NCBI RefSeq assembly: GCF_000368145.1
Contig: NZ_KB849282.1
Span: 525,246-589,028 of the forward strand
DNA: 63,783 nucleotides
Reading direction: 5' to 3'
Origin: Acinetobacter guillouiae CIP 63.46
GTDB lineage: Bacteria; Pseudomonadota; Gammaproteobacteria; Pseudomonadales; Moraxellaceae
Below the pieces are notes generated by a model. The model was not told the DNA's origin. It was given only the letters and a program-made list of their open reading frames with translations, and ran no database searches. A program made the translations under genes and the position numbers. Shown piece after piece: positions 1 to 63,783 of this stretch (positions within the stretch are counted from its first letter, which is position 1; the number at the start of each line of letters is the position of its first letter).

Positions 1-76
1 TGGTGGAGACTAACGGAGTCGAACCGTTGACCTCCTGCGTGCAAAGCAGGCGCTCTACCAACTAAGCTAAGTCCCC
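1..76 (-). tRNA. tRNA-Ala (TGC)
   Basis: Complete 76-nt cloverleaf on the minus strand, read as GGGGACTTAG at the 5' end and ending in an encoded CCA. The anticodon loop reads CTTTGCACG, giving anticodon TGC (Ala). The T-arm GGTTCGACTCC is intact. It lies in the 16S-23S spacer after tRNA-Ile, the usual gammaproteobacterial Ile-Ala order. The 23S gene would lie to the left, outside the window. Confidence 0.96.
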
Positions 77-120
77 AGCTTAAGATCTTAATATATCTGC
101 TCTTCTGTGTTCAGTAGACT

Positions 121-197
<77 letters not shown>

Positions 198-210
198 TCA
201 GATACATCAA

Positions 211-235
211 TGAAGAACAACTTGTTGTGGATTCT
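211..235 (-). other. 3' half of the 16S precursor processing stalk
   Basis: The segment starting GAAGAACAACTTG at 211-235 is the inverted repeat of 1919-1941, on the other side of the 16S gene. In the precursor the two would pair over about 20 bp, bringing the 16S ends together. This is the expected layout of an RNase III processing stalk. The pairing is visible in the sequence; cleavage is inferred from the family. Confidence 0.75.
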
Positions 236-256
236 TACCAATCGTCAATCTTTCGT

Positions 257-1796
<1,540 letters not shown>

Positions 1797-1918
1797 AAAT
1801 CATTAGTGACTTAAGGTCACAATTCTGGCTCATCAATGTACTGACAAATTCTCTCAAATAAACTTCGAGTAATTTAAACCAATCAATCAATGATAATATT
1901 TCGATCAATCAATCAGTA

Positions 1919-1941
1919 AAAATCCACACAAGTTGTTCTTC
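1919..1941 (-). other. 5' half of the 16S precursor processing stalk
   Basis: Leader segment of the 16S transcript that is the inverted repeat of 211-235; the shared core is AACAACTTG with a GTGGAT block after it. It lies about 120 nt upstream of the mature 16S 5' end, where an RNase III double-stranded stalk would be expected. Confidence 0.75.
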
Positions 1942-1960
1942 ATATTCTCTTAATGATTAA

Positions 1961-1983
1961 TTTATCACTTCGTCAGTGATAAA
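1961..1983 (-). other. Hairpin in the rRNA leader
   Basis: Perfect 9-bp inverted repeat TTTATCACT / AGTGATAAA around a 5-base loop, between the rRNA promoter and the 16S processing stalk. It may act in antitermination or processing. There is no U-run that would make it a terminator in the direction of transcription. The function is unknown. Confidence 0.45.
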
Positions 1984-2057
1984 TAAGACGCAATAAACAT
2001 TTAACAACTTAACCCTCTAAGCTAAGTTCGTTTGCTGTATCGCGTCGGGATGAGCTC

Positions 2058-2085
2058 ATTATAGGGCAATTTCTTACACACGCAA
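2058..2085 (-). promoter_or_regulatory. rRNA operon promoter
   Basis: On the minus strand: -35 TTGCGT (2080-2085), 16-bp spacer, -10 TATAAT (2058-2063), followed by a GC-rich discriminator (ATCCCGACGCG) typical of stringently controlled stable-RNA promoters. It is about 260 nt upstream of the mature 16S. The interval 2086-2219 beyond it is AT-rich and holds only the tail of the cyclophilin transcript, including the inverted repeat CAGAAATAT / ATATTTCTG (2182-2206). Confidence 0.75.
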
Positions 2086-2219
2086 GTGCTTTTAACTGAT
2101 TGTTTTATTGAGTGTTGTATTTTTATGCACTATTTTGGTTCATTTTTGGGCTTTTTGTCGCGTAAGCTTTTAATATTAAAGCAGAAATATGAACAAAATA
2201 TTTCTGTTTTATTTTTTAA

Positions 2220-2786
2220 CTATTTTTTCACATTTGTTTTTATTGTTTGAATACTGATGATTTTTACAGCTTGTTTAGGTACATCTTGGTGCATACCCAC
2301 TGTTTGTGTTGGTGTCTGTACGATTTTATCGACGATATCCAGTCCTTGTGTCACCTTACCAAATACGGCGTACCCAGGGTTTCCAGCAGACTTATTTAAA
2401 AAGTCGTTATTTGCAACATTAATAAAGAATTGACTGGTTGCAGAGTTTGGCGCATTAGTCCGTGCCATAGCCAAAGTCCCACGAACGTTCTTTAAGCCAT
2501 TGCTAGATTCATTCTGGATCGCTGGTTGAGTAGCCTTCTCTTTCATGTTGCTATCAAAGCCACCGCCTTGAATCATAAAACCAGGGATAACACGATGGAA
2601 AATGGTGCCGTTGTAAAATTGACTATTTACATAGCTCTTAAAATTTTTTACTGATATCGGTGCTTGATCATCATAAAGCTCTATATTGATGTTGCCTAAA
2701 TTGGTTTTAATTTGCATATCTGTATTGGCGAACGCTTGATTCACCAAAACCACTAAAGCAAGACCGATGCCTATTTTTTTGATCAT
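2220..2786 (-). CDS. Periplasmic peptidyl-prolyl cis-trans isomerase (cyclophilin type)
   Basis: A 188-aa cyclophilin expected to speed cis-trans isomerisation of prolyl bonds in periplasmic proteins. The N-terminus is a signal peptide (KK, then a hydrophobic stretch, with cleavage likely after AFA at residue 20). The cyclophilin core FHRVIPGFMIQGG at residues 63-75 carries the catalytic Arg and the Phe/Gln pocket residues, and a SQFFIN motif follows. An in-frame ATG lies 6 codons upstream, but AAGGA sits 7-8 nt before the start chosen here. Single gene, facing the rRNA operon. It resembles PpiA more than the cytoplasmic PpiB because of the leader peptide. Confidence 0.9.
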   Translation of the reverse strand: MIKKIGIGLALVVLVNQAFANTDMQIKTNLGNINIELYDDQAPISVKNFKSYVNSQFYNGTIFHRVIPGFMIQGGGFDSNMKEKATQPAIQNESSNGLKNVRGTLAMARTNAPNSATSQFFINVANNDFLNKSAGNPGYAVFGKVTQGLDIVDKIVQTPTQTVGMHQDVPKQAVKIISIQTIKTNVKK

Positions 2787-3087
2787 TCTCTTTTCCTTAA
2801 ACATTTTAAATTAATAAGCCTCTCATAGTAGTCTGCTTTTATTCTGTTGAAAAATGACATTTAAACACGTTTACCAATACTCAACTGTATTCACGACTAT
2901 ATCTATATAGCTGTCATAAGCCTTACTGGTTGTTGAATATGTTGATGATGCTTTATCAACAAAAGAACTGTATGGATAAATCCGTGTGCTTAGCCTTTAT
3001 AGAACAATTATTGTTATTTGATTATTTTTTAATCAATCACTTTTGTTCCACGTGAAACAAAAGTGACTTGTACAAGTGGATATTATG

Positions 3088-4155
3088 TTATTGCTTATCC
3101 CAGAATTTACGGAACTCTTTACTCATCTCTATAACGTATTTTTTAGCTTTACGTGAAACAGGGGTTAAGTTAATAAATCCGTGGGTTTGATCTTCATAAT
3201 CCTGATAATGAACCTTTACGCCATTTTGACGTAACTTATAAGCATAGATTTTACCTTCATCATGCAAAAGATCATGTCCAGCCGTTACTACAAATGCAGG
3301 AGCAAGTTTCTTTAACTGCCCATTGGTCGGTGAAATGATTGGATCATCCAATGCCATATTAAAACGTGTTGCATAATAGTCGGTCACATAATCAATATCT
3401 GAGCCTGTCAACACCAAGCCATCTTTATAAGCAAAGAAAGATGGATGTCGACTCTTAAAATCAACAGCAGGATAAATCAAGAACTGGGCTTGAGGTGCAA
3501 ACACTGTATTGACTGTGCGTTGTGCAACAACAGCGCTAATATTTCCGCCCGCGCTATCTCCTGCAACCGCAATACGATTTTTGAGAATTTTAAATTGACG
3601 GCGATTTTGATACACCCAAGCCAAAGCATCTTCACAAGATTGAATTAAGTCACGTGGGCCAACCTCAGGTGCGAGTGGATATTCAATACTTAAAACCTGA
3701 ACTTTTGCATGAGCAGCAATTAAGCGACACACTTCATCATGGGTGTCTACACTACCTACCACAAAACCACCGCCATGATAAAATACAATCATTGGCAATT
3801 TTTTATTTGGTGCAGGATGGTAATGGCGTGCATAGACGCTGCCACTTTGTAGCGGAAGACGAATATCTTCAACAAATTGGATATGGGTCGGTTTGTTTAT
3901 AATAGATTGCATTTGTGATTCAAATTGCTTTCTAGAGCGCTCTACATCTGCGCCAATAAAACCCACTTTGCCCTGTTTAAGTTGAGCTGCCATCAAACAT
4001 TTGGTGAAACTATCCAATTGAGGAAACTGGTACGGGTAACCCAATAACTTGGTTAATGACTCTTGAGCGAATGTAGGCAAACGATCTAAAGCCCTACCTG
4101 CCGAACCCTGCCCTTTTTCGACTAAATCATGAATACTACGTTGAAAAGCAACCAT
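3088..4155 (-). CDS. Alpha/beta hydrolase, HSL (hormone-sensitive lipase) type esterase
   Basis: A 355-aa carboxylesterase/lipase-like protein. The HSL-family oxyanion motif HGGG is at residues 127-130 and the nucleophile motif GDSAGG at 199-204 (Ser201). Asp295 in AGHDLLHDEG and His325 in THGF complete a plausible catalytic triad. There is no signal peptide, so it is probably cytoplasmic. About 90 residues precede the fold, as in many HSL-family cap regions. The start has AAGGA about 9 nt upstream. The substrate cannot be read from the sequence; short acyl esters are typical of the family. It appears monocistronic. Confidence 0.88.
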   Translation of the reverse strand: MVAFQRSIHDLVEKGQGSAGRALDRLPTFAQESLTKLLGYPYQFPQLDSFTKCLMAAQLKQGKVGFIGADVERSRKQFESQMQSIINKPTHIQFVEDIRLPLQSGSVYARHYHPAPNKKLPMIVFYHGGGFVVGSVDTHDEVCRLIAAHAKVQVLSIEYPLAPEVGPRDLIQSCEDALAWVYQNRRQFKILKNRIAVAGDSAGGNISAVVAQRTVNTVFAPQAQFLIYPAVDFKSRHPSFFAYKDGLVLTGSDIDYVTDYYATRFNMALDDPIISPTNGQLKKLAPAFVVTAGHDLLHDEGKIYAYKLRQNGVKVHYQDYEDQTHGFINLTPVSRKAKKYVIEMSKEFRKFWDKQ

Positions 4156-4357
4156 TACGATTCTTCCTTAAATGTTCAAATTCTTCATATTGTCTACATG
4201 ATCAGGCATCGACTGACTATAATCTTATACAAGTCTCATCATCGATATACAAATATAATTTTTAAATACGCTAATCTGAGTTAAATGACTTGTCATTGAC
4301 TATTTTGCTATATCTGAATTTTTTTTTGCTATTTTGCTTGTTAAATGGAGACAACTT

Positions 4358-4822
4358 ATGGCTATAAAAGCATTAATTGTTTCATTCATAACATCTATTA
4401 TTGCTGTTGGTTGTGTTGCATTTCCTGAAGATGGTTATGACTCTCGCGGCTATGGGCAACCCGTATATCGAGATTATGGCTATGGACAACGCTATGATCC
4501 AAGATATGACCGAAACAATGATCGCCAACGTTGGGAACGCGAGCGAGCTTATCGTTTACAACAAATGCGCATTGAACAAGAACGGCGCCAAAACAACCGG
4601 GATAAACAACGTTGGCAATATGAACAAGCCAAACGTGATCAAATGAAAAAGCAGCAATGGGAACAACATAGAAAAGATTGGAACAATAAATCAAATCGTG
4701 ACCATCGCTGGGACAATAGACCTGATCAAAAACAGTGGCAACAGCATGATCGTCAAAATCAACAACAGCAACGTGATAAAAGACGTGATGAGCGAAAAAA
4801 CAGAGATCAAAACAAAGATTAA
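4358..4822 (+). CDS. Arg/Gln/Asp-rich small lipoprotein of unknown function
   Basis: A 154-aa protein with a short hydrophobic leader ending in the lipobox-like AVGC, placing the lipidated Cys at residue 19. After it come a Tyr/Gly/Asp-rich stretch (about 22-55) and a long, very hydrophilic region of Arg, Gln, Lys, Asn and Trp with no hydrophobic core, probably extended or helical. GGAG 6-7 nt before this ATG decides the start; an alternative start 8 codons upstream lacks a site. I recognise no catalytic motif. Similar proteins in Acinetobacter are left as hypothetical. A role at the envelope is inferred only from the lipobox. Confidence 0.7.
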   Translation: MAIKALIVSFITSIIAVGCVAFPEDGYDSRGYGQPVYRDYGYGQRYDPRYDRNNDRQRWERERAYRLQQMRIEQERRQNNRDKQRWQYEQAKRDQMKKQQWEQHRKDWNNKSNRDHRWDNRPDQKQWQQHDRQNQQQQRDKRRDERKNRDQNKD

Positions 4823-5192
4823 TCTTCAAGAATTTGGGGCTAACCCAGATTCTTTTGTCTTTTTAGCAAACAATTTATTCATTTATAAAAGCAAAAGTAA
4901 TGATTTTCCTCAGTAATTAATAGCTTCTGACATTTCTTCTTTGCTGAGGAAATTTTGTCATTTGGGTCATTGCGAACCGACTCATTTCAAGTAATGATTT
5001 CAATAACATCAATTCATCATTGAACTCGAACAATTGATTTGGAAAATCGATTGTTCAGAATAGATCATGTTGGGTTTAGCAATAAACGATTTTCTAAACT
5101 AGATACATTTTTGATGTCACAAAGTTCTATTGGTCGAAGCTCTTCGATTCAATTGAACATGAATAATATTGATCATGGAAAGGAAAAAAATA
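4823..5192 (+). other. Intergenic region upstream of the first AdeT-like gene
   Basis: 370 AT-rich bases with no convincing gene. The inverted repeat TTTCCTCAG...CTGAGGAAA spans about 4903-4952 with a long loop. A compact one, TCGAAG-CT-CTTCGA flanked by ATTG / CAAT, lies at about 5130-5155, some 40 nt before the AdeT-like gene, and could be an operator or a leader hairpin. I could not place a promoter with confidence. Confidence 0.4.
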
Positions 5193-6197
5193 ATGAAATG
5201 GTCTAATGCTCTCATTGCTGCTGCGGGTCTTTTGCTTGCAACATCTGTCACTCAAGCAAAACAAGTCATGTGTGTATTTGATTTAGTAGGCAAAAATGGT
5301 GATGTGTTTACCTTAATGAAAGATTATCAACTTGCAGCGAAAAACTGGGGTGCGGATCTGGAATTAAAAGTGAATTCAAATGAATCTGTTATTGCAGAAG
5401 ATTTTAAAGCGGGTAAATGTGATGCTGTCAGTATCACAGGTATGCGTGGCCGCCAATTTAATAGTTTCACCGGTTCTTTAGATGCAATTGGTGCGATTCC
5501 AGATCTCAATCTCGCGGTAAAAGTCATGCAAGGCTTAGCAAATCCAAACTTTGCAAAATACATGACCAGCGGAAAATATGAAGTTGTTGGTGTTATTCCA
5601 GTAGGTGATGCTTTCCTGATGGTCAATGACCGCAATATCAATACCGTTGCAAAAGCAGCGGGTAAAAAAATTGCGGTACTCGACTATGATCAAGCACAAA
5701 AAATTATGGTTCAACAAATTGGTGCTCAAGCAGTTGCCGCGGATGTTACAAATTTTGGCAGTAAATTCAATAATGGTCAGGTTGATATTATTGGTGCACC
5801 TGCAGCGGTATTTAAACCTTTAGAGCTGCATAAGGGTTTAGGGACTAAAGGCGCTATTGTGAATTACCCACTGCTACAAGTCACAGGTAATATCATCATT
5901 CGTCCAGATAAATTCCCTGCTGGCTATGGTCAAAAATCTCGTGATTGGATTAAAACGCAATTGCCTCGTGCAAACACCATCATTGGAAAAATGAAAGCAG
6001 ATATTCCAGCGAAATACTGGATGCAAGTTCCAGATGGTGATAAACCTGGTTATCAAAAACTCATGCGTGAATCTCGTATCAGCTTGACCAAACAAGGCGT
6101 TTATAACAAACAAATGATGAAAATCCTTTGGCAATTCCGTTGTAAAAACGATCCGAAAAACTTTGAATGTGCGCTACAAGATGAGAACTACAAATAA
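5193..6197 (+). CDS. AdeT-like periplasmic solute-binding-type protein, paralogue 1
   Basis: A 334-aa secreted protein with a signal peptide cleaved after about VTQAKQ, then the family motif CVFDLVGKNGD. It is one of four paralogues in this window; the others are at 10.3, 14.7 and 53.6 kb. Conserved features are four Cys (CVFD, KCDA and two near the C-terminus), the RGRQFN region and a GLGTKGA loop. Acinetobacter annotation often calls such proteins AdeT, an RND pump component, but a single signal peptide and no further membrane segments do not fit an RND pump. The fold looks like a periplasmic solute-binding protein. The start at 5193 has AAGGA about 8 nt upstream and matches paralogue lengths; the in-frame ATG at 5169 is too far upstream. 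This is the most divergent copy. Confidence 0.8.
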   Translation: MKWSNALIAAAGLLLATSVTQAKQVMCVFDLVGKNGDVFTLMKDYQLAAKNWGADLELKVNSNESVIAEDFKAGKCDAVSITGMRGRQFNSFTGSLDAIGAIPDLNLAVKVMQGLANPNFAKYMTSGKYEVVGVIPVGDAFLMVNDRNINTVAKAAGKKIAVLDYDQAQKIMVQQIGAQAVAADVTNFGSKFNNGQVDIIGAPAAVFKPLELHKGLGTKGAIVNYPLLQVTGNIIIRPDKFPAGYGQKSRDWIKTQLPRANTIIGKMKADIPAKYWMQVPDGDKPGYQKLMRESRISLTKQGVYNKQMMKILWQFRCKNDPKNFECALQDENYK

Positions 6198-6251
6198 TTC
6201 TAGATTAAATCCGATAAATTTAGTCTGAATTTACTTTAAAGTTCACTCACT

Positions 6252-6288
6252 GACCATATATTGAGTATGTTATACTGAATATATGGTC
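6252..6288 (+). promoter_or_regulatory. Large palindrome upstream of erpA (operator or terminator)
   Basis: A 37-base inverted repeat with 17-bp arms (one mismatch) around GTT. The outer arms are GACCATATATT / AATATATGGTC, and TTTT follows. It ends 38 nt before erpA and begins 54 nt after the AdeT-like gene. It could be a weak AT-rich terminator for the upstream gene, or a dimeric repressor site over the erpA promoter; a TATACT -10-like box lies inside the right arm. Confidence 0.5.
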
Positions 6289-6326
6289 TTTTCATTTAAG
6301 CCATTTGAAATCTGAGGAACAATATC

Positions 6327-6662
6327 ATGACCGCCCAAGCACTTGAGCTGACTGACAATGCTGCAAATAAAGTTCGCCAACTTCGTGATAGCGAAGGTAA
6401 TCAAGATCTGATGTTACGTGTCTATGTAACGGGTGGCGGCTGTTCAGGATTTTCTTATGGTTTTAACTTTGCCGAAAGTATGAATGAAGATGATGCTGAA
6501 TTCATAAATGGTGATGTAAAAATGTTGGTTGACTCGTTGAGTTATCAATATCTCGTCGGTTCTAAAGTTGACTATATTGAAGGCTTAGAAGGTTCACGTT
6601 TTATTGTAGAAAACCCGAATGCAACAACAACTTGTGGTTGTGGTTCATCATTCTCCATTTAA
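6327..6662 (+). CDS. erpA: Iron-sulfur cluster insertion protein ErpA
   Basis: A 111-aa A-type carrier that delivers [4Fe-4S] clusters to target apoproteins in the cytoplasm. The three cluster-binding cysteines of the HesB/IscA family are present: Cys39 in GGGCSGF and Cys103/Cys105 in TTCGCGSS near the C-terminus. The length is normal. GAGGA lies about 8 nt before the ATG. It is a single gene behind a 37-base palindrome and is followed by a terminator, so it is transcribed alone rather than in an isc operon. Confidence 0.95.
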
Positions 6663-6687
6663 TTCAAAGCATATTTTGAATCAAATC

Positions 6688-6714
6688 ATGCCCTCTTCTT
6701 ATGAGGGCATTTTT
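6688..6714 (+). terminator. erpA terminator
   Basis: Inverted repeat ATGCCCTC / GAGGGCAT followed by TTTT, 26 nt after the erpA stop. It lies between erpA and a convergent hydrolase gene. Confidence 0.85.
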
Positions 6715-6732
6715 ATGGTTAGGACATCAAGG

Positions 6733-7575
6733 TTAAATCGTTTCTAAAATATATTGGCTCAATTGTTTTGCATTCTGCACTGGTATCCAATGCGTCGCAT
6801 CCATCACAATTTCTTTATAAGCTGCTTTTACATAATGATGATTTAAGGCGACGCTTTTAGAACCGATCGCTGAGTCATGTTTGCCCCAAATAAATAAAGT
6901 CGGCACACAAACTGGTTGGGTTAAATTTTTATTTGAACTAAATGGAAGTCCCCGATACCAATTTAATGCAGAACTTAGACGCTTTTCCACCACGATGTCT
7001 TGTTGGAAATCTTCGAGTTGTTTTGCGGTCATTCCTGAATCTTTTAATAAGCCCAGACCCAACTTTGGTAATTTCTCAAATAATAATTCTGGAATTTTGG
7101 GTAATTGGAATAAACCAATATAGTAAGATTTTAACAATTGATTACTGCTTAACATCGAACGCATAAATGCTGCTTTATGCGGTACAGAAATCGTAATCAA
7201 ATGTTTTATTTTTTCAGGATAACGTTGTGCAACATCCCAAGCAACCACTGCCCCCCAATCATGTCCAACTAAATAAACCTGTTGTTGGATCATATCGATT
7301 AAAGCATTTACATCTTCAACCAAAGCAGAACTTCTATAATCACGGCGGTTTTGCGGTTGTGCACCTAAACTATAACCACGTTGATTGACAGCAAAAGTAC
7401 GATAACCGTTTTGATTCAGAATCTCTGCAGTTTCTTGCCAGCTTTTATTGGTTTCAGGAAAACCATGTAACAAGACAAAAGGCTGCCCATCCAAAGGACC
7501 CGAATCTATCACATCAAAGCTAAAACCCTCTCTTTGAAATGATTCTATGCGCTGTTTCTGTATCGCTAAGTTCAT
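6733..7575 (-). CDS. Alpha/beta hydrolase (epoxide hydrolase/dehalogenase-like)
   Basis: A 280-aa cytoplasmic hydrolase. HGFPE at residues 37-41 gives the oxyanion region. The nucleophile elbow GHDWGA has Asp106 rather than Ser, as in soluble epoxide hydrolases and haloalkane dehalogenases. An acidic residue in GKHDSAIG and His in ATHWIP near the C-terminus complete the triad. The length fits this subgroup. No signal peptide. The substrate is unknown; epoxide hydrolase is the closest reading. Single gene, convergent with erpA. Confidence 0.85.
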   Translation of the reverse strand: MNLAIQKQRIESFQREGFSFDVIDSGPLDGQPFVLLHGFPETNKSWQETAEILNQNGYRTFAVNQRGYSLGAQPQNRRDYRSSALVEDVNALIDMIQQQVYLVGHDWGAVVAWDVAQRYPEKIKHLITISVPHKAAFMRSMLSSNQLLKSYYIGLFQLPKIPELLFEKLPKLGLGLLKDSGMTAKQLEDFQQDIVVEKRLSSALNWYRGLPFSSNKNLTQPVCVPTLFIWGKHDSAIGSKSVALNHHYVKAAYKEIVMDATHWIPVQNAKQLSQYILETI

Positions 7576-7767
7576 TGTGATCTCAGTTTTAATTTTTATT
7601 GATAGTGGAAGCTTATGCGCTATTTTTTAACAGCAGTAAAGGACAATCTCAGCGCTAAACAGGTCGATCATTGTTCTACAAAATATCTCACACTGCTATA
7701 CCGCACTTGTTCTTGTGTAAATATTGATTACTAAGGTGTATCACTCACCTTAGCAATCATTTTATTT

Positions 7768-8895
7768 TTAAACTGCTGTAATCGTGCCTAAGATACGATA
7801 GCCTTTTGCCCCCGTAACAGCAGGTAGGTTGCCACTTAACTGTTGGTCAAAGCGCATGGCGAGCCATGCAAATGCAGTTGCCTCTACCCATGTCGGTGCT
7901 AAGCCCAGTGCGGAAGTCGATTGTACAGACCAATTGTGCTTACGTAGACGCCAACGGAGTTGTTCAAGTAGATGTGAGTTATAAGCACCTCCACCGCAAA
8001 CATAGACCTCACCCGTATCTAGAGGTGAACGATAAATAGCTTTCTTGATGGCACGTGTCGTGAGTTTCATCAACGTTGCCTGAATATTTTCAGGGGTATC
8101 TTCTAATTCATCATATTCTAAATCATTGCGCCAATCTAAAATCTGCTCATCTAACCATTCCAAGTTAAAGTCTTCACGCCCTGTACTTTTTGGCGGTTCT
8201 TTAGAGAAGTATTCATTTGCTTGAAGGCGATCTAACAATGAACGTATCGGTTGACCATAAGCTGCCCAATTGCCATTTTCGTCATAAGGTTGCCCAGTAT
8301 AACGATGACACCACGCATCCATAAGAATATTGGCAGGACCTGTATCAAAACCATAAACATTCTGCTCATCACCAGCAGGCAGCATGCTGACATTGGCAAT
8401 CCCCCCTAAATTGAGAATCACTCGATGAATGGTTGAATGTTGGAATAAAGCTTGATGAAACGCTGGAACTAGAGGAGCACCCTGCCCACCTGCCGCCATA
8501 TCACGACGACGAAAATCTGAAATCACAGGAATTTGAGTAATTTCCGTAATAATATTTGGATCACCAATTTGTAAAGTAAACCCGTGTTCTGGACGATGCC
8601 GAATAGTTTGTCCATGACAACCAATCGCTTTAATTTGGCTTTTATCTAAATTATTTTCTTGTATGAGTTGGTTAATGCCATTGCCAATCATGGTTGCAAG
8701 AGCGACATCAGCCTTACCCATTCGATCGATTTCATTATCATCAGGTAAGGTCAATGCCATCAATTCATCGCGTAAATGAGGATCAAAAGCGACTGTAAGC
8801 GTGGCATGGATATGTAAAGGATCAAATGAAGCAGCAACAAAATCGACGCCATCCATGCTGGTTCCAGTCATTACGCCAATATAGATTGTTGTCAT
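7768..8895 (-). CDS. anmK: Anhydro-N-acetylmuramic acid kinase
   Basis: A 375-aa kinase that opens and phosphorylates 1,6-anhydroMurNAc to MurNAc-6-phosphate during recycling of cell-wall fragments in the cytoplasm. The N-terminal phosphate-binding motif GVMTGTSMDGVD is characteristic of AnmK. Further family blocks are GCHGQT, the NLGGIAN loop and GFDTGPAN. The reading frame stays open 45 codons further upstream, but that part would run into the divergent tyrS start region; the ATG at 8895 precedes the conserved MTTIYIG start. It is divergent from tyrS with 82 nt between them. mpl at 39.4 kb acts in the same recycling pathway. Confidence 0.95.
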   Translation of the reverse strand: MTTIYIGVMTGTSMDGVDFVAASFDPLHIHATLTVAFDPHLRDELMALTLPDDNEIDRMGKADVALATMIGNGINQLIQENNLDKSQIKAIGCHGQTIRHRPEHGFTLQIGDPNIITEITQIPVISDFRRRDMAAGGQGAPLVPAFHQALFQHSTIHRVILNLGGIANVSMLPAGDEQNVYGFDTGPANILMDAWCHRYTGQPYDENGNWAAYGQPIRSLLDRLQANEYFSKEPPKSTGREDFNLEWLDEQILDWRNDLEYDELEDTPENIQATLMKLTTRAIKKAIYRSPLDTGEVYVCGGGAYNSHLLEQLRWRLRKHNWSVQSTSALGLAPTWVEATAFAWLAMRFDQQLSGNLPAVTGAKGYRILGTITAV

Positions 8896-8977
8896 GAGAT
8901 ATTCTTCGCCTGCATTATGCTGAAAAAATGTTAGTATATCGCACAAATAGTCTAACTGAAGTATTTGGGTTTTTGTA

Positions 8978-10192
8978 ATGTCAAATTTCCTGCCGGCTGA
9001 AGAACAACTTGCCCTCATTCGCCGAGGCACTCACGAAATTATTTCTGAAGAAGATCTTCTGAAGAAACTAAAAGAAAATCGTCCTTTAAAAATTAAAGCT
9101 GGATTTGATCCAACTGCCCCAGATTTACATTTGGGTCATACTGTTTTAATTAACAAATTAAAAGCGTTTCAAGATCTTGGTCATGATGTCACATTCTTGA
9201 TTGGTGATTATACCGCCATGATTGGTGACCCAACAGGTAAGAGTGCGACTCGTCCACCACTATCGCGTGAACAAGTTTTAGAAAATGCCAAAACATATCA
9301 AGAACAAGTGTTTAAAATTCTTGATCCAAATAAAACCAAAGTTCGTTTTAACTCTGAGTGGTTTGCAACAAAAACCGCTGCTGATTTGATTCAATTGGCT
9401 TCGCAGCAAACTGTTGCGCGTATGCTAGAACGTGATGACTTTACTAAACGCTATAATAGCCATCAACCGATTGCTATTCATGAGTTTTTATATCCTTTGG
9501 TTCAAGGTTACGACTCTATCGCGCTTGAAGCCGATGTTGAGCTTGGTGGTACAGACCAGACCTTTAACTTACTTATGGGACGTACTCTTCAAGGTCGTTA
9601 TGATCAAGAAGCTCAAGTATGTATTACCGTACCGATCCTAGAAGGATTGGATGGCGTCAATAAAATGTCGAAGTCTTTAGGCAACTATATTGGTGTATTT
9701 GATGCCCCTGGCGCAATGTACCAAAAAGTATTGTCTATGCCTGACAGCTTGATTGAACGCTATTTTGAATTACTCAGCTTTAAGTCTATGGACGAAATTG
9801 ACGTTCTTCTCAAAGAAATGGCTGAAGGTCGTAATCCGCAAGACATTAAGAAAATTCTTGCACTTGAGTTGGTTGAACGCTTCCATGGCGCAGAAGCTGC
9901 TGAACATGCACATAAAGGTGCGGGTAACTTAATCACAGAAGGCGAGCTACCTGAAGGTACGCCTGAAGTGACTATTTCTCGTGGTGAATACAATGGAGAA
10001 ATCTCGATTGTATCTATTTTACGTGCCGCAGGCTTAACCAAGAATTCAGCACAATCTAAAGATGCTGTTTCACGTGGAGCCGTAAAAGTAGATTGGGAAG
10101 TTGTGGATGCAAACTTCACTGTGAAAGAAAATGTTACTTTGGTTATTCAGGCAAGTAAAAAAGCCATTGCAAAAGTGACCTTTACCGATTAA
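8978..10192 (+). CDS. tyrS: Tyrosyl-tRNA synthetase
   Basis: A 404-aa class I aminoacyl-tRNA synthetase that charges tRNA-Tyr. The HIGH motif appears as HLGH (residues 51-54) and the second signature as KMSKS (229-233). GGTDQ in the active site and a C-terminal S4-like RNA-binding domain (about 340-404) are present. The length fits the shorter TyrZ-like bacterial form. It is divergent from anmK and followed by a terminator. It is essential unless a second copy exists outside the window. Confidence 0.97.
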
Positions 10193-10216
10193 TCCCGTGT
10201 AAGCCAATAAAACCAG

Positions 10217-10244
10217 AAAAGCCATCAACATTGATGGCTTTTTT
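10217..10244. terminator. Bidirectional terminator between tyrS and AdeT-like gene 2
   Basis: Perfect stem AAAAGCCATCA / TGATGGCTTTT with runs of A before and T after, so it can act on both convergent transcripts (tyrS and the gene on the minus strand). Confidence 0.85.
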
Positions 10245-10255
10245 ATTGAATAAAT

Positions 10256-11263
10256 TTATTCACCTGCAAGTGAACATTCAAAGTTGGTGCGATCTACCGT
10301 ACAGCGTGCTTTTTTCAGTACCGACATCATCACAGGATCGTACACCCCTCTTTTTGTTAACTCAATCCGCCCTTCTCGCAATAATTTCTGATAACGGAGT
10401 GCATCGTCCTTGGACACATTTAATTTATATTTTGCTGGGATCTCAGCTTCCATTTTTTCTATTTTCTTAAATGAACTTGGTAACTGCTTCACAGCCCACT
10501 CACGTGACTTAATACCAAAACCTTCTGGAAACTGCTCAGGTTTAATAATTAAATCGGCAGTCACATTCACTACGGGATAAGTAAACATTGCACCATTGCT
10601 ACCTAAACCTTTATAAATTTCCAATGGTTTATAGGCATAGGCTGGCGAAGCAATCGCATCCACCTCACCATCATTAAATTTTTTCACAAAATTAAAAATA
10701 TCAGAAGGAACCCCGATTGCCCCTACACGCTCAACGGCAACCTTTTGTGCAAGATCGTAATGCAGATAGGCAAACTTTTTACCTTTGCCCTTTTCCAAAG
10801 TATTCATTGCGCGATCTTTAACAAAGATATAAGCAATACCAATCGGGGTAATCATTGCCAATTCATATTTGACCCCATTTTTTTCAGAAACCAATCTTTT
10901 TGCATTGCGTTTATCCAAGGCATAATTGATCGCTCTTCTGGCAATTTCATTGTTGGGAATTCCTCCCAAAGCATCAATAGATCCACCAAATTTATTGTAT
11001 TCACGTGAACGCATCGTGGTCATTGCAGCGGCATCACATTTATTGGTCTTAAAATTTTTATCCACGGCTTCTTCTGACTGATACACGGTTAAATTAATAT
11101 CAGCGCCCCATGCTTTGGCTGCTAAAGCCCATTCTTCCATGAGTTTATAAGATTCACCCGCTTTACCCAGTAAATCAAACACACACACATTTTGTTTTGC
11201 CTGTAGCAGAGGTGAAAAAAAAACTGAAAAAACAATCGGTAAATATCCTATTTTATTCATCAT
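10256..11263 (-). CDS. AdeT-like periplasmic solute-binding-type protein, paralogue 2
   Basis: A 335-aa secreted protein: signal peptide, then QNVCVFDLLGKAGES, the KCDAA motif, MRSREYNKF, the GLGSNGA loop and a C-terminal Cys pair (ARCTVDRTNFEC). By eye it is closest to paralogue 4 at 53.6 kb, with an identical C-terminal Cys block, so the two probably arose from one duplication. Two consecutive ATG codons open the gene; GGAC lies 5 nt before the first. No transport partner gene is adjacent, so the ligand is unknown. The call as a solute-binding fold is inference; the family membership is clear. Confidence 0.8.
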   Translation of the reverse strand: MMNKIGYLPIVFSVFFSPLLQAKQNVCVFDLLGKAGESYKLMEEWALAAKAWGADINLTVYQSEEAVDKNFKTNKCDAAAMTTMRSREYNKFGGSIDALGGIPNNEIARRAINYALDKRNAKRLVSEKNGVKYELAMITPIGIAYIFVKDRAMNTLEKGKGKKFAYLHYDLAQKVAVERVGAIGVPSDIFNFVKKFNDGEVDAIASPAYAYKPLEIYKGLGSNGAMFTYPVVNVTADLIIKPEQFPEGFGIKSREWAVKQLPSSFKKIEKMEAEIPAKYKLNVSKDDALRYQKLLREGRIELTKRGVYDPVMMSVLKKARCTVDRTNFECSLAGE

Positions 11264-11728
11264 CTGACGTCCATATTTTTATAAATAGATTTATCCTTGT
11301 AGATGTAAAAGCAATCCAAGTCTTTTACTTTAACTACACATTTTTAGGTGATACTGTGATTAATTCTACATAAATTGGATATTTTTTGTTAGTTTTTTAA
11401 CCAACTTTTAGATAAGATAAAAAATTCAGGACAAATTTCTGATAAAAATAAGCGGCTGAGCTGATTTCATTGAGCTGTTTTTTATTGAGTGGTTGTAAAA
11501 TTAAAATATTCTAATGATTGCTGTTGGTTTGGGAGATATACGCATTTTTTTATTGAAGCATTCACAATAAAGCATTGTTTGTTTTTTTGAATTGATCCTA
11601 TTTACCCAATTTATTGTGCATTTCACTCAAGAAAAGACATTTTGTCACTTCTTTTATCAAATACATTTTTTGAACTCTACCATTTATCCTTTACTATACC
11701 GCATCCGATATTCAATAGTCAGTTTCCT
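11264..11728. other. Intergenic region between AdeT-like gene 2 and the ABC-F gene
   Basis: 465 AT-rich bases between divergent genes. It must hold both promoters, but no -35/-10 pair stands out. A direct repeat GAGCTG...GAGCTG lies near 11457-11480. I see no gene, hairpin or known RNA here. Confidence 0.4.
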
Positions 11729-13663
11729 ATGATTCAGTTAGACCAACTTTCAATTCGCCGTGGTGGACGCATTTTATTCCAAAAAGCGTCTATGCAACTT
11801 CATCCTGGTTGGAAAATTGGTTTAACAGGTGTAAATGGTGCGGGTAAATCCACATTGTTCTCAGCACTTTTGGGTGGAATGGAGTCAGACAGCGGTAGCT
11901 TAACCCGTCCAAATATATGGACCGTTGCCCATATGGCTCAGGAAATCAAAGCCTTAGATATGAAAGCTATTGATTTTGTGTTATCTGGTGATGAAGAATA
12001 TTGGCTGATACAAGACAAACTAAACCATTCTGAAGATTTGAGTAATGATGAGTTAGCGCATTTATATAGCCGTTTTGAAGAAATTCATGGCTATACAGCT
12101 GCATCTAAAGCATCTCAACTGATGGCTGGTTTAGGTTTTTTTGAGCATCAATCAGAACTCTTGGTTTCAAGTTTCTCTGGTGGGTGGCGGATGCGTTTAA
12201 ATCTTGCTCGTACTCTGATGAGTCGCTCAGACTTACTATTACTCGATGAACCGACCAACCATTTAGACTTAGATGCAATTTTATGGTTAGAAGATTGGCT
12301 CAAGGCATATGAAGGCACGCTCATTTTAATTTCACATGACCGCGATTTCTTAGATGCAATCACAGATCATATTTTACATATCGAAAATCAAGTACTGACT
12401 TTATATACTGGTAACTATTCTACTTTTGAAACCACACGTGCTGAGCGATTAGCACAACAACAACAAGCGTTTGAAAAGCAACAAGAAGCTAAAGCACACT
12501 TACAAAAATTTATTGACCGTTTTAAAGCCAAAGCGACTAAAGCACGACAAGCGCAAAGCCGTATTAAACAACTTGAACGTATGCAAGAGCTTGCCCCTGC
12601 GCATGTCGATAATCCATTTACCTTTAGTTTCCGTGAACCAAGCAAAATGAGTTCACCGCTGCTCACACTCGAACATGCAGATATTGGCTATGGCGATAAA
12701 TTAATTGTCACCAATGTAAATTTACAGATTACACCAAGCAGTCGTATCGGTTTACTGGGAATGAATGGTGCAGGTAAATCGACCCTAATTAAATCTTTAG
12801 TCGGTGATTTACCGCTGATTCAAGGTTTACGTAAAGATTCTGAGTTACTCAACATTGGTTATTTTGCCCAGCACCAAATGGATGCTTTAGATGGCAATGC
12901 CAGCCCGATGTTACAACTTTCTCGCATTGCTGACCCAAAGATCAGTGAAGCAGCATTACGCTCCTTTTTAGGAAGTTTTGGCTTTAGTGGTGAACGTATG
13001 GACACCCCAAGCGAAAGCTTCTCTGGCGGTGAACGTGCGCGTTTGGCTTTGGCTTTAATCGTCTGGCTGCGTCCAAATGTTTTAATTCTCGACGAACCGA
13101 CTAACCATTTAGATTTAGATATGCGCCATGCACTTACGATGGCTTTACAGGATTTTGAAGGTGCTGTGGTTTTAGTTTCCCATGAACGTCAGCTGATCGC
13201 TTCAGTCTGTGATGAACTTATTTTGGTTCATGCAGGTCAAAGCAAGGAATTTGACGGGGATTTACAAGATTATGCAACGTGGTTACGTCAAGCACGTATC
13301 GATATGATCAAGAATGGACAACAGCCTAGTGCACCTGTTCAATCTCAGGTGATTGAAAAGCCAAGTATTTCAAAACTCGATAAAGAAGCACAACGTAAAG
13401 AAGCTGCTCGTCAACGTGAACTGAGCCGTCCTATTCGTAAAAATATCGAGAAAATTGAAAGTCAAATTGGAAAAATTCAACCTAGACTCGTAGACATTGA
13501 AGCATTACTTGCAGACACAGCCCTTTATGAGGCAAACCGTAAAGATGATTTACTCAAACTCATGAATGAACAGACAGAGTTAAAAGTAAAATTAGAACAA
13601 GCTGAAGAAAAAATGCTTGAACTGATGATGGAACTAGAAACATTAGAAAGCTCTTTCGATTAA
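11729..13663 (+). CDS. ABC-F family ATP-binding protein (YheS-like)
   Basis: A 644-aa protein with two ABC ATPase domains and no membrane segments, the layout of ABC-F translation factors that act on the ribosome. The first domain has Walker A GVNGAGKS, the signature SFSGGWRMRLNLA and Walker B LLLLDEPTNHLD. The second has GMNGAGKS, SFSGGERARLALAL and LILDEPTNHLD. A charged linker joins them and a Lys/Glu-rich coiled coil ends the protein (about 540-640). The N-terminus (IQLDQLSIRRGGRILF) and length fit the YheS branch rather than Uup or EttA. The frame is open 29 codons further upstream, but the ATG at 11729 matches the family start; no strong ribosome-binding site precedes it. Confidence 0.9.
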   Translation: MIQLDQLSIRRGGRILFQKASMQLHPGWKIGLTGVNGAGKSTLFSALLGGMESDSGSLTRPNIWTVAHMAQEIKALDMKAIDFVLSGDEEYWLIQDKLNHSEDLSNDELAHLYSRFEEIHGYTAASKASQLMAGLGFFEHQSELLVSSFSGGWRMRLNLARTLMSRSDLLLLDEPTNHLDLDAILWLEDWLKAYEGTLILISHDRDFLDAITDHILHIENQVLTLYTGNYSTFETTRAERLAQQQQAFEKQQEAKAHLQKFIDRFKAKATKARQAQSRIKQLERMQELAPAHVDNPFTFSFREPSKMSSPLLTLEHADIGYGDKLIVTNVNLQITPSSRIGLLGMNGAGKSTLIKSLVGDLPLIQGLRKDSELLNIGYFAQHQMDALDGNASPMLQLSRIADPKISEAALRSFLGSFGFSGERMDTPSESFSGGERARLALALIVWLRPNVLILDEPTNHLDLDMRHALTMALQDFEGAVVLVSHERQLIASVCDELILVHAGQSKEFDGDLQDYATWLRQARIDMIKNGQQPSAPVQSQVIEKPSISKLDKEAQRKEAARQRELSRPIRKNIEKIESQIGKIQPRLVDIEALLADTALYEANRKDDLLKLMNEQTELKVKLEQAEEKMLELMMELETLESSFD

Positions 13664-13698
13664 AAAGTGCTTTTAAATACAGTAAGCCTCTCAAATTA

Positions 13699-13732
13699 GC
13701 TAGAAATAGGCAAATGCCTTTTCTAGCTTTTT
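13699..13732 (+). terminator. ABC-F gene terminator
   Basis: Interrupted stem GCTAGAAA..AGGCA / TGCCT..TTCTAGC followed by TTTTT, 35 nt after the stop codon. Confidence 0.75.
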
Positions 13733-14141
13733 AATAAAATATATTTAAAAATCAACAAGTTAATTTATAAAAACTATTTTATTTAAAGTTCTAAACGCAA
13801 CTTCATCGCCTTAACAAAATTTAAAGCTCTATACCTCTTCTCATAAATCATCAGAAATTCAATACATAGCCACGCTATGCAAACACGCTCAAGTGTTGTT
13901 TCTCATTACTCTAGATTCCCCCAGATCAAAAAGAAGGCTTTTTAGCACAATAATCCAATAAAAATCATAAGCTTATTTTATTTAACACCCAAACCACATC
14001 CAACAGCCACGTCCAAGCCTAAAAGCATCTTTAAATCGACAAAATACAATCATAACTTTTATTTATAATAGGCAATTTCCACCGTGGAACATATTAGCTT
14101 AACTAAATAATAACTAAAAAGGCTTTAAAAGGGACAGTTCA

Positions 14142-14182
14142 TTTGAATTTAAAAATGTTTTTTATCAATTGCATGTGGATAA
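14142..14182. promoter_or_regulatory. DnaA box with an adjacent oriC-type 12-mer
   Basis: TTTGAATTTAAA (14142-14153), identical to the repeated motif at oriC and at 43.9-44.3 kb, is followed 20 nt later by TGTGGATAA (14174-14182), a perfect DnaA box on the minus strand. A degenerate box-like TTACCCACA lies at about 14301. A regulatory or titration role is possible. Confidence 0.45.
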
Positions 14183-14570
14183 GTTAAAATTTTAAAACAG
14201 TTCTTTTGACTCATTCTTTGAGAGCATTTTTTAATGATTTTGAAGTTTTATATGCAAATAAATCAGTCTGTATTGATCGAATTTAGGCTTGATTGAAAAG
14301 TTACCCACATACTTATCAACATCATTTTGATTAATAATAGAACAAAATTCAAGTGCAAAATTTAACCGTTCGTCGCTTTTTATAATGAACATTCATCTAA
14401 TTTTTTTGATTTCAGCAAAATTATTTAAAATTACATAGATCATGAATTTCGAACAATTTGTAATGAAAAAGCATAACTCGGGCTTAAAAAACTGATTTAT
14501 TTATAAAAAGATTGCCGATGAAATGAGAGTTAAGTCGCTAATTCACAATAATTGTCAAAAAAAAAATAAT

Positions 14571-14592
14571 AAATGGAGTAAATGCTCTATTT
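14571..14592 (+). other. Leader hairpin shared with AdeT-like gene 4
   Basis: Arms AAATGGAGT / GCTCTATTT around AAAT, then a T-run and TTCAAAC, ending 75 nt before the AdeT-like start. The same element occurs in the sense orientation before paralogue 4 (54699-54720), 19 of 22 positions identical. Both arm differences keep base pairing as G-U pairs. It could be an attenuator or an operator. Confidence 0.5.
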
Positions 14593-14667
14593 TTTTCAAA
14601 CAAAGCTGATTAATATTGCGCTTATGGAAAAGTTCCTAAAGATGGATAAATAGATAAGGACGAAAAT

Positions 14668-15675
14668 ATGAAAAAAATTGCATTCGCTATTGCTGCAACT
14701 TCAATCGTTGGATTTAGTTCAGCATCTCAAGCTGCGACAGATGTCTGCGTATTTGACTTATTAGGTAAGTCAGGTGAGTCATTTCAAATGGCGCAAGAAT
14801 GGGCATTATCAGCAAAAAGTTGGGGCGCTGATATCAATCTCATTCCAAAACAAGATGAGGCTGTAGCAGATAACGACTTTAAAGCAGGCAAATGCGATGG
14901 CGTATTTATGACTGCAATGCGCGCGCGTCAATACAATAAATTTGTGGGTTCAATCGACTCTATTGGTGGTGTGCCAAGTAATGCGATTGCACAAAAAGCC
15001 ATTACTTTTGCCTTAGATGCACGTAATGCTGCAAAAATGACCACAACCTTGGGTGGTAAAAAATACGAAGTTGCTGGTATTGCACCACTTGGTTCAGCAT
15101 TTATTTTTGTACGTGATAAAAATATCAACTCGATTGAAAAAGCCGCTGGTAAAAAGTTTGCTGTGTTAAGCTATGACAGCGCTCAAAAAATTCTAGTACA
15201 ACGTGTTGGTGCACAAGCAGTTCCTTCAGATATCACCAACTTTGTTGCAAAATTCAACAATGGTCAAGTTGATATGGTCGGTGCGCCTGCTTATGCCTAC
15301 AAACCGCTTGAAATTCAAAAAGGTTTAGGTGCAAATGGGGCAATGTTTAACTTCCCTGTATTACAAGTAACTGCTGACTTTGTCATCCGTCCTGAAAAAT
15401 TCCCTGCAGGTTTTGGTCAAAAATCTCGTGATTATTTTGTGAAAAACTTGCCAAAAAGCTTTGCTATGATTAATCGCCTAGAAGCGACTATTCCAGCAAA
15501 ATACAAAATGAATTTAACCGCTGAAGATAAGCTGAAATATCAAAAGTTAATGCGTGATGGCCGTTTAGAACTGACTAAACAAGGTATTTATGATGCAGGC
15601 ATGATGTCTGTGTTGAAAAAAGCACGTTGTTCAGTAGATAAAGCCAACTTTGAATGTACGCTAGGTGGTGAATAA
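14668..15675 (+). CDS. AdeT-like periplasmic solute-binding-type protein, paralogue 3
   Basis: A 335-aa secreted protein: signal peptide ending SSASQAA, then TDVCVFDLLGKSGES, GKCDGVFMTAMRARQYN, an IGGVPSNAIA block, the GLGANGA loop and the C-terminal Cys pair (ARCSVDKANFEC). All four family cysteines are kept, suggesting two structural disulfides in the periplasm. AAGGA lies about 8 nt before the ATG. It is monocistronic and ends in a strong terminator. Proteins of this kind are called AdeT in Acinetobacter and have been linked to aminoglycoside resistance in the literature, but the sequence shows a soluble secreted protein, not a pump. Confidence 0.82.
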   Translation: MKKIAFAIAATSIVGFSSASQAATDVCVFDLLGKSGESFQMAQEWALSAKSWGADINLIPKQDEAVADNDFKAGKCDGVFMTAMRARQYNKFVGSIDSIGGVPSNAIAQKAITFALDARNAAKMTTTLGGKKYEVAGIAPLGSAFIFVRDKNINSIEKAAGKKFAVLSYDSAQKILVQRVGAQAVPSDITNFVAKFNNGQVDMVGAPAYAYKPLEIQKGLGANGAMFNFPVLQVTADFVIRPEKFPAGFGQKSRDYFVKNLPKSFAMINRLEATIPAKYKMNLTAEDKLKYQKLMRDGRLELTKQGIYDAGMMSVLKKARCSVDKANFECTLGGE

Positions 15676-15703
15676 TACTTTAGATGAAATAAGCTAAAGT
15701 CTA

Positions 15704-15737
15704 CAAAAAAACCAGCTTTGAGAAGCTGGTTTTTTTG
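15704..15737. terminator. Bidirectional terminator after AdeT-like gene 3
   Basis: Stem ACCAGCTT / AAGCTGGT with A7 before and T7 after, about 30 nt after the stop codon. Confidence 0.88.
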
Positions 15738-15785
15738 TTTTAAATAGAAGCAGTAGCACTATCAAAATTAAAATAAGGGCTATAA

Positions 15786-15817
15786 AAAAGGGAATAAACC
15801 GAGGTTTATTCCCTTTT
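15786..15817 (-). terminator. gyrB terminator
   Basis: Near-perfect 15-bp inverted repeat AAAAGGGAATAAACC / GGTTTATTCCCTTTT with a 2-base centre, 21 nt downstream of the gyrB stop on the minus strand. It probably also acts on the plus strand. Confidence 0.85.
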
Positions 15818-15837
15818 ATTGATTAAAATGAGTTTAA

Positions 15838-18315
<2,478 letters not shown>

Positions 18316-18358
18316 CTAGTGAAAAATAGGTCTTTCCAAAATTGGCTAAAATCTAAAA

Positions 18359-19441
18359 TCATGTTGCAACAACACTTACCTGACCTTGGTCAACATTGAA
18401 TAACTGGTAGGAAATAGACAAATCATGTAAATGTTTTTTTACTGATTCATGGTCTAGTGTGGTAATAAAAACTTGACTACCAAGTTGGCTCAATCGCTCA
18501 ATTAAACGTTGTTGTGCGCTTAAATCTAATTCTGCTGTCACATCATCTAATAATACCACAGTTTCTTTATTACAGGCATGTAACATGGCAATTTGTGATA
18601 GTTTTAAAGCCATTATCAACAACTTTTTCTGCCCTCTAGACAGTACCACATCCGCTTCGCCTAAAGGGGTTTTTAATCGGATATCTGCACGATGCGGCCC
18701 ATACTCGGTATAACGTCGATCAACATCTTTTTGGTGATATTGAATCAGGTCATTGGCCAAACCATGTTCCACATGGAACCCTGCACTGTATTCCATTTCA
18801 ATCTTTAAATCGGGTAGCAACTGCGCCAAATCTTCTTGCAAATATAACTTCCATTGCTCAACAATCTCGACCCGTTGAGAATGTAACATTTCACCATAAT
18901 CACTGAGCATTTTGTTCCACGGCTCTAAATCGAGCAAAGTCAGATTACGTTTGGTTTTAAGTAAGCTATTTCTTTGCTTTAAAGCGCGTGAATAATATTG
19001 CCATGCATGATAGAAATCTGGTTCCACGTGAAACATGAGCCAATCCAACAATTGGCGACGTGGTTTTGCCCCATGATCGATAATATCGGTACTTAATGGG
19101 TCAATCAGTTGCAATGGCAAGATTTTGGCAAGCTGCCCTTGGGTTGCAACAGTATCACCATTGACTTTAATTAACTGCTCACCACTTTGCAGCTTTTGCA
19201 TACCAATCTTTTCAGTCAAAGATTGGGCAAAAACAATGGCGTCTGATTGATTATTTTGAATGTAATTTTTCGGGATATGTGTTCGAAAAGATCGACCTGT
19301 TGCCAATAAATGAATAGCTTCTAAAATCGATGTTTTACCTGAACCATTTTGTCCATAAAAAACATTAAACGGTTGCAACTCATGCAGAGCAACCGTCTTG
19401 AGGTTTCGAACACGTTGTATATTTAAACGCGTAATATGCAT
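18359..19441 (-). CDS. recF: DNA replication and repair protein RecF
   Basis: A 360-aa SMC-like ATPase that helps load RecA at gapped DNA with RecO and RecR. The N-terminus [13 protein letters not shown] and Walker [10 protein letters not shown] (about residues 30-38) are typical. The ABC signature LSRGQKKLL and Walker B VVLLDDV lie in the C-terminal third. The length is normal. It sits 24 nt after dnaN, in the usual origin order, and is probably co-transcribed with dnaN. Confidence 0.96.
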
Positions 19442-19465
19442 GGCTATGATTTAAAAATAAATCAA

Positions 19466-20614
19466 TTAAACACGCATCGGCATCACAACATAAGTTTGAT
19501 TAGATTGGGTTGGATCTTGTACCAATACCGACTGATTAGCTTCCGACATGGTCATTGCGACATCATCACCATCTAAAACGCTTAATACATCTAAAATATA
19601 TTGCGCATTAAACGACATTTCCATCGGCGCATTGGCATATTGAATAGCTAAATCTTCAATCGCTTCATCTTGCTCAGGGTTATTGGCACGTAATTGCAAA
19701 GAATCAGCATTAAAGTTTAAGAATACACCACGTAATTTTTCATTACTTAAAATCGCAACACGTTGTAAGGATTGCTTAAATACATCATGTGGAATATTTA
19801 CAACTTTGTCACCGCCACGTGGAATCACACGACGATAATCAGGGAATTTCCCATCAATTAATTTTGTTGTGAAACGTACCGTAATATCGCCTTGTTCTTT
19901 GTCGCGGCTAGAGGTTTGAATGGTAACATTTAACAATTCACGACCAATTAACAAGGTCAGTTGCTCATCTTCAATACTTAAAAGACGTTGTAACTCACCG
20001 ACTGCTTTACGTGGAACAATGGCTTGAACCAATTGTGCAGCGGTTGAAGACGCTAATGTTTCACACAATGCTAAACGGTGCCCATCGGTAGTGACTGCGC
20101 GTAATTGATTTTCATCAATTTCCAATAATGTACCTGTCAGGTAAAAACGTACATCTTGCACAGCCATGGCAAATGAAGTTTTTTCAAATAAACGTTTTAA
20201 TTCACGCTCAGTGACTTGAACTTGAGTGCCTTGGCTATTTTCATTGGTTAACAATGGATAATCTTCAGCAGGTAAGGTTCCTAAAACAAAGCGGCTGTTT
20301 CCAGATTTTAAAATACAGCGTTGATCTTCAGTGATCTGCAAATCAATCAAAGCTGCTGCTGGTAAAGATTTACAAATATCGACCAACTTACGTGCAGGAA
20401 CTGTGGTTTCCCCTGCTTGTAAACATGCACCTTCAGCTAGAGTTGTACTTGCCACAAGCTCCACTTCCAAATCTGATCCTGTAATCGTAAGGGCTTGATT
20501 TGTAGCTTGAATTTTCACGTTTGAAAGAATGTTTAAAGTATGGCGACGTTCAACTGCTCCAACCACATGGGACAAAACATTAAGTAAGCTCTCTTTCGCG
20601 ATTTTCAAACGCAC
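19466..20614 (-). CDS. dnaN: DNA polymerase III beta subunit (sliding clamp)
   Basis: A 382-aa ring-forming clamp that tethers DNA polymerase to the template. The three repeated clamp domains are intact and the C-terminus QTYVVMPMRV is a typical beta-clamp ending. The start MRLKIAKESLL is conserved. It lies 110 nt downstream of dnaA, which leaves room for an internal promoter, and 24 nt upstream of recF. Confidence 0.97.
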   Translation of the reverse strand: MRLKIAKESLLNVLSHVVGAVERRHTLNILSNVKIQATNQALTITGSDLEVELVASTTLAEGACLQAGETTVPARKLVDICKSLPAAALIDLQITEDQRCILKSGNSRFVLGTLPAEDYPLLTNENSQGTQVQVTERELKRLFEKTSFAMAVQDVRFYLTGTLLEIDENQLRAVTTDGHRLALCETLASSTAAQLVQAIVPRKAVGELQRLLSIEDEQLTLLIGRELLNVTIQTSSRDKEQGDITVRFTTKLIDGKFPDYRRVIPRGGDKVVNIPHDVFKQSLQRVAILSNEKLRGVFLNFNADSLQLRANNPEQDEAIEDLAIQYANAPMEMSFNAQYILDVLSVLDGDDVAMTMSEANQSVLVQDPTQSNQTYVVMPMRV

Positions 20615-20724
20615 GGTGGAATTCCTCTAACTAAATATGACAAAAATGTGGGTAATAAATTTTTTTTAATGACGTACTATGCGGCAGTTTATGCCGCATT
20701 GCAAGCGCATAATTTGTACAAATT

Positions 20725-22116
20725 TTAACTTTGTAACAGGCGCATGAGGTTTTTATAATCCTCATTAAAAATTGGATCTTCATCGCGTAAACTTTGCACT
20801 TTTTCACAGGCATGCATGACCGTACTGTGGTCACGACCGCCAAAAGCCATCCCAATTTCAGGGAAACTGTCTCCAGTAAGCTCACGCGCAAGACCCATCG
20901 CCAACTGACGTGGTCGTGCGTAAATACGTGTGCGTTTTGGCCCCACCAACTCTTTCAATGGTATACGGAAGTATTCGCTCACTACGCGTTGAATATTTTC
21001 AGTACTGATGGTACGGGCACGAATCGCCAAAACATCTTTCAATGATTCACGAACCACTTCTAGATCAATTGCAGCCCCCTTAAAGCGTGAGATTGCCACA
21101 ACTTTGTTTAAAGCGCCTTCAAGCTCTCGCACATTGGCAACAACCTGTTGTGCAATAAATAAAGCGCAATTTCGAGGCAGATCGATGCCACTGCTTTCGG
21201 CTTTTTTCAGCAAAATTTCGATTCGTGTTTCAATATCTGGTGGTTCAACCCCAACCGATAATCCCCATGAAAAGCGCGAGACTAAACGCGGATCCAATTC
21301 GGTTAATTCTTTTGGATAACGGTCAGAGGTTAAAATAATTTGTTTAGATTCATCCAATAAAGCATTGAATGTATAGAAAAATTCAACAAGACTGGCTTCT
21401 TTACCCGCCAACAAATGAATATCATCAACCAACAATAAATCTAAAGAACGGCAATTCTTTTTAAATTCTTCAACCTTGCCTTTTTGCAGAGAGCTGACAA
21501 AGTCTTGGACAAAGCTTTCCGCAGTCATATACATCACACGCGCATTTGGCTTTGCTTGTAATAATGCATTACCAACGGCTTGCATTAAATGCGTTTTACC
21601 TAAGCCTGTAGGGCCGTATAAAAAGAGTGGATTATGTTGAGATTCACCCAGTTGTGTTAAAACTTTGCGGCAAGTTTCAGCCGCCATTTGGTTTGAACGA
21701 CCTTCAACAAATAAAGCAAAGTTAAATAATGGGTTAAGTTGTCGTTTCTTCACATTTTTTGCAGAAACAACTTCATATTCTTTGTCTTTTTTGGCTTTGA
21801 AATGCTGTGTAGGCATTGGAGAACTTTCAAGCGCTGCCGTTGTGGTAGCAGGCTGTTCAGCAGCAGAAAGAATTGCACCAGGACGCGAGTCGACTAAAAT
21901 TTCGACTTTACGAATACGACCTTCAGATAATTGTTCTGCCAAAATAGAAATCAGTTCTAAATGATGTTCTTGAATGTAGCGAGTCCAATATGGATTGGGT
22001 GCATACAGTTTTAAAGTATCTTCGACTTCTTCTGCAACCAAAGGACGAATCCACATGGCAAAGACATTATCAGAGAGCTCTTGTCGCAAGCGAGTTAAGC
22101 AGTCCGTCCAAAGCAT
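20725..22116 (-). CDS. dnaA: Chromosomal replication initiator DnaA
   Basis: A 463-aa AAA+ initiator that binds DnaA boxes and melts oriC. Domain I starts LWTDCLTRLRQELSDN; a variable linker (about 90-125) follows; domain III has Walker A GPTGLGKT and Walker B LLLVDDIHLL; domain IV carries the DNA-binding signature GRDHSTVMHACEKV. The start at 22116 is supported by AAGGGG 6-7 nt upstream. An in-frame ATG 5 codons earlier would put that ribosome-binding site inside the gene. The leader holds a GC-rich hairpin whose arm is exactly complementary to the ribosome-binding site, a possible translational switch. Confidence 0.98.
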   Translation of the reverse strand: MLWTDCLTRLRQELSDNVFAMWIRPLVAEEVEDTLKLYAPNPYWTRYIQEHHLELISILAEQLSEGRIRKVEILVDSRPGAILSAAEQPATTTAALESSPMPTQHFKAKKDKEYEVVSAKNVKKRQLNPLFNFALFVEGRSNQMAAETCRKVLTQLGESQHNPLFLYGPTGLGKTHLMQAVGNALLQAKPNARVMYMTAESFVQDFVSSLQKGKVEEFKKNCRSLDLLLVDDIHLLAGKEASLVEFFYTFNALLDESKQIILTSDRYPKELTELDPRLVSRFSWGLSVGVEPPDIETRIEILLKKAESSGIDLPRNCALFIAQQVVANVRELEGALNKVVAISRFKGAAIDLEVVRESLKDVLAIRARTISTENIQRVVSEYFRIPLKELVGPKRTRIYARPRQLAMGLARELTGDSFPEIGMAFGGRDHSTVMHACEKVQSLRDEDPIFNEDYKNLMRLLQS

Positions 22117-22159
22117 GTGAAACCCCTTCATTCAATTTTAAATTCAAAAAAGACTATTT

Positions 22160-22184
22160 ACCCCTACCCTGTAGGTGAAGGGGT
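22160..22184 (-). promoter_or_regulatory. dnaA leader hairpin with anti-ribosome-binding-site arm
   Basis: In the dnaA message the segment ACCCCTTCA (22184-22176) can pair locally with GGGTAGGGGT just downstream, or with TGAAGGGGT over the dnaA ribosome-binding site (22130-22122). The second match is 9 of 9 bases. The two pairings exclude each other. Seen directly; regulation is inferred. Confidence 0.45.
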
Positions 22185-22189
22185 CGCCA

Positions 22190-22600
22190 TTCTAACCAAG
22201 TTATCCACATCTGTCATGGTTAATTCAATCTAATTCGCTCAAAAAAGCAACCTTCTGTAAATAAATTCAAATTCAAAGCAGTTGTGGATAAGGTTTTCCA
22301 CAAGCTGTGGATAAATTATCACAGAAAGTTATCCACAATCCATCAAATTAATAGAAACATGGATACTCACAGGGTAAGTTATTATTATTTATCTTAAAAA
22401 AGCGGTTTTCCACAGAAAAAATGCTCCCTAATAATAATAAATATAAATTTTAAATTTGAATTTATTTATAAGGATCAGGATTTCTGTGGATAAAGCTTCA
22501 GTTATGAATTTAAATTCAAAACAACACGATTTTTAAATTTAAAATTGAGAAATTAAATTTAAATTGTGAATCAGCCTATGGATAACTTTGAGGATATATC
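22190..22600. other. oriC: Chromosomal replication origin oriC
   Basis: Intergenic region between dnaA and rpmH with a dense DnaA-box cluster. Perfect TTATCCACA boxes are at 22201-22209(+), 22283-22291(-), 22306-22314(-), 22329-22337(+) and 22485-22493(-). Near-matches TTTTCCACA are at 22294-22302 and 22406-22414, and TATGGATAA at 22577-22585. AT-rich blocks that could be the unwinding element lie at about 22432-22475 and 22500-22570. The exact 12-mer TTTAAATTCAAA occurs at 22137-22148 and 22509-22520, the latter inside the palindrome GAATTTAAATTC. Position, box density and flanking genes all fit oriC of the Pseudomonas/Acinetobacter type. Confidence 0.93.
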
Positions 22601-22741
22601 TGTGTGTAACTCTTATTTGCATTATAAAAGAATAAGTTATGCTGTGAATATATATTTTTGATAATTTATTCAATTTAATCTATATAAAGTTGTTGTCTGG
22701 GTAAAAATAAAGCGTCTATATAAAAGAAATGTGTATATTTA

Positions 22742-22770
22742 TTGACAGAATAAAGAATGCACAATACAAT
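22742..22770 (+). promoter_or_regulatory. Promoter of the rpmH operon
   Basis: Consensus -35 TTGACA (22742-22747), 17-bp spacer and -10 TACAAT (22765-22770), 38 nt before the rpmH start. It probably drives rpmH-rnpA-yidD-yidC. Confidence 0.85.
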
Positions 22771-22808
22771 CGCGAACCTTTAGAAAAGATCAATTTTGGA
22801 GTTTCGAT

Positions 22809-22943
22809 ATGAAACGTACATTCCAACCATCTGAATTAAAGCGCAAGCGTGTTCATGGTTTCCGTGCTCGTATGGCTACTAAGGCTGGTCGTCAAGTATT
22901 AGCTCGCCGTCGTGCAAAAGGCCGTCATAGTTTAACTGTTTAA
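22809..22943 (+). CDS. rpmH: 50S ribosomal protein L34
   Basis: A 44-aa, very basic ribosomal protein of the large subunit. The sequence starts [17 protein letters not shown] and ends KGRHSLTV, as in other gammaproteobacteria. TTGGAG lies about 8 nt before the ATG. First gene of the rpmH-rnpA-yidD-yidC series, next to oriC. It is highly expressed, and its consensus promoter agrees with that. Confidence 0.98.
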
Positions 22944-22976
22944 TTTTTTAGACAGTTGATAGACGACTTGGGTGTT

Positions 22977-23369
22977 ATGTCTCTTTATAGTTTCAGTCCA
23001 GAGGTGAGAATCCACTGCGCTGCTGATTACAAAGATGTATTTGATGGTGCGCTTTTTAAAGTGCATCAACCCCATTTTATATTCTTAGCAAAAGTTACCG
23101 AACAGCCTAAAAGCCGTTTGGGTATTGTTGTTGCAAAGAAGAAAGTGCGCCGTGCGCATGAAAGAAATCGAATAAAACGTTTAACGCGTGAAAGTTTTCG
23201 CTTAAACCAGCAAAATATAGATTTATTGGATATTGTGGTGATGCCTAAAGTAGGTATAGAAGCAGTTCCAAATGCTGAGCTTTTTCAGCAATTACAATTT
23301 GCTTGGTTGAAATTGCAGCGCATCGTTAAAAAGCACCATAAAATAGCTCAATCTTCCCCTCAAAAATAG
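22977..23369 (+). CDS. rnpA: Ribonuclease P protein component
   Basis: A 130-aa basic protein that works with the RNase P RNA to trim tRNA 5' leaders. The RNR signature is seen as [16 protein letters not shown] in mid-protein, with [16 protein letters not shown] just before it. The ATG at 22977 gives a protein starting MSLYSF. In-frame TTG codons at 22956 and 22968 could add 3-7 residues, and neither choice has a strong ribosome-binding site. It lies 33 nt after rpmH and 9 nt before yidD. Confidence 0.93.
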
Positions 23370-23378
23370 AGGATACCA

Positions 23379-23699
23379 ATGATTCGTTTATTGCATTGGT
23401 TGATTCGTTTCTATCAAATTGCGATTAGTCCTCTCATTGGACCTCGTTGTCGTTATATTCCGACTTGTTCTCAATATTCGTTAGAAGCGATCCATACGCA
23501 CGGCGCATTAAAAGGTAGCTGGTTAGCGACCAAACGCGTGTGTCGTTGTCATCCTTGGGGTGGGTATGGTTATGATCCTGTGCCAAAAAAAACAATTCGT
23601 TTTATTTCATTTCAGCAAATAGATTCTCAAACGCTTCATGTTCCTGTACCCTTGCGTGAACGTTTATTGAACCAAAATCACTCTAACCACTTGGGGTAA
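23379..23699 (+). CDS. yidD: Membrane protein insertion efficiency factor YidD
   Basis: A 106-aa amphipathic protein found between rnpA and yidC in most bacteria, which assists YidC-dependent membrane insertion. The family block [14 protein letters not shown], the Arg/Lys-rich helix and [12 protein letters not shown] are all present. It has about 30 extra C-terminal residues after the conserved core, common in gammaproteobacteria. It ends 5 nt before yidC. Confidence 0.94.
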
Positions 23700-23704
23700 T
23701 AGAT

Positions 23705-25444
23705 ATGCAACAATGGGCCAGGTTTGCAATCCTTGGGGCCATGTTAGTCACCGCATATTTGCTCATTTTGGCTTGGCAAAAAGACTATGGTCATGACAAT
23801 ACATCGAAGGCTGCGACACCGCAGGCTGTTGTAGCGCATGATGTGTCTGCCGATCTGCCAAAAGGTCAAGCAACTGCGGCCACTAGCGATGTTCCACAAG
23901 CAAATATAGCTGCTGCACAACAGAATACAGCTGCACCAGCCACAGCAAATCAACAATTGATTTCAGTACAAACTGACCTTTATCATCTTTGGATTAGTCC
24001 TAAAGGTGGTGATATTGTTCGTATTGAATTACTGAATCATGACAAGAGCAAAGACAGTGATCAGCCTTTTGTTATGCTTGAAAGTGATGCAAAACGTACC
24101 TATGTTGCGCAATCTGGGTTAATTGGATTGAATGGTCCGGACAGTAAGCCAGATCGTCCAAACTATGCGTTTGAAAAAACTGCTTATACTATTGCAGATG
24201 CCAAAGCAGCCAAAGACAAAGATGGCAAGACATCTCAAGTTTTAGCTGTACCAATGGTATTTAAAACAGCAGATGGCGTTGAAATCATCAAAACATTTAC
24301 CTTTAAACAAGGTCAATATCCAATCGATGTAAGCTATCAGGTTGTCAACCGTAGTGCGCAAAATTGGCAAGGACAAATGTTTGGTCAAATTAAGCGTGAT
24401 AACTCAGATGATCCAGGAAAAACCTCTCAAGGGATTTTTACACTTGGAACATATTTGGGTGGCGCTTGGGGTACACCTGATGAGCATTATAACAAGCTAA
24501 AATTTGCAAACTTTACTGATGAAAAACTCAACACTGAAGCAAAAGGCGGATGGGTTGCGATTGTTCAGCATTATTTTGTAAGTGCTTGGATGCCTGGTCA
24601 TTTTGGCGGTCAAGAATACACAGCAAAATTGGAATCTCGTAAATCTGCAGATGGTATGAATATCATCGGATTTACTTCTCCAACCATCAATGTTCCAGCT
24701 GGAAAAGCAATGAGCATTGATGCAACGTTCTACTCTGGTCCAAAAATTCAATCTGAATTAAAAGACTTGGCTGTTGGTTTAAACCAAACTGTAGACTATG
24801 GTTGGTTATGGCCAATTGCAAAATTATTATTTGCTGGCTTACAGTTCTTCCATAATCTTGTAGGTAACTGGGGCTGGTCAATTATCTTATTGACTGTATT
24901 GGTTAAGCTTATTCTTTGGCCATTGTCGTCTAAGAGCTATCGTTCTATGGCGAAAATGCGTGTGATTGCACCTGAAATGCAACGCATGAAAGAAGAGTTT
25001 GGTGAAGACCGCATGCGTTTCTCACAAGAAATGATGGCGCTTTACAAACGTGAGCAAGTCAATCCACTTGCGGGTTGTTTACCATTGCTGTTGCAAATGC
25101 CAATCTTCTTAGCATTATATTGGGTATTGATGGAATCTGTAGAGCTTCGTCATGCACCATGGATGCTTTGGATTCAAGATTTATCTGCAATGGATCCTTG
25201 GTTTATTTTGCCGTTGATCATGGGTGTAACGATGTTTGTTCAACAAATGTTGAACCCACAACCTACTGATCCAATGCAAGCTAAAGTCTTCAAAATCATG
25301 CCGATCATGTTTACAGTATTTATGCTGTTCTTCCCTTCTGGCTTGGTTTTATACTGGATTGTGAACAACTCGATCACGATTCTGCAACAATGGTTTATCA
25401 ACAAAAATGTTGCTAAAGCCAAAGTCGCAAGCGAAGTGGTTTAA
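23705..25444 (+). CDS. yidC: Membrane protein insertase YidC
   Basis: A 579-aa inner-membrane insertase. The first membrane segment lies at about residues 7-23, followed by an Ala/Thr/Gln-rich linker and a large periplasmic beta domain (about 75-340). Four or five C-terminal membrane segments follow. The region GWSIILLTVLVKLILWPLS, with its conserved Arg/Lys hairpin after it, starts the catalytic core. It accepts substrates alone or with SecYEG. It is the last gene of the rpmH series and is followed by a terminator. Confidence 0.97.
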   Translation: MQQWARFAILGAMLVTAYLLILAWQKDYGHDNTSKAATPQAVVAHDVSADLPKGQATAATSDVPQANIAAAQQNTAAPATANQQLISVQTDLYHLWISPKGGDIVRIELLNHDKSKDSDQPFVMLESDAKRTYVAQSGLIGLNGPDSKPDRPNYAFEKTAYTIADAKAAKDKDGKTSQVLAVPMVFKTADGVEIIKTFTFKQGQYPIDVSYQVVNRSAQNWQGQMFGQIKRDNSDDPGKTSQGIFTLGTYLGGAWGTPDEHYNKLKFANFTDEKLNTEAKGGWVAIVQHYFVSAWMPGHFGGQEYTAKLESRKSADGMNIIGFTSPTINVPAGKAMSIDATFYSGPKIQSELKDLAVGLNQTVDYGWLWPIAKLLFAGLQFFHNLVGNWGWSIILLTVLVKLILWPLSSKSYRSMAKMRVIAPEMQRMKEEFGEDRMRFSQEMMALYKREQVNPLAGCLPLLLQMPIFLALYWVLMESVELRHAPWMLWIQDLSAMDPWFILPLIMGVTMFVQQMLNPQPTDPMQAKVFKIMPIMFTVFMLFFPSGLVLYWIVNNSITILQQWFINKNVAKAKVASEVV

Positions 25445-25468
25445 TCTTCATAGATTAAGCAATAGCTG

Positions 25469-25509
25469 AAAAAATCCGCTTAAGATGGTAATCTTAGGCG
25501 GATTTTTTT
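25469..25509 (+). terminator. yidC terminator
   Basis: AAAAAATCCGC / GCGGATTTTTT outer stem with an inner inverted repeat (TTAAGAT / ATCTTAG), 25 nt after the yidC stop and before mnmE. Confidence 0.85.
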
Positions 25510-25533
25510 ATTGTCAAAGTTTGAGTAATTTAG

Positions 25534-26898
25534 ATGAGCAACCCTGTAAGCCAAACCACAATTGCAGCAATTGCGACTCCACCTGGACGTGGTGGTGTAG
25601 GTGTGATTCGTCTATCTGGTCCTAAGGCTTATGCGATTGCACAAGCTTTAACTCAAAAAGTGCTTCCCCAAGCGCGCTTTGCTGGTTTTCGTCAGTTTTT
25701 TGATGAAAAAGGTGAAGTGATGGATGAGGGCCTAGCAATTTGCTTTCCAAATCCAAACTCGTTTACGGGTGAAGATGTGGTGGAATTGCAGGGACATGGT
25801 GGCCCTGTAATTCAAAATGCACTTCTTGCACGATTGTTTGAGCTGGGTGCTATCGCCGCCAAAGCAGGCGAGTTTTCCATGAGAGCCTTTGAAAATGGCA
25901 AAATGGACTTGGTTCAAGCTGAAGCGATTGCAGATTTAATTGATGCGACCTCACAAGCAGCTGCACGTTCAGCAGTACGTTCTTTGCAAGGTGCATTTTC
26001 CAATAAAGTGAATACTGTATTGGAAAAACTGATTCATTTACGTTTGCATGTTGAAGCGGCTATTGATTTTCCTGAAGAGGAAATCGACTTTTTGGCAGAT
26101 GGAAAAATTCTTCATCTGCTTGAAGATGTGCAGGCTTCAGTCTCTGCTGTACAACACTCTGCGCGTCAGGGGCAATTATTACGTGAAGGTCTGCAAGTGG
26201 TGATCGCAGGTAAGCCAAATGCGGGTAAATCTTCGTTGTTGAATGCCTTGGCGGGAAATGACCGTGCCATTGTTACGGATATTGCAGGAACGACGCGTGA
26301 TGTACTGCATGAGAAAATTACTTTAAATGGCTTACCCATCACACTGACCGATACTGCGGGCTTACGTGAGACAGGTGATGTGGTCGAAAAAGAAGGCATC
26401 CGCCGAGCAATCAAAGAAATTGAGCAAGCGGATTTATTACTTTTGGTTTATGACCTCAGCCAAGGTGAAAATCCTTTAGCACTTGCTCAGCGCTATTTTG
26501 AAGATCATTTAGAAACTAAACGCTTGATGTTGATTGGTAACAAATGTGATTTAACTGCGCAATCACCTGAATTAAGTGATTTTCAAGGTTTTCGCCATGT
26601 TAGCGTGTCGGCCAAACAGGAAATGGGCGTACAAGCGCTTATAGATGCGATTACAGCGCATGCTGGCTTCCATCCTGAAGAAGATACCTTTATTGCACGG
26701 ACACGCCATTTAGAAGCAATGAAGCGTACTCAGCACTATCTTACAGAAGCACATGAGCAACTTGAGGTCTATCATGCGGGTGAACTGGTCGCTGAATCGT
26801 TACGTTTAGCACAGAATGCCTTAGCTGAGATCACAGGCGATTTTAGTGCAGATGATCTATTAGGGGTAATTTTTGGCTCGTTCTGTATTGGAAAGTAA
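25534..26898 (+). CDS. mnmE: tRNA uridine-5-carboxymethylaminomethyl modification GTPase MnmE
   Basis: A 454-aa GTPase that, with MnmG, modifies U34 of several tRNAs. The N-terminal folate-binding domain starts TIAAIATPPGRGGVGVIR. The G domain (about 220-375) has GKPNAGKSS, TDIAGTTRD, DTAGLRE and NKCD. The protein ends in the family-defining Cys-Ile-Gly-Lys. The stop region has undergone a 17-bp tandem duplication just downstream, which does not alter the protein. It starts 25 nt after the yidC terminator. Confidence 0.97.
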   Translation: MSNPVSQTTIAAIATPPGRGGVGVIRLSGPKAYAIAQALTQKVLPQARFAGFRQFFDEKGEVMDEGLAICFPNPNSFTGEDVVELQGHGGPVIQNALLARLFELGAIAAKAGEFSMRAFENGKMDLVQAEAIADLIDATSQAAARSAVRSLQGAFSNKVNTVLEKLIHLRLHVEAAIDFPEEEIDFLADGKILHLLEDVQASVSAVQHSARQGQLLREGLQVVIAGKPNAGKSSLLNALAGNDRAIVTDIAGTTRDVLHEKITLNGLPITLTDTAGLRETGDVVEKEGIRRAIKEIEQADLLLLVYDLSQGENPLALAQRYFEDHLETKRLMLIGNKCDLTAQSPELSDFQGFRHVSVSAKQEMGVQALIDAITAHAGFHPEEDTFIARTRHLEAMKRTQHYLTEAHEQLEVYHAGELVAESLRLAQNALAEITGDFSADDLLGVIFGSFCIGK

Positions 26899-26917
26899 TT
26901 TGTATTGGAAAGTAATC
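26884..26917 (+). repeat. 17-bp tandem duplication over the mnmE stop
   Basis: TGTATTGGAAAGTAATT is followed directly by TGTATTGGAAAGTAATC. The first copy encodes the last mnmE codons and the stop; the second is non-coding and out of frame (17 is not a multiple of 3). Confidence 0.85.
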
Positions 26918-26934
26918 CTTTACTCTAACAGCTT

Positions 26935-26960
26935 AAAAGCGGACATAAGTCCGCTTTTTT
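26935..26960 (+). terminator. mnmE terminator
   Basis: Stem AAAGCGGAC / GTCCGCTTT followed by T6, about 37 nt after mnmE. Confidence 0.85.
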
Positions 26961-27054
26961 TGATGAAAAGTTGTGCTTTTGTAAGCTGAATTTACATCAA
27001 TCTTAGAATTGTTTACTGTAAGATCAATTACATATTCAACAAAGGCTTCTTTTC

Positions 27055-27417
27055 ATGAAAAAAACTCCTTTATTGCTTGCGATTGCTGTTTTAGTGATGA
27101 CGTCAAATGTTTGGGCGGGTAAAGATGATCATGTGATTATTCAAGAAGCTGCCAAAAACAAGATCACCATTGGACAAGCAATACGTGCCAATGATGAAAC
27201 AGCTGTCACCTTGACGGGGACAATTGTTCGTCAAATAAAACATGAACATTATCAGCTAAAAGACAGCACGGGCACCATTGGGATCGAAGTGGATGACGAT
27301 CTTATCGATTTAAAAAAGTTAAAACCGGGTACCAAAGTTAAAGTTGTGGGGGAAGTCGATACTCACCGCTATAAACCCACTGATATAGAAGTGGTTAAAA
27401 TTGAGATTATTCAATAA
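27055..27417 (+). CDS. Periplasmic BOF (bacterial OB-fold) protein, YgiW/YdeI type
   Basis: A 120-aa secreted protein. The signal peptide (KKTPLLLAIAVLVM) is cleaved near NVWA. The rest has the pattern of the small OB-fold family exemplified by YgiW/YdeI: DETAVTLTGTIVRQI, YQLKDSTGTIGIEVDDD and a GTKVKVVGEVD strand. Family members are linked to stress tolerance in the envelope; the ligand is unclear. Single gene, convergent with an MFS transporter. Confidence 0.85.
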   Translation: MKKTPLLLAIAVLVMTSNVWAGKDDHVIIQEAAKNKITIGQAIRANDETAVTLTGTIVRQIKHEHYQLKDSTGTIGIEVDDDLIDLKKLKPGTKVKVVGEVDTHRYKPTDIEVVKIEIIQ

Positions 27418-27428
27418 TTGCTTTTAAT

Positions 27429-27459
27429 AAATATCTAGGTGCTGTGCGCCTAGATATTT
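27429..27459. terminator. Terminator shared by the BOF gene and the convergent MFS gene
   Basis: Stem AAATATCTAGG / CCTAGATATTT. The right arm overlaps the last codons and the stop of the MFS gene on the minus strand. U-runs are short, so efficiency is uncertain. Confidence 0.6.
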
Positions 27460-28631
27460 GATCCAACTTTAATTTTTAAATGACTGATCAATAAATAAAT
27501 ACATAAGATACCAATTCCTGCACAAAAGCCTAAAACACCAACCATTAAACCGAAATGATCAGATAAAAAGCCTGCGCTAATGATCGGCACAATGGTGCCA
27601 AAATAGGCAATAAACAAATAAGTGGAAACCACAGCTGCCCGATTTTCAACATTGGTCATGTGGTGAATCAATGCAAAAGCACTCAGTAACGTTAAACCAT
27701 GCCCCATTCCGACCAAAACCACACTCAAAAAGAATAAGAAACTCCAATGCATGGTCATACAGATCGATAAAATAATATAGCTGGAAATCAATAAGACTAA
27801 GCCTGTATTCAATGCTTTATGCATATCAAAAGACTTTGCTATAAATTGGACGATCGCAGAAACCATTAAGATACTGGCAATGGTTGCACCACTGACCAAT
27901 GGTCCATGCCAAGGAATCACATCTCGAATAAAGGAAGGTGCTAATGAAGCAAATAAACTAAATGAGCCAAAAGCACAGAATGCGGTAAAACTGGCGATAT
28001 AAAACAGTTTTTTAAATTGAGCTTCTGGCAGTTGTAAGTGGGGTGCAATAGAAAATGGCTGCCTTTCAAACCTCATGGTTTTAATCGTAAATAAACTCAT
28101 CAAACTGATGATTGCTGCAACAATTACGGGTAAATAAGGTGTGACAAGTGGGCGATCAGAAAATTGTGCGATTGCGCCACCAATAAACGGGCCCAGTCCA
28201 AAGCCAATCACGGTAATAATTGAACTTAACTGTGCGGCATTCTGCTTATGTGAGTCAGGAATGGTATAAATCAAACCTAACATTGCAGAGGTGCTGATCA
28301 ACCCAGAGGCAATGCCAATGATAAAGCGGCCAAATCCAAGCAAATAGGTGGTTGATGCAAACACCGACAGTGTTAGGCCAATCACAGCAAACAATAGCCC
28401 GATTTGTAAGGTACGAATAAAACCAAAACTATTACTGCTACGTCCTAAAAATAATAATGTGGTTAAACAACCAAACATATAGGCCACGAAAATATAGGTG
28501 ATCTGGCTTGGGAGTAATTGCCAAAGTTGTTGATAAATTGGATATAAGGGGCTAGCAAGCGCCGTACCAATCGTACCAATACATAAGGCTAGGCTGATCA
28601 TTAAAAATGAACGCCATGATTGTTGATTCAT
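27450..28631 (-). CDS. MFS transporter
   Basis: A 393-aa integral membrane protein with about 12 hydrophobic segments. MFS hallmarks include RFIIGIASGLISTSAMLGL in segment 4 and GFGLGPFIGGAIAQ in segment 5. Probably a proton-coupled exporter; the substrate cannot be told. It is not linked to an obvious catabolic gene. The metal-regulator gene upstream on the same strand ends 161 nt before it; whether they share a transcript is unclear. Confidence 0.85.
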   Translation of the reverse strand: MNQQSWRSFLMISLALCIGTIGTALASPLYPIYQQLWQLLPSQITYIFVAYMFGCLTTLLFLGRSSNSFGFIRTLQIGLLFAVIGLTLSVFASTTYLLGFGRFIIGIASGLISTSAMLGLIYTIPDSHKQNAAQLSSIITVIGFGLGPFIGGAIAQFSDRPLVTPYLPVIVAAIISLMSLFTIKTMRFERQPFSIAPHLQLPEAQFKKLFYIASFTAFCAFGSFSLFASLAPSFIRDVIPWHGPLVSGATIASILMVSAIVQFIAKSFDMHKALNTGLVLLISSYIILSICMTMHWSFLFFLSVVLVGMGHGLTLLSAFALIHHMTNVENRAAVVSTYLFIAYFGTIVPIISAGFLSDHFGLMVGVLGFCAGIGILCIYLLISHLKIKVGSNI

Positions 28632-28792
28632 AAATATAGGACTTCAAATGCAAATGTTTTGCAGATAAAAATGCCAAACCTGTTCAATACAAAGTTCGGC
28701 ATGGAAGGAATTGAGTATGGAAAGATTAAAACTTAATCAGTAAAGGGTCAATGGAAACTTGAACATTCAAGCATAGATGACTGTGAATTGAG

Positions 28793-29059
28793 TTATGAAT
28801 AGCGTTTGAGCAGCTTTAAAAATTCTTGTAATTCAGCTTCATCTACGGCTTGAGTGTCTTTAATCACATGCTCAGTTAAATGCTGCTCAATCAATTCATT
28901 CATTAAGCCATTCACGGCACCTTTAATTGCTGCAACTTGCTGTAAAACGCTGATACATGAGCTGCTCTGATCAACCAAAGCTTCTTCAATCGCATGAATT
29001 TGCCCTTTTAGTCGTTTCACTCGATTGAGGACTTTTTTATCTTGATGTAAATGACTCAT
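28793..29059 (-). CDS. Metal-sensing repressor of the RcnR/FrmR family (DmeR-like)
   Basis: An 88-aa all-helical repressor of the CsoR/RcnR family. The residues that bind Ni/Co in RcnR are all present: His3, Cys35, His60, Glu63 and His64. CsoR copper sites (Cys-His-Cys) are not. This fits a Ni/Co sensor rather than formaldehyde or copper sensing. It is divergent from a His-rich CDF exporter, the arrangement known as dmeR-dmeF. Two TACT-N7-AGTA palindromes lie between the genes. Metal binding would release the repressor and turn on both genes; that step is inferred from the family. Confidence 0.88.
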   Translation of the reverse strand: MSHLHQDKKVLNRVKRLKGQIHAIEEALVDQSSSCISVLQQVAAIKGAVNGLMNELIEQHLTEHVIKDTQAVDEAELQEFLKLLKRYS

Positions 29060-29080
29060 AAATTAATCCGCTATTTAACA

Positions 29081-29130
29081 TACTCCCTTATAGTATATTT
29101 TAAATTGAAATTATATACTCATGGGGAGTA
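29081..29130. promoter_or_regulatory. Pair of RcnR/DmeR-type operators
   Basis: TACTCCCTTATAGTA (29081-29095) and TACTCATGGGGAGTA (29116-29130), each TACT-N7-AGTA with a G/C tract inside. They resemble the RcnR operator (TACT, G-tract, AGTA) in inverted orientation to each other. They sit between the divergent repressor and exporter genes, centred 35 nt apart. Confidence 0.75.
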
Positions 29131-29146
29131 TATAGGATCACGCCTC

Positions 29147-30151
29147 ATGCAATTCAAGACCATTCAGCGAAAGCATAGCCATCAATTTGATCAAGGTAAT
29201 CCTTTAGCACAAAAGAAAATCTTATGGGCGACCATTTTGACTGGATTGATGATGATTTTTGAGATTGCGGGAGGCTGGATTTTTAATTCCATGGCCTTAC
29301 TCGCAGATGGTTGGCATATGAGTTCGCATATGCTGGCATTAGGTTTGGCTTATGCTGCTTATCGAGCTGCTCGTTATTATGCGCAGGATTCTCGTTTTAG
29401 TTTTGGTACATGGAAAATTGAAATTCTTGCTGGCTATAGCAGTGCAATTCTATTGATGGTGGTGGCCTTATTTATGGCCTTCCAGTCGCTAGTGCGTTTA
29501 TTTCATCCTGTGCAGATTCATTATAATGAAGCGATTTTGATTGCTATTTTAGGTTTATTGGTCAATTTGGTTTGTGCATGGCTATTACACGATCATGCTG
29601 ACCATCACCATCACCATCACCATCACCATCACCATCACCATCACCATCACCATCACCATCACCATCATTCACATAGACATAATGACCATCATGGACATGA
29701 TTTAAATCAAAAAGCTGCGTTTTTACATGTGGTTGCAGATGCACTGACCTCTGTCTTGGCGATTATTGCTCTTTTTGCTGCAAAGTATTTGGGTTGGGAC
29801 TTTTTGGATGCCGTATTGGGTATTGTTGGGGCAATTTTAGTCGGACGTTGGTCATATGGTTTAATCAAAGAAACGGCGCAAACATTATTAGATGCGGAAA
29901 TGGATCATCCTGTAGTCGATGAAGTACGTGAAGTGATTGAGCATCTAAATGCTGAAGCAAAAATAACCGATATTCATGTATGGAAAGTCGCTAAAGCCAA
30001 ATTTTCAGTAATTTTAGCGCTTGAATCCAATGATAAAAATTTAAATGCTGATCAGGTACGTCACGCTTTATCTATTCATAAACAATTGGTGCATATTTCT
30101 GTTGAAATCAACAAAACCGCGATGTTTAGTTGGGTTTCACGTGAAACCTGA
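29147..30151 (+). CDS. dmeF: Cation diffusion facilitator metal exporter with poly-His loop (DmeF-like)
   Basis: A 334-aa inner-membrane exporter of divalent metal ions, expected to exchange metal for protons. CDF features are six membrane segments, ALLADGWHMSSHM in segment 2, HVVADALTSVLAI in segment 5 and a cytoplasmic C-terminal domain (about 250-334). The loop between segments 4 and 5 holds 22 consecutive His (residues 153-174) and further His nearby. The pairing with an RcnR-type repressor suggests Co/Ni. The ATG at 29147 has AGGA about 9 nt upstream and follows the operators; an upstream in-frame ATG at 29051 would read through them and overlap the repressor gene. Confidence 0.88.
   Translation: MQFKTIQRKHSHQFDQGNPLAQKKILWATILTGLMMIFEIAGGWIFNSMALLADGWHMSSHMLALGLAYAAYRAARYYAQDSRFSFGTWKIEILAGYSSAILLMVVALFMAFQSLVRLFHPVQIHYNEAILIAILGLLVNLVCAWLLHDHADHHHHHHHHHHHHHHHHHHHHHHSHRHNDHHGHDLNQKAAFLHVVADALTSVLAIIALFAAKYLGWDFLDAVLGIVGAILVGRWSYGLIKETAQTLLDAEMDHPVVDEVREVIEHLNAEAKITDIHVWKVAKAKFSVILALESNDKNLNADQVRHALSIHKQLVHISVEINKTAMFSWVSRET
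29603..29668 (+). repeat. CATCAC hexanucleotide tandem repeat
   Basis: About 11 copies of CATCAC (the last is CATCAT), wholly inside the CDF gene, encoding 22 His. Unit length 6 keeps the frame, so gain or loss of copies changes only the His count. The antisense frame reads Gly-Asp repeats and is not a gene. Confidence 0.95.
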
Positions 30152-30307
30152 GCAAGAATAAAGTACAGCTTTTTTAACAGTTCAAGGTACTGTGATCGGT
30201 AGAGAACAATTGCAAATAGAGATAAGGATCAATCACAGTTTTTAAACAAGTCAGCTGATGAATTATGCTTTAATGCATCTCAATATTTATTTTGATTTTA
30301 TCGATTT

Positions 30308-31009
30308 ATGTTAAAGCAATTTATCGCATTGAGCTTAAGTCTGGCTTTTTGTACAGCTGGTTTTGCCAGTGTTGAGACTGTGAAAGCAAAATTAGCACAG
30401 CAGTATCCCAATGTAAAAATTAATAATCTGCAAACAACAGAAATGCAGGGTTTATATAGTGGGACCTTGGATAGTCAAATCGTTTATGTCAATGAGGATG
30501 CCCAGCATTTATTTATTGGTTCAATGATTCGTTTGAAAGATCAGCATAATTTAACCAAAGATTTAGCAGTTAAAGAAAATACGATAGATTTTAAAGCATT
30601 ACCTTTGAATGATGCTGTAAAAACAGTCAGGGGGAATGGTAAGCGTCAGCTTGCAATCTTTTCTGACCCAAATTGCCCATATTGCAAGACGCTTGAAGGG
30701 AATTTAGCCAAGCTCAATGATGTGACAATTTATACATTTATCTATTCCATCAAAGCGCAATCAATTTTGCCATCTAAGCAAGTATGGTGTTCTGCAAATA
30801 AAGAATATGCATGGAAAAATTTGATTCAAAATGGGATTAAACCGACAGCACCAGCAAATTGTGCAACGCCAATCGAGCGTAATTTGGAATTGGGTAAAAA
30901 ATTAGGTTTGCATGGAACACCAGCAATTATTTTCTCAAATGGTTATAAGGTGATGGGTGCCTACCCTGCCGAAGAAATTGAGAAAATATGGAAAAATTTT
31001 GGATTATAA
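30308..31009 (+). CDS. dsbC: Thiol:disulfide interchange protein DsbC-like
   Basis: A 233-aa periplasmic disulfide isomerase. A signal peptide (cleavage near AGFA) is followed by a small N-terminal dimerisation domain (to about 75) and a thioredoxin-fold domain with the active site DPNCPYC (Cys123/Cys126) and the cis-Pro loop GTPAI. CPYC rather than the E. coli CGYC; this variant occurs in other Moraxellaceae and may alter redox potential. A second Cys pair (VWC...NC) is probably structural. Single gene with its own terminator. Confidence 0.9.
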   Translation: MLKQFIALSLSLAFCTAGFASVETVKAKLAQQYPNVKINNLQTTEMQGLYSGTLDSQIVYVNEDAQHLFIGSMIRLKDQHNLTKDLAVKENTIDFKALPLNDAVKTVRGNGKRQLAIFSDPNCPYCKTLEGNLAKLNDVTIYTFIYSIKAQSILPSKQVWCSANKEYAWKNLIQNGIKPTAPANCATPIERNLELGKKLGLHGTPAIIFSNGYKVMGAYPAEEIEKIWKNFGL

Positions 31010-31034
31010 ACAAGCGCTTAGAAACTGATAGCGT

Positions 31035-31064
31035 AAAAAAGCACCCATCGAGGGTGCTTTTTAT
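31035..31064. terminator. Bidirectional terminator after dsbC
   Basis: Stem AAAAAAGCACCC / GGGTGCTTTTT, between convergent genes. Confidence 0.87.
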
Positions 31065-31078
31065 ATTGAGGAGAAAAT

Positions 31079-31330
31079 TTAAGTACGTTTGGCAATCATG
31101 TTATAGATAAAGAGTACCACTATTGCACCAATGACTGAGGCAATAAATCCAGCTGATGCACCTTTTGGATATAGGCCGAGTAATTGACCTCCATAGGTTG
31201 CAACCAATGAACCTACAATACCGAGTGCTGTTGTTACAATGAAGCCAGCTTTATCATCACCTGGGTGAATTGCACGTGCAATCAAACCTGCAATAAAACC
31301 AATCACAATTGCACTAATCAGTGACATCAT
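31079..31330 (-). CDS. GlsB/YeaQ/YmgE family stress-response membrane protein
   Basis: An 83-aa protein of three hydrophobic segments with the family motif GLIARAIHPGDDKAGF and two Gly-rich helices (TALGIVGSLVATYGG, GFIASVIGAIVV). Also called transglycosylase-associated protein, although no catalytic activity is shown. The inner-membrane location is inferred. AGGAGA-like purines precede the start. Usually induced by acid or general stress in other bacteria. Confidence 0.88.
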   Translation of the reverse strand: MMSLISAIVIGFIAGLIARAIHPGDDKAGFIVTTALGIVGSLVATYGGQLLGLYPKGASAGFIASVIGAIVVLFIYNMIAKRT

Positions 31331-31467
31331 AATCTTTCTCCTTTTTCTTTATTTTGTCGTGAGTTACTGCATCAAATTAGTTTAATAATCAAATATTCTC
31401 TAGGGAAGTAAAAGCGCTTATTTGCTACAAGTTGTTGCATTTTTGTTCACTACAATAGCTAAAAAAA

Positions 31468-31492
31468 TAAAAAAAGCGACCGAAGTCGCTTA
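31468..31492 (-). terminator. hpt terminator
   Basis: On the minus strand AAGCGACTTCGGTCGCTT followed by T6, 37 nt after the hpt stop. The tetraloop is UUCG. Confidence 0.87.
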
Positions 31493-31528
31493 ACTCATTT
31501 TAGTTAAAATGATGTGATGAGGTCTCAA

Positions 31529-32056
31529 TTAAAGACCAATTTCTCCAATAAATGGAATATGACGATATTTTTGATCATAGTCTAAGCCATAGCCCACAAT
31601 GAATTTATCTTCAACTTCAAAGCCAAGAAATTTCACATCTAAGTCGATTTCACGGCGAGACGGTTTGCTGACTAAAGTACACAGCTCGATCGAGTTGGGA
31701 TGACGTGTACTTAAAATTTCCAATACTTTGCTTAAGGTATTGCCAGAGTCAATAATATCTTCCACGACTAAGATATCCTTACCGCGAATTTCGCCGTCTA
31801 AATCTTTGAGGATTCTGACATCACGAGAAGATGTTGTACTGCCACCATAGCTTGAAACGGTCATAAAATCGAGTTCATGAGTCTTACTGATTGCACGACA
31901 TAAATCAGCCATAAAAATCACTGAACCACGCAATAAACCAATTAAGACAAGCTCTTTATCGCTATTGGCATAATGCGCATCAATTTTTTTACCAAGTTCC
32001 TGAACTTTTGCATGAATTTCTTCAGCAGAAATCATCACTTTCATTTCAATAGTCAT
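31529..32056 (-). CDS. hpt: Hypoxanthine phosphoribosyltransferase
   Basis: A 175-aa purine salvage enzyme that joins hypoxanthine (or guanine) to PRPP. The PRPP-binding motif [12 protein letters not shown] is in mid-protein, and the flexible-loop region [12 protein letters not shown] precedes it. Cytoplasmic. It lies downstream of guaD on the same strand with about 230 nt between them. Together they control the fate of guanine: salvage versus deamination to xanthine. Confidence 0.95.
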
Positions 32057-32212
32057 GGGAAATACCTAAAAACCTAAACATCAAATTCTAAAATTAAAAA
32101 AGGTGTTGACTAGCAACACCCTAAAAGATGGCATAATTTTAAAACATATCAGATCAAGATGCATCTTTTTTGACATTTGAAAATGTAAATGCCCTAATTT
32201 AAGCCGAAATGA

Positions 32213-32317
32213 TCAATGTGCATCACGTTTTAAAACGAACGCACAGATCACAAAAACTGTACCAATCAAAATCAGTTTTTTCTTTGATTTACGCGGTTTT
32301 TGTTTGGTTTTGCTCAT
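32213..32317 (-). CDS. Possible 34-aa basic single-span membrane peptide
   Basis: A short frame starting inside the end of guaD and running into the guaD-hpt gap. It begins MSKTKQKPRKSKKK, then a hydrophobic stretch (LILIGTVFVICAFVL), then KRDAH. Positive N-terminus plus one membrane span is the usual layout of small membrane proteins. The ribosome-binding site is weak (GGA about 13 nt upstream). It may be a chance frame; conservation of the peptide would decide. Confidence 0.3.
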   Translation of the reverse strand: MSKTKQKPRKSKKKLILIGTVFVICAFVLKRDAH

Positions 32318-33620
32318 AGGCTTTTTGTCCATAAATATAGGTGGCTTGAATATTGCGATCATCCCCCATGGTAAATAAGGCAAATAATGCATCGTCTATG
32401 TTTTTAGCACGTTCCTGACGCAGTTGTTGTAGCGCCGTTGCTTTTAAATCTAGCACAACAAAATCGGCTTCTTTACCGATATTGAAATTGCCCAATTGCT
32501 CATCTAAATGCAGCGCTTTCGCCCCACCAAGCGTTGCATGGTAAAGCGATTCCATTGCCGAAAGTTTATCACCTTGGAGTTGTTGCACTTTGTAGGCTTC
32601 ATTGAGGGTTTGTAATTGGCAAAATGCTGTTCCTGCACCAATATCTGTTCCTAAGCCGACTTTCACCTGCTTTTCCCAGGATTTTTTTAATGGGAATAAA
32701 CCACTTCCCAAAAATAAGTTTGAAGTCGGGCAAAATGCAATCGCTGAATCAGTTGCATGCATGCAATCCCATTCATGCTCTTCTAAATGAACACAATGTG
32801 CAAAAACAGAACGCTCTCCTGTTAAACCATAGTGGTGATAGACATCCAGATAACCTTTCTGCTCTGGGAATAAGTCTTTGACCCATGCAATTTCATTTTT
32901 ATTTTCACTGAGATGGGTATGCACATATACCGTTGGATACTCTGCTTTTAACTGCCCTGCTTTTGCCAATTGCTCAGGTGTAGAGGTTGGAGCAAAACGC
33001 GGAGTAATGGCATATAGGTTACGACCTTTACCATGCCATTTTTCAATCAGTGCTTTAGAGTCAAGATATGCGCTTTCAGCAGTGTCTGTCAGTGCTTCAG
33101 GTGCATGACGATCCATCATGACTTTACCTGCAATTAAACGCATCTGATGCTGTTCTGCCGCTTCAAATAAGGCATCGACTGATTGGGGATGTACTGTACA
33201 AAAAACCAGTGCTGTTGTGGTGCCATTTTTAAGTAATTCTTGGACAAAAAACTGTGCGATTTTGTCGGCATAGTTTTTATCTGCAAACTGAATTTCTGTT
33301 GGAAAAGTATAGGTATTTAACCATTCTAAAAGTTGTTCACCATATGCACCCACCATTTCTGTTTGTGGAAAATGAATATGGGTGTCAATAAAACCAGGCA
33401 CAATCAGTTGTTCTGGGTAGTGATCAATTTGAATATCATCTGTCAGGTGAGACTGAGCATCTTCCCAAGGGCCAAACCATGTGATTTTGCCTTGCTCTGT
33501 GATCAGTAAACCATCTTCGATATAACGAACTTGATCTAATATTTGAGTTGCTTGAGAAACGGTATTTTTAATATCAAGAAAACGCCCACGAACCGCTGTT
33601 TTCTGTACAACACAAGACAT
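32289..33620 (-). CDS. guaD: Guanine deaminase
   Basis: A 443-aa amidohydrolase that turns guanine into xanthine. Metal-binding motif HIHFPQ with the guanine-deaminase block LLEWLNTYTFPTE just after it, then HTHLSEN, FAHCVHL and the metal-ligand Asp in GLGTDIGAGT. Length and order fit GuaD. No signal peptide. Upstream of hpt on the same strand; both use guanine. Confidence 0.95.
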   Translation of the reverse strand: MSCVVQKTAVRGRFLDIKNTVSQATQILDQVRYIEDGLLITEQGKITWFGPWEDAQSHLTDDIQIDHYPEQLIVPGFIDTHIHFPQTEMVGAYGEQLLEWLNTYTFPTEIQFADKNYADKIAQFFVQELLKNGTTTALVFCTVHPQSVDALFEAAEQHQMRLIAGKVMMDRHAPEALTDTAESAYLDSKALIEKWHGKGRNLYAITPRFAPTSTPEQLAKAGQLKAEYPTVYVHTHLSENKNEIAWVKDLFPEQKGYLDVYHHYGLTGERSVFAHCVHLEEHEWDCMHATDSAIAFCPTSNLFLGSGLFPLKKSWEKQVKVGLGTDIGAGTAFCQLQTLNEAYKVQQLQGDKLSAMESLYHATLGGAKALHLDEQLGNFNIGKEADFVVLDLKATALQQLRQERAKNIDDALFALFTMGDDRNIQATYIYGQKAYEQNQTKTA

Positions 33621-33863
33621 GTAGAACCTGCAATTTATCCTTTTTTCGATTGATTGTACCTGAAATTTGTATCAGGTGCTGTATGCAGTTTTGCGCGAAA
33701 GCATTCTAAAAAATTGAATAACGTTATTTTTTATTGTTTTAGTGCAGGGAAATTTTTATCGAAATATAACTAAAATTAGTGGCTAAAGGCATATTCTATA
33801 TTGTGAGTTTATCTTGATAGCAACAATCACTACAGTCTTGGAAAATGGTGAAATAAGACAACA

Positions 33864-34430
33864 ATGGACAATACTAAACAGTTAAAACAGATCATCTATT
33901 CATGCCCTGAATTGATGCTTCGGTTACAGTATTTGCGAGATATTCATGCACATGCATACTTGAGTGCAGGTGTAATTCGTAACTTGGTATGGTCTATTTT
34001 ACATCATCAGGGTTATGGGTTTGATCAGATTGAAATCGATGTCATTTTCTATGATTTAAATGATCAACAAGGCCTTAAAGAGCAACGTTTGACTGAATTG
34101 TTAAAGAAAAAATTTCCTAATAATGAATGGGATGTGGCCAATCAAGCCTATGTGCATTTGTGGTATAAAACAGATGATGGATGTTCTATCTCTCAATACC
34201 AATCCTTATTTGATGCTTTATCCGTATGGGTTGAAACGGCAACCGCAATTGCAGTACGTTTACTTGAAAATGATGATATCGAAATCATTGCGCCGTTTGG
34301 GCTAAATGATTTGTTTGAATTAAAATTGAGATGGAATAAACGTTTGGTCAGTTATCCAGTTTTTTTAGCACGGATTCAGGCTAAACAGTTTTTAACCAGA
34401 TGGGAAAAGCTGCTTGTTGTGGATGATTAG
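33864..34430 (+). CDS. Nucleotidyltransferase-family protein (DUF925/NTP_transf_6 type)
   Basis: A 188-aa cytoplasmic protein. LSAGVIRNLVWSILH, then a paired Asp motif (IDVIFYDLND), then WDVANQAYVHLWY are hallmarks of this uncharacterised nucleotidyltransferase family. The Asp residues would bind metal and nucleotide. The acceptor is unknown. It converges with the next gene, and the two reading frames overlap by 4 nt. Confidence 0.8.
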   Translation: MDNTKQLKQIIYSCPELMLRLQYLRDIHAHAYLSAGVIRNLVWSILHHQGYGFDQIEIDVIFYDLNDQQGLKEQRLTELLKKKFPNNEWDVANQAYVHLWYKTDDGCSISQYQSLFDALSVWVETATAIAVRLLENDDIEIIAPFGLNDLFELKLRWNKRLVSYPVFLARIQAKQFLTRWEKLLVVDD

Positions 34431-34828
34431 GGGATCAGATTTAAATTAATCAAACCATAGTGAAGATCATACTCCAAGACAACAGATGACCATGGGGTGT
34501 CTAAAATTGAAATCTTCGTTTGATGTTGTATTTGGAGATTGAGTTGATGTTTATTTTTCAGTTTCTTAACAATATCAGAATCCAATAAATGACCATCATG
34601 TGCCGCTAAAATAATTGAAAATGCTAAACCTCGCCTATACTGATGGATAAAGATTTCATTTCCATAATGTCCAAATAATGTAAATCCTAAAGTTATTTTC
34701 CACTCTGTTTTTTGTTGATCAAATTGTGCATGAAATTCACCTTGCTGCAGCATTACTAGACCAATGACTTTGCCGTCTATACAGACACGTTTTGTTTTAA
34801 AATTGATGGTTAAACATGCATTGCTCAT
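34427..34828 (-). CDS. Hypothetical protein
   Basis: A 133-aa protein that I do not recognise. No signal peptide and no long hydrophobic segment. It is predicted mostly beta (alternating hydrophobic residues, e.g. FHAQFDQQKTEWKITLGF). Two pieces, KRVCIDGKVIGLVML and WSSVVLEYDLHYGLINL, look like core strands; a small PilZ-like or OB-like barrel is one guess. It overlaps the convergent upstream gene by 4 nt at the stop codons. The sequence ahead of its start is GGACCAAA. Confidence 0.65.
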   Translation of the reverse strand: MSNACLTINFKTKRVCIDGKVIGLVMLQQGEFHAQFDQQKTEWKITLGFTLFGHYGNEIFIHQYRRGLAFSIILAAHDGHLLDSDIVKKLKNKHQLNLQIQHQTKISILDTPWSSVVLEYDLHYGLINLNLIP

Positions 34829-34874
34829 TTTGGTCCTTTTAATCTGATTTAAATCGTTGAGTATTATTGGTCAT

Positions 34875-34899
34875 AAAAAAGCCTTCCAATTGGAAGGCT
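34875..34899 (-). terminator. Terminator of the TerC-type gene
   Basis: Palindrome GCCTTCCAATTGGAAGGC followed on the minus strand by T6, just after the TerC-type gene. Confidence 0.85.
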
Positions 34900-34910
34900 C
34901 GATCTAGTGT

Positions 34911-35876
34911 TTATAAAGTTGTTTCATGATGTTTTTTGCTATGGCGAATAGAAAGCCAAGCGGTAATTGCCAAGACAATCACAATAAAACCTAACGAAAT
35001 CCAAATCGGCATATGGAAGACATCCAGCATTAACATTTTAAAGCCAATGAAGACTAAGATGATGCCTAGGCCATAAGGCAAATAATGCATCTTAGACGCG
35101 GCACCCGACAACAAGAAGAACATTGCACGTAGACCTAAGATCGCCATTAAATTTGCAGTTAAGACAATAAATGGGTCACTGGTCACCGCAAAAATCGCTG
35201 GAATAGAATCGACCGCGAAGATCACATCGGAAGCTTCAACTAAAATTAAGACTAGGAATAACGGGGTTGCCCACAACACGCCATTTTGACGAACAAAGAA
35301 TTGAGCACCTTCTAATTTTGGGGTGATTCGCATGTGTTTACGCAACCACTTTAGAATAGCCATATCTTCGATATTGGTTTCTTCTTCATCCTGTCCTTTA
35401 AGGAATTTATAGCCTGTATAAACCAAGAAAGCACCAAAGAGATAAAGCACCCAAGAGAATTCTTGAACGAACCATGCGCCAATAAAAATAAAGATGGTAC
35501 GTAAAATAATTGCACCTAATACACCATAGAGCAGAATTTTACGTTGTAAGCCTTGTGGAATCGCAAATGCAGCAAAGATCATCAACCAGACAAAGACATT
35601 GTCGATCGCTAATGATTTTTCAAGTAGATAACCTGCAAAGTATTCCATGACTTTGCTATTGGCAATTGAAACACCCGCGGTTTGTTGTAGATACAGCCAT
35701 AAACCACCACCAAATAACGCTGCAACACTGACCCATGCAATGCTCCAGTAGGCAGCAGTTTTAATTTTGACTTCTTGCCCTTCTTTTTGTTTAAAGCCTA
35801 AAAAGTCGATCAGTAGCATGACAATAACAATAGCGAAGAACGCTAGATACAGCCATGGATTGCCAATAGTTTCCAT
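34911..35876 (-). CDS. TerC-family integral membrane protein (Alx-like)
   Basis: A 321-aa protein with about nine membrane segments. The family core is present: SLAIDNVFVWLMIF (Asp within the membrane) and VEASDVIFAVDSIPA (second Asp pair), which in TerC/Alx/MeeF proteins handle manganese. A charged loop DEEETN lies in mid-protein. GGAGAG 4-5 nt before the ATG at 35876 sets the start; the longer in-frame start 7 codons upstream would place this site inside the gene. A yybP-ykoY riboswitch precedes it, so Mn2+ export is the best reading. Confidence 0.92.
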   Translation of the reverse strand: METIGNPWLYLAFFAIVIVMLLIDFLGFKQKEGQEVKIKTAAYWSIAWVSVAALFGGGLWLYLQQTAGVSIANSKVMEYFAGYLLEKSLAIDNVFVWLMIFAAFAIPQGLQRKILLYGVLGAIILRTIFIFIGAWFVQEFSWVLYLFGAFLVYTGYKFLKGQDEEETNIEDMAILKWLRKHMRITPKLEGAQFFVRQNGVLWATPLFLVLILVEASDVIFAVDSIPAIFAVTSDPFIVLTANLMAILGLRAMFFLLSGAASKMHYLPYGLGIILVFIGFKMLMLDVFHMPIWISLGFIVIVLAITAWLSIRHSKKHHETTL

Positions 35877-35905
35877 AAAACTCTCCGAATCTGGCAATCA
35901 GGCAT

Positions 35906-35962
35906 AAAAAAACCTTGACCTGTTGCCAGATGATTAAACATCTGTGTCAACATGATCAAGGT
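35906..35962 (-). terminator. Riboswitch-controlled terminator
   Basis: Long interrupted stem ACCTTGA..CATGTTG..CAGATG / CATCTG..CAACAGGTCAAGGT followed by T7 on the minus strand. The first bases of the stem are the last bases of the yybP-ykoY aptamer (GCAAGACC), so metal binding to the aptamer would free the message from termination. Confidence 0.82.
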
Positions 35963-36065
35963 CTTGCCTACATTTGAGTTATGTACATCAATCTCAAATG
36001 CTCAGATACCGGCTTTTTTCAAAGCGTAATGACGATATTCTGATAAAGGAGGCTACTCCCCTTGT
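35960..36065 (-). ncRNA. yybP-ykoY manganese riboswitch
   Basis: On the minus strand the leader begins GGGGAGTAGCC and carries CGTCATTACGC, AAGCCGG, a second arm (CATTTGAGATTGATGTACAT) and ends GCAAGACC. These are the conserved pieces of the yybP-ykoY aptamer, a Mn2+ sensor. It lies directly upstream of a TerC/Alx gene, its most frequent partner. Expected action: Mn2+ stabilises the aptamer, the terminator cannot form, and the exporter is made. Both the aptamer and the terminator are visible in the sequence; the response is established for the family. Confidence 0.92.
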
Positions 36066-36167
36066 TCAATATACTGTGTAAGAAATCTTTCATTTCTTAA
36101 TATCTAGTGAGAATCGCATATTTATTAAAAATGTGCAAATTTTGAATGTATTTTTATGTAGTTTATT

Positions 36168-36707
36168 TTATGTACAAAATTCAGCGCTGGTTTTTAGTGC
36201 AACAAAAGCTTGATTGAGCGTTGAATTATGATGCTGAATAATACGGTCAGCATTGAGAACCTTTGAATCTATTGTGCTGTGCGCATCTGAAATTAATGTC
36301 ACTTTATAATTTAAGTCTTTTGCTGCACGGCTTGTGCTATCGATACAAAATTCAGTTTTTAAACCACAGATGATCACTTCTTCAACATTTAAAGATTCTA
36401 ATTGTTGTGATAAATCTGTTTGGAAAAAGCAATTTGGCCGTGTTTTTTCTAAGATGTAATCTGTATTGGGATCAATATTTAATTCAGCAATGAGTTGAGT
36501 CATTGGACTATTTGGTGCGAGTCCTGTGCCAGCTAAACCAACATGACGTATCGCAAAAATCGGAATGTGTTTAACACGCGCATATTCAATGAGCTGATTG
36601 ACGTTTTTCAACAATTGATCAGCTTGAAATGGAGGATGCTGTGCATGAAATAGGCCATTTTGTAGATCAATAACGAGTAAGGCTTGTTTATTGTGATATT
36701 CAGACAT
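36168..36707 (-). CDS. Isochorismatase-family cysteine hydrolase
   Basis: A 179-aa cytoplasmic hydrolase. The catalytic triad of the family is visible: Asp in LLVIDLQNGL, Lys in ILEKTRPNCF, and Cys in GLKTEFCIDST. A cis-peptide region precedes the Cys. The substrate could be an amide such as nicotinamide, or a related compound; it lacks the His-rich zinc site expected of PncA. ACGGAG 6 nt before this ATG sets the start. The frame stays open 25 codons upstream through a highly structured leader, which is better read as untranslated. Confidence 0.85.
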   Translation of the reverse strand: MSEYHNKQALLVIDLQNGLFHAQHPPFQADQLLKNVNQLIEYARVKHIPIFAIRHVGLAGTGLAPNSPMTQLIAELNIDPNTDYILEKTRPNCFFQTDLSQQLESLNVEEVIICGLKTEFCIDSTSRAAKDLNYKVTLISDAHSTIDSKVLNADRIIQHHNSTLNQAFVALKTSAEFCT

Positions 36708-36713
36708 GAGTTT

Positions 36714-36824
36714 CTCCGTAAATATTGACCAAATCACGGAGCAAAAAATAACCCCGCTCATTGGCAGGGTTGGTTTATACATTTTATTTTAAATGTATAC
36801 GTCCACACTGCCGATGCAGTGTGG
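36714..36824 (-). promoter_or_regulatory. Structured leader of the isochorismatase-like gene
   Basis: Four inverted repeats in 111 nt: CCACACTGC / GCAGTGTGG (36803-36824), ATACATTT / AAATGTAT (36777-36798), AACCCTGCC / AGCGGGGTT followed by T6 (36750-36771, terminator-like on the minus strand), and CTCCGT pairing with the ribosome-binding site ACGGAG (36736-36741 with 36714-36719). This could be a riboswitch or attenuator; alternatively the third element simply terminates the upstream exporter gene. Confidence 0.5.
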
Positions 36825-36942
36825 TGGTTAATAATTTAAATAAAATGATTGGTTGCATTGATGATCATTGTTTTATCAAAGTACTTTAATTAAGTTAAAG
36901 TTTTTAACTCAGCATGTCACTTTAAAACTTGTAAAAAGATAT

Positions 36943-38151
36943 TTATATTTTTTGAATAAAATCTTTACGTTGTACAAGCACTAAAGCTAACAGGGTCCCA
37001 AGAACAGCGATTATACCGCCAACGATGCCGATATGATTGAGCCCATAACTGGTGGTCACTAGGCCACCAAGCAAAGCGCCGCCACCAATACCCACATTAT
37101 AGAGCCCTGAATAAATCGCCATTGCGACATCAGTGGCATCAGAAGCTAAAGCTAAGGTTTTGGCTTGTTGAGCTAAGCTAAAGCAAATAATCGCCATGCC
37201 CCAAAATAAACTCAGTAGACTAAAACTGGTAAAATCAGTACTCAGTGAAGTCAACAATAACATCGAAACAGCCAATATCGCACTACTTAACGGTATCGGA
37301 AGTTTTGGATATTTTTTGGCAAATTTACCGAATAAATAAGAGCCAAAGAAACCCGCTGCGCCATAGATTAATAATAAGGTTGTGGTCTGTGTCGAGCTAA
37401 AATGCGCAACATTCAAAGCAAAAGGTTCGATATAACTGTATGCGGTAAATTGCGCGGTAATCACAATAATGGTTAGAGCAAAAACAATCATCAGGCTTGG
37501 GCGTTTTAAAAATACCTTTAAACTACTCAGAGAGCCTGAATTGACGCTCGGTAAGCGTGGCAATGTTTTGGCTAAGATGACGCAAACTATAGCCGCACCA
37601 ATTGCAATTAAAGCGAAAGTATTACGCCAACCATAAGATTCACCAATCATTCGTCCAAATGGAATACCTAAAACCATCGCCAATGCTGTACCTGTGGCCA
37701 ATAGCCCCAAAGCTTGAAACTCCTTACCTTTGGGTGCGACTCGTACTGCCAGTGATGCAGTGATTGACCAAAATAAAGCATGAGAAAATGCGATACCAAT
37801 TCGACTGATCAGGAGTACATCGAAACTCCATGCAAAATAAGATAATGCATGACTGGCCACAAAAACCATAAATAGAATGATCAGTAAAAAGCGCCGTTCA
37901 ATATTTTTGGTTAGTAACATGATCGGCAATGAAATGGGTGCAACAACCCATGCATATAGAGTAATCATGATACCAACATCAGTTGCAGGCATCGCAAAGC
38001 TTTTTCCAATGTCACTCAGTAAAGCCACAGGAACGAATTCTGTGGTATTGAAAATAAATGCTGCGAAAGCAAGGCTAATCACACTGATCCATTGCTGGGA
38101 TTCACTGGGGGCAGATTGTGGTGCTGGAGTTTGGGGAGATAAGGCAGACAT
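36943..38151 (-). CDS. MFS exporter, SotB-like
   Basis: A 402-aa protein with 12 hydrophobic segments after a Pro/Ser-rich N-terminal tail. The pieces [15 protein letters not shown] in segment 1, the segment 4-5 region ([16 protein letters not shown]) and [15 protein letters not shown] resemble SotB/YdeA sugar-efflux transporters. The real substrate is unknown. The ATG at 38151 is chosen over a TTG two codons upstream. A perfect DnaA box lies about 43 nt upstream. Confidence 0.85.
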
Positions 38152-38193
38152 GGTCAATATTAAAAGAGGTTAGCACTAAATTTTAGGCTGAAT

Positions 38194-38202
38194 TGTGGAT
38201 AA
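38194..38202 (-). promoter_or_regulatory. Isolated DnaA box upstream of the SotB-like gene
   Basis: TGTGGATAA, a perfect box read on the minus strand, in the 172-nt gap between divergent genes. There is no second box nearby, so a regulatory role is only a possibility. Confidence 0.35.
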
Positions 38203-38323
38203 AGTTAAGCTAAGTTTGTTGTATCAAAAATAAAACTGTCAGACAAAATTTAACAATAATTCAAATATAGTTATGGCATTTTGAATAGGCCTATAAATTT
38301 AAACGTATATAAGAGTAAATAAA

Positions 38324-38611
38324 ATGTTAGAAATCAGACATAAAGATGATGGTAAAAAAGGTGAATTTTATATTGGTGAAGAAGGTCACCATTTGGCTGA
38401 AATGGCGTACACATGGGCGGGTGAAAATATGTTGATTATTGACCATACAGTTGTAGAAGATGAATTGCGTGGTCAAAGTGTAGGTCGAAAATTATTAGAT
38501 CAAGTTGTAGAAATGGCTCGCTCAAAGAATGTGAAAATTATTCCACTCTGCCCTTTTTCAAAATCAGTGTTTGATAAAGATCAATCGATTCATGATGTTT
38601 TGAAATCTTAA
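38324..38611 (+). CDS. Small GNAT-type acetyltransferase (YidJ-like), copy 1
   Basis: A 95-aa protein of the minimal GNAT family (Acetyltransf_CG type). The acetyl-CoA-binding loop is DELRGQSVGRKLL, preceded by IDHTVVEDE and followed by the VKIIPLCPF strand. It lacks the N-terminal substrate-binding part of larger GNATs. The target is unknown. A similar gene follows 53 nt downstream, a tandem duplication. Confidence 0.82.
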   Translation: MLEIRHKDDGKKGEFYIGEEGHHLAEMAYTWAGENMLIIDHTVVEDELRGQSVGRKLLDQVVEMARSKNVKIIPLCPFSKSVFDKDQSIHDVLKS

Positions 38612-38664
38612 GTTTGCTTTGCTACAGTGGAATTGTGTTATAGAACATCCATGAGAAAGAATAT

Positions 38665-38949
38665 ATGCAATTCCAACATGTAGATAATCAACAAAAAGGT
38701 GAATTTTACTTCGATAATGAGCAAGGTAAGCGAATTGCTGAGATCAGTTATTTATGGCATGGTGAGCATCAGATCATTGCGAACCATACTTGGGTAGATG
38801 ACTCCTTACGTGGTCAAGGAATTGCGCGTCAGTTGTTGGATACTTTGGTTGAATTTGCACGTGAAAAGCAGCTTAAAATTGTACCAACTTGTTCCTATGT
38901 CGAAGTCATGTTTAGACGGGATAAAAGTTTTGTTGATGTGAAAGCTTAG
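38665..38949 (+). CDS. Small GNAT-type acetyltransferase, copy 2
   Basis: A 94-aa paralogue of the preceding gene, matching it along its whole length: KGEFYF, IANHTWVDDSLRGQGIARQLL, LKIVPTCSYVEVMF. Here the CoA loop RGQGIAR is closer to the family consensus than copy 1 (RGQSVGR). The two are likely co-transcribed. The substrate is unknown. Confidence 0.83.
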   Translation: MQFQHVDNQQKGEFYFDNEQGKRIAEISYLWHGEHQIIANHTWVDDSLRGQGIARQLLDTLVEFAREKQLKIVPTCSYVEVMFRRDKSFVDVKA

Positions 38950-39005
38950 CTTTATTGTGTGCCCAATGCTCATTGGGTCATTCAGATTCGGTTAGAAGAT
39001 TAAAC

Positions 39006-39383
39006 ATGTTTAAAAAAATGATAATCACTGTATTGTTATTGAGCAGTTCATCGTTCAGTTTAGCAATGAGTTGTTTTGAATTAAATTTACAAAGCTATAA
39101 AAAAGAGCAAGAAATACAGCCCCGTTGGGAGTTGTTAGGCAAATCTAAACATCGTATTTATTTTTATTCAGCACCCAAAAACATCTGTAAGATGAATGAT
39201 ACTTTTGTGCTTCAAAATGATAATGTCACGGCTTATTCAATCTATAAAGACAGAAAAAAACAAGACTGGGTTTATGTGATATTTAATGATCCAAATCAAA
39301 ATATAGAAGATGATCTAGTCGAAGGCTGGGTCAAGCTTAAGGATTTTAAATTTATTGAAAAGACACCTACAGTAAATCAATAA
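39006..39383 (+). CDS. Hypothetical secreted protein
   Basis: A 125-aa protein with a signal peptide (KKMIITVLLLSSSSFSLA) and two Cys in the mature part that could form a disulfide. The mature region has RWELLGKSKHRIYFYSAP and a repeating beta pattern (DNVTAYSIYKD, WVYVIFNDP, VEGWVKLKDF) that resembles a small SH3-like domain. I do not recognise the family. The ATG at 39006 is chosen because the signal peptide starts there; a TTG 17 codons upstream is unlikely. Confidence 0.7.
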   Translation: MFKKMIITVLLLSSSSFSLAMSCFELNLQSYKKEQEIQPRWELLGKSKHRIYFYSAPKNICKMNDTFVLQNDNVTAYSIYKDRKKQDWVYVIFNDPNQNIEDDLVEGWVKLKDFKFIEKTPTVNQ

Positions 39384-39411
39384 AAAACCCACAAAAATTT
39401 GTGGGTTTTTT
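39382..39411. terminator. Bidirectional terminator between the secreted protein gene and mpl
   Basis: Stem AAAAAACCCACAAA / TTTGTGGGTTTTTT, serving both convergent genes. Confidence 0.87.
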
Positions 39412-39426
39412 ACACTTTATTTTGGC

Positions 39427-40794
39427 TTATTTTGCTTTTAATGCTGCAATCAATTTTTGATGTAATCCACCAAAACCACCATTGGACATAATCACCACAG
39501 CATCGCCCTCACCTGCTTGTGTAACAACGGTACTGATAATGTCATCCAGTGTACGAGCCACAACGGCTTTATTGCTTGCAGCGTCAATGACCGGCTGTAA
39601 ATCCCAGTCCAAACCTTCAGGTTGATACCACATCACTTCATCTGCAAGACGTGCAGAATGTGCCAAGCCATCTTTATGACTGCCCATACGCATGGTGTTT
39701 GAACGAGGTTCAATAATCGCCCAAAGCTTACGCTCACCTAAACGTTTACGTGCACCTTCAAGCGTTGTATCAATCGCAGTTGGGTGGTGGGCAAAGTCAT
39801 CATATATCTCAATACCATTTACAGTATCAAGTAATTCCATTCGGCGTTTCACCCCACCAAAATTCGATAAGGCTTCACATGCTGTTTCAATTGAAACACC
39901 GACATGTTCAGCTGCTGCAATGGTTGCCAAAGCATTGGCAACACTGTGCTGCCCTGTCATATTCCACTTCACTTCACCTTTTACTACGCCGTGTTGAAGC
40001 ACTTTAAAATGTGAACCATCTGCAGAAAGCTGTTCAGCATAAACTTCAGCACTGTTATTGGCATCAAGTGAAGTCCTTATGACAGGTGTCCAACAACCCA
40101 TTTGCAACACTTCATCGATATTGGTTTCGCTAATTGGGGCAATAATACGACCTTCACTTGGAATAGTACGAACTAAATGATGAAACTGTTTTTGAATCGC
40201 TGCTAGATCATCAAAAATATCGGCATGGTCAAATTCAAGATTATTTAAAATCGCAGTTTTTGGATGGTAATGTACGAACTTAGAGCGTTTATCAAAAAAA
40301 GCAGAGTCATATTCATCTGCTTCTACACAGAAGTATTTTCCACCACCTAAACGTGCGCTTTCACTAAAGCCTAAAGGTACACCACCAATTAAAAAGCCAG
40401 GATTTAAACCCGCTTGATCCAGTACCCAAGCCAGCATTGTTGTTGTTGTGGTTTTACCATGGGTGCCTGCAACACCAAGCACATGTTTGCCTTGTAATAC
40501 ATGGTCAGCAAGGAATTGTGGACCTGAAATATATGCTAAACCTTCATTGAGCATATATTCCACTGCATCTATACCACGCTTCATTGCATTGCCTACGATG
40601 ACAAGATCTGGATGTGGTTTTAAATGACTACGGTCATAGCCTTGCATTAAGGTAATGCCAGCATTTTCGAGTTGGGTCGACATCGGTGGATAAACGTTCG
40701 CATCTGAACCGGTGACCTTATGTCCTAAATCACGCGCCAATAGCGCCAATGAACCCATAAAGGTGCCGCAAATACCCAAAATATGCAGATGCAT
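39427..40794 (-). CDS. mpl: UDP-N-acetylmuramate:L-alanyl-gamma-D-glutamyl-meso-diaminopimelate ligase
   Basis: A 455-aa Mur ligase that attaches the recycled tripeptide to UDP-MurNAc. The start HLHILGICGTFMGSLALLAR is typical of Mpl. The ATP site is GVAGTHGKTTTT, and later blocks include EADEYDSAFFD, FDHADIF and FGGVKRRMELL. The ATG at 40794 has GGAG about 10 nt upstream and matches family starts; the frame is open 10 codons further. Works in the same cell-wall recycling pathway as AnmK at 7.8 kb. Single gene. Confidence 0.95.
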   Translation of the reverse strand: MHLHILGICGTFMGSLALLARDLGHKVTGSDANVYPPMSTQLENAGITLMQGYDRSHLKPHPDLVIVGNAMKRGIDAVEYMLNEGLAYISGPQFLADHVLQGKHVLGVAGTHGKTTTTTMLAWVLDQAGLNPGFLIGGVPLGFSESARLGGGKYFCVEADEYDSAFFDKRSKFVHYHPKTAILNNLEFDHADIFDDLAAIQKQFHHLVRTIPSEGRIIAPISETNIDEVLQMGCWTPVIRTSLDANNSAEVYAEQLSADGSHFKVLQHGVVKGEVKWNMTGQHSVANALATIAAAEHVGVSIETACEALSNFGGVKRRMELLDTVNGIEIYDDFAHHPTAIDTTLEGARKRLGERKLWAIIEPRSNTMRMGSHKDGLAHSARLADEVMWYQPEGLDWDLQPVIDAASNKAVVARTLDDIISTVVTQAGEGDAVVIMSNGGFGGLHQKLIAALKAK

Positions 40795-41018
40795 TCGTGT
40801 TAACTCCAGTGCTTTTATAGACACATCACTTTGTTGTTGTGGTGTAGCCGTTTCATTTGATTTGAAAGCAACGATAGCAAGGGTTAAGGCGAAAAGATAG
40901 TTTTTCTTGTTACGATTTTAAAGGTGGGTTTTTATTGAAAATAATGAACTCTGACTTGGTATTTTTATTCTTCTATCAATGCTAATATTGATTGAACACT
41001 CTGAATTATCTATTAAAA

Positions 41019-41405
41019 ATGGATATACATGATTTTATCTTTCTGCTGATTAAAAATATCGCTTATTTTATTTTTTTGATTATTGTTTCTGCTTTGATAG
41101 CAGGCATTGCAAAAATAATATCCATACCTTTAATGGTCGCAGCTGTAATTTTAATCTTCTTCCAATATTTTGCGTTCATTTGGATGGGATACCTCAATAC
41201 AAAAGACTCAAAAGATCACAAATTAAAAAATGGATTAATTTTTCATCTCATTTGGGTTACTTTAATTGGTATATTGAGCTCATTTTATGATGATCAATCG
41301 CTATTGAAACAAGTATTCGATACGGTATTGTTGCTTGGTACTTTGGAAATAGGCTCGCTCATTTATTATTTCAAAAAACGTAAAAAAATTGCCTTAGCGC
41401 TTTAA
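41019..41405 (+). CDS. Hypothetical membrane protein
   Basis: A 128-aa protein with four hydrophobic segments (about 8-35, 38-60, 77-93, 103-118), a positively charged C-terminus (FKKRKKIALAL) and no recognised motif. The ATG at 41019 is chosen over a TTG nine codons upstream. It lies 53 nt before the DMT-like gene start and may be co-transcribed. Function unknown. Confidence 0.65.
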   Translation: MDIHDFIFLLIKNIAYFIFLIIVSALIAGIAKIISIPLMVAAVILIFFQYFAFIWMGYLNTKDSKDHKLKNGLIFHLIWVTLIGILSSFYDDQSLLKQVFDTVLLLGTLEIGSLIYYFKKRKKIALAL

Positions 41406-41458
41406 TGTTCAGACATTGAATGTTCAAAATATATCTTGATAATTTAATTGGTATCAAT

Positions 41459-41803
41459 ATGGCTTTATCTCTCCCCCTTTTATTACTAATTATCTCCAAC
41501 TGCTTTATGACCTTGGCTTGGTATGGGCATTTAAAATTCTTACATGATGCACCTCTGTGGCAAGCGATCTTGTTTGGTTGGATCATTGCCTTACTTGAAT
41601 ATAGCTTTATGATTCCCGCAACACGTCTATTGGCGCAACATGGTTGGTCGTTGGGGCAAATGAAAATCACCCAAGAAGTGGTCACACTGTTGGTGTTTGT
41701 TCCATTTATGATTTTCTTGTTTAAACAACCATTTAAATTAGATTATTTATGGGCGGGTTTATGTTTGATGGGCTGCGTGTTTTTTGTGTTTAGAAGCCAG
41801 TAA
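41459..41803 (+). CDS. DMT-type small membrane protein (DUF486)
   Basis: A 114-aa, four-segment membrane protein. The pattern NCFMTLAWYGHLK, WIIALLEYSFMIPATR and KITQEVVTLLVFVPFM is that of the DUF486 family, related to drug/metabolite transporters. No substrate is known. An ATG 13 codons upstream would lengthen it, but this start fits the usual family length. The ribosome-binding site is weak in both cases. Confidence 0.85.
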   Translation: MALSLPLLLLIISNCFMTLAWYGHLKFLHDAPLWQAILFGWIIALLEYSFMIPATRLLAQHGWSLGQMKITQEVVTLLVFVPFMIFLFKQPFKLDYLWAGLCLMGCVFFVFRSQ

Positions 41804-42001
41804 ATGAGTTGCCATGGTGTGAATTAACAAGGATTTTACTCAGACAGCATATTCATCTCATGTCCCAATCTTCAGCAATTTCCTGCTGTTTATGAGTTTG
41901 AGATCATAATTATTCTCAAGTCAAACGGCTTTTAGGCTGCTCCTTTAAAAAAAAATTGACTTCCTACGTCTGTTAAATTTTCGTGAGATGAAAAATCAGT
42001 C

Positions 42002-42007
42002 TATAAT
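42002..42007 (+). promoter_or_regulatory. Probable -10 element of the purEK promoter
   Basis: TATAAT about 79 nt before purE, with only a weak -35 (TTCGTG, 16 bp upstream). I see no PurR-type palindrome or purine riboswitch. Confidence 0.45.
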
Positions 42008-42085
42008 AGCGAGCTTCTTGATATTCATTTAAACACTGATCACCAGTATTTAAACTTCCTTACATTCGTTTATGGAATATATGCA

Positions 42086-42598
42086 ATGAATGCGGCCGCT
42101 GTACAAGACGCTCCTCTCGTTGGAATTATTATGGGTTCTCAATCAGACTGGGCAACTCTCGAAAACACTGCCAATATGCTGAAACAGCTTGGTGTTCCTT
42201 TTGAAGCCGAAGTAGTTTCTGCGCATCGTACGCCAGACCGCTTATTTGAATATGCTGAAACAGCACGTGAACGTGGTATTCAGGTGATTATTGCTGGTGC
42301 TGGTGGTGCAGCACATTTACCAGGAATGTGCGCAGCAAAAACAGATTTGCCTGTGCTGGGTGTTCCTGTGAAATCTTCAATTTTAAATGGCGTTGATTCA
42401 TTGTTGTCTATTGTACAAATGCCTGCAGGTATTGCAGTTGGCACATTGGCAATTGGCCCTGCGGGTGCAACCAATGCCGCAATCATGGCCGCTCAAATTT
42501 TAGGTTTAACTCGCCCTGAAATCGCAAAAAATGTTGCAGATTTCCGTGCCGCTCAAACCGATAAAGTGGCAAGTAAAAATATTCCGGGTCAAGCTTAA
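42086..42598 (+). CDS. purE: N5-carboxyaminoimidazole ribonucleotide mutase
   Basis: A 170-aa enzyme of purine biosynthesis that moves the carboxyl group of N5-CAIR to give CAIR. Signature blocks are IIMGSQSDW near the N-terminus, [11 protein letters not shown] with the catalytic His, and [11 protein letters not shown]. Class I PurE length plus a short tail. It is 16 nt upstream of purK, whose product makes its substrate. Confidence 0.97.
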
Positions 42599-42614
42599 AA
42601 ACGGGACACAGGTT

Positions 42615-43736
42615 ATGAATAAAACCATCGGTATCTTTGGTGGTGGTCAACTCGGCCGTATGATGGCGCAAGCTGCGCTCCCATTAAATATCCAATGCAC
42701 ATTTTTTGAAGCTGATGCGGATTGCCCATCTGCAATATTGGGACACGTTTTTAGCACCAAAGCTGAAAATGGGTTACAAGATTTTATTGCTAGTGCAGAT
42801 GTTTTTAGTCTGGAATTTGAAAATACGCCATTGATTGATGTTGATGTATTAACCAAGCAAAAAGATCTGTATCCGCCACGCCAAGCTTTAGCAATCGCAC
42901 AACATCGCCTTTCTGAAAAAGCTTTATTTGATGAGCTGGAAATTCCTGTTGCGCCGTATAAAGCAGTCGATTCATTGGAGACGCTTAAGCTTGCAGTGAG
43001 TGAATTAGGCTTACCGATCGTACTTAAAACTGCGACAGGTGGTTATGATGGTAAAGGTCAATTTGTACTGCGTTCAGTCGATCAAATTGATCAGGCATGG
43101 GCTGAGTTGGGGCCAGCAGGATCATTAATCGCTGAAAGTTTTGTGATTTTTTCTCGTGAAGTGTCAATTATTGCGGTGCGTGGTATTGATGGTGATGTAA
43201 AAACTTGGCCTTTGGCTGAAAATCATCATCACAATGGTATTCTCTCGCATTCAATAGTTCCTGCTCCAAACAGTGCTGATTTACAGCCCGTTGCGCAGGA
43301 ATACATCACCCGTTTGTTAAATCATTTGAACTATGTTGGTGTGTTAACACTTGAATTGTTTGTGACTGAAAAAGGCTTATATGCCAATGAGATGGCACCA
43401 CGTGTGCATAACTCTGGGCATTGGTCAATTGAAGGCGCAGTATGTTCGCAATTTGAAAATCACATTCGCGCAGTGGCAGGTTTACCACTCGGTTCAACCG
43501 AAGTGGTTCGGCCAACAGTGATGGTAAATATCATCGGGCAACACCCTAAATCCGAAGATGTTTTAGCGTTAAAAGGTGCACATTTACACCTTTATAATAA
43601 AACAGAACGTGAAGGTCGTAAAATTGGTCATATCACCCTGATGCCAAATGATGCTGCTGAATTAACGACTTTATGTCGTCAATTGGCGAAGATTTTACCG
43701 AATCCATTGTCATTAAGCGAAGATATGAACATTTAA
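42615..43736 (+). CDS. purK: N5-carboxyaminoimidazole ribonucleotide synthase
   Basis: A 373-aa ATP-grasp enzyme that carboxylates AIR. N-terminus KTIGIFGGGQLGRMMAQAA; central ATP-grasp with KTATGGYDGKGQ; active-site end NEMAPRVHNSGHW. The ATG at 42615, after an AGG, fits the conserved start; the frame extends 28 codons upstream into purE. It forms an operon with purE and is followed by a terminator. Confidence 0.97.
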   Translation: MNKTIGIFGGGQLGRMMAQAALPLNIQCTFFEADADCPSAILGHVFSTKAENGLQDFIASADVFSLEFENTPLIDVDVLTKQKDLYPPRQALAIAQHRLSEKALFDELEIPVAPYKAVDSLETLKLAVSELGLPIVLKTATGGYDGKGQFVLRSVDQIDQAWAELGPAGSLIAESFVIFSREVSIIAVRGIDGDVKTWPLAENHHHNGILSHSIVPAPNSADLQPVAQEYITRLLNHLNYVGVLTLELFVTEKGLYANEMAPRVHNSGHWSIEGAVCSQFENHIRAVAGLPLGSTEVVRPTVMVNIIGQHPKSEDVLALKGAHLHLYNKTEREGRKIGHITLMPNDAAELTTLCRQLAKILPNPLSLSEDMNI

Positions 43737-43752
43737 GCTTGATTTTGTATGT

Positions 43753-43785
43753 AAAAAAAGCGGTCAAACTCTTGCCCGCTTTTTT
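43753..43785 (+). terminator. purEK terminator
   Basis: Stem AAAAAAGCGG / CCGCTTTTTT around a 12-base loop, directly after purK. Confidence 0.83.
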
Positions 43786-43919
43786 CTACTCTGCTGTTCT
43801 GTATCATGACGCTCCCCCTATTTTATCGCTAAGCAATGACCCAAAAATGGATCATTTTCTGGGGCTATAAAAACAAGAATGATGATAAAAACAGCTTCAA
43901 TAAACAGAAAGACAAGCAT

Positions 43920-44430
43920 CTATTTTTAAATTCAAAATTAGACTTTAAAGGGTTTAGAACATTTGAATTCAAAAGTATTAACAGCAAAACCCAAAAAGTT
44001 ATCCACTTTGAATTTAAATTAACTTGAGGGTATTTTTTGAATTTAAAACTTTAAATTTAAACTTTTGCTTGCTCGAAGTGAAAATAACGACTGTGGATAA
44101 GTTTTGACTCACCAATCCAAAATCCAAATTGTGGATAAAAATAAACACTTAAGCGAGTTTTGATGGGATTGAGTGGAATTTTAAATTTAAATCTAAGGTT
44201 GCTAAAATAATGATGTTTTTGAATTCAAATTTGTGTGAAAGTTTTGAATTTAAAAAATGATAAGTTTACTGGGGTGTGGGTAACTATATTTAAATTCAAA
44301 ACAGTGAACTGGGAATTATGAATTTAAAATCAAACAATGAATTCAAAATTTACGTTTTTACATCTGTCATTTTATTCACAGACTGCTATGGTATTCACAT
44401 AATTTAAATTTAAAACCATTTTGTGGATAT
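43920..44430. other. Second DnaA-box cluster with oriC-type 12-mers
   Basis: A 500-nt AT-rich stretch before the transglycosylase gene. Perfect DnaA boxes are at 44092-44100(-) and 44130-44138(-). One-mismatch boxes are TTATCCACT 43999-44007(+), TGTGGGTAA 44275-44283(-) and TGTGGATAT 44422-44430(-). The 12-mer TTTGAATTTAAA or its complement occurs exactly at 43925-43936, 44007-44018, 44036-44047, 44243-44254 and 44289-44300, with several near copies. The same exact 12-mer is at oriC (twice) and at 14142. No open frame of note. It could be a DnaA-titration or reactivation site, or a regulatory region for the next gene. Confidence 0.7.
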
Positions 44431-44431
44431 T

Positions 44432-45721
44432 ATGCGTCATTTAACTTTGATTTGTGGATCTGTTTTGTTGGCAGCATCGCATGCCAATGCTGAATTAATC
44501 ATTAACGGTCAGGCTGTATCTAGCTCACCAATCACAACAACACCGAATACAAGCTATACACCCAATTCTAATTTTCAAAGCTGTATTGCAAATTTACGTT
44601 CGCAAGCGATCAGTTCAGGTGTTAGTGGCACAACCTTTGATCGTTATACGCAAAATCTAACGCCTGATTATTCGGTCATCAGCAAACTGGATTATCAACC
44701 TGAGTTTTCAACACCGATTTGGGATTATCTTTCAGGTTTGGTCGATGAAGAGCGGGTAGAGAAAGGCCGTCAAATGCTGGCTCAGCATCGTGAAGTTTTA
44801 AACCGTGTCTCAGCGGCGTACGGTGTTCCAGCAGAAACGGTTGTTGCTGTTTGGGGTGTGGAAAGTAATTTTGGTGACATTTCAGGAAAATATCCTTTAT
44901 TGCAAGCGTTGGGAACTTTAAGTTGTGAAGGGCGTCGACAAAGTTATTTTCGAGGTGAATTCTTTGCCACAATGCGTATTTTACAGCGAGGTGATTTACG
45001 CGAAGAACAGTTAAAAGGTTCATGGGCAGGGGCATTTGGTCATACTCAATTTATGCCTTCAACGTATGAAGAGTTGGCCGTAGATTTTGATGGTGATGGT
45101 CGACGTGACTTGGTTTCAAGTACTTCGGATGCTTTGGCATCAACAGCAAATTTTTTGAAAAAACGTGGCTGGCAAACGGGAATGCCGTGGGGCTTTGAAG
45201 TAAAAATTCCAGCTGGTGCCTCTGTAGGTGGAGAAAGTCGTCGTAATAAAAAATCGTTGAGCACTTGGGTAAATCGTGGTTTTACTCGTGTTGATGGTAC
45301 TCCAATCATTCAAGGCAATTTATCGGAAGGCGCTCAGGCCGGTTTAATGATGCCTGCGGGTGCAAATGGTCCAGCATTCTTGGTGTTTAAAAACTTTGAT
45401 GCAATTTATTCGTACAATGCTGCGGAAAGTTATGCACTGGCAATTGCACATTTGTCTGATCGTTTACAAGGCAAGGGCGGTTTTCAAACCGCATGGCCAA
45501 CTGACGATGCAGGAACATCTCGTACAGAACGCCGAGAAATTCAAAATTACTTATTGAAAAAAGGCTATGCGATTGGCGATGCAGATGGTTTGATTGGCGA
45601 TAAAACGCGTCAGGCTATTCAGCAAGAGCAAGTGAAGTTAGGGTTGAGCCCAACAGGTCGAGCAGGGCAACAGATTTTAAAAGCTTTTAGAAATGAAGCG
45701 GCAAAGAATATGATGCAATAA
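44432..45721 (+). CDS. Lytic murein transglycosylase (MltB-type with peptidoglycan-binding domain)
   Basis: A 429-aa periplasmic enzyme that cleaves glycan strands to give 1,6-anhydro ends. Signal peptide ending SHANA. The catalytic domain (about 40-340) has VWGVESNFGDISG, where Glu is the acid/base, and AGAFGHTQFMPSTY. The C-terminal PG-binding domain (about 365-425) shows LLKKGYAIGDADGLIGDKTRQA. The layout fits the MltB-like TIGR02283 group. The start is the ATG at 44432; a GTG 3 codons upstream is unlikely. The last one-mismatch DnaA box ends 2 nt before this start. Its product feeds AnmK and Mpl recycling. Confidence 0.92.
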   Translation: MRHLTLICGSVLLAASHANAELIINGQAVSSSPITTTPNTSYTPNSNFQSCIANLRSQAISSGVSGTTFDRYTQNLTPDYSVISKLDYQPEFSTPIWDYLSGLVDEERVEKGRQMLAQHREVLNRVSAAYGVPAETVVAVWGVESNFGDISGKYPLLQALGTLSCEGRRQSYFRGEFFATMRILQRGDLREEQLKGSWAGAFGHTQFMPSTYEELAVDFDGDGRRDLVSSTSDALASTANFLKKRGWQTGMPWGFEVKIPAGASVGGESRRNKKSLSTWVNRGFTRVDGTPIIQGNLSEGAQAGLMMPAGANGPAFLVFKNFDAIYSYNAAESYALAIAHLSDRLQGKGGFQTAWPTDDAGTSRTERREIQNYLLKKGYAIGDADGLIGDKTRQAIQQEQVKLGLSPTGRAGQQILKAFRNEAAKNMMQ

Positions 45722-45737
45722 ACGTTTGATCTCATTT

Positions 45738-45765
45738 AAAAGGTCTGCATAAGCAGACCTTTTTT
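45738..45765. terminator. Bidirectional terminator after the transglycosylase gene
   Basis: Stem AAAAGGTCTGC / GCAGACCTTTT with T-runs, between convergent genes. Confidence 0.88.
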
Positions 45766-45772
45766 ATGTGGA

Positions 45773-46156
45773 TTATTCAATTGCGAAAGGGTCAATTTTG
45801 ACTGCTTCTAAGACATCTAAAATGACAGCGGTAACATCCTGCGTATGATCACGATCATTAAAGATTTCATAGGCTGTAATGGTTACATCGGTATCGCTAG
45901 GTAACTGTTTTTGTTCTTCTTCAATTAAATGCTGAATCGGCAATAAGGTCTGTTTAATTTCAAGGTGTAAAACATCTTTAAACTCGACATTGTCGTCTTC
46001 TAGTTCAATGATTTGTTCGTTGAAATAAGGCAGCAGAATTGAATGGAGATAAGGTTGAAGTTCAGTAATATCAAAAATTTCAATATCACGAGTTTGCTCA
46101 ATCGTGCTGATATGATCATTTACTTCTAAAATAATATGATAATAGCTCACAGTCAT
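45773..46156 (-). CDS. Hypothetical acidic protein
   Basis: A 127-aa, strongly acidic soluble protein. No signal peptide, Cys or clear motif. It starts VSYYHIILEVNDHIS and alternates beta-like and helical stretches. Glu/Asp are enriched throughout. I do not recognise the family. Single gene; the interval on its 5' side leads to a protease gene on the same strand, about 110 nt away. Confidence 0.65.
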   Translation of the reverse strand: MTVSYYHIILEVNDHISTIEQTRDIEIFDITELQPYLHSILLPYFNEQIIELEDDNVEFKDVLHLEIKQTLLPIQHLIEEEQKQLPSDTDVTITAYEIFNDRDHTQDVTAVILDVLEAVKIDPFAIE

Positions 46157-46267
46157 CTCCTCAATTTATTGCTTCAGGGATTCACAATAACATGATTTTG
46201 CATAAAACTGATTTAAATACATAAATAAATTATGGATTTAAAATTGATAATCATCGCTAAATTTTGC

Positions 46268-47188
46268 TTATCGTTGTCTTGAGTTTAGCATGGCTAAATC
46301 CGCTGTGGTTAATCTAAAATTTTTCAAATCTTGTTCTTTCATCATTGGGTACATAAGTGCTTTAGGATCATTATTGTGTGCTAAGCCCAAAGCATGCCCA
46401 AGTTCATGTGCAATCGTGACACGCAAGTCTGCATCCGAAGCAAATTCATAGATATTAATGGTTTTACCATCGAATACGCCTTTATCAAATTGGTGTGGTT
46501 GGAAACGGCTATTAAAGTGATCCACAGATTGATTGTATTGTTGATTGACAGCGTTGAGCTGTCCAACTTGACGGTTTAATTCATAGACTTTTTGATTATA
46601 AATATCTAACTGTTGTTTGAGTTGATTCTGCTCGATAATCAGTTGATTTTTCTGCTGATCTAACTGCAATCTTGCTGTGGCATCTAAATTTTGATGGGAT
46701 TGATTAAGGGTGTTGATCAACTGATTATACTGGTCAACTTTACTTTGATAATTGGTTTTTTGCAGATCCAATTCATCATTGGTACGATCTAATTCAGCGT
46801 GAAGTTGCTGAATTTTTTGTTTTTCACTTTGTGTATATTGTTGAGTATTTTGCAAAATACGCAACTCTTGGTTTCTGGCGCTAGATTCCGCTTGGCGTTC
46901 ATCATAAATTAAGTTAATCGTCAGTTTGGCATGATCATCATAAACAAAGAGACTTTTCATGGTTCCTAAATGCCAAATATCGGTAGCTTGTTGTGCCAAA
47001 TTTTGTACTTGCTGTTTACTGACATGAAAACGCGGATCTATTTCGCCAATACGATAACGTAAACGGGTATCTAAAGGATGCGTGATACGATCAATGGCAG
47101 AATTATGATTCAATTGCGGATACATCATGCGTTGTATCGCAAAATAAGCAGTAAAGGCAATTACACAGAGTAGAATCCAAAAACGCAT
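46268..47188 (-). CDS. Membrane-anchored matrixin-like metalloprotease
   Basis: A 306-aa protein. An N-terminal membrane anchor (about 3-20) is followed by a Gln-rich coiled coil (about 97-225) and a C-terminal zinc-protease region. The zinc motif HELGHALGLAH is at residues 261-271, with a matching Met-turn ALMYPMM at 277-283, the metzincin pattern of matrixins. The catalytic core before the zinc motif is unusually short, since the coiled coil starts at residue 97; the fold may be split around it. The location would be periplasmic. The substrate is unknown. Confidence 0.82.
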   Translation of the reverse strand: MRFWILLCVIAFTAYFAIQRMMYPQLNHNSAIDRITHPLDTRLRYRIGEIDPRFHVSKQQVQNLAQQATDIWHLGTMKSLFVYDDHAKLTINLIYDERQAESSARNQELRILQNTQQYTQSEKQKIQQLHAELDRTNDELDLQKTNYQSKVDQYNQLINTLNQSHQNLDATARLQLDQQKNQLIIEQNQLKQQLDIYNQKVYELNRQVGQLNAVNQQYNQSVDHFNSRFQPHQFDKGVFDGKTINIYEFASDADLRVTIAHELGHALGLAHNNDPKALMYPMMKEQDLKNFRLTTADLAMLNSRQR

Positions 47189-47340
47189 GATTGATTTAAA
47201 AATAATTGTTGTAGTGGATAATTTATCTGAAAATATAAGAATCGCAAATGCTTAAGCAAGTAAAGCTTGCGTGATCAATACAAATATTGATTTCAATTGA
47301 TGATGTTTTTAGAAGTCAGCTTTAGGTGGAAAGCAGTAAT

Positions 47341-47940
47341 ATGAATGGAACGCTGATTTTAGGCTGGATTTCTCTAATCCTTGGTATCGCTTTTTTGATA
47401 AGGGCTTTCTACAGTCTATTTCTTATATTTCGATCACGTTTAGTGCTGGACTTAGCCTTAAATCAAAAAATTAAAAATTTTAAAATCAGCAAAAAGGGTG
47501 GCTATGCAATTTGGCAAGAGGGTCCATTATTTAAACTTGCACCTATGCTATTGATTCATCCACAAATCACCAACACAGATCTTCAGCAGATTGTGAAGCT
47601 ATCACCAAGTATTGCAAGAGCAAGTAAAAATGGTTTTTCTCGTGCTTCAATGCTAATGTTTTATTGTGAGTTGGATGTTGGACACTATTGTTTAGAGGTA
47701 CTCGACGGTTCGTCATTAAATCCTATCGAAGATAAAATTTCTCAGGCGATCACCGATCATTTATCCATTCAAAAACAACCTGACAGTCTATACAATTTAC
47801 AGATACGTGAAAGCCTGAGCAAAAAGCAAAGAATCATCATGATCATTTGCATATTTGCAGGATTATTTTTGTTGATGAAAGGATTATTTACCATCATAAC
47901 GCTGAGTTTGGGCATCGCGATGGAAGGTTCATTCACATAA
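47341..47940 (+). CDS. Hypothetical membrane protein
   Basis: A 199-aa protein with a membrane segment near each end (about 5-28 and 164-190) and a soluble part between that reads as beta-rich (KISKKGGYAIWQEGPLF; CELDVGHYCLEVLDG). Both ends probably anchor it. I do not recognise the family. The ATG at 47341 is preceded by GGTGGAAAG. It is on the opposite strand from its neighbours. Confidence 0.65.
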   Translation: MNGTLILGWISLILGIAFLIRAFYSLFLIFRSRLVLDLALNQKIKNFKISKKGGYAIWQEGPLFKLAPMLLIHPQITNTDLQQIVKLSPSIARASKNGFSRASMLMFYCELDVGHYCLEVLDGSSLNPIEDKISQAITDHLSIQKQPDSLYNLQIRESLSKKQRIIMIICIFAGLFLLMKGLFTIITLSLGIAMEGSFT

Positions 47941-47949
47941 TCAGTTGAT

Positions 47950-48465
47950 TTAAACGTTAAACAGGACTTGGATATCAATAAATAAGAGAATAAAAGCAAA
48001 AACACTGAGTAATCGATTCATCCAAACAGATCTTTTTAAATATTCAGGGCTGATATATAAAGCTTTGAATTGTAAAGGATGCAACATGATATAGCTGATT
48101 TTCTGTTTAAATACCGGAGTGACAGATTGTTGTTGTTGCTTTAAAACCACTTGGCGCAGAATAAAAGCATTTAGCCACCAGAGTATAAACAGAATGAGTA
48201 AAATAATGCTGATACTCAATGTCAAACGAATCCAACCATTCTGTTCAAAATAGGCAATTTCAGTATAGAAATGGCTCATCAATACAATGCTGACCAGTAA
48301 CATGGTGCGATAAAAAGTTTGCCGTGTAAATTCAAGATGCAGAGGATGATTGAGTTTTTGTTTATCCGCTTTACTCACGATTTTCCCTGCAAAAAATGCA
48401 AAACCATGACATAGAATCTCTAAAAAGAGATATAAGCCAATGCTGATGGCAAGCGTTTTATACAT
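47950..48465 (-). CDS. Hypothetical membrane protein
   Basis: A 171-aa protein with four hydrophobic segments (about 7-27, 52-68, 83-103, 150-168) and a Gln-rich cytoplasmic-type loop (KQQQQSV). No recognised motif. It is 2 nt from the next gene upstream on the same strand, so the two form an operon of membrane proteins of unknown role. Confidence 0.65.
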   Translation of the reverse strand: MYKTLAISIGLYLFLEILCHGFAFFAGKIVSKADKQKLNHPLHLEFTRQTFYRTMLLVSIVLMSHFYTEIAYFEQNGWIRLTLSISIILLILFILWWLNAFILRQVVLKQQQQSVTPVFKQKISYIMLHPLQFKALYISPEYLKRSVWMNRLLSVFAFILLFIDIQVLFNV

Positions 48466-48467
48466 GA

Positions 48468-48896
48468 TTAATCATGTTCAAAAATAGGTCGATATAGTGA
48501 TGGAGTCACTAAAATCATCAATAGAATTCCAGAACAAACAAAGGCCAGATCGTTAAAAATAGCTGCATAACTGGTCATGTAAATCCAGTGCATAAAGGGC
48601 ATAAAATAAATCAGAAATATTGGGAAAAATGTATAGAGATAAGCTTTTCTTGCCCATTCTTTTTTTAAACATAAACCAAAAGTGATGATGAGGATGATTA
48701 AACCTGCAATCGACATCACTCCCAATTCCCAAGCTTGCGGGTCTTGGTAAAGTGTTTTATCCAGAAGTTCTAACTCGGGTTCAGTACTGTATATATCGAT
48801 GACTGCTGCAATGATAGGCAATATAAATTGCGCTATGATCAAGCTGTAATACACTGTATTGGATACAGCAGGAGAGTTTTTCATCATTTGACTCAT
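48468..48896 (-). CDS. Hypothetical membrane protein
   Basis: A 142-aa protein with four hydrophobic segments and an acidic loop (STEPELELLDKT). The start is uncertain: ATG codons lie at 48896 and a few codons later, and a GTG 22 codons upstream would add one more hydrophobic stretch. No ribosome-binding site clearly decides. It is joined to the following membrane-protein gene, 2 nt apart. Function unknown. Confidence 0.6.
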   Translation of the reverse strand: MSQMMKNSPAVSNTVYYSLIIAQFILPIIAAVIDIYSTEPELELLDKTLYQDPQAWELGVMSIAGLIILIITFGLCLKKEWARKAYLYTFFPIFLIYFMPFMHWIYMTSYAAIFNDLAFVCSGILLMILVTPSLYRPIFEHD

Positions 48897-48992
48897 TATT
48901 ATTGTGATAATTAAGATAAAAGATTTAGTGAAGATTGGCAATTGATCAATAAGAAAAACCACTCAATGACTTGAGTAATTTTTCGAGCTTTT

Positions 48993-49289
48993 TTATAGCA
49001 CAATATCACTGACGAAATGTTGCACCACTTCGGTTAAATCTTTGGAAAGGTAGTGTTGTGTATAGGGCTGTTTAAAATGGGCATGGTAAGCCTGTTCCGA
49101 GTCGAAGCGTTCCCAAAGTAGTAAACGAGTTGGCTCTTGTTGGCATTGATGCATTTGAAATAAGCTACATCCCGGTTCTTGTTGAAGAGTGAGCTTACAT
49201 AATGCTTGTAGGGCTTCACGGGTTTCTAAGATTCTGTCTTTATCTTTAATTTTTAATTCTGCGGTGATGTAAAAACCTGAACTTAACAT
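48993..49289 (-). CDS. Antibiotic biosynthesis monooxygenase (ABM) domain protein
   Basis: A 98-aa ferredoxin-like-fold protein. Pattern: EALQALCKLTLQQEPGC, then SLFQMHQC, then LLLWERFDSEQAYHAHFKQP, the usual quinol-monooxygenase/YgiN-like signature, ending with a His-rich helix. It may act on quinones or related aromatics. It lies 49 nt downstream of a MerR-type regulator on the same strand, which probably controls it. Confidence 0.82.
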   Translation of the reverse strand: MLSSGFYITAELKIKDKDRILETREALQALCKLTLQQEPGCSLFQMHQCQQEPTRLLLWERFDSEQAYHAHFKQPYTQHYLSKDLTEVVQHFVSDIVL

Positions 49290-49338
49290 TGCCTACTCCT
49301 AACTCAAATTGTGAGTCAAAAATATTAACTGCTCGAGT

Positions 49339-49713
49339 TCACTCTAGCTCAAGCATTTTTTGTGCATATACTTCAATTTTATAGTCCACAATACTTTGTT
49401 CTTGCTTGAGTCTTTGAATTTCTTGTTTTAATTGAACGGAATGGGCTATAAGAAGAGCTTGTCTTTGTTTTAAGGTTTGCTCTCCTTGTAGTCGAAATTG
49501 GGCAAAATCTTGCATTTTTTCTAGAGGCATGCCTGTTGATTTTAAGCGTTTTACCCATTCAAGCCATTCCAGATCAAGTTTGGTATATACACGTCGCCCA
49601 GATTGATTACGATGGATATTTTTCAGCAAGCCTATTTGTTCATAATAACGAAGGGTATGGATAGAGAGTCCAGTTTTTTTAGAGATATCAGAGATAAACA
49701 AAAGTGACTCCAT
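49339..49713 (-). CDS. MerR-family transcriptional regulator
   Basis: A 124-aa regulator. The N-terminal winged helix-turn-helix reads ISKKTGLSIHTLRYYEQIGLL, with NQSGRRVY in the wing; a long dimerisation helix (about 75-120) follows. There are no Cys residues, so it is not a metal or thiol sensor of the classic kind; it resembles the aldehyde/stress-sensing AdhR-type subgroup. Likely target: the ABM-domain gene just downstream. Confidence 0.85.
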   Translation of the reverse strand: MESLLFISDISKKTGLSIHTLRYYEQIGLLKNIHRNQSGRRVYTKLDLEWLEWVKRLKSTGMPLEKMQDFAQFRLQGEQTLKQRQALLIAHSVQLKQEIQRLKQEQSIVDYKIEVYAQKMLELE

Positions 49714-49760
49714 AGCTTTATGGATAAAAATAGATCATAACGGATAAAAATAGATTATAT

Positions 49761-49792
49761 AAAAAAACCGCTCAATCTCTTGAGCGGTTTTC
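49761..49792 (-). terminator. dnaK terminator
   Basis: Stem AACCGCTCAA / TTGAGCGGTT followed by T7 on the minus strand, 18 nt after the dnaK stop. Confidence 0.85.
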
Positions 49793-49810
49793 TAAGATTA
49801 AAGTGACAAA

Positions 49811-51754
49811 TTATTTTTTGTCATCTTTAACTTCAGTGAATTCTGCATCTACAACGCCATCATCAGCTTTTTGCTGTTGTTGACCTGCATCACCACCGAA
49901 TTGGTTAGGATCGAAGCCTTCAGCGCCGCCTTGACCTTGAGCTGCTTCATAAGCACGTTGAGTGATCGGCATAATGATGTTTTGTAAAGCTTCAGTTTTT
50001 GCTTTAATTGCATCAACATCATTTTCTTTTGCAGTCACTTCTAACTCAGAAACTGCTGCTTCAATTGCAGTTTTTTCATCAGCAGTGACTTGTTCGCCAA
50101 GATCTTTCACAGCTTTGTTTGCAGAAGCAACTAAAGCATCAGCTTCGTTACGTGCTTTTGCAAGCTCTTCAAACTTACGATCTTCTTCAGCATTTGCTTC
50201 AGCATCTTTGATCATTGCTTCGATTTCAGCATCAGACAAACCAGAGTTTGCTTTGATCTGGATCGATTGTTCTTTACCAGTGCTCTTGTCTTTTGCTGAT
50301 ACTTTTAAAATACCATCAGCATTGATGTCGAACGATACTTCAATTTGTGGCACACCACGTGGCGCAGGTGGAATGTCGCCTAATTGGAAGTTACCCAACA
50401 ATTTGTTTTGTTGAGCCATTTTACGTTCACCTTGGTAAACTGAAATATCTACCGCTGGTTGGTTATCTGCTGCTGTAGAAAACACTTGAGATTTCTTCGC
50501 AGGAATCGTGGTGTTTTTCTCAATAATAGCAGTTAATACGCCACCCATGGTTTCGATACCAAGTGTTAATGGTGTTACGTCAAGTAAAAGTACGTCAGTT
50601 TTGTCACCAGACAATACCGCACCTTGAATTGCCGCACCAATCGCAACAGCTTCATCCGGGTTCACATCTTTACGAGGTTCTTTACCGAAGAACTCTTGTA
50701 CTTTCTGTTGAACCATTGGCATACGTGATTGACCACCAACCAAGATCACGTCAGAGATGTCAGAAGTCGAAAGACCTGCATCTTTAAGTGCGATACGGCA
50801 AGGCTCAATTGTACGCGCAACTAAATCAGCAACTAAACCTTCTAGTTTGGCACGTGTTACATTCATCACTAAGTGTTTAGGACCAGTTGCATCCGCAGTG
50901 ATGTATGGCAAGTTAATTTCAGTCGAATTAGATGAAGAAAGCTCAATTTTAGCTTTTTCAGCTGCTTCTTTTAAACGTTGTAATGCAAGTGGATCTTGTT
51001 TCAAGTTGAAGTTTTGCTCTTTCTTGAACTCTTCAACCAAATAGTCGATCAATGCATTATCAAAGTCTTCACCACCAAGGAATGTATCACCATTGGTTGA
51101 CAATACTTCGATTTGTTGGTCGCCATCTAAGTCAGCGATTTCAATGATTGATACGTCAAATGTACCACCACCTAAGTCATATACAGCAACTTTACGGTCG
51201 CCTTCTTTTTTGTCCATACCGAACGCAAGTGCAGCAGCAGTTGGTTCGTTAATGATACGTTTAACTTCTAGACCAGCAATACGACCAGCATCTTTTGTTG
51301 CTTGACGTTGTGCATCATTGAAGTAAGCAGGAACAGTAATAACAGCTTCTGTTACTGTTTCACCTAAATAATCTTCCGCGGTTTTTTTCATTTTTTTCAA
51401 AATTTCTGCAGAGATCTGTTGCGGTGCAAGTTTTTTGTCGTTTACTTCAACCCAAGCATCACCATTATCAGCTTTGATGATTTTGAATGGTGCAATACCG
51501 ATATCTTTTTGTACCGCTTGGTCTTGATACTTACGACCAATTAAACGCTTGATTGCGAATAATGTATTCTTAGGGTTAGTCACTGCTTGACGTTTAGCAG
51601 ATTGACCCACAAGAATTTCGCCATCTTTATATGCAACGATAGAAGGTGTTGTACGTGTACCTTCAGCATTTTCAATTACTTTAACTTTATCGCCTTCAAG
51701 TACAGCAACACATGAATTCGTTGTACCTAAGTCAATACCAATAATTTTAGCCAT
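49811..51754 (-). CDS. dnaK: Chaperone protein DnaK (Hsp70)
   Basis: A 647-aa ATP-dependent chaperone. N-terminal ATPase with [10 protein letters not shown], the phosphate loops [12 protein letters not shown] and VGGQSRMP; the interdomain linker [10 protein letters not shown]; the substrate-binding domain; and an acidic C-terminal tail ending [14 protein letters not shown]. grpE lies 166 nt upstream on the same strand; dnaJ is not in the window. A sigma-32 type promoter and a hairpin lie between grpE and dnaK. Confidence 0.98.
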
Positions 51755-51780
51755 AAATCAAATTCCTCTAAATTCTTTTG

Positions 51781-51823
51781 AATCCCTTGTTTCCTCTTTT
51801 TGCAAAGGGGAGTTAAAAGGGAT
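51781..51823 (-). other. Hairpin in the dnaK leader
   Basis: Interrupted inverted repeat AATCCCTT..CCTCTTT / AAAGGGG..AAAAGGGATT, ending about 27 nt before the dnaK start on the minus strand. It could stabilise the message, end some grpE transcripts, or act as a heat-sensitive structure. No U-run follows. Confidence 0.5.
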
Positions 51824-51837
51824 TTTCTTGTTATCCG

Positions 51838-51865
51838 ATATGAGAGCCATTCAAAAATTTTCAAG
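51838..51865 (-). promoter_or_regulatory. Sigma-32 type promoter of dnaK
   Basis: Minus strand: CTTGAAA (51859-51865), 14-bp spacer, CTCATAT (51838-51844), close to the sigma-32 pattern CTTGAAA / CCCCATNT. It is about 84 nt before the dnaK start, so dnaK can be induced separately from grpE. Confidence 0.7.
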
Positions 51866-51920
51866 TCATGATTTGTGAAAATTCATGAAAATATTTTTAA
51901 AAAGCTCCTATTTACTACGC

Positions 51921-52460
51921 TTATTGACCAACCATCACCATTGCAGGGCGAAGTAGTCGACCATTTAAGGTGTAGCCTTTTTGCAAAACTGTGCCAATTT
52001 GGTTGGCTTGTGCATTTGGGTCGATCCCGACAGCTTGATGTAAGTCCGCGTTAAAACCATTGGTTGTGTCTGCTTCAACAACACCAAATTTTTCTAAAGT
52101 GGTGAGAAGTGATTTCAAGGTCAGTTTTACGCCTTCGAGTACAGGTGTTTCTTCATCACCACCTGCGAGAATCGCACGCTCAAGGTTGTCGACAGAATTT
52201 AATAATTCTTTCGCAAACTTTTCTAACACGATGTCTTTATGCTTTTCAGCATCACGTTGAATACGTTCTACACTTTTTTGTGCTTCATAAACTGCATTTG
52301 CAGTACGTGCTTTTTCGAGTTTTAAGCTCTCTTCAAGATGACTGATTTGAGCCTGTAAAGCTTCAACGGTAACTTCAACCTGTTCATTTTCAGCCTGAGT
52401 TTGCTGTTCGGCTTGCTCGTTTTGAATATCTTGGGCTTCTTGATTCTGCTCAGTTGCCAT
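51921..52460 (-). CDS. grpE: Nucleotide exchange factor GrpE
   Basis: A 179-aa co-chaperone that releases ADP from DnaK. A Gln/Glu-rich N-terminal arm is followed by a long helix (about 35-100) and a beta domain with [19 protein letters not shown] and [24 protein letters not shown] about 9 nt before the ATG at 52460 sets the start; the frame is open 11 more codons. It is upstream of dnaK and preceded by a sigma-32 type promoter. Confidence 0.96.
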
Positions 52461-52574
52461 TGATTTACTCCGTTTAAATGGGTTCTTAAACATGTACAGT
52501 CCTTATCGGCAGCAGTTTTGCACTGTGTTCATTTTTGAACTGCCATGATCGTTTAATTCATTAATGAATAAGAA

Positions 52575-52600
52575 ATGTGGGCGAGCCGCTAAAATTCAAG
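52575..52600 (-). promoter_or_regulatory. Sigma-32 type promoter of grpE
   Basis: Minus strand: CTTGAA (52595-52600), 13-bp spacer, CCCACAT (52575-52581). Good match to heat-shock promoters, 115 nt before grpE. Between it and about 52850 on the other side I see only AT-rich DNA. Confidence 0.72.
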
Positions 52601-52853
52601 CAGTTTTAGACATTATTTAATGAAATTCAGTAAAAAAAGCGGATCTAAGAGAGGAATCCCAAAATTTAAAGATATTTTTGCTGGAATAATCATCAAATCA
52701 ATGATTTTTTTTTAGATTAAAAATTTAAATTTATGAGGAATTGATGCGGTTATTGCTTAAAAATGATGAGTAAATTCAAAAATTAAAATTGAATGAATAG
52801 ATCAAAATACTTAACTCACATGTAAAACCGATTAAACTTATTGAAAATAAGGC

Positions 52854-52882
52854 TTTGCGAAAAAGCAATAATTTAATTATCA
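52854..52882 (+). promoter_or_regulatory. Candidate promoter of an intergenic small RNA
   Basis: TTGCGA, 17-bp spacer, TATCAT, in the plus direction. Taken with the terminator at 52940-52971 it would give a transcript of about 85 nt. Confidence 0.4.
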
Positions 52883-52886
52883 TGCT

Positions 52887-52972
52887 TCATAGATTCTATG
52901 GCTGTAGTTTCTTTTTTTAGTTTGAACAACGTTTTCATAGCTTATCCAATCTTCTTGGGTAAGCTTTTTTTT
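52887..52972 (+). ncRNA. Candidate small RNA upstream of the grpE/lipoprotein gap
   Basis: No open frame. The segment starts with a small hairpin (CATAG / CTATG), continues through a T-rich single-stranded stretch and ends in a strong intrinsic terminator: AGCTTACC-like stem AGCTTATCCAA / TTGGGTAAGCT followed by T8. The terminator has no gene upstream of it on this strand, because grpE runs the other way. An Hfq-type sRNA would look like this. It is not a match to any RNA family I know. Confidence 0.45.
52940..52971 (+). terminator. Orphan intrinsic terminator
   Basis: AGCTTATCCAA / TTGGGTAAGCT stem, loop TCTTC, then T8. It is on the plus strand with no plus-strand gene upstream for several kb, so it most simply ends a small RNA. 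Confidence 0.75.
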
Positions 52973-53021
52973 GTCTTGTAAAAACCATTAACAATGTAAG
53001 TAATGCGAAACTTTTATGGTA

Positions 53022-53051
53022 AAAGTCTATCTTTTATTAGATAGACTTTTG
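53022..53051. repeat. Perfect inverted repeat before the small lipoprotein gene
   Basis: AAAAGTCTATC / GATAGACTTTT (11-bp arms, 8-base loop), with GG and CC extending the symmetry outside. It lies about 230 nt before the lipoprotein start. Role unknown: operator, mRNA leader structure or terminator. Confidence 0.6.
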
Positions 53052-53281
53052 CCTAACCGCATTCAATCCCATCAAAAAATCCAGCGAAATGAAACAAGTA
53101 TAATGAAAAATAAAATCGGTCAATCTAAATCATTGATTTAATAAACTTTGCATAACTTATACGGCAATACCTTAAAAGTCTAACCAAGCTTCAACGAAGT
53201 TTGCAGAAAAAATAGCAATCATAGTCAGCACGACAACGCAGTCCTGTGTTGCCGTTTTTTGATAGAGTGATAAAGGAATTT

Positions 53282-53551
53282 ATGATGAAAAAATCAGGTC
53301 TTATTTTTATGCTATTGGCTGGTGTTGCGGTCATGAGTACGGCGTGTACATCAAGTGAAACAACACAAGCACCTGAAACGACCCAATCAGCACCAATGAG
53401 TTCTGCAGATCAACAACAATCGGCACAAACTTCGACGGTAGATCCGACTCAACAAGGTACTGCTGTTGAGGGCGATGCGACGATTCAGCAATCACAACCT
53501 GCTCAAGCAACCAATGACCCAAGTTTAGTTGAACAACCTTCAGCTCAGTAA
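53282..53551 (+). CDS. Small Gln/Ser/Thr-rich lipoprotein
   Basis: An 89-aa protein with a signal peptide and a lipobox-like end (MSTAC), placing the lipidated Cys at residue 22. The mature part is almost wholly Ser, Thr, Gln, Ala and Pro, so probably unstructured, perhaps a flexible surface or periplasmic tether. AAGGAA lies just before the ATG, and two consecutive ATGs leave a one-residue doubt. I recognise no family. Confidence 0.72.
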   Translation: MMKKSGLIFMLLAGVAVMSTACTSSETTQAPETTQSAPMSSADQQQSAQTSTVDPTQQGTAVEGDATIQQSQPAQATNDPSLVEQPSAQ

Positions 53552-53561
53552 ATTTTAAAAT

Positions 53562-53605
53562 AAAAAATCAGGCAATTTATGGATGCCTCCATTGCCTGAT
53601 TTTTT
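53562..53605. terminator. Bidirectional terminator between the lipoprotein gene and AdeT-like gene 4
   Basis: Stem AAAAAATCAGGCAAT / ATTGCCTGATTTTTT around a 14-base loop containing a smaller GGATGCC..GG repeat. Confidence 0.85.
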
Positions 53606-53627
53606 ATCAATAACTTTTGAAGAGATG

Positions 53628-54635
53628 TTATTCACCCGCCAAAGAACATTCAAAATTGGTTCGATCTACAGTACAACGTGCCCGTTTAAGCACTGACATC
53701 ATGGTCGGATCGTAAATACCTTGTCGGGTTAAATCCATACGTCCATCTCGTAACAGCTTTTGATATTTTTCAGTATCTACTTTACTTAAATTCAAACGAT
53801 ATTTAGCAGGAATGCCTTCTTCTAAACGTTTGACCATACTGAATTGACGCGGAAGTTGCTTGATAAACCAGGTTCTAGAATCATTGCCAAAAGTAGCTGG
53901 GAATTTTTGAGATCTAAACACCAGATCAGCAGTAACATTAAGCACTGGAAAATTGATCAATGCACCTTTAGAGCCAAGCCCTTTTTCCATTTCTAAAGGT
54001 TTAAATGCATAGGCTGGTGCCCCCACCATTGGTACTTCACCTGTATTAAACTTCTTAATAAAATTGGAAATATCGGATGGAACAGGAATTGCTCCAACAC
54101 GTTCAACCATTGCAATCTGTGCTTTGTCATACGCCAATACCGCAAATTTTTTACCTTTACCTTTTTCAATGGTATTGATGGCTCGATCATTCACAAAGAT
54201 ATAGGCAGGGCCAATTTGACCGATTCCACCAATTTCTATTTCTTCATTGTCTATCTTGGTTTTTAAGCGTTTTACATTACGTTTATCCAAGACAAAGGTA
54301 ATCGCTTTGAGCGCAATGGCATTGGTTGGAACACCACCCAACGCATCAATCGATCCTGCGAATTTATTGTATTGGCGTGCACGCATTGTGGTGATATAGG
54401 CAGCATCACATTTACCATTTTTAAAATCTTTATCAGCAAGCTCTTCATTTTGGTAAGCAATGAGCTGGACATCGGTATTCCATGTTTTTGCAGCGAGTGC
54501 CCACTCTTCCATCATTTTATAGGATTCACCAGCTTTCCCTAATAAATCAAAAACACAGATTTCTTGTTTTGCTTGAGAGGTGCTTGATATTCCTAATAAT
54601 ACGATTGTAGTAAGGGCAAGAAATTCCTTTTTCAT
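53628..54635 (-). CDS. AdeT-like periplasmic solute-binding-type protein, paralogue 4
   Basis: A 335-aa secreted protein with the same plan as paralogues 1-3: signal peptide ending TSQAK, QEICVFDLLGKAGES, GKCDAAYITTMRARQYN, the GLGSKGA loop, and a C-terminal Cys block identical to paralogue 2. AAGGA lies about 8 nt before the ATG. It sits beside tauABCD but points away from it, so it is not part of that operon. Its leader carries the hairpin shared with paralogue 3. Confidence 0.82.
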   Translation of the reverse strand: MKKEFLALTTIVLLGISSTSQAKQEICVFDLLGKAGESYKMMEEWALAAKTWNTDVQLIAYQNEELADKDFKNGKCDAAYITTMRARQYNKFAGSIDALGGVPTNAIALKAITFVLDKRNVKRLKTKIDNEEIEIGGIGQIGPAYIFVNDRAINTIEKGKGKKFAVLAYDKAQIAMVERVGAIPVPSDISNFIKKFNTGEVPMVGAPAYAFKPLEMEKGLGSKGALINFPVLNVTADLVFRSQKFPATFGNDSRTWFIKQLPRQFSMVKRLEEGIPAKYRLNLSKVDTEKYQKLLRDGRMDLTRQGIYDPTMMSVLKRARCTVDRTNFECSLAGE

Positions 54636-54997
54636 GTTATATCCTTATACTTAAAACGCGTTTTATTTATACTAAATATAGTAATTTTATTTGAATAAAA
54701 ATAGAGTTTTTACTCTATTTCCGATGAATAAACCATTGAATAGCTTACTTAATGTGATTTATTTATCTTAATAAAATATTATTGTGATGTTGTTATGGTT
54801 GTTGGTGTGGGTTTAGTGGCTTAATTAAAATCTTGTTAATTTTGATCGATCTAGAAAAATAAAATAGATTTCAAGTTTTGTTAATCAATAAAACATATAA
54901 GTAAATCTAAAAAACGTATTTTTAATAATATACAAAAAAACCGTACCATGAGGCTGATTCCCATCTCTTTTTATTTATTCTAGTCCACACATTGATC
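54636..54997. other. Divergent intergenic region between AdeT-like gene 4 and tauA
   Basis: 362 AT-rich bases. The shared AdeT leader hairpin is at 54699-54720. An inverted repeat-like TACTAAATATAGTA is at 54670-54683. For tauA I cannot place a convincing promoter or CysB/Cbl-type site by eye. No gene. Confidence 0.4.
54699..54720 (-). other. Leader hairpin shared with AdeT-like gene 3
   Basis: In the gene sense: arms AAATAGAGT / ACTCTATTT around AAAA, then TTTATTCAAATAAA. It begins 85 nt and ends 64 nt upstream of the gene start. It is 19 of 22 identical to the element at 14571-14592, and the T-run/TTCAAA tail is also shared. Confidence 0.5.
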
Positions 54998-55987
54998 ATG
55001 AAATTTCAGCAACTGATTTTGCTTTGCTCAGCTATAAGTTTATATAGCTATAGTGGTTTGGCAAATGCTCGCCCTATCGTCATTGGTTATCAAACCAACA
55101 TAGAACCTGCCAAAGTTGCACAGGCTGATGGTGTGTATGACAAAGTGATTGGGGAAAAACTGGATTGGCGCTTATTTAATAGTGGCGCAGAAGTTTTAAC
55201 TGCATTGGCTTCTGGTTCTGTAGATATCGCACTTATTGGTTCAAGTCCGTTAGGGGCAGCTGTTGCCAATAATTTACCCATAGAGGTGTTTTTAATTTCT
55301 ACTGATCTGAAAAGTGCGGAAGCCTTAGTAGTGAGAAATGGCTCAGGAATTAATAGTCCTCAGGACTTGATTGGGAAAAAGGTGGCCACCCCATTTGCTT
55401 CGACTTCCCATTACAGTTTATTGGGGGCTTTGCAGCATTGGAATATTAAAACCAATCAAATACGGTTGTTGAACCTAAAACCAGCTGAAATTAATGCAGC
55501 ATGGCGCAGAGGCGATATAGATGCAGCTTTTGTCTGGTCACCTGCACTTGCCAATATTAAGAAAACTGGCAAGGTTATGACGGATGCAGGGCAGGTTGGG
55601 CAATGGGGTTCGCCTACATTTGAAGTTTGGGTGGCACGTAAAGATTTTGCACAGAAGCATCCTGAGGTCTTAACAAAGTTTTCTACAGTGACACTGAACT
55701 ATTACCAATCTTATAACCAGAATAAAAGTCGTTGGACGGCCAATTCAGATGAAGTGCAAAAAATTGCCAAAATTACCGGCGTAGATGCTCAAGATGTGCC
55801 AGCGCTTCTTGCTGGTGCCGCCTATCCAGATCGTCAGGCGCAATTAAGCACTCAATACCTTGGTGGGCGGACCACACAAAATATTGTCAACTCAGTGAAC
55901 TTTTTAAAAGCACAAGGTCTGGTGAGAAAGGTTTCTCCAAATTATCAACAGTTTATTAACACGCGTTTTATTCAAACATCGAAATAG
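54998..55987 (+). CDS. tauA: Taurine ABC transporter substrate-binding protein
   Basis: A 329-aa periplasmic binding protein. Signal peptide to about ANA; the mature part begins RPIVIGYQTNIEPAKVA, typical of TauA. Other marks are GEKLDWRLFNSGAEVLTALA, DIALIGSSPLGAA and RGDIDAAFVWSPAL. Delivers taurine, or a similar sulfonate, to TauBC. The ATG at 54998 is chosen over a TTG two codons upstream. First gene of tauABCD, used for sulfur from taurine when sulfate is short. Confidence 0.94.
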   Translation: MKFQQLILLCSAISLYSYSGLANARPIVIGYQTNIEPAKVAQADGVYDKVIGEKLDWRLFNSGAEVLTALASGSVDIALIGSSPLGAAVANNLPIEVFLISTDLKSAEALVVRNGSGINSPQDLIGKKVATPFASTSHYSLLGALQHWNIKTNQIRLLNLKPAEINAAWRRGDIDAAFVWSPALANIKKTGKVMTDAGQVGQWGSPTFEVWVARKDFAQKHPEVLTKFSTVTLNYYQSYNQNKSRWTANSDEVQKIAKITGVDAQDVPALLAGAAYPDRQAQLSTQYLGGRTTQNIVNSVNFLKAQGLVRKVSPNYQQFINTRFIQTSK

Positions 55988-56005
55988 AGATCGGAAGTAT
56001 TCATC

Positions 56006-56830
56006 ATGGCTGTATTGACTGTAGAACATGTACAAGCACAGTATCCGGGTGCTGAACAACCGGTACTGAAAGATGTGTCATTTCAGCTGGGCTCTGAGCA
56101 ACTGATGGTTGCATTAGGTGCTTCAGGCAGTGGTAAAACAACCTTATTAAATTTGATTGCTGGATTTACTCAGCCACAAGCAGGCACTTTAAAACTGGAT
56201 GGTGAAGCAATCATTGCACCTAGCCGAGACCGTGGTGTGGTGTTCCAAGATGATGTTTTATTGCCTTGGCAAAATGTAGAAGACAATATTGCTTTTGGTT
56301 TAGAGCTTGCAGGGGTTGATAAAAAAACACGTCAAAACCGTGCACAAGCATTACTTAAATTGGTGAATTTAGAAGGCTTTGGGCAACGCCATATCTGGGA
56401 ACTTTCAGGCGGGCAGCGTCAACGGGTCGGTTTAGCACGTGCTTTGGCTTCTGACCCTAAAATATTATTGATGGATGAGCCTTTTGGTGCTTTGGATGCG
56501 TTTATTCGTGAACAAATGCAGTGCTTATTATTAGATGTTTGGAAGAGTACGTCCAAACCTACTTTCTTAATTACCCATGACATTGAAGAAGCTGTTTTTC
56601 TGGCTACAGATCTGATTATTCTTGCACCAAATCCTGGGCGAATTGTGGAAAAGCTGGAGTTGGATTTTGCTAAACGCTATGCCAATGGCGAGCCAGCACG
56701 AAGTATTAAATCAGATCCCAAGTTTATTGAAATGCGAGAGCATGTGTTGAGTTGTGTATTCACTCAAAATAATCAGGATCAATACCATGTTGCTCAGAGC
56801 GACCAAGCTCAAGTGGAAAAGGTGGAGTAA
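56006..56830 (+). CDS. tauB: Taurine ABC transporter ATP-binding protein
   Basis: A 274-aa ABC ATPase at the cytoplasmic face. Walker A GASGSGKTT, Q-loop VVFQDDVLLPW, signature LSGGQRQRVGLARAL, Walker B ILLMDEPFGALD, H-loop THDIEEA. Length and the C-terminal tail fit TauB/SsuB. 18 nt after tauA; its stop overlaps the tauC start (TAATG). Confidence 0.96.
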   Translation: MAVLTVEHVQAQYPGAEQPVLKDVSFQLGSEQLMVALGASGSGKTTLLNLIAGFTQPQAGTLKLDGEAIIAPSRDRGVVFQDDVLLPWQNVEDNIAFGLELAGVDKKTRQNRAQALLKLVNLEGFGQRHIWELSGGQRQRVGLARALASDPKILLMDEPFGALDAFIREQMQCLLLDVWKSTSKPTFLITHDIEEAVFLATDLIILAPNPGRIVEKLELDFAKRYANGEPARSIKSDPKFIEMREHVLSCVFTQNNQDQYHVAQSDQAQVEKVE

Positions 56831-57672
56831 TGACAGCACAATTAGACCCTAAATTGATCCCTCGTACAGTTGAATCTCAGACTGTGGCGGTGAAGGTTCC
56901 ACGTGAAGTCAATATTACTTTGATCAGTAGTATCACGATCATTACTTTGATTGCAATTTGGTGGCTGGTCACCACTTTAGGCTGGATTGATGCTTTATTC
57001 TTACCATCACCAACCGCCGTGTTGCAGCGTCTCAATGATTTGTTCAGCAATGGCTATATGAGTATTAGCTTGTGGAGTCATATTGGTGCAAGTTTGGGGC
57101 GTATTGGTACAGCGTTGATTGCTGCGGTTATCACTGCTATCCCAGTGGGGATTGCGATTGGTCGCAATAAAATTGTGCGGGGTATTTTAGATCCCATCAT
57201 TGAGTTTTATCGTCCGATTCCACCACTGGCGTATTTACCCTTGATTGTAATTTGGTGTGGTATTGGTGAATTGTCCAAGGTGCTACTGATTTATCTGGCA
57301 ATTTTTGCACCGATTGTTATCGCAACAGCAACTGGTGTCCGCTCAGTCGACCAAGCCAAAATTCGTGCTGCACAGTCTTTGGGTGCAAGCCCAATGCAAA
57401 TTATTAAACATGTGGTTTTACCAAGCTCTTTACCGAGCATTTTAACTGGTATCCGTATTGGTCTTGGGGTGGGATGGTCGACTTTGGTGGCAGCAGAATT
57501 GGTTGGCGCTTCAGAAGGTTTAGGCTTTATGGTGCAATCATCTTCACAGCTTTTGGCTACAGATGTGGTGATTGTCGGGATTTTAATTATCGCTGTGATT
57601 GCCTTTATTCTGGAAATTGGTTTACGTCGTTTGCAAAAGAAATTGGTCCCTTGGGATAAGCAATCTCAGTAA
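56830..57672 (+). CDS. tauC: Taurine ABC transporter permease
   Basis: A 280-aa permease with six or more membrane segments and the EAA loop (RAAQSLGASPMQIIKHVVLPSSLP) that contacts TauB. The region EFYRPIPPLAYLPLIVIW is typical of the TauC/SsuC group. Start overlaps the tauB stop by one base, evidence of translational coupling. Confidence 0.96.
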   Translation: MTAQLDPKLIPRTVESQTVAVKVPREVNITLISSITIITLIAIWWLVTTLGWIDALFLPSPTAVLQRLNDLFSNGYMSISLWSHIGASLGRIGTALIAAVITAIPVGIAIGRNKIVRGILDPIIEFYRPIPPLAYLPLIVIWCGIGELSKVLLIYLAIFAPIVIATATGVRSVDQAKIRAAQSLGASPMQIIKHVVLPSSLPSILTGIRIGLGVGWSTLVAAELVGASEGLGFMVQSSSQLLATDVVIVGILIIAVIAFILEIGLRRLQKKLVPWDKQSQ

Positions 57673-57755
57673 GTTATTTTCGCTACACTGTTCGATAGCA
57701 TATCGCCATATTTAGTTTTAACATTTTAATATATCGTGAGATGATCGAGGAAGAA

Positions 57756-58619
57756 ATGAACGCTGTTGTTTCAAATATTTTTAAAGTTACCCCATTAAAT
57801 CCAACGATTGGTGCGCTGATTGAAGGTGTGAATTTCAATCAGCCTTTAACACCTGAACAAAAGGCTTTGATTGAAGCAGCTTTATTGAAACATCAGGTGA
57901 TCTTTTTCAGAAATCAGCCGATGACTGCACAGCAACATGCAGCTTTGGCGCGTCAATTTGGTCAGTTACACATCCACCCAATTTACCCAAATATTCCAGA
58001 ACAACCAGAAATCATGGTTTTAGATACGGAATTAAATGATTTACGGGATAATGCACTGTGGCATACCGATGTGACTTTTCTTGAAGCACCAGCAATGGGC
58101 GCAATTTTAAGTGCAAAAAAAGTCCCAGCATGGGGTGGAGATACACTTTGGTCAAGTGGAACAGCGGCGTTTGAAGCATTATCCAAGCCGATGCAAGCGA
58201 TGTTATCTGGTTTAACTGCAACACATGATATTGCACGTTCATTTCCAGTAGATCGTTTTGGTGGTGATCCTGCCGAATTAGAAAAGCTAGAACAGGCTAA
58301 GAAAAAACATCCTCCGATTAGCCACCCTGTGATTCGCACTCATCCTGTCACAGGTCGTAAAGCTTTATTTGTGAGTGAAGGGTTTACCACACGAATCAAT
58401 GAACTCGAAGCCAAAGAAAGCGATGCTGTTTTGAAAATGTTGTTTGAACATATTCAGAAACCAGAGTTTGTAGTGCGTTGGTCGTGGCAGGCCAATGATG
58501 TGGCATTTTGGGATAATCGTTGTACTTTCCACTATGCTGTTGATGATTACCGTCCTCAGCACCGTGTTATGAATCGAGCCACTTTGATGGGTGATAAACC
58601 TTTTTATCAAGCAGATTAA
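57756..58619 (+). CDS. tauD: Taurine dioxygenase
   Basis: A 287-aa Fe(II)/2-oxoglutarate dioxygenase that oxidises taurine to sulfite and aminoacetaldehyde. The metal motif H-x-D is WHTDVTF (His103, Asp105); the distal His and the 2-oxoglutarate Arg lie in [14 protein letters not shown] near the C-terminus. GAGGAAGAA directly before the ATG at 57756 sets the start. It is 83 nt after tauC and followed by a terminator. Sulfite would feed cysteine synthesis. Confidence 0.95.
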
Positions 58620-58633
58620 GGTTTAACTTGTTA

Positions 58634-58663
58634 TAAAAACCAATCAAATTTGATTGGTTTTTA
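58634..58663 (+). terminator. tauABCD terminator
   Basis: Stem AAAAACCAATCAAA / TTTGATTGGTTTTT, 15 nt after tauD. Confidence 0.87.
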
Positions 58664-58916
58664 TTTTTGAAACAACTGAATTTGAATACAACTTTTTGAA
58701 ACTTCAATATTTAAAAAATACATTAAAGAAAAAATCATAAAATGAGCTGTTGTTCAAAGTATCGGTATGCTGTGTTTGTCGGTGTTCACAAAATAATTTG
58801 AATATTCAAGCTCTGATGAAACTTTGTTGCTGAGCAATAATGTTTAATTATTCATCAAAATTAAACAAATGATCAACATACTAGGCCATAAATATTTATT
58901 GCTTGTTGGAAATATC

Positions 58917-60818
58917 ATGTTGATTAATAATAAAAAGCAAATCATTTTGCTGAGTGTACTGTCTACGCTGTTGGTTGCTTGTAATGATGATAATGATCAT
59001 TCAAATACTGAAAAACCAGTAGAGGCAAAAGCTTTAGAACTGAATATCTTGCATATTAATGACCATCATTCACATTTAGATGAAGAAAGCATTAAATTTA
59101 AAAGCAATGTGGGGACAGGGGATGAAGAGTTTAGTGTTGCAAGTGGTGGATTTGCACGTGTTGCAAGCTTAATTAACCAACTTGCAGTAGAAAAGAAAAA
59201 TGCTTTAAAAATACATGCTGGTGATGCGATCACTGGCGATTTGTACTATAACTTAACGGATGGTAAAGCAGACGCAGATGCAATGAACACCGTTTGTTTT
59301 GATACATTTACGCCTGGTAACCATGAGTTTGATTCTAAAGATGATGGATTAAAGAAATTTATTGGTTTCTTGGATCAAAGTTCTTGTAAAGACAAAACCC
59401 AAATTTTAACGGCCAATGTCAGTTTTGGTGCATCTTCACCGTTGTATAAAACCAATCGCATTTTGAAGTCACAAGTGTTTGAAAAAGAGGGGGTGAAATT
59501 TGCAATCATTGGTTTAACGGTTGCCAAGAAAACCAAAAACTCTTCGCAACCGAATGCTGATACATTGTTTGCAGATGAAATTGAAACAGCGCAAAAAGAA
59601 ATTAATCAATATAAAGCGCAAGGCATTAAAAATATTATTCTTCAAACCCATGTGGGATATGACTTAGACCAACAGCTGGCAAAATCACTTACCGATGTTG
59701 ATGTGATTATTGGGGGTGATTCACATACATTATTGGGCCCTGACAGTCTTAAAAAATATGGCATGACACCTGAAGGTGCTTATCCAACACAACTGAGAAA
59801 CAAAGATGGTCAATTGGTCTGCGTTGCGCAAGCTTGGCAGTACAGTTATATCGTGGGTGATTTAAATGTGAAGTTTGACAAAAACGGGAATGTCGAAAGC
59901 TGTAGTGGGACACCACATGTACTCATTGGGAATAACTTTACCCGTACCGCCAAAGACGCAAAAGCAGTCACCGAAACTGAAAAACAAGCAATACTGACTC
60001 AATTTAAAACAGATCAGGCCCCATTTACTGTTGTAACGCCACTACAAAAGACCTTGGATGTTTTAAAACCGTATCAAGAGCAAAAGAAAAAATTTGCTCA
60101 GGAAATCGTAGGTCAAGCCACAGATAATCTCTGTTCACGTCGAGTCCCTGGTACACAACGTGATGTAAATCGTTCAACACTCGGCGATATCTGTAATAAG
60201 AATACCTATGTCGATCAACATGGTGGAGATATTCAACAAATCATTGCTGAAGCGTTTTTACAACAAGGAAAGACCTTCTTTGGCGCTGATATCTCATTCC
60301 AAAATGGTGGTGGTGTCCGTGAAGATGTTGCTTTAGGGGATGTGACAGTTGGTAAAATTTATAATGTCTTACCGTTCAAGAATACATTGTTGCGTTTAGA
60401 CCTGACGGGTGCTGAAGTTAAAGCCACCTTAGAGGATGCAATAGATGGTGTGATTGCCCAGAATAATACGGGTAGCTACCCATATACTGGTGGTATGCGT
60501 TGGAATGTTGACTTTACCAAAGACAAAGGCCAGCGTCTTAACCAAATACAAGTACGTAATGCATCTGGGCAATATGAAAATCTAGATCTCAATAAGACTT
60601 ACAAAGCGATCACGATTGATTTTCTTGCCAATGGTGGTGACTACTATACCACCTTGAAAACCATTACAGGTGAGCGCCGTGTTAATGTTGGCTTAGACTA
60701 TGCGGAGGCTTTCCTCAAATATGCCCAAGGTTTGGCTGGTCAGACAGGTCAAAAGAAAATTAATAAATTAGCAACGGCTGAATACAGTACCCAGCTATTT
60801 ATCGATAAAGCAAAATAA
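58917..60818 (+). CDS. 5'-nucleotidase/metallophosphatase lipoprotein
   Basis: A 633-aa exported enzyme with a lipobox (LLVAC, Cys22). The N-terminal metallophosphatase domain carries ILHINDHHSH, HAGDAITGD, FTPGNHEFD and GGDSHT, all metal ligands; the C-terminal 5'-nucleotidase domain has QNGGGVREDVALGDVT, FKNTLLRLDLTG and IDFLANGGDYY. Expected to release phosphate from nucleotides outside the inner membrane. The ATG at 58917 gives a proper signal peptide; upstream in-frame starts do not. Single gene with its own terminator. Confidence 0.92.
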   Translation: MLINNKKQIILLSVLSTLLVACNDDNDHSNTEKPVEAKALELNILHINDHHSHLDEESIKFKSNVGTGDEEFSVASGGFARVASLINQLAVEKKNALKIHAGDAITGDLYYNLTDGKADADAMNTVCFDTFTPGNHEFDSKDDGLKKFIGFLDQSSCKDKTQILTANVSFGASSPLYKTNRILKSQVFEKEGVKFAIIGLTVAKKTKNSSQPNADTLFADEIETAQKEINQYKAQGIKNIILQTHVGYDLDQQLAKSLTDVDVIIGGDSHTLLGPDSLKKYGMTPEGAYPTQLRNKDGQLVCVAQAWQYSYIVGDLNVKFDKNGNVESCSGTPHVLIGNNFTRTAKDAKAVTETEKQAILTQFKTDQAPFTVVTPLQKTLDVLKPYQEQKKKFAQEIVGQATDNLCSRRVPGTQRDVNRSTLGDICNKNTYVDQHGGDIQQIIAEAFLQQGKTFFGADISFQNGGGVREDVALGDVTVGKIYNVLPFKNTLLRLDLTGAEVKATLEDAIDGVIAQNNTGSYPYTGGMRWNVDFTKDKGQRLNQIQVRNASGQYENLDLNKTYKAITIDFLANGGDYYTTLKTITGERRVNVGLDYAEAFLKYAQGLAGQTGQKKINKLATAEYSTQLFIDKAK

Positions 60819-60835
60819 ACTGAAACAGACAATCA

Positions 60836-60861
60836 AAATCTCGCTTCGGCGGGATTTTTTT
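60836..60861 (+). terminator. 5'-nucleotidase terminator
   Basis: AAATCTCGC / GCGGGATTT stem with a UUCG loop, followed by T7. Confidence 0.87.
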
Positions 60862-61353
60862 CGTTGGGTCGTTAATGAAAACTGACAAAATCCTATGTTG
60901 GTGATGAATAAATAATTGCAAAAATCCATGCTTAACTTTAAAATGAGCCAAAATTTAGCCACGATGGCTTAAATAATCACAATGACAAACCTAATTTTCT
61001 TTTCACTTGCCTCAATTTGATCTTGTAACGTTGCCTTTTGACAAGATTGTTTACAACCACTGACTGGTTGCAGGATAACCATAATATCTTGATTGAACCC
61101 ATCGTTTTAAGCAGGGTGCTTAAAATGTGATTTGAATCAGCTGTTAAATTCAATATTCGGGAGAAAAATCATGTTGTTTAACGTATTTCTCATTTTGGGC
61201 TTTAAATAGACCCTATACATTTTTAATCGTTTAAATTAAACGAAAATAAACCTTATTTTAAAGAATATACATGTTCTGAGGGATGACTTTGCTTGCAGAA
61301 AATGCAAATTGGAAAAAGTTTAGCCTTCGGCATGAAAAGAAAAAAGTGAATAT
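60862..61353. other. Intergenic region before the two-domain AAA+ gene
   Basis: About 490 bases. A small hairpin CAACCA / TGGTTG is at about 61048-61065. A 12-codon open frame (61171-61209, MLFNVFLILGFK) is preceded by GGGAGA at ideal distance and could be a leader peptide; it is too short to call a gene. No promoter can be placed with confidence. Confidence 0.4.
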
Positions 61354-63477
61354 ATGAACGAATATATTAATCAACCTTTTGCACAAAATATGCATCAGGT
61401 TGACGTAGAGGATTTTGCTGAAATTTCTCCGATTGTAAAACTTTGGGCTTTTCGATTTTTGGTCGAGTTAGGTGGTGCAAAAGAATTTATTTCTGATCAT
61501 TGCTTTAGTCATCAATGGATTGCAAAAAAGTTAGGTTTTTCTGAAGCATTACTTGCAGATAAGTTCGATGAGCAAGCTGCTTATCAGGAACTCAACCATT
61601 TGTATAAAAATAGCCAACAGCAAAATTTATTAGATAATTTTCAGTTCAATGCTGAGTTGCAATATAACCTAAAGTTAATACAGCAATTACTGGATTTAAA
61701 TGCTGTTGAAAGCACGATTTTAGGCTTTATCGTGATGTTAAACAGTGAACAATTTTTAGATGATATTGCGGATACCATCGGTGAATTGACTGCGTCTAAA
61801 ACCATACGTGCTTTGGCTGTAGTTTTAGATTTGCCTTATGAAGCAATTCGTCAGGCTTTGTCTGTACAAGGGCGTTTACATCGCAGTGGCTTAATCAGTG
61901 TTCAACAACACTATCGTAATTATTTACGTGGCAAATTGAATCTGGTGTCAAACCAATTGGCCGATAAGTTATTGGTGAAAACCAATGATGTTATGGATCT
62001 GTTTGTTGGAACCATTAATAAAAGTCAGCCTGCTGAATTAACCTTAGAGGATTATCCTCATTTACACACTGAATTGACTTTACTCCTAGCTTATTTAAAG
62101 CAAGTCAAAATGAGTAAGCAACAGGGTGTAAATATCTTCCTTTATGGCAGTTCAGGTACAGGAAAGACACAACTGTGTAAGAGCCTTGCAGATGAAATGT
62201 CGGTGCAACTTTTTGAAATCTCCTGTGAAGATGAAGATGGTGATGCAATTTCAGCCACAGGGCGTTTATGTGCGTATCGTGCAGCGCAGTGTATTTTTGA
62301 CAGTCAATCTGCTTTATTGATGTTTGATGAAGTTGAGGATGTGTTTAATGACACCGAAAATGGTGTGGGGATGAAAAGCACTGCGCAAAGTCGTAAGGCT
62401 TGGGTCAATCGTATTTTAGAGCAAAATCGTACACCAACGATTTGGGTGTCTAATTCCGATCAGCTTGATCCTGCGTTTATACGCCGTTTTGATATGGTGC
62501 TTGAAATTAAAGTGCCACCTAAAAAACAACGCAGAAGCTTTATCGAACAACATTGTGGTCAAGAACTTAATCCTTTGTATCAGGAAGCCTTGGCCAATGT
62601 TGAGCAATTATCTCCAGCAATTTTACGCCGTAGTTATCGTGTTGCCAAAGCGGCTCAAATGCACAATGAGCATTTAGTGGTACAGGAAAGCATGACCAAA
62701 TTGGTTTCCAATACCTTAAAAGCACAGGGTCATCAAGGCATTAAATTGCAAGATAGTAATGCTTTGCCCAAGTTCTATGATCTGAACTATATCAACTGTA
62801 AGGCGAATCTTGCGGAGATCGCATCAGGTATCCAGCAATATGGTTTTGGCCGCTTATGTCTATACGGAGCATCAGGAACAGGTAAAACTGCATTTGCACG
62901 ATGGTTATCTGAAACCATCAATCGACCTTTACTGATTAAGCGTGGTTCAGACTTAATTTCTGCTTGGGTCGGTGAAACAGAACAGAACCTTGCTAAAGCG
63001 TTTCATGAAGCCGAAGACTTACAGGCAATTTTATTGCTGGATGAAGTAGATGGTTTATTACAAGATCGCCGCCAAGCAACCCGCTCTTGGGAAGTTTCTC
63101 AGGTAAATGAGTTTTTGGTTCAAATGGATAGCTTTAATGGCATCGTGGTGGCGACAACCAATCGCTTTGATGAACTTGATCAAGCTGCATTACGCCGTTT
63201 CGATTTTAAAATGCATTTTGATTTTCTAAATTATGCACAGCGTTTGGCTTTACTGGAAAATGTCTGCACACAACTCAAACTTGTTGTTCATGAAGCCGAT
63301 ATAAAAGTAAAGCTGCAATCTTTAGATCGTTTAAGTGCTGGAGACTTTACGGTGATTGTACGACAGTCCTGTTTTCATCCTTTTGAAAATGTGGATTCTA
63401 TTCTGCAGCATTTAACAGATGAAATGACTGCAAAATATAAAAGTGCACAAAGTATAGGATTTACCGCATCAAATTGA
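61354..63477 (+). CDS. Two-domain AAA+ ATPase (Cdc48-like layout)
   Basis: A 707-aa protein. A helical N-terminal region (about 1-225) is followed by two AAA+ modules. D1: Walker A GSSGTGKT (265-272), Walker B LLMFDEVED (322-329), arginine-finger region IRRFD (376-380). D2: Walker A GASGTGKT (505-512), pore-loop type SAWVGETEQN (536-545), Walker B LLLDEVDG, RRFD (614-617). The classic-clade WVGE motif and RRFD fit unfolding or remodelling enzymes such as Cdc48, spastin or FtsH relatives; there is no protease or membrane segment. The partner and substrate are unknown. Similar proteins are annotated only as AAA ATPases in Acinetobacter. The ribosome-binding site is weak. Confidence 0.85.
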   Translation: MNEYINQPFAQNMHQVDVEDFAEISPIVKLWAFRFLVELGGAKEFISDHCFSHQWIAKKLGFSEALLADKFDEQAAYQELNHLYKNSQQQNLLDNFQFNAELQYNLKLIQQLLDLNAVESTILGFIVMLNSEQFLDDIADTIGELTASKTIRALAVVLDLPYEAIRQALSVQGRLHRSGLISVQQHYRNYLRGKLNLVSNQLADKLLVKTNDVMDLFVGTINKSQPAELTLEDYPHLHTELTLLLAYLKQVKMSKQQGVNIFLYGSSGTGKTQLCKSLADEMSVQLFEISCEDEDGDAISATGRLCAYRAAQCIFDSQSALLMFDEVEDVFNDTENGVGMKSTAQSRKAWVNRILEQNRTPTIWVSNSDQLDPAFIRRFDMVLEIKVPPKKQRRSFIEQHCGQELNPLYQEALANVEQLSPAILRRSYRVAKAAQMHNEHLVVQESMTKLVSNTLKAQGHQGIKLQDSNALPKFYDLNYINCKANLAEIASGIQQYGFGRLCLYGASGTGKTAFARWLSETINRPLLIKRGSDLISAWVGETEQNLAKAFHEAEDLQAILLLDEVDGLLQDRRQATRSWEVSQVNEFLVQMDSFNGIVVATTNRFDELDQAALRRFDFKMHFDFLNYAQRLALLENVCTQLKLVVHEADIKVKLQSLDRLSAGDFTVIVRQSCFHPFENVDSILQHLTDEMTAKYKSAQSIGFTASN

Positions 63478-63493
63478 TGCGGTTTTTCTTTTT
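63463..63493 (+). terminator. Terminator overlapping the end of the AAA+ gene
   Basis: Stem ACCGCATC / GATGCGGT followed by TTTTCTTTTT. The left arm lies in the last codons, and the stop codon (63475-63477) is in the hairpin. Confidence 0.83.
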
Positions 63494-63783
63494 GAATCCT
63501 GATTCAGTTGAATAATGCTCAGATTTTGTGATTTGAGGGTGGAAAACAAAGCATAAAAATAACTTTAATATGAAAAAAATAATGAAAAATACTTAAAAAA
63601 TAGATAAAAAGCATAAAAAAACACTGATTTTGAGGAAAAAACGCACATCCGATAAGAAAGTTTAAAAAAAGGGGTTGTGTTGGTTTGTGAATGCTGTAGA
63701 ATGCACATCCATCGGCGGTGATGTTAAATAAAACTTCTGATAAATCAGGCACTTGATTAAGTTGTTAAGATTTCGAATTGAGA
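63494..63783 (+). other. Intergenic right edge, leading into a probable stable-RNA operon
   Basis: AT-rich up to 63670 with a long A-rich stretch (possible UP element), then a stable-RNA type promoter and leader (see next entry). I see no coding sequence; a minus-strand open frame here is very Phe-rich and lacks a ribosome-binding site. Confidence 0.55.
63675..63702 (+). promoter_or_regulatory. Probable promoter of a second stable-RNA (rRNA) operon
   Basis: TTGTGT (63675-63680), 16-bp spacer, TAGAAT (63697-63702), then a GC-rich discriminator CACATCCATCGGCGG. A-runs lie just upstream. The 16-bp spacer equals that of the rRNA promoter at 2058-2085. The leader at 63755-63770 carries TTAAGTTGTTAA, also present in the left rRNA leader (about 2001-2012 on the minus strand). 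The transcribed RNA would start outside the window. Confidence 0.6.

Follow-up and report, generated by a model that had tools for sequence, protein, structure and literature searches.

Caulobacter CcrM is a solitary methyltransferase tied to the replication cycle, with targets spread over the genome. For many lineages of bacteria without Dam and SeqA, how initiation is confined to once per cycle is, to our knowledge, an open question. In Escherichia coli, datA, DARS1 and DARS2 are non-coding, origin-proximal clusters of DnaA boxes outside oriC that include an IHF site and promote hydrolysis of DnaA-ATP or the exchange of DnaA-ADP. In that chromosome such boxes are enriched near oriC (PMC12371093). 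The Dam/SeqA system of the same organism, which sequesters oriC and dnaA, is built on an orphan adenine methyltransferase, the sites of which crowd at oriC and upstream of dnaA (PMC13201069). Dam is absent from Acinetobacter, and motifs related to the one discussed here are partly methylated in all A. baumannii strains studied (PMC10287943).

Among the closest described systems is that of the A. baumannii orphan adenine methyltransferase AamA, with the proposed target TTTRAATTYAAA, derived from the methylomes of strain ATCC 17978 and its aamA mutant (PMC10483419). Two runs detected 59 and 41 methylated motif adenines, with none in the mutant, and the marks are densest in two regions: "region 1", with 29 and 28 methylated sites in the two runs, and "region 2", containing dnaA and rnpA, with 9 in each (PMC10483419). 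The mutant grows slowly, forms filaments in one medium and has lower drug resistance, while dnaA, rnpA and pitA are raised 1.5-2.4-fold (PMC10483419). Complementation restored the 1.6-fold change of a gene named mltA, but left growth and the levels of rnpA, dnaA and pitA unrestored (PMC10483419), and for this reason the effect on dnaA may be indirect. In the authors' view, methylation upstream of dnaA agrees with reports that link 6mA to the initiation of replication, and SeqA, DnaA and CcrM hemimethylation are mentioned in general terms; the sites are treated mainly as promoter switches, and neither oriC nor "DnaA box" occurs in the main text (PMC10483419). In the accessible portions of the literature that contains this motif, DnaA boxes beside it are not mentioned. 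The published record thus already covers the motif, its enzyme and the methylation. The link to DnaA boxes at several loci, the conservation of the sites across the genus and their fate in rearranged genomes did not come up in those portions of the AamA literature. Among the titles listed by literature searches, none concerned a DnaA-titration or datA-like site in Acinetobacter, one of the searches being weak as "datA" also matches "data".

The locus considered here lies in a stretch of 63,783 nucleotides from Acinetobacter guillouiae CIP 63.46 (the window), in the gap between purK (42531..43736, + strand; NCBIfam) and a gene for an MltB-type lytic transglycosylase (44432..45721, + strand; NCBIfam TIGR02283, Pfam SLT_2), called mlt here. 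A preliminary description had reported in this gap a DnaA-box cluster sharing a 12-mer, TTTGAATTTAAA, with oriC. Its exact counts hold, namely five copies in the cluster (43925, 44007, 44036, 44243 and 44289), two at oriC (22137 and 22509), one at 14142 and no further copy in the window, giving a total of 8 against a shuffle mean of 0.11, with 0 of 100 shuffles reaching 8. The 12-mer is one form of the degenerate palindrome TTTRAATTYAAA, identical to the AamA target of A. baumannii ATCC 17978 (PMC10483419), so that the full repeat had been undercounted: the gap contains 10 exact matches of 12 bp each between 43925 and 44414, starting at 43925, 43962, 44007, 44036, 44050, 44180, 44218, 44243, 44289 and 44403. 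In addition, a near site, TATGAATTTAAA (44317..44328, + strand), corresponds to the motif VI subtype, for which partial methylation is tabulated in A. baumannii (PMC10483419). The earlier suggestion that the 12-mer serves an unidentified origin protein or as an unwinding element gives way, on present evidence, to this identification with the published AamA target, and it is still possible that a reader protein recognises the methylated or hemimethylated site.

Two perfect DnaA boxes, TTATCCACA, stand in tandem on the minus strand, 38 bp apart, at 44092..44100, between two sub-arrays of AamA sites, and at 44130..44138. They had been counted correctly, but the one-mismatch boxes number four rather than three: TTATCCACT at 43999..44007 (+ strand), one at 44275..44283 (- strand), TTATTCACA at 44372..44380 (+ strand), which overlaps the best-scoring promoter-like site, and one at 44422..44430 (- strand), directly 5' of the mlt start codon. 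The box at 43999 and the 12-mer at 44007-44018 are adjacent as described, though rather than merely abutting they share one base.

The density of sites in this gap far exceeds expectation. In the window, TTTRAATTYAAA occurs 14 times (10 in the array, three at oriC and one at the left site), and 100 shuffles of the gap gave a mean of 0.02 against the 10 observed. Genome-wide there are 54 copies in 4.9 Mb (16 contigs), 10 of which fall inside the 490-bp array, and 26 copies of a reversed-pattern control; the sites are therefore not evenly spread round the genome, many single ones lying elsewhere nonetheless. Dinucleotide shuffles rule out plain A+T richness as the cause. Among 60 permuted palindromes, 54 score 0 and five others score above zero, at 18-229 against 723 for the target; these five appear to share all-A/T forms with it. 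An RNA element was also considered and rejected, the two Rfam matches being at chance level (E 0.68 and 0.86) and far under gathering scores.

With two perfect and four one-mismatch boxes, the array resembles datA, DARS1 and DARS2 as a non-coding, origin-proximal cluster outside oriC, and differs from them in its location, in the ten methylation sites woven into it and in lacking an IHF-like site. The IHF consensus is WATCAANNNNTTR, and no such site occurs on either strand of 43920-44440 or in 22131-22956. Kinship with datA and DARS is unproven, the DnaA binding being putative and read from box sequences. AamA in turn differs from Dam in recognising a 12-bp target that occurs some tens of times per genome, as against GATC, in falling outside the Dam subfamily and in having no known SeqA-like reader here; from CcrM, a likewise solitary enzyme tied to the replication cycle, it differs in motif and in the latter's genome-wide targets. 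The published "region 1" is probably the A. baumannii counterpart of this array, since the arrays of A. pittii and A. nosocomialis carry 14 and 15 sites, which on two strands would make 28-30 methylated positions. The published mltA may likewise be the MltB-type gene called mlt here.

The array is widespread among relatives. At least four AamA sites lie upstream of mlt in 74 of 81 stretches, each no longer than 700 bp, from the window and 80 loci, which are the best 80 of 559 relatives and not a random sample; for one of these, L005, the upstream sequence amounts to just 442 bp. Arrays contain 4-15 sites with a mean of 9.8, compared with 0.025 in shuffles of the 81 upstream stretches, in which the largest count was 2. 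Perfect DnaA boxes follow suit, with at least one in 71 and at least two in 59 of the 74 arrays, a mean of 2.0 against 0.007 in shuffles; the three arrays without a perfect box within 700 bp are those of L066, L068 and L075. No AamA site was found upstream of mlt in 6 of the 81 loci (L074 and L076-L080). The type strain of A. baylyi (L143) has an array of 10 sites together with 2 perfect boxes. Across the 80 loci, the final 800 bp ahead of mlt account for 715 sites and the other 661 kb for 17, 10 of the 17 being the displaced array of L054. In array-bearing genomes (16 of the 22 counted, hand-chosen with divergence judged by protein identity), the array holds 149 of 390 genome-wide sites. An AamA site lies within 45 nt of the mlt start in 53 of 73 arrays, and a conserved promoter-like block just 5' of mlt has AamA sites on either side. 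In 19 species with both genes on one contig, hand-chosen in the same manner, the distance between the starts of mlt and dnaA is 18.5-67 kb, with a median of 23.7 kb.

Alignment between species shows sites and boxes being kept while spacers drift. Over 69 species pairs, 60-96% identical and from hand-picked species groups, identity is 95-99% at the ten fixed motif positions and 87% at the R and Y positions, where most swaps are R/R (G/A) or Y/Y (C/T); these motif identities are upper estimates as the aligner may favour motif-on-motif pairing. In the same pairs, DnaA boxes are 94.5% identical against 73% for spacers, and 1295 of 1546 sites remain exact in the partner species. Retention of fixed positions along with R/Y exchange is what selection on the methyltransferase site itself would be expected to produce, and that this is an AamA-site array conserved by selection seems to us very nearly certain. 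The preliminary description is borne out as regards a DnaA-box cluster outside the origin and tied to oriC by a common motif; the cluster is kept in most of the genus loci examined. The arrangement also extends to a second genus of the family (g10). There the array of G174, ~14 kb from dnaA in the order purE-purK-array-mlt, comprises 6 sites and 2 boxes, and that of G160, in the order purE-purK-array, comprises 8 sites and 2 boxes.

At oriC of the window, one AamA site (22137..22148) lies 6-17 nt upstream of the start codon of dnaA (20725..22131, - strand; NCBIfam TIGR00362), and two more are found at 22509-22520 and 22532-22543, accompanied by five perfect DnaA boxes (22201, 22283, 22306, 22329 and 22485; 22201..22493 overall). 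Each of the 30 species examined carries between 1 and 7 AamA sites in the 750 bp upstream of dnaA, and in 22 of them a site lies 0-45 nt upstream of the start of the dnaA match. The sites often occupy slots ~123 bp apart, near 20, 140, 265 and 388 nt upstream of dnaA (L109-L138), with the greatest regularity in A. pittii and A. nosocomialis. As oriC sites are present even in species without the mlt-side array, the link with oriC may predate the present place of the array.

Coupling of sites to boxes recurs elsewhere. In the A. guillouiae genome, 16 of 50 listed AamA sites (of 54 in all, set against 71 of 87 boxes, on contigs C2-C7) have a perfect box no more than 300 bp away, compared with ~0.5 expected, and sites and perfect boxes coincide at four loci: oriC, the array, a gyrB-side site and, on another contig, a gap beside serC. 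The gyrB-side, or left, site of the window pairs an AamA site at 14142-14153 with a perfect box at 14174-14182. Among 18 hand-chosen species, AamA sites occur on the gyrB side in 7, with all 13 sites within 100 bp of a perfect box; the module is missing in the remaining 11, one of which (L170) has a perfect box there and no AamA site. Modules in the gap between gyrB and an ABC-F gene were observed at 14142-14182 of the window, in L169, L171-L174, L176 and L177, and beside purE in L180. None of 20 lone AamA sites from A. baylyi, A. gerneri and A. apis is accompanied by a perfect box in the surrounding 2-3 kb.

In the serC gap (G000:C7:17689-17979; L140 1490-1780; L185), AamA sites and perfect boxes lie between a gene of 329 aa and serC, and in A. 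gerneri (L182 1207-1500) the gap of the same 329-aa gene/serC pair contains 2 sites and 3 boxes. The two large flanking genes converge, and in both species a conserved ORF of ~50 aa, starting MKIIPEQSTSLI and including a hydrophobic stretch, lies downstream of the module, between it and serC (L140 1954-2106; L182 1662-1817). Given the small ORF, an argument against a promoter role for this module does not hold. The module is a candidate DARS- or datA-like site away from oriC, or else a candidate promoter region of the small ORF.

The A. guillouiae genome encodes two D12-class methyltransferases. One, of 434 aa (G000:C8:46238-47539; PF02086), lies between ribD and a riboflavin synthase-like gene; it matches the Pfam D12 family and no NCBIfam model at 0.001, Dam included, and phmmer at the same threshold found no relative among solved structures. 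The other matches TIGR00571 dam and adjoins a phage-tail-like gene (L081 1393-2250; G000:C6:202123-202797). Being core and outside a prophage, the 434-aa enzyme is taken as the AamA orthologue; nrdR and holC are named among the neighbours of the three enzymes of the published study (PMC10483419). AamA is present in 117 of 119 genomes of the genus, the present one included, as well as in 22 of 22 chosen genomes, with identities of 85-99% save for two others at 78 and 81%. Natural loss in the two exceptions (G030 and G115) was considered and set aside, as both also lack a good ribD match and an assembly gap is likelier. While horizontal acquisition of aamA has been proposed (PMC10483419), the gene is found here in nearly all genomes of the genus that were searched. 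At family level, AamA matches at E 1e-20 were found in 54 of 149 genomes and 7 of 16 genera; every same-genus genome among the rows listed has a match, the 75 rows outside the listing all being non-matches. Identity is 83% in four g10 genomes, the second genus, and more distant versions with 31-58% identity are found in five further genera.

Rearranged genomes separate the array from its neighbours. In A. puyangensis, mlt has neither an array nor purEK in the preceding 4 kb. Its purEK genes lie on the opposite side of oriC, after gyrB, with an array just before purE, ~7 kb from dnaA, in which 5 AamA sites are interleaved with 4 perfect boxes, all 5 sites lying within 100 bp of one. This genome rules out a link between array and mlt in all species. 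A link to purEK is not excluded by A. puyangensis alone, because purE adjoins the array there and purK elsewhere; such a link is disfavoured by the modules found on the gyrB side in other species. G119, G122 and G123 (L151-L153) retain one site and one box in the purE-side gap. In L054 (Acinetobacter genomosp. 15BJ), the array adjoins purK and is separated from mlt by a transposase-like ORF (2880-3905), IS30-like by eye. A. apis has AamA and oriC sites, yet no array beside mlt or purK. In L079 (G124), for which 878 bp before mlt are available, the purK contig ends inside purK, so that the gap there cannot be judged.

On this evidence we lean, if only slightly, towards the array binding DnaA and serving initiation control, wired to AamA methylation, in the manner of E. 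coli datA combined with Dam/SeqA though with different components. AamA would maintain methylation of the RAATTY palindromes at the origin, immediately 5' of dnaA and within the array. Upon initiation and fork passage, oriC and then the array ~22 kb away would become hemimethylated and doubled in number, hemimethylation after fork passage presumably being the signal, by analogy with Dam/SeqA. The hemimethylated state may alter a binder at the array, be it DnaA, a nucleoid protein or another reader, and the array would then capture or inactivate DnaA, helping to block re-initiation until methylation by AamA is back in place. Any influence on the transglycosylase promoter would be secondary. The main reason for preferring a role in replication over one at the mlt promoter is that the array can exist near oriC without mlt. 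In favour we also count the identity of the motif with the AamA target, unmethylated in the aamA mutant, and the rise of dnaA, rnpA and pitA in that mutant (PMC10483419), together with perfect boxes in 71 of 74 arrays, motif and box conservation, site-box coupling at the four loci, on the gyrB side and in A. puyangensis, oriC sites in 30 of 30 species and AamA in 117 of 119 genomes. Against it we count the 6 of 81 loci without sites and 3 of 74 arrays without a perfect box, A. apis without an array despite AamA and oriC sites, the gyrB-side module missing in 11 of 18 species, the absence of an IHF-like site, unlike datA and DARS, the fact that aamA is not essential, and the failure of complementation with aamA to restore growth or the levels of rnpA, dnaA and pitA (PMC10483419). 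The 53 of 73 arrays with a site close to the mlt start and the serC-gap module, which may be a promoter element of the small ORF, also weigh against it.

These last two points are the strength of a promoter switch, in which AamA methylation flanking the mlt promoter alters binding of RNA polymerase or a regulator and DnaA boxes link expression to the cell cycle, without control of replication. The flanked promoter-like block is consistent with such a switch, as is the complemented change of mltA (PMC10483419), which may concern a gene other than this MltB-type one. On the other hand, 10-15 sites over ~500 bp seem more than a switch needs, the A. puyangensis array stands beside purE while its mlt has none, the L054 array is parted from mlt (in one genome only), and site-plus-box modules occur on the gyrB side too. 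We therefore judge the switch unlikely, if a serious contender; the small ORF by the serC gap raised its grade and lowered those of the favoured reading and of its bolder extension below. A dense array of long repeated palindromes in the origin region, with mlt 18-67 kb from dnaA in 19 species and the array present in a second genus, could alternatively organise or segregate the origin domain, a structural protein with a SeqA-, MukB- or ParB-like role reading the methylated array and the DnaA boxes being secondary. The coupling of modules to DnaA boxes, the lack of a named candidate reader and the absence of strict helical phasing (mean resultant 0.12 for a 10.5-bp period and 0.19 for one of 10 bp, which is unconvincing) render this improbable. 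A back-up or secondary replication origin, in which DnaA boxes adjoin easily melted A+T-rich repeats as they do at oriC, is scarcely credible, as the repeats match a methylation target with conserved fixed positions and the array has two perfect boxes against five at oriC.

Extending the favoured reading of DnaA binding and initiation control, we propose, tentatively and with clearly less than even confidence, that in Acinetobacter, and in one or more other genera of the family, initiation control has been built independently of Dam/SeqA. AamA would be a core methyltransferase with only tens of genomic sites, the conserved targets of which are modules of DnaA boxes: oriC itself, an array ~20 kb from it and one or two loci besides. 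Hemimethylated after fork passage, the array would act as a replication timer read by a protein. If so, a near-invariant methyltransferase with few sites and the tuning of initiation in Acinetobacter would be one system, and the slow growth, filaments and lower drug resistance of the aamA mutant (PMC10483419) could reflect disturbed initiation.

Three further observations concern other parts of the genome. A region of six AamA-type palindromes in 26 kb (G000:C4:1519235-1544902), four of them all-A/T and none accompanied by listed DnaA boxes, is possibly an A+T-rich island. Two ORFs after the transglycosylase gene, a Pfam Peptidase_M10 (matrixin) match is found at 46268-47188 of the window. Finally, in two distant species whose proteins share 54% identity, 3-4 AamA sites fall inside the coding region of an smtA-like gene for a SAM-dependent methyltransferase (L139 1527-1700, that is G000:C3:312526-312699, and L183 1360-1653), and a multi-site region (region 12) is reported beside smtA in A. 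baumannii (PMC10483419).
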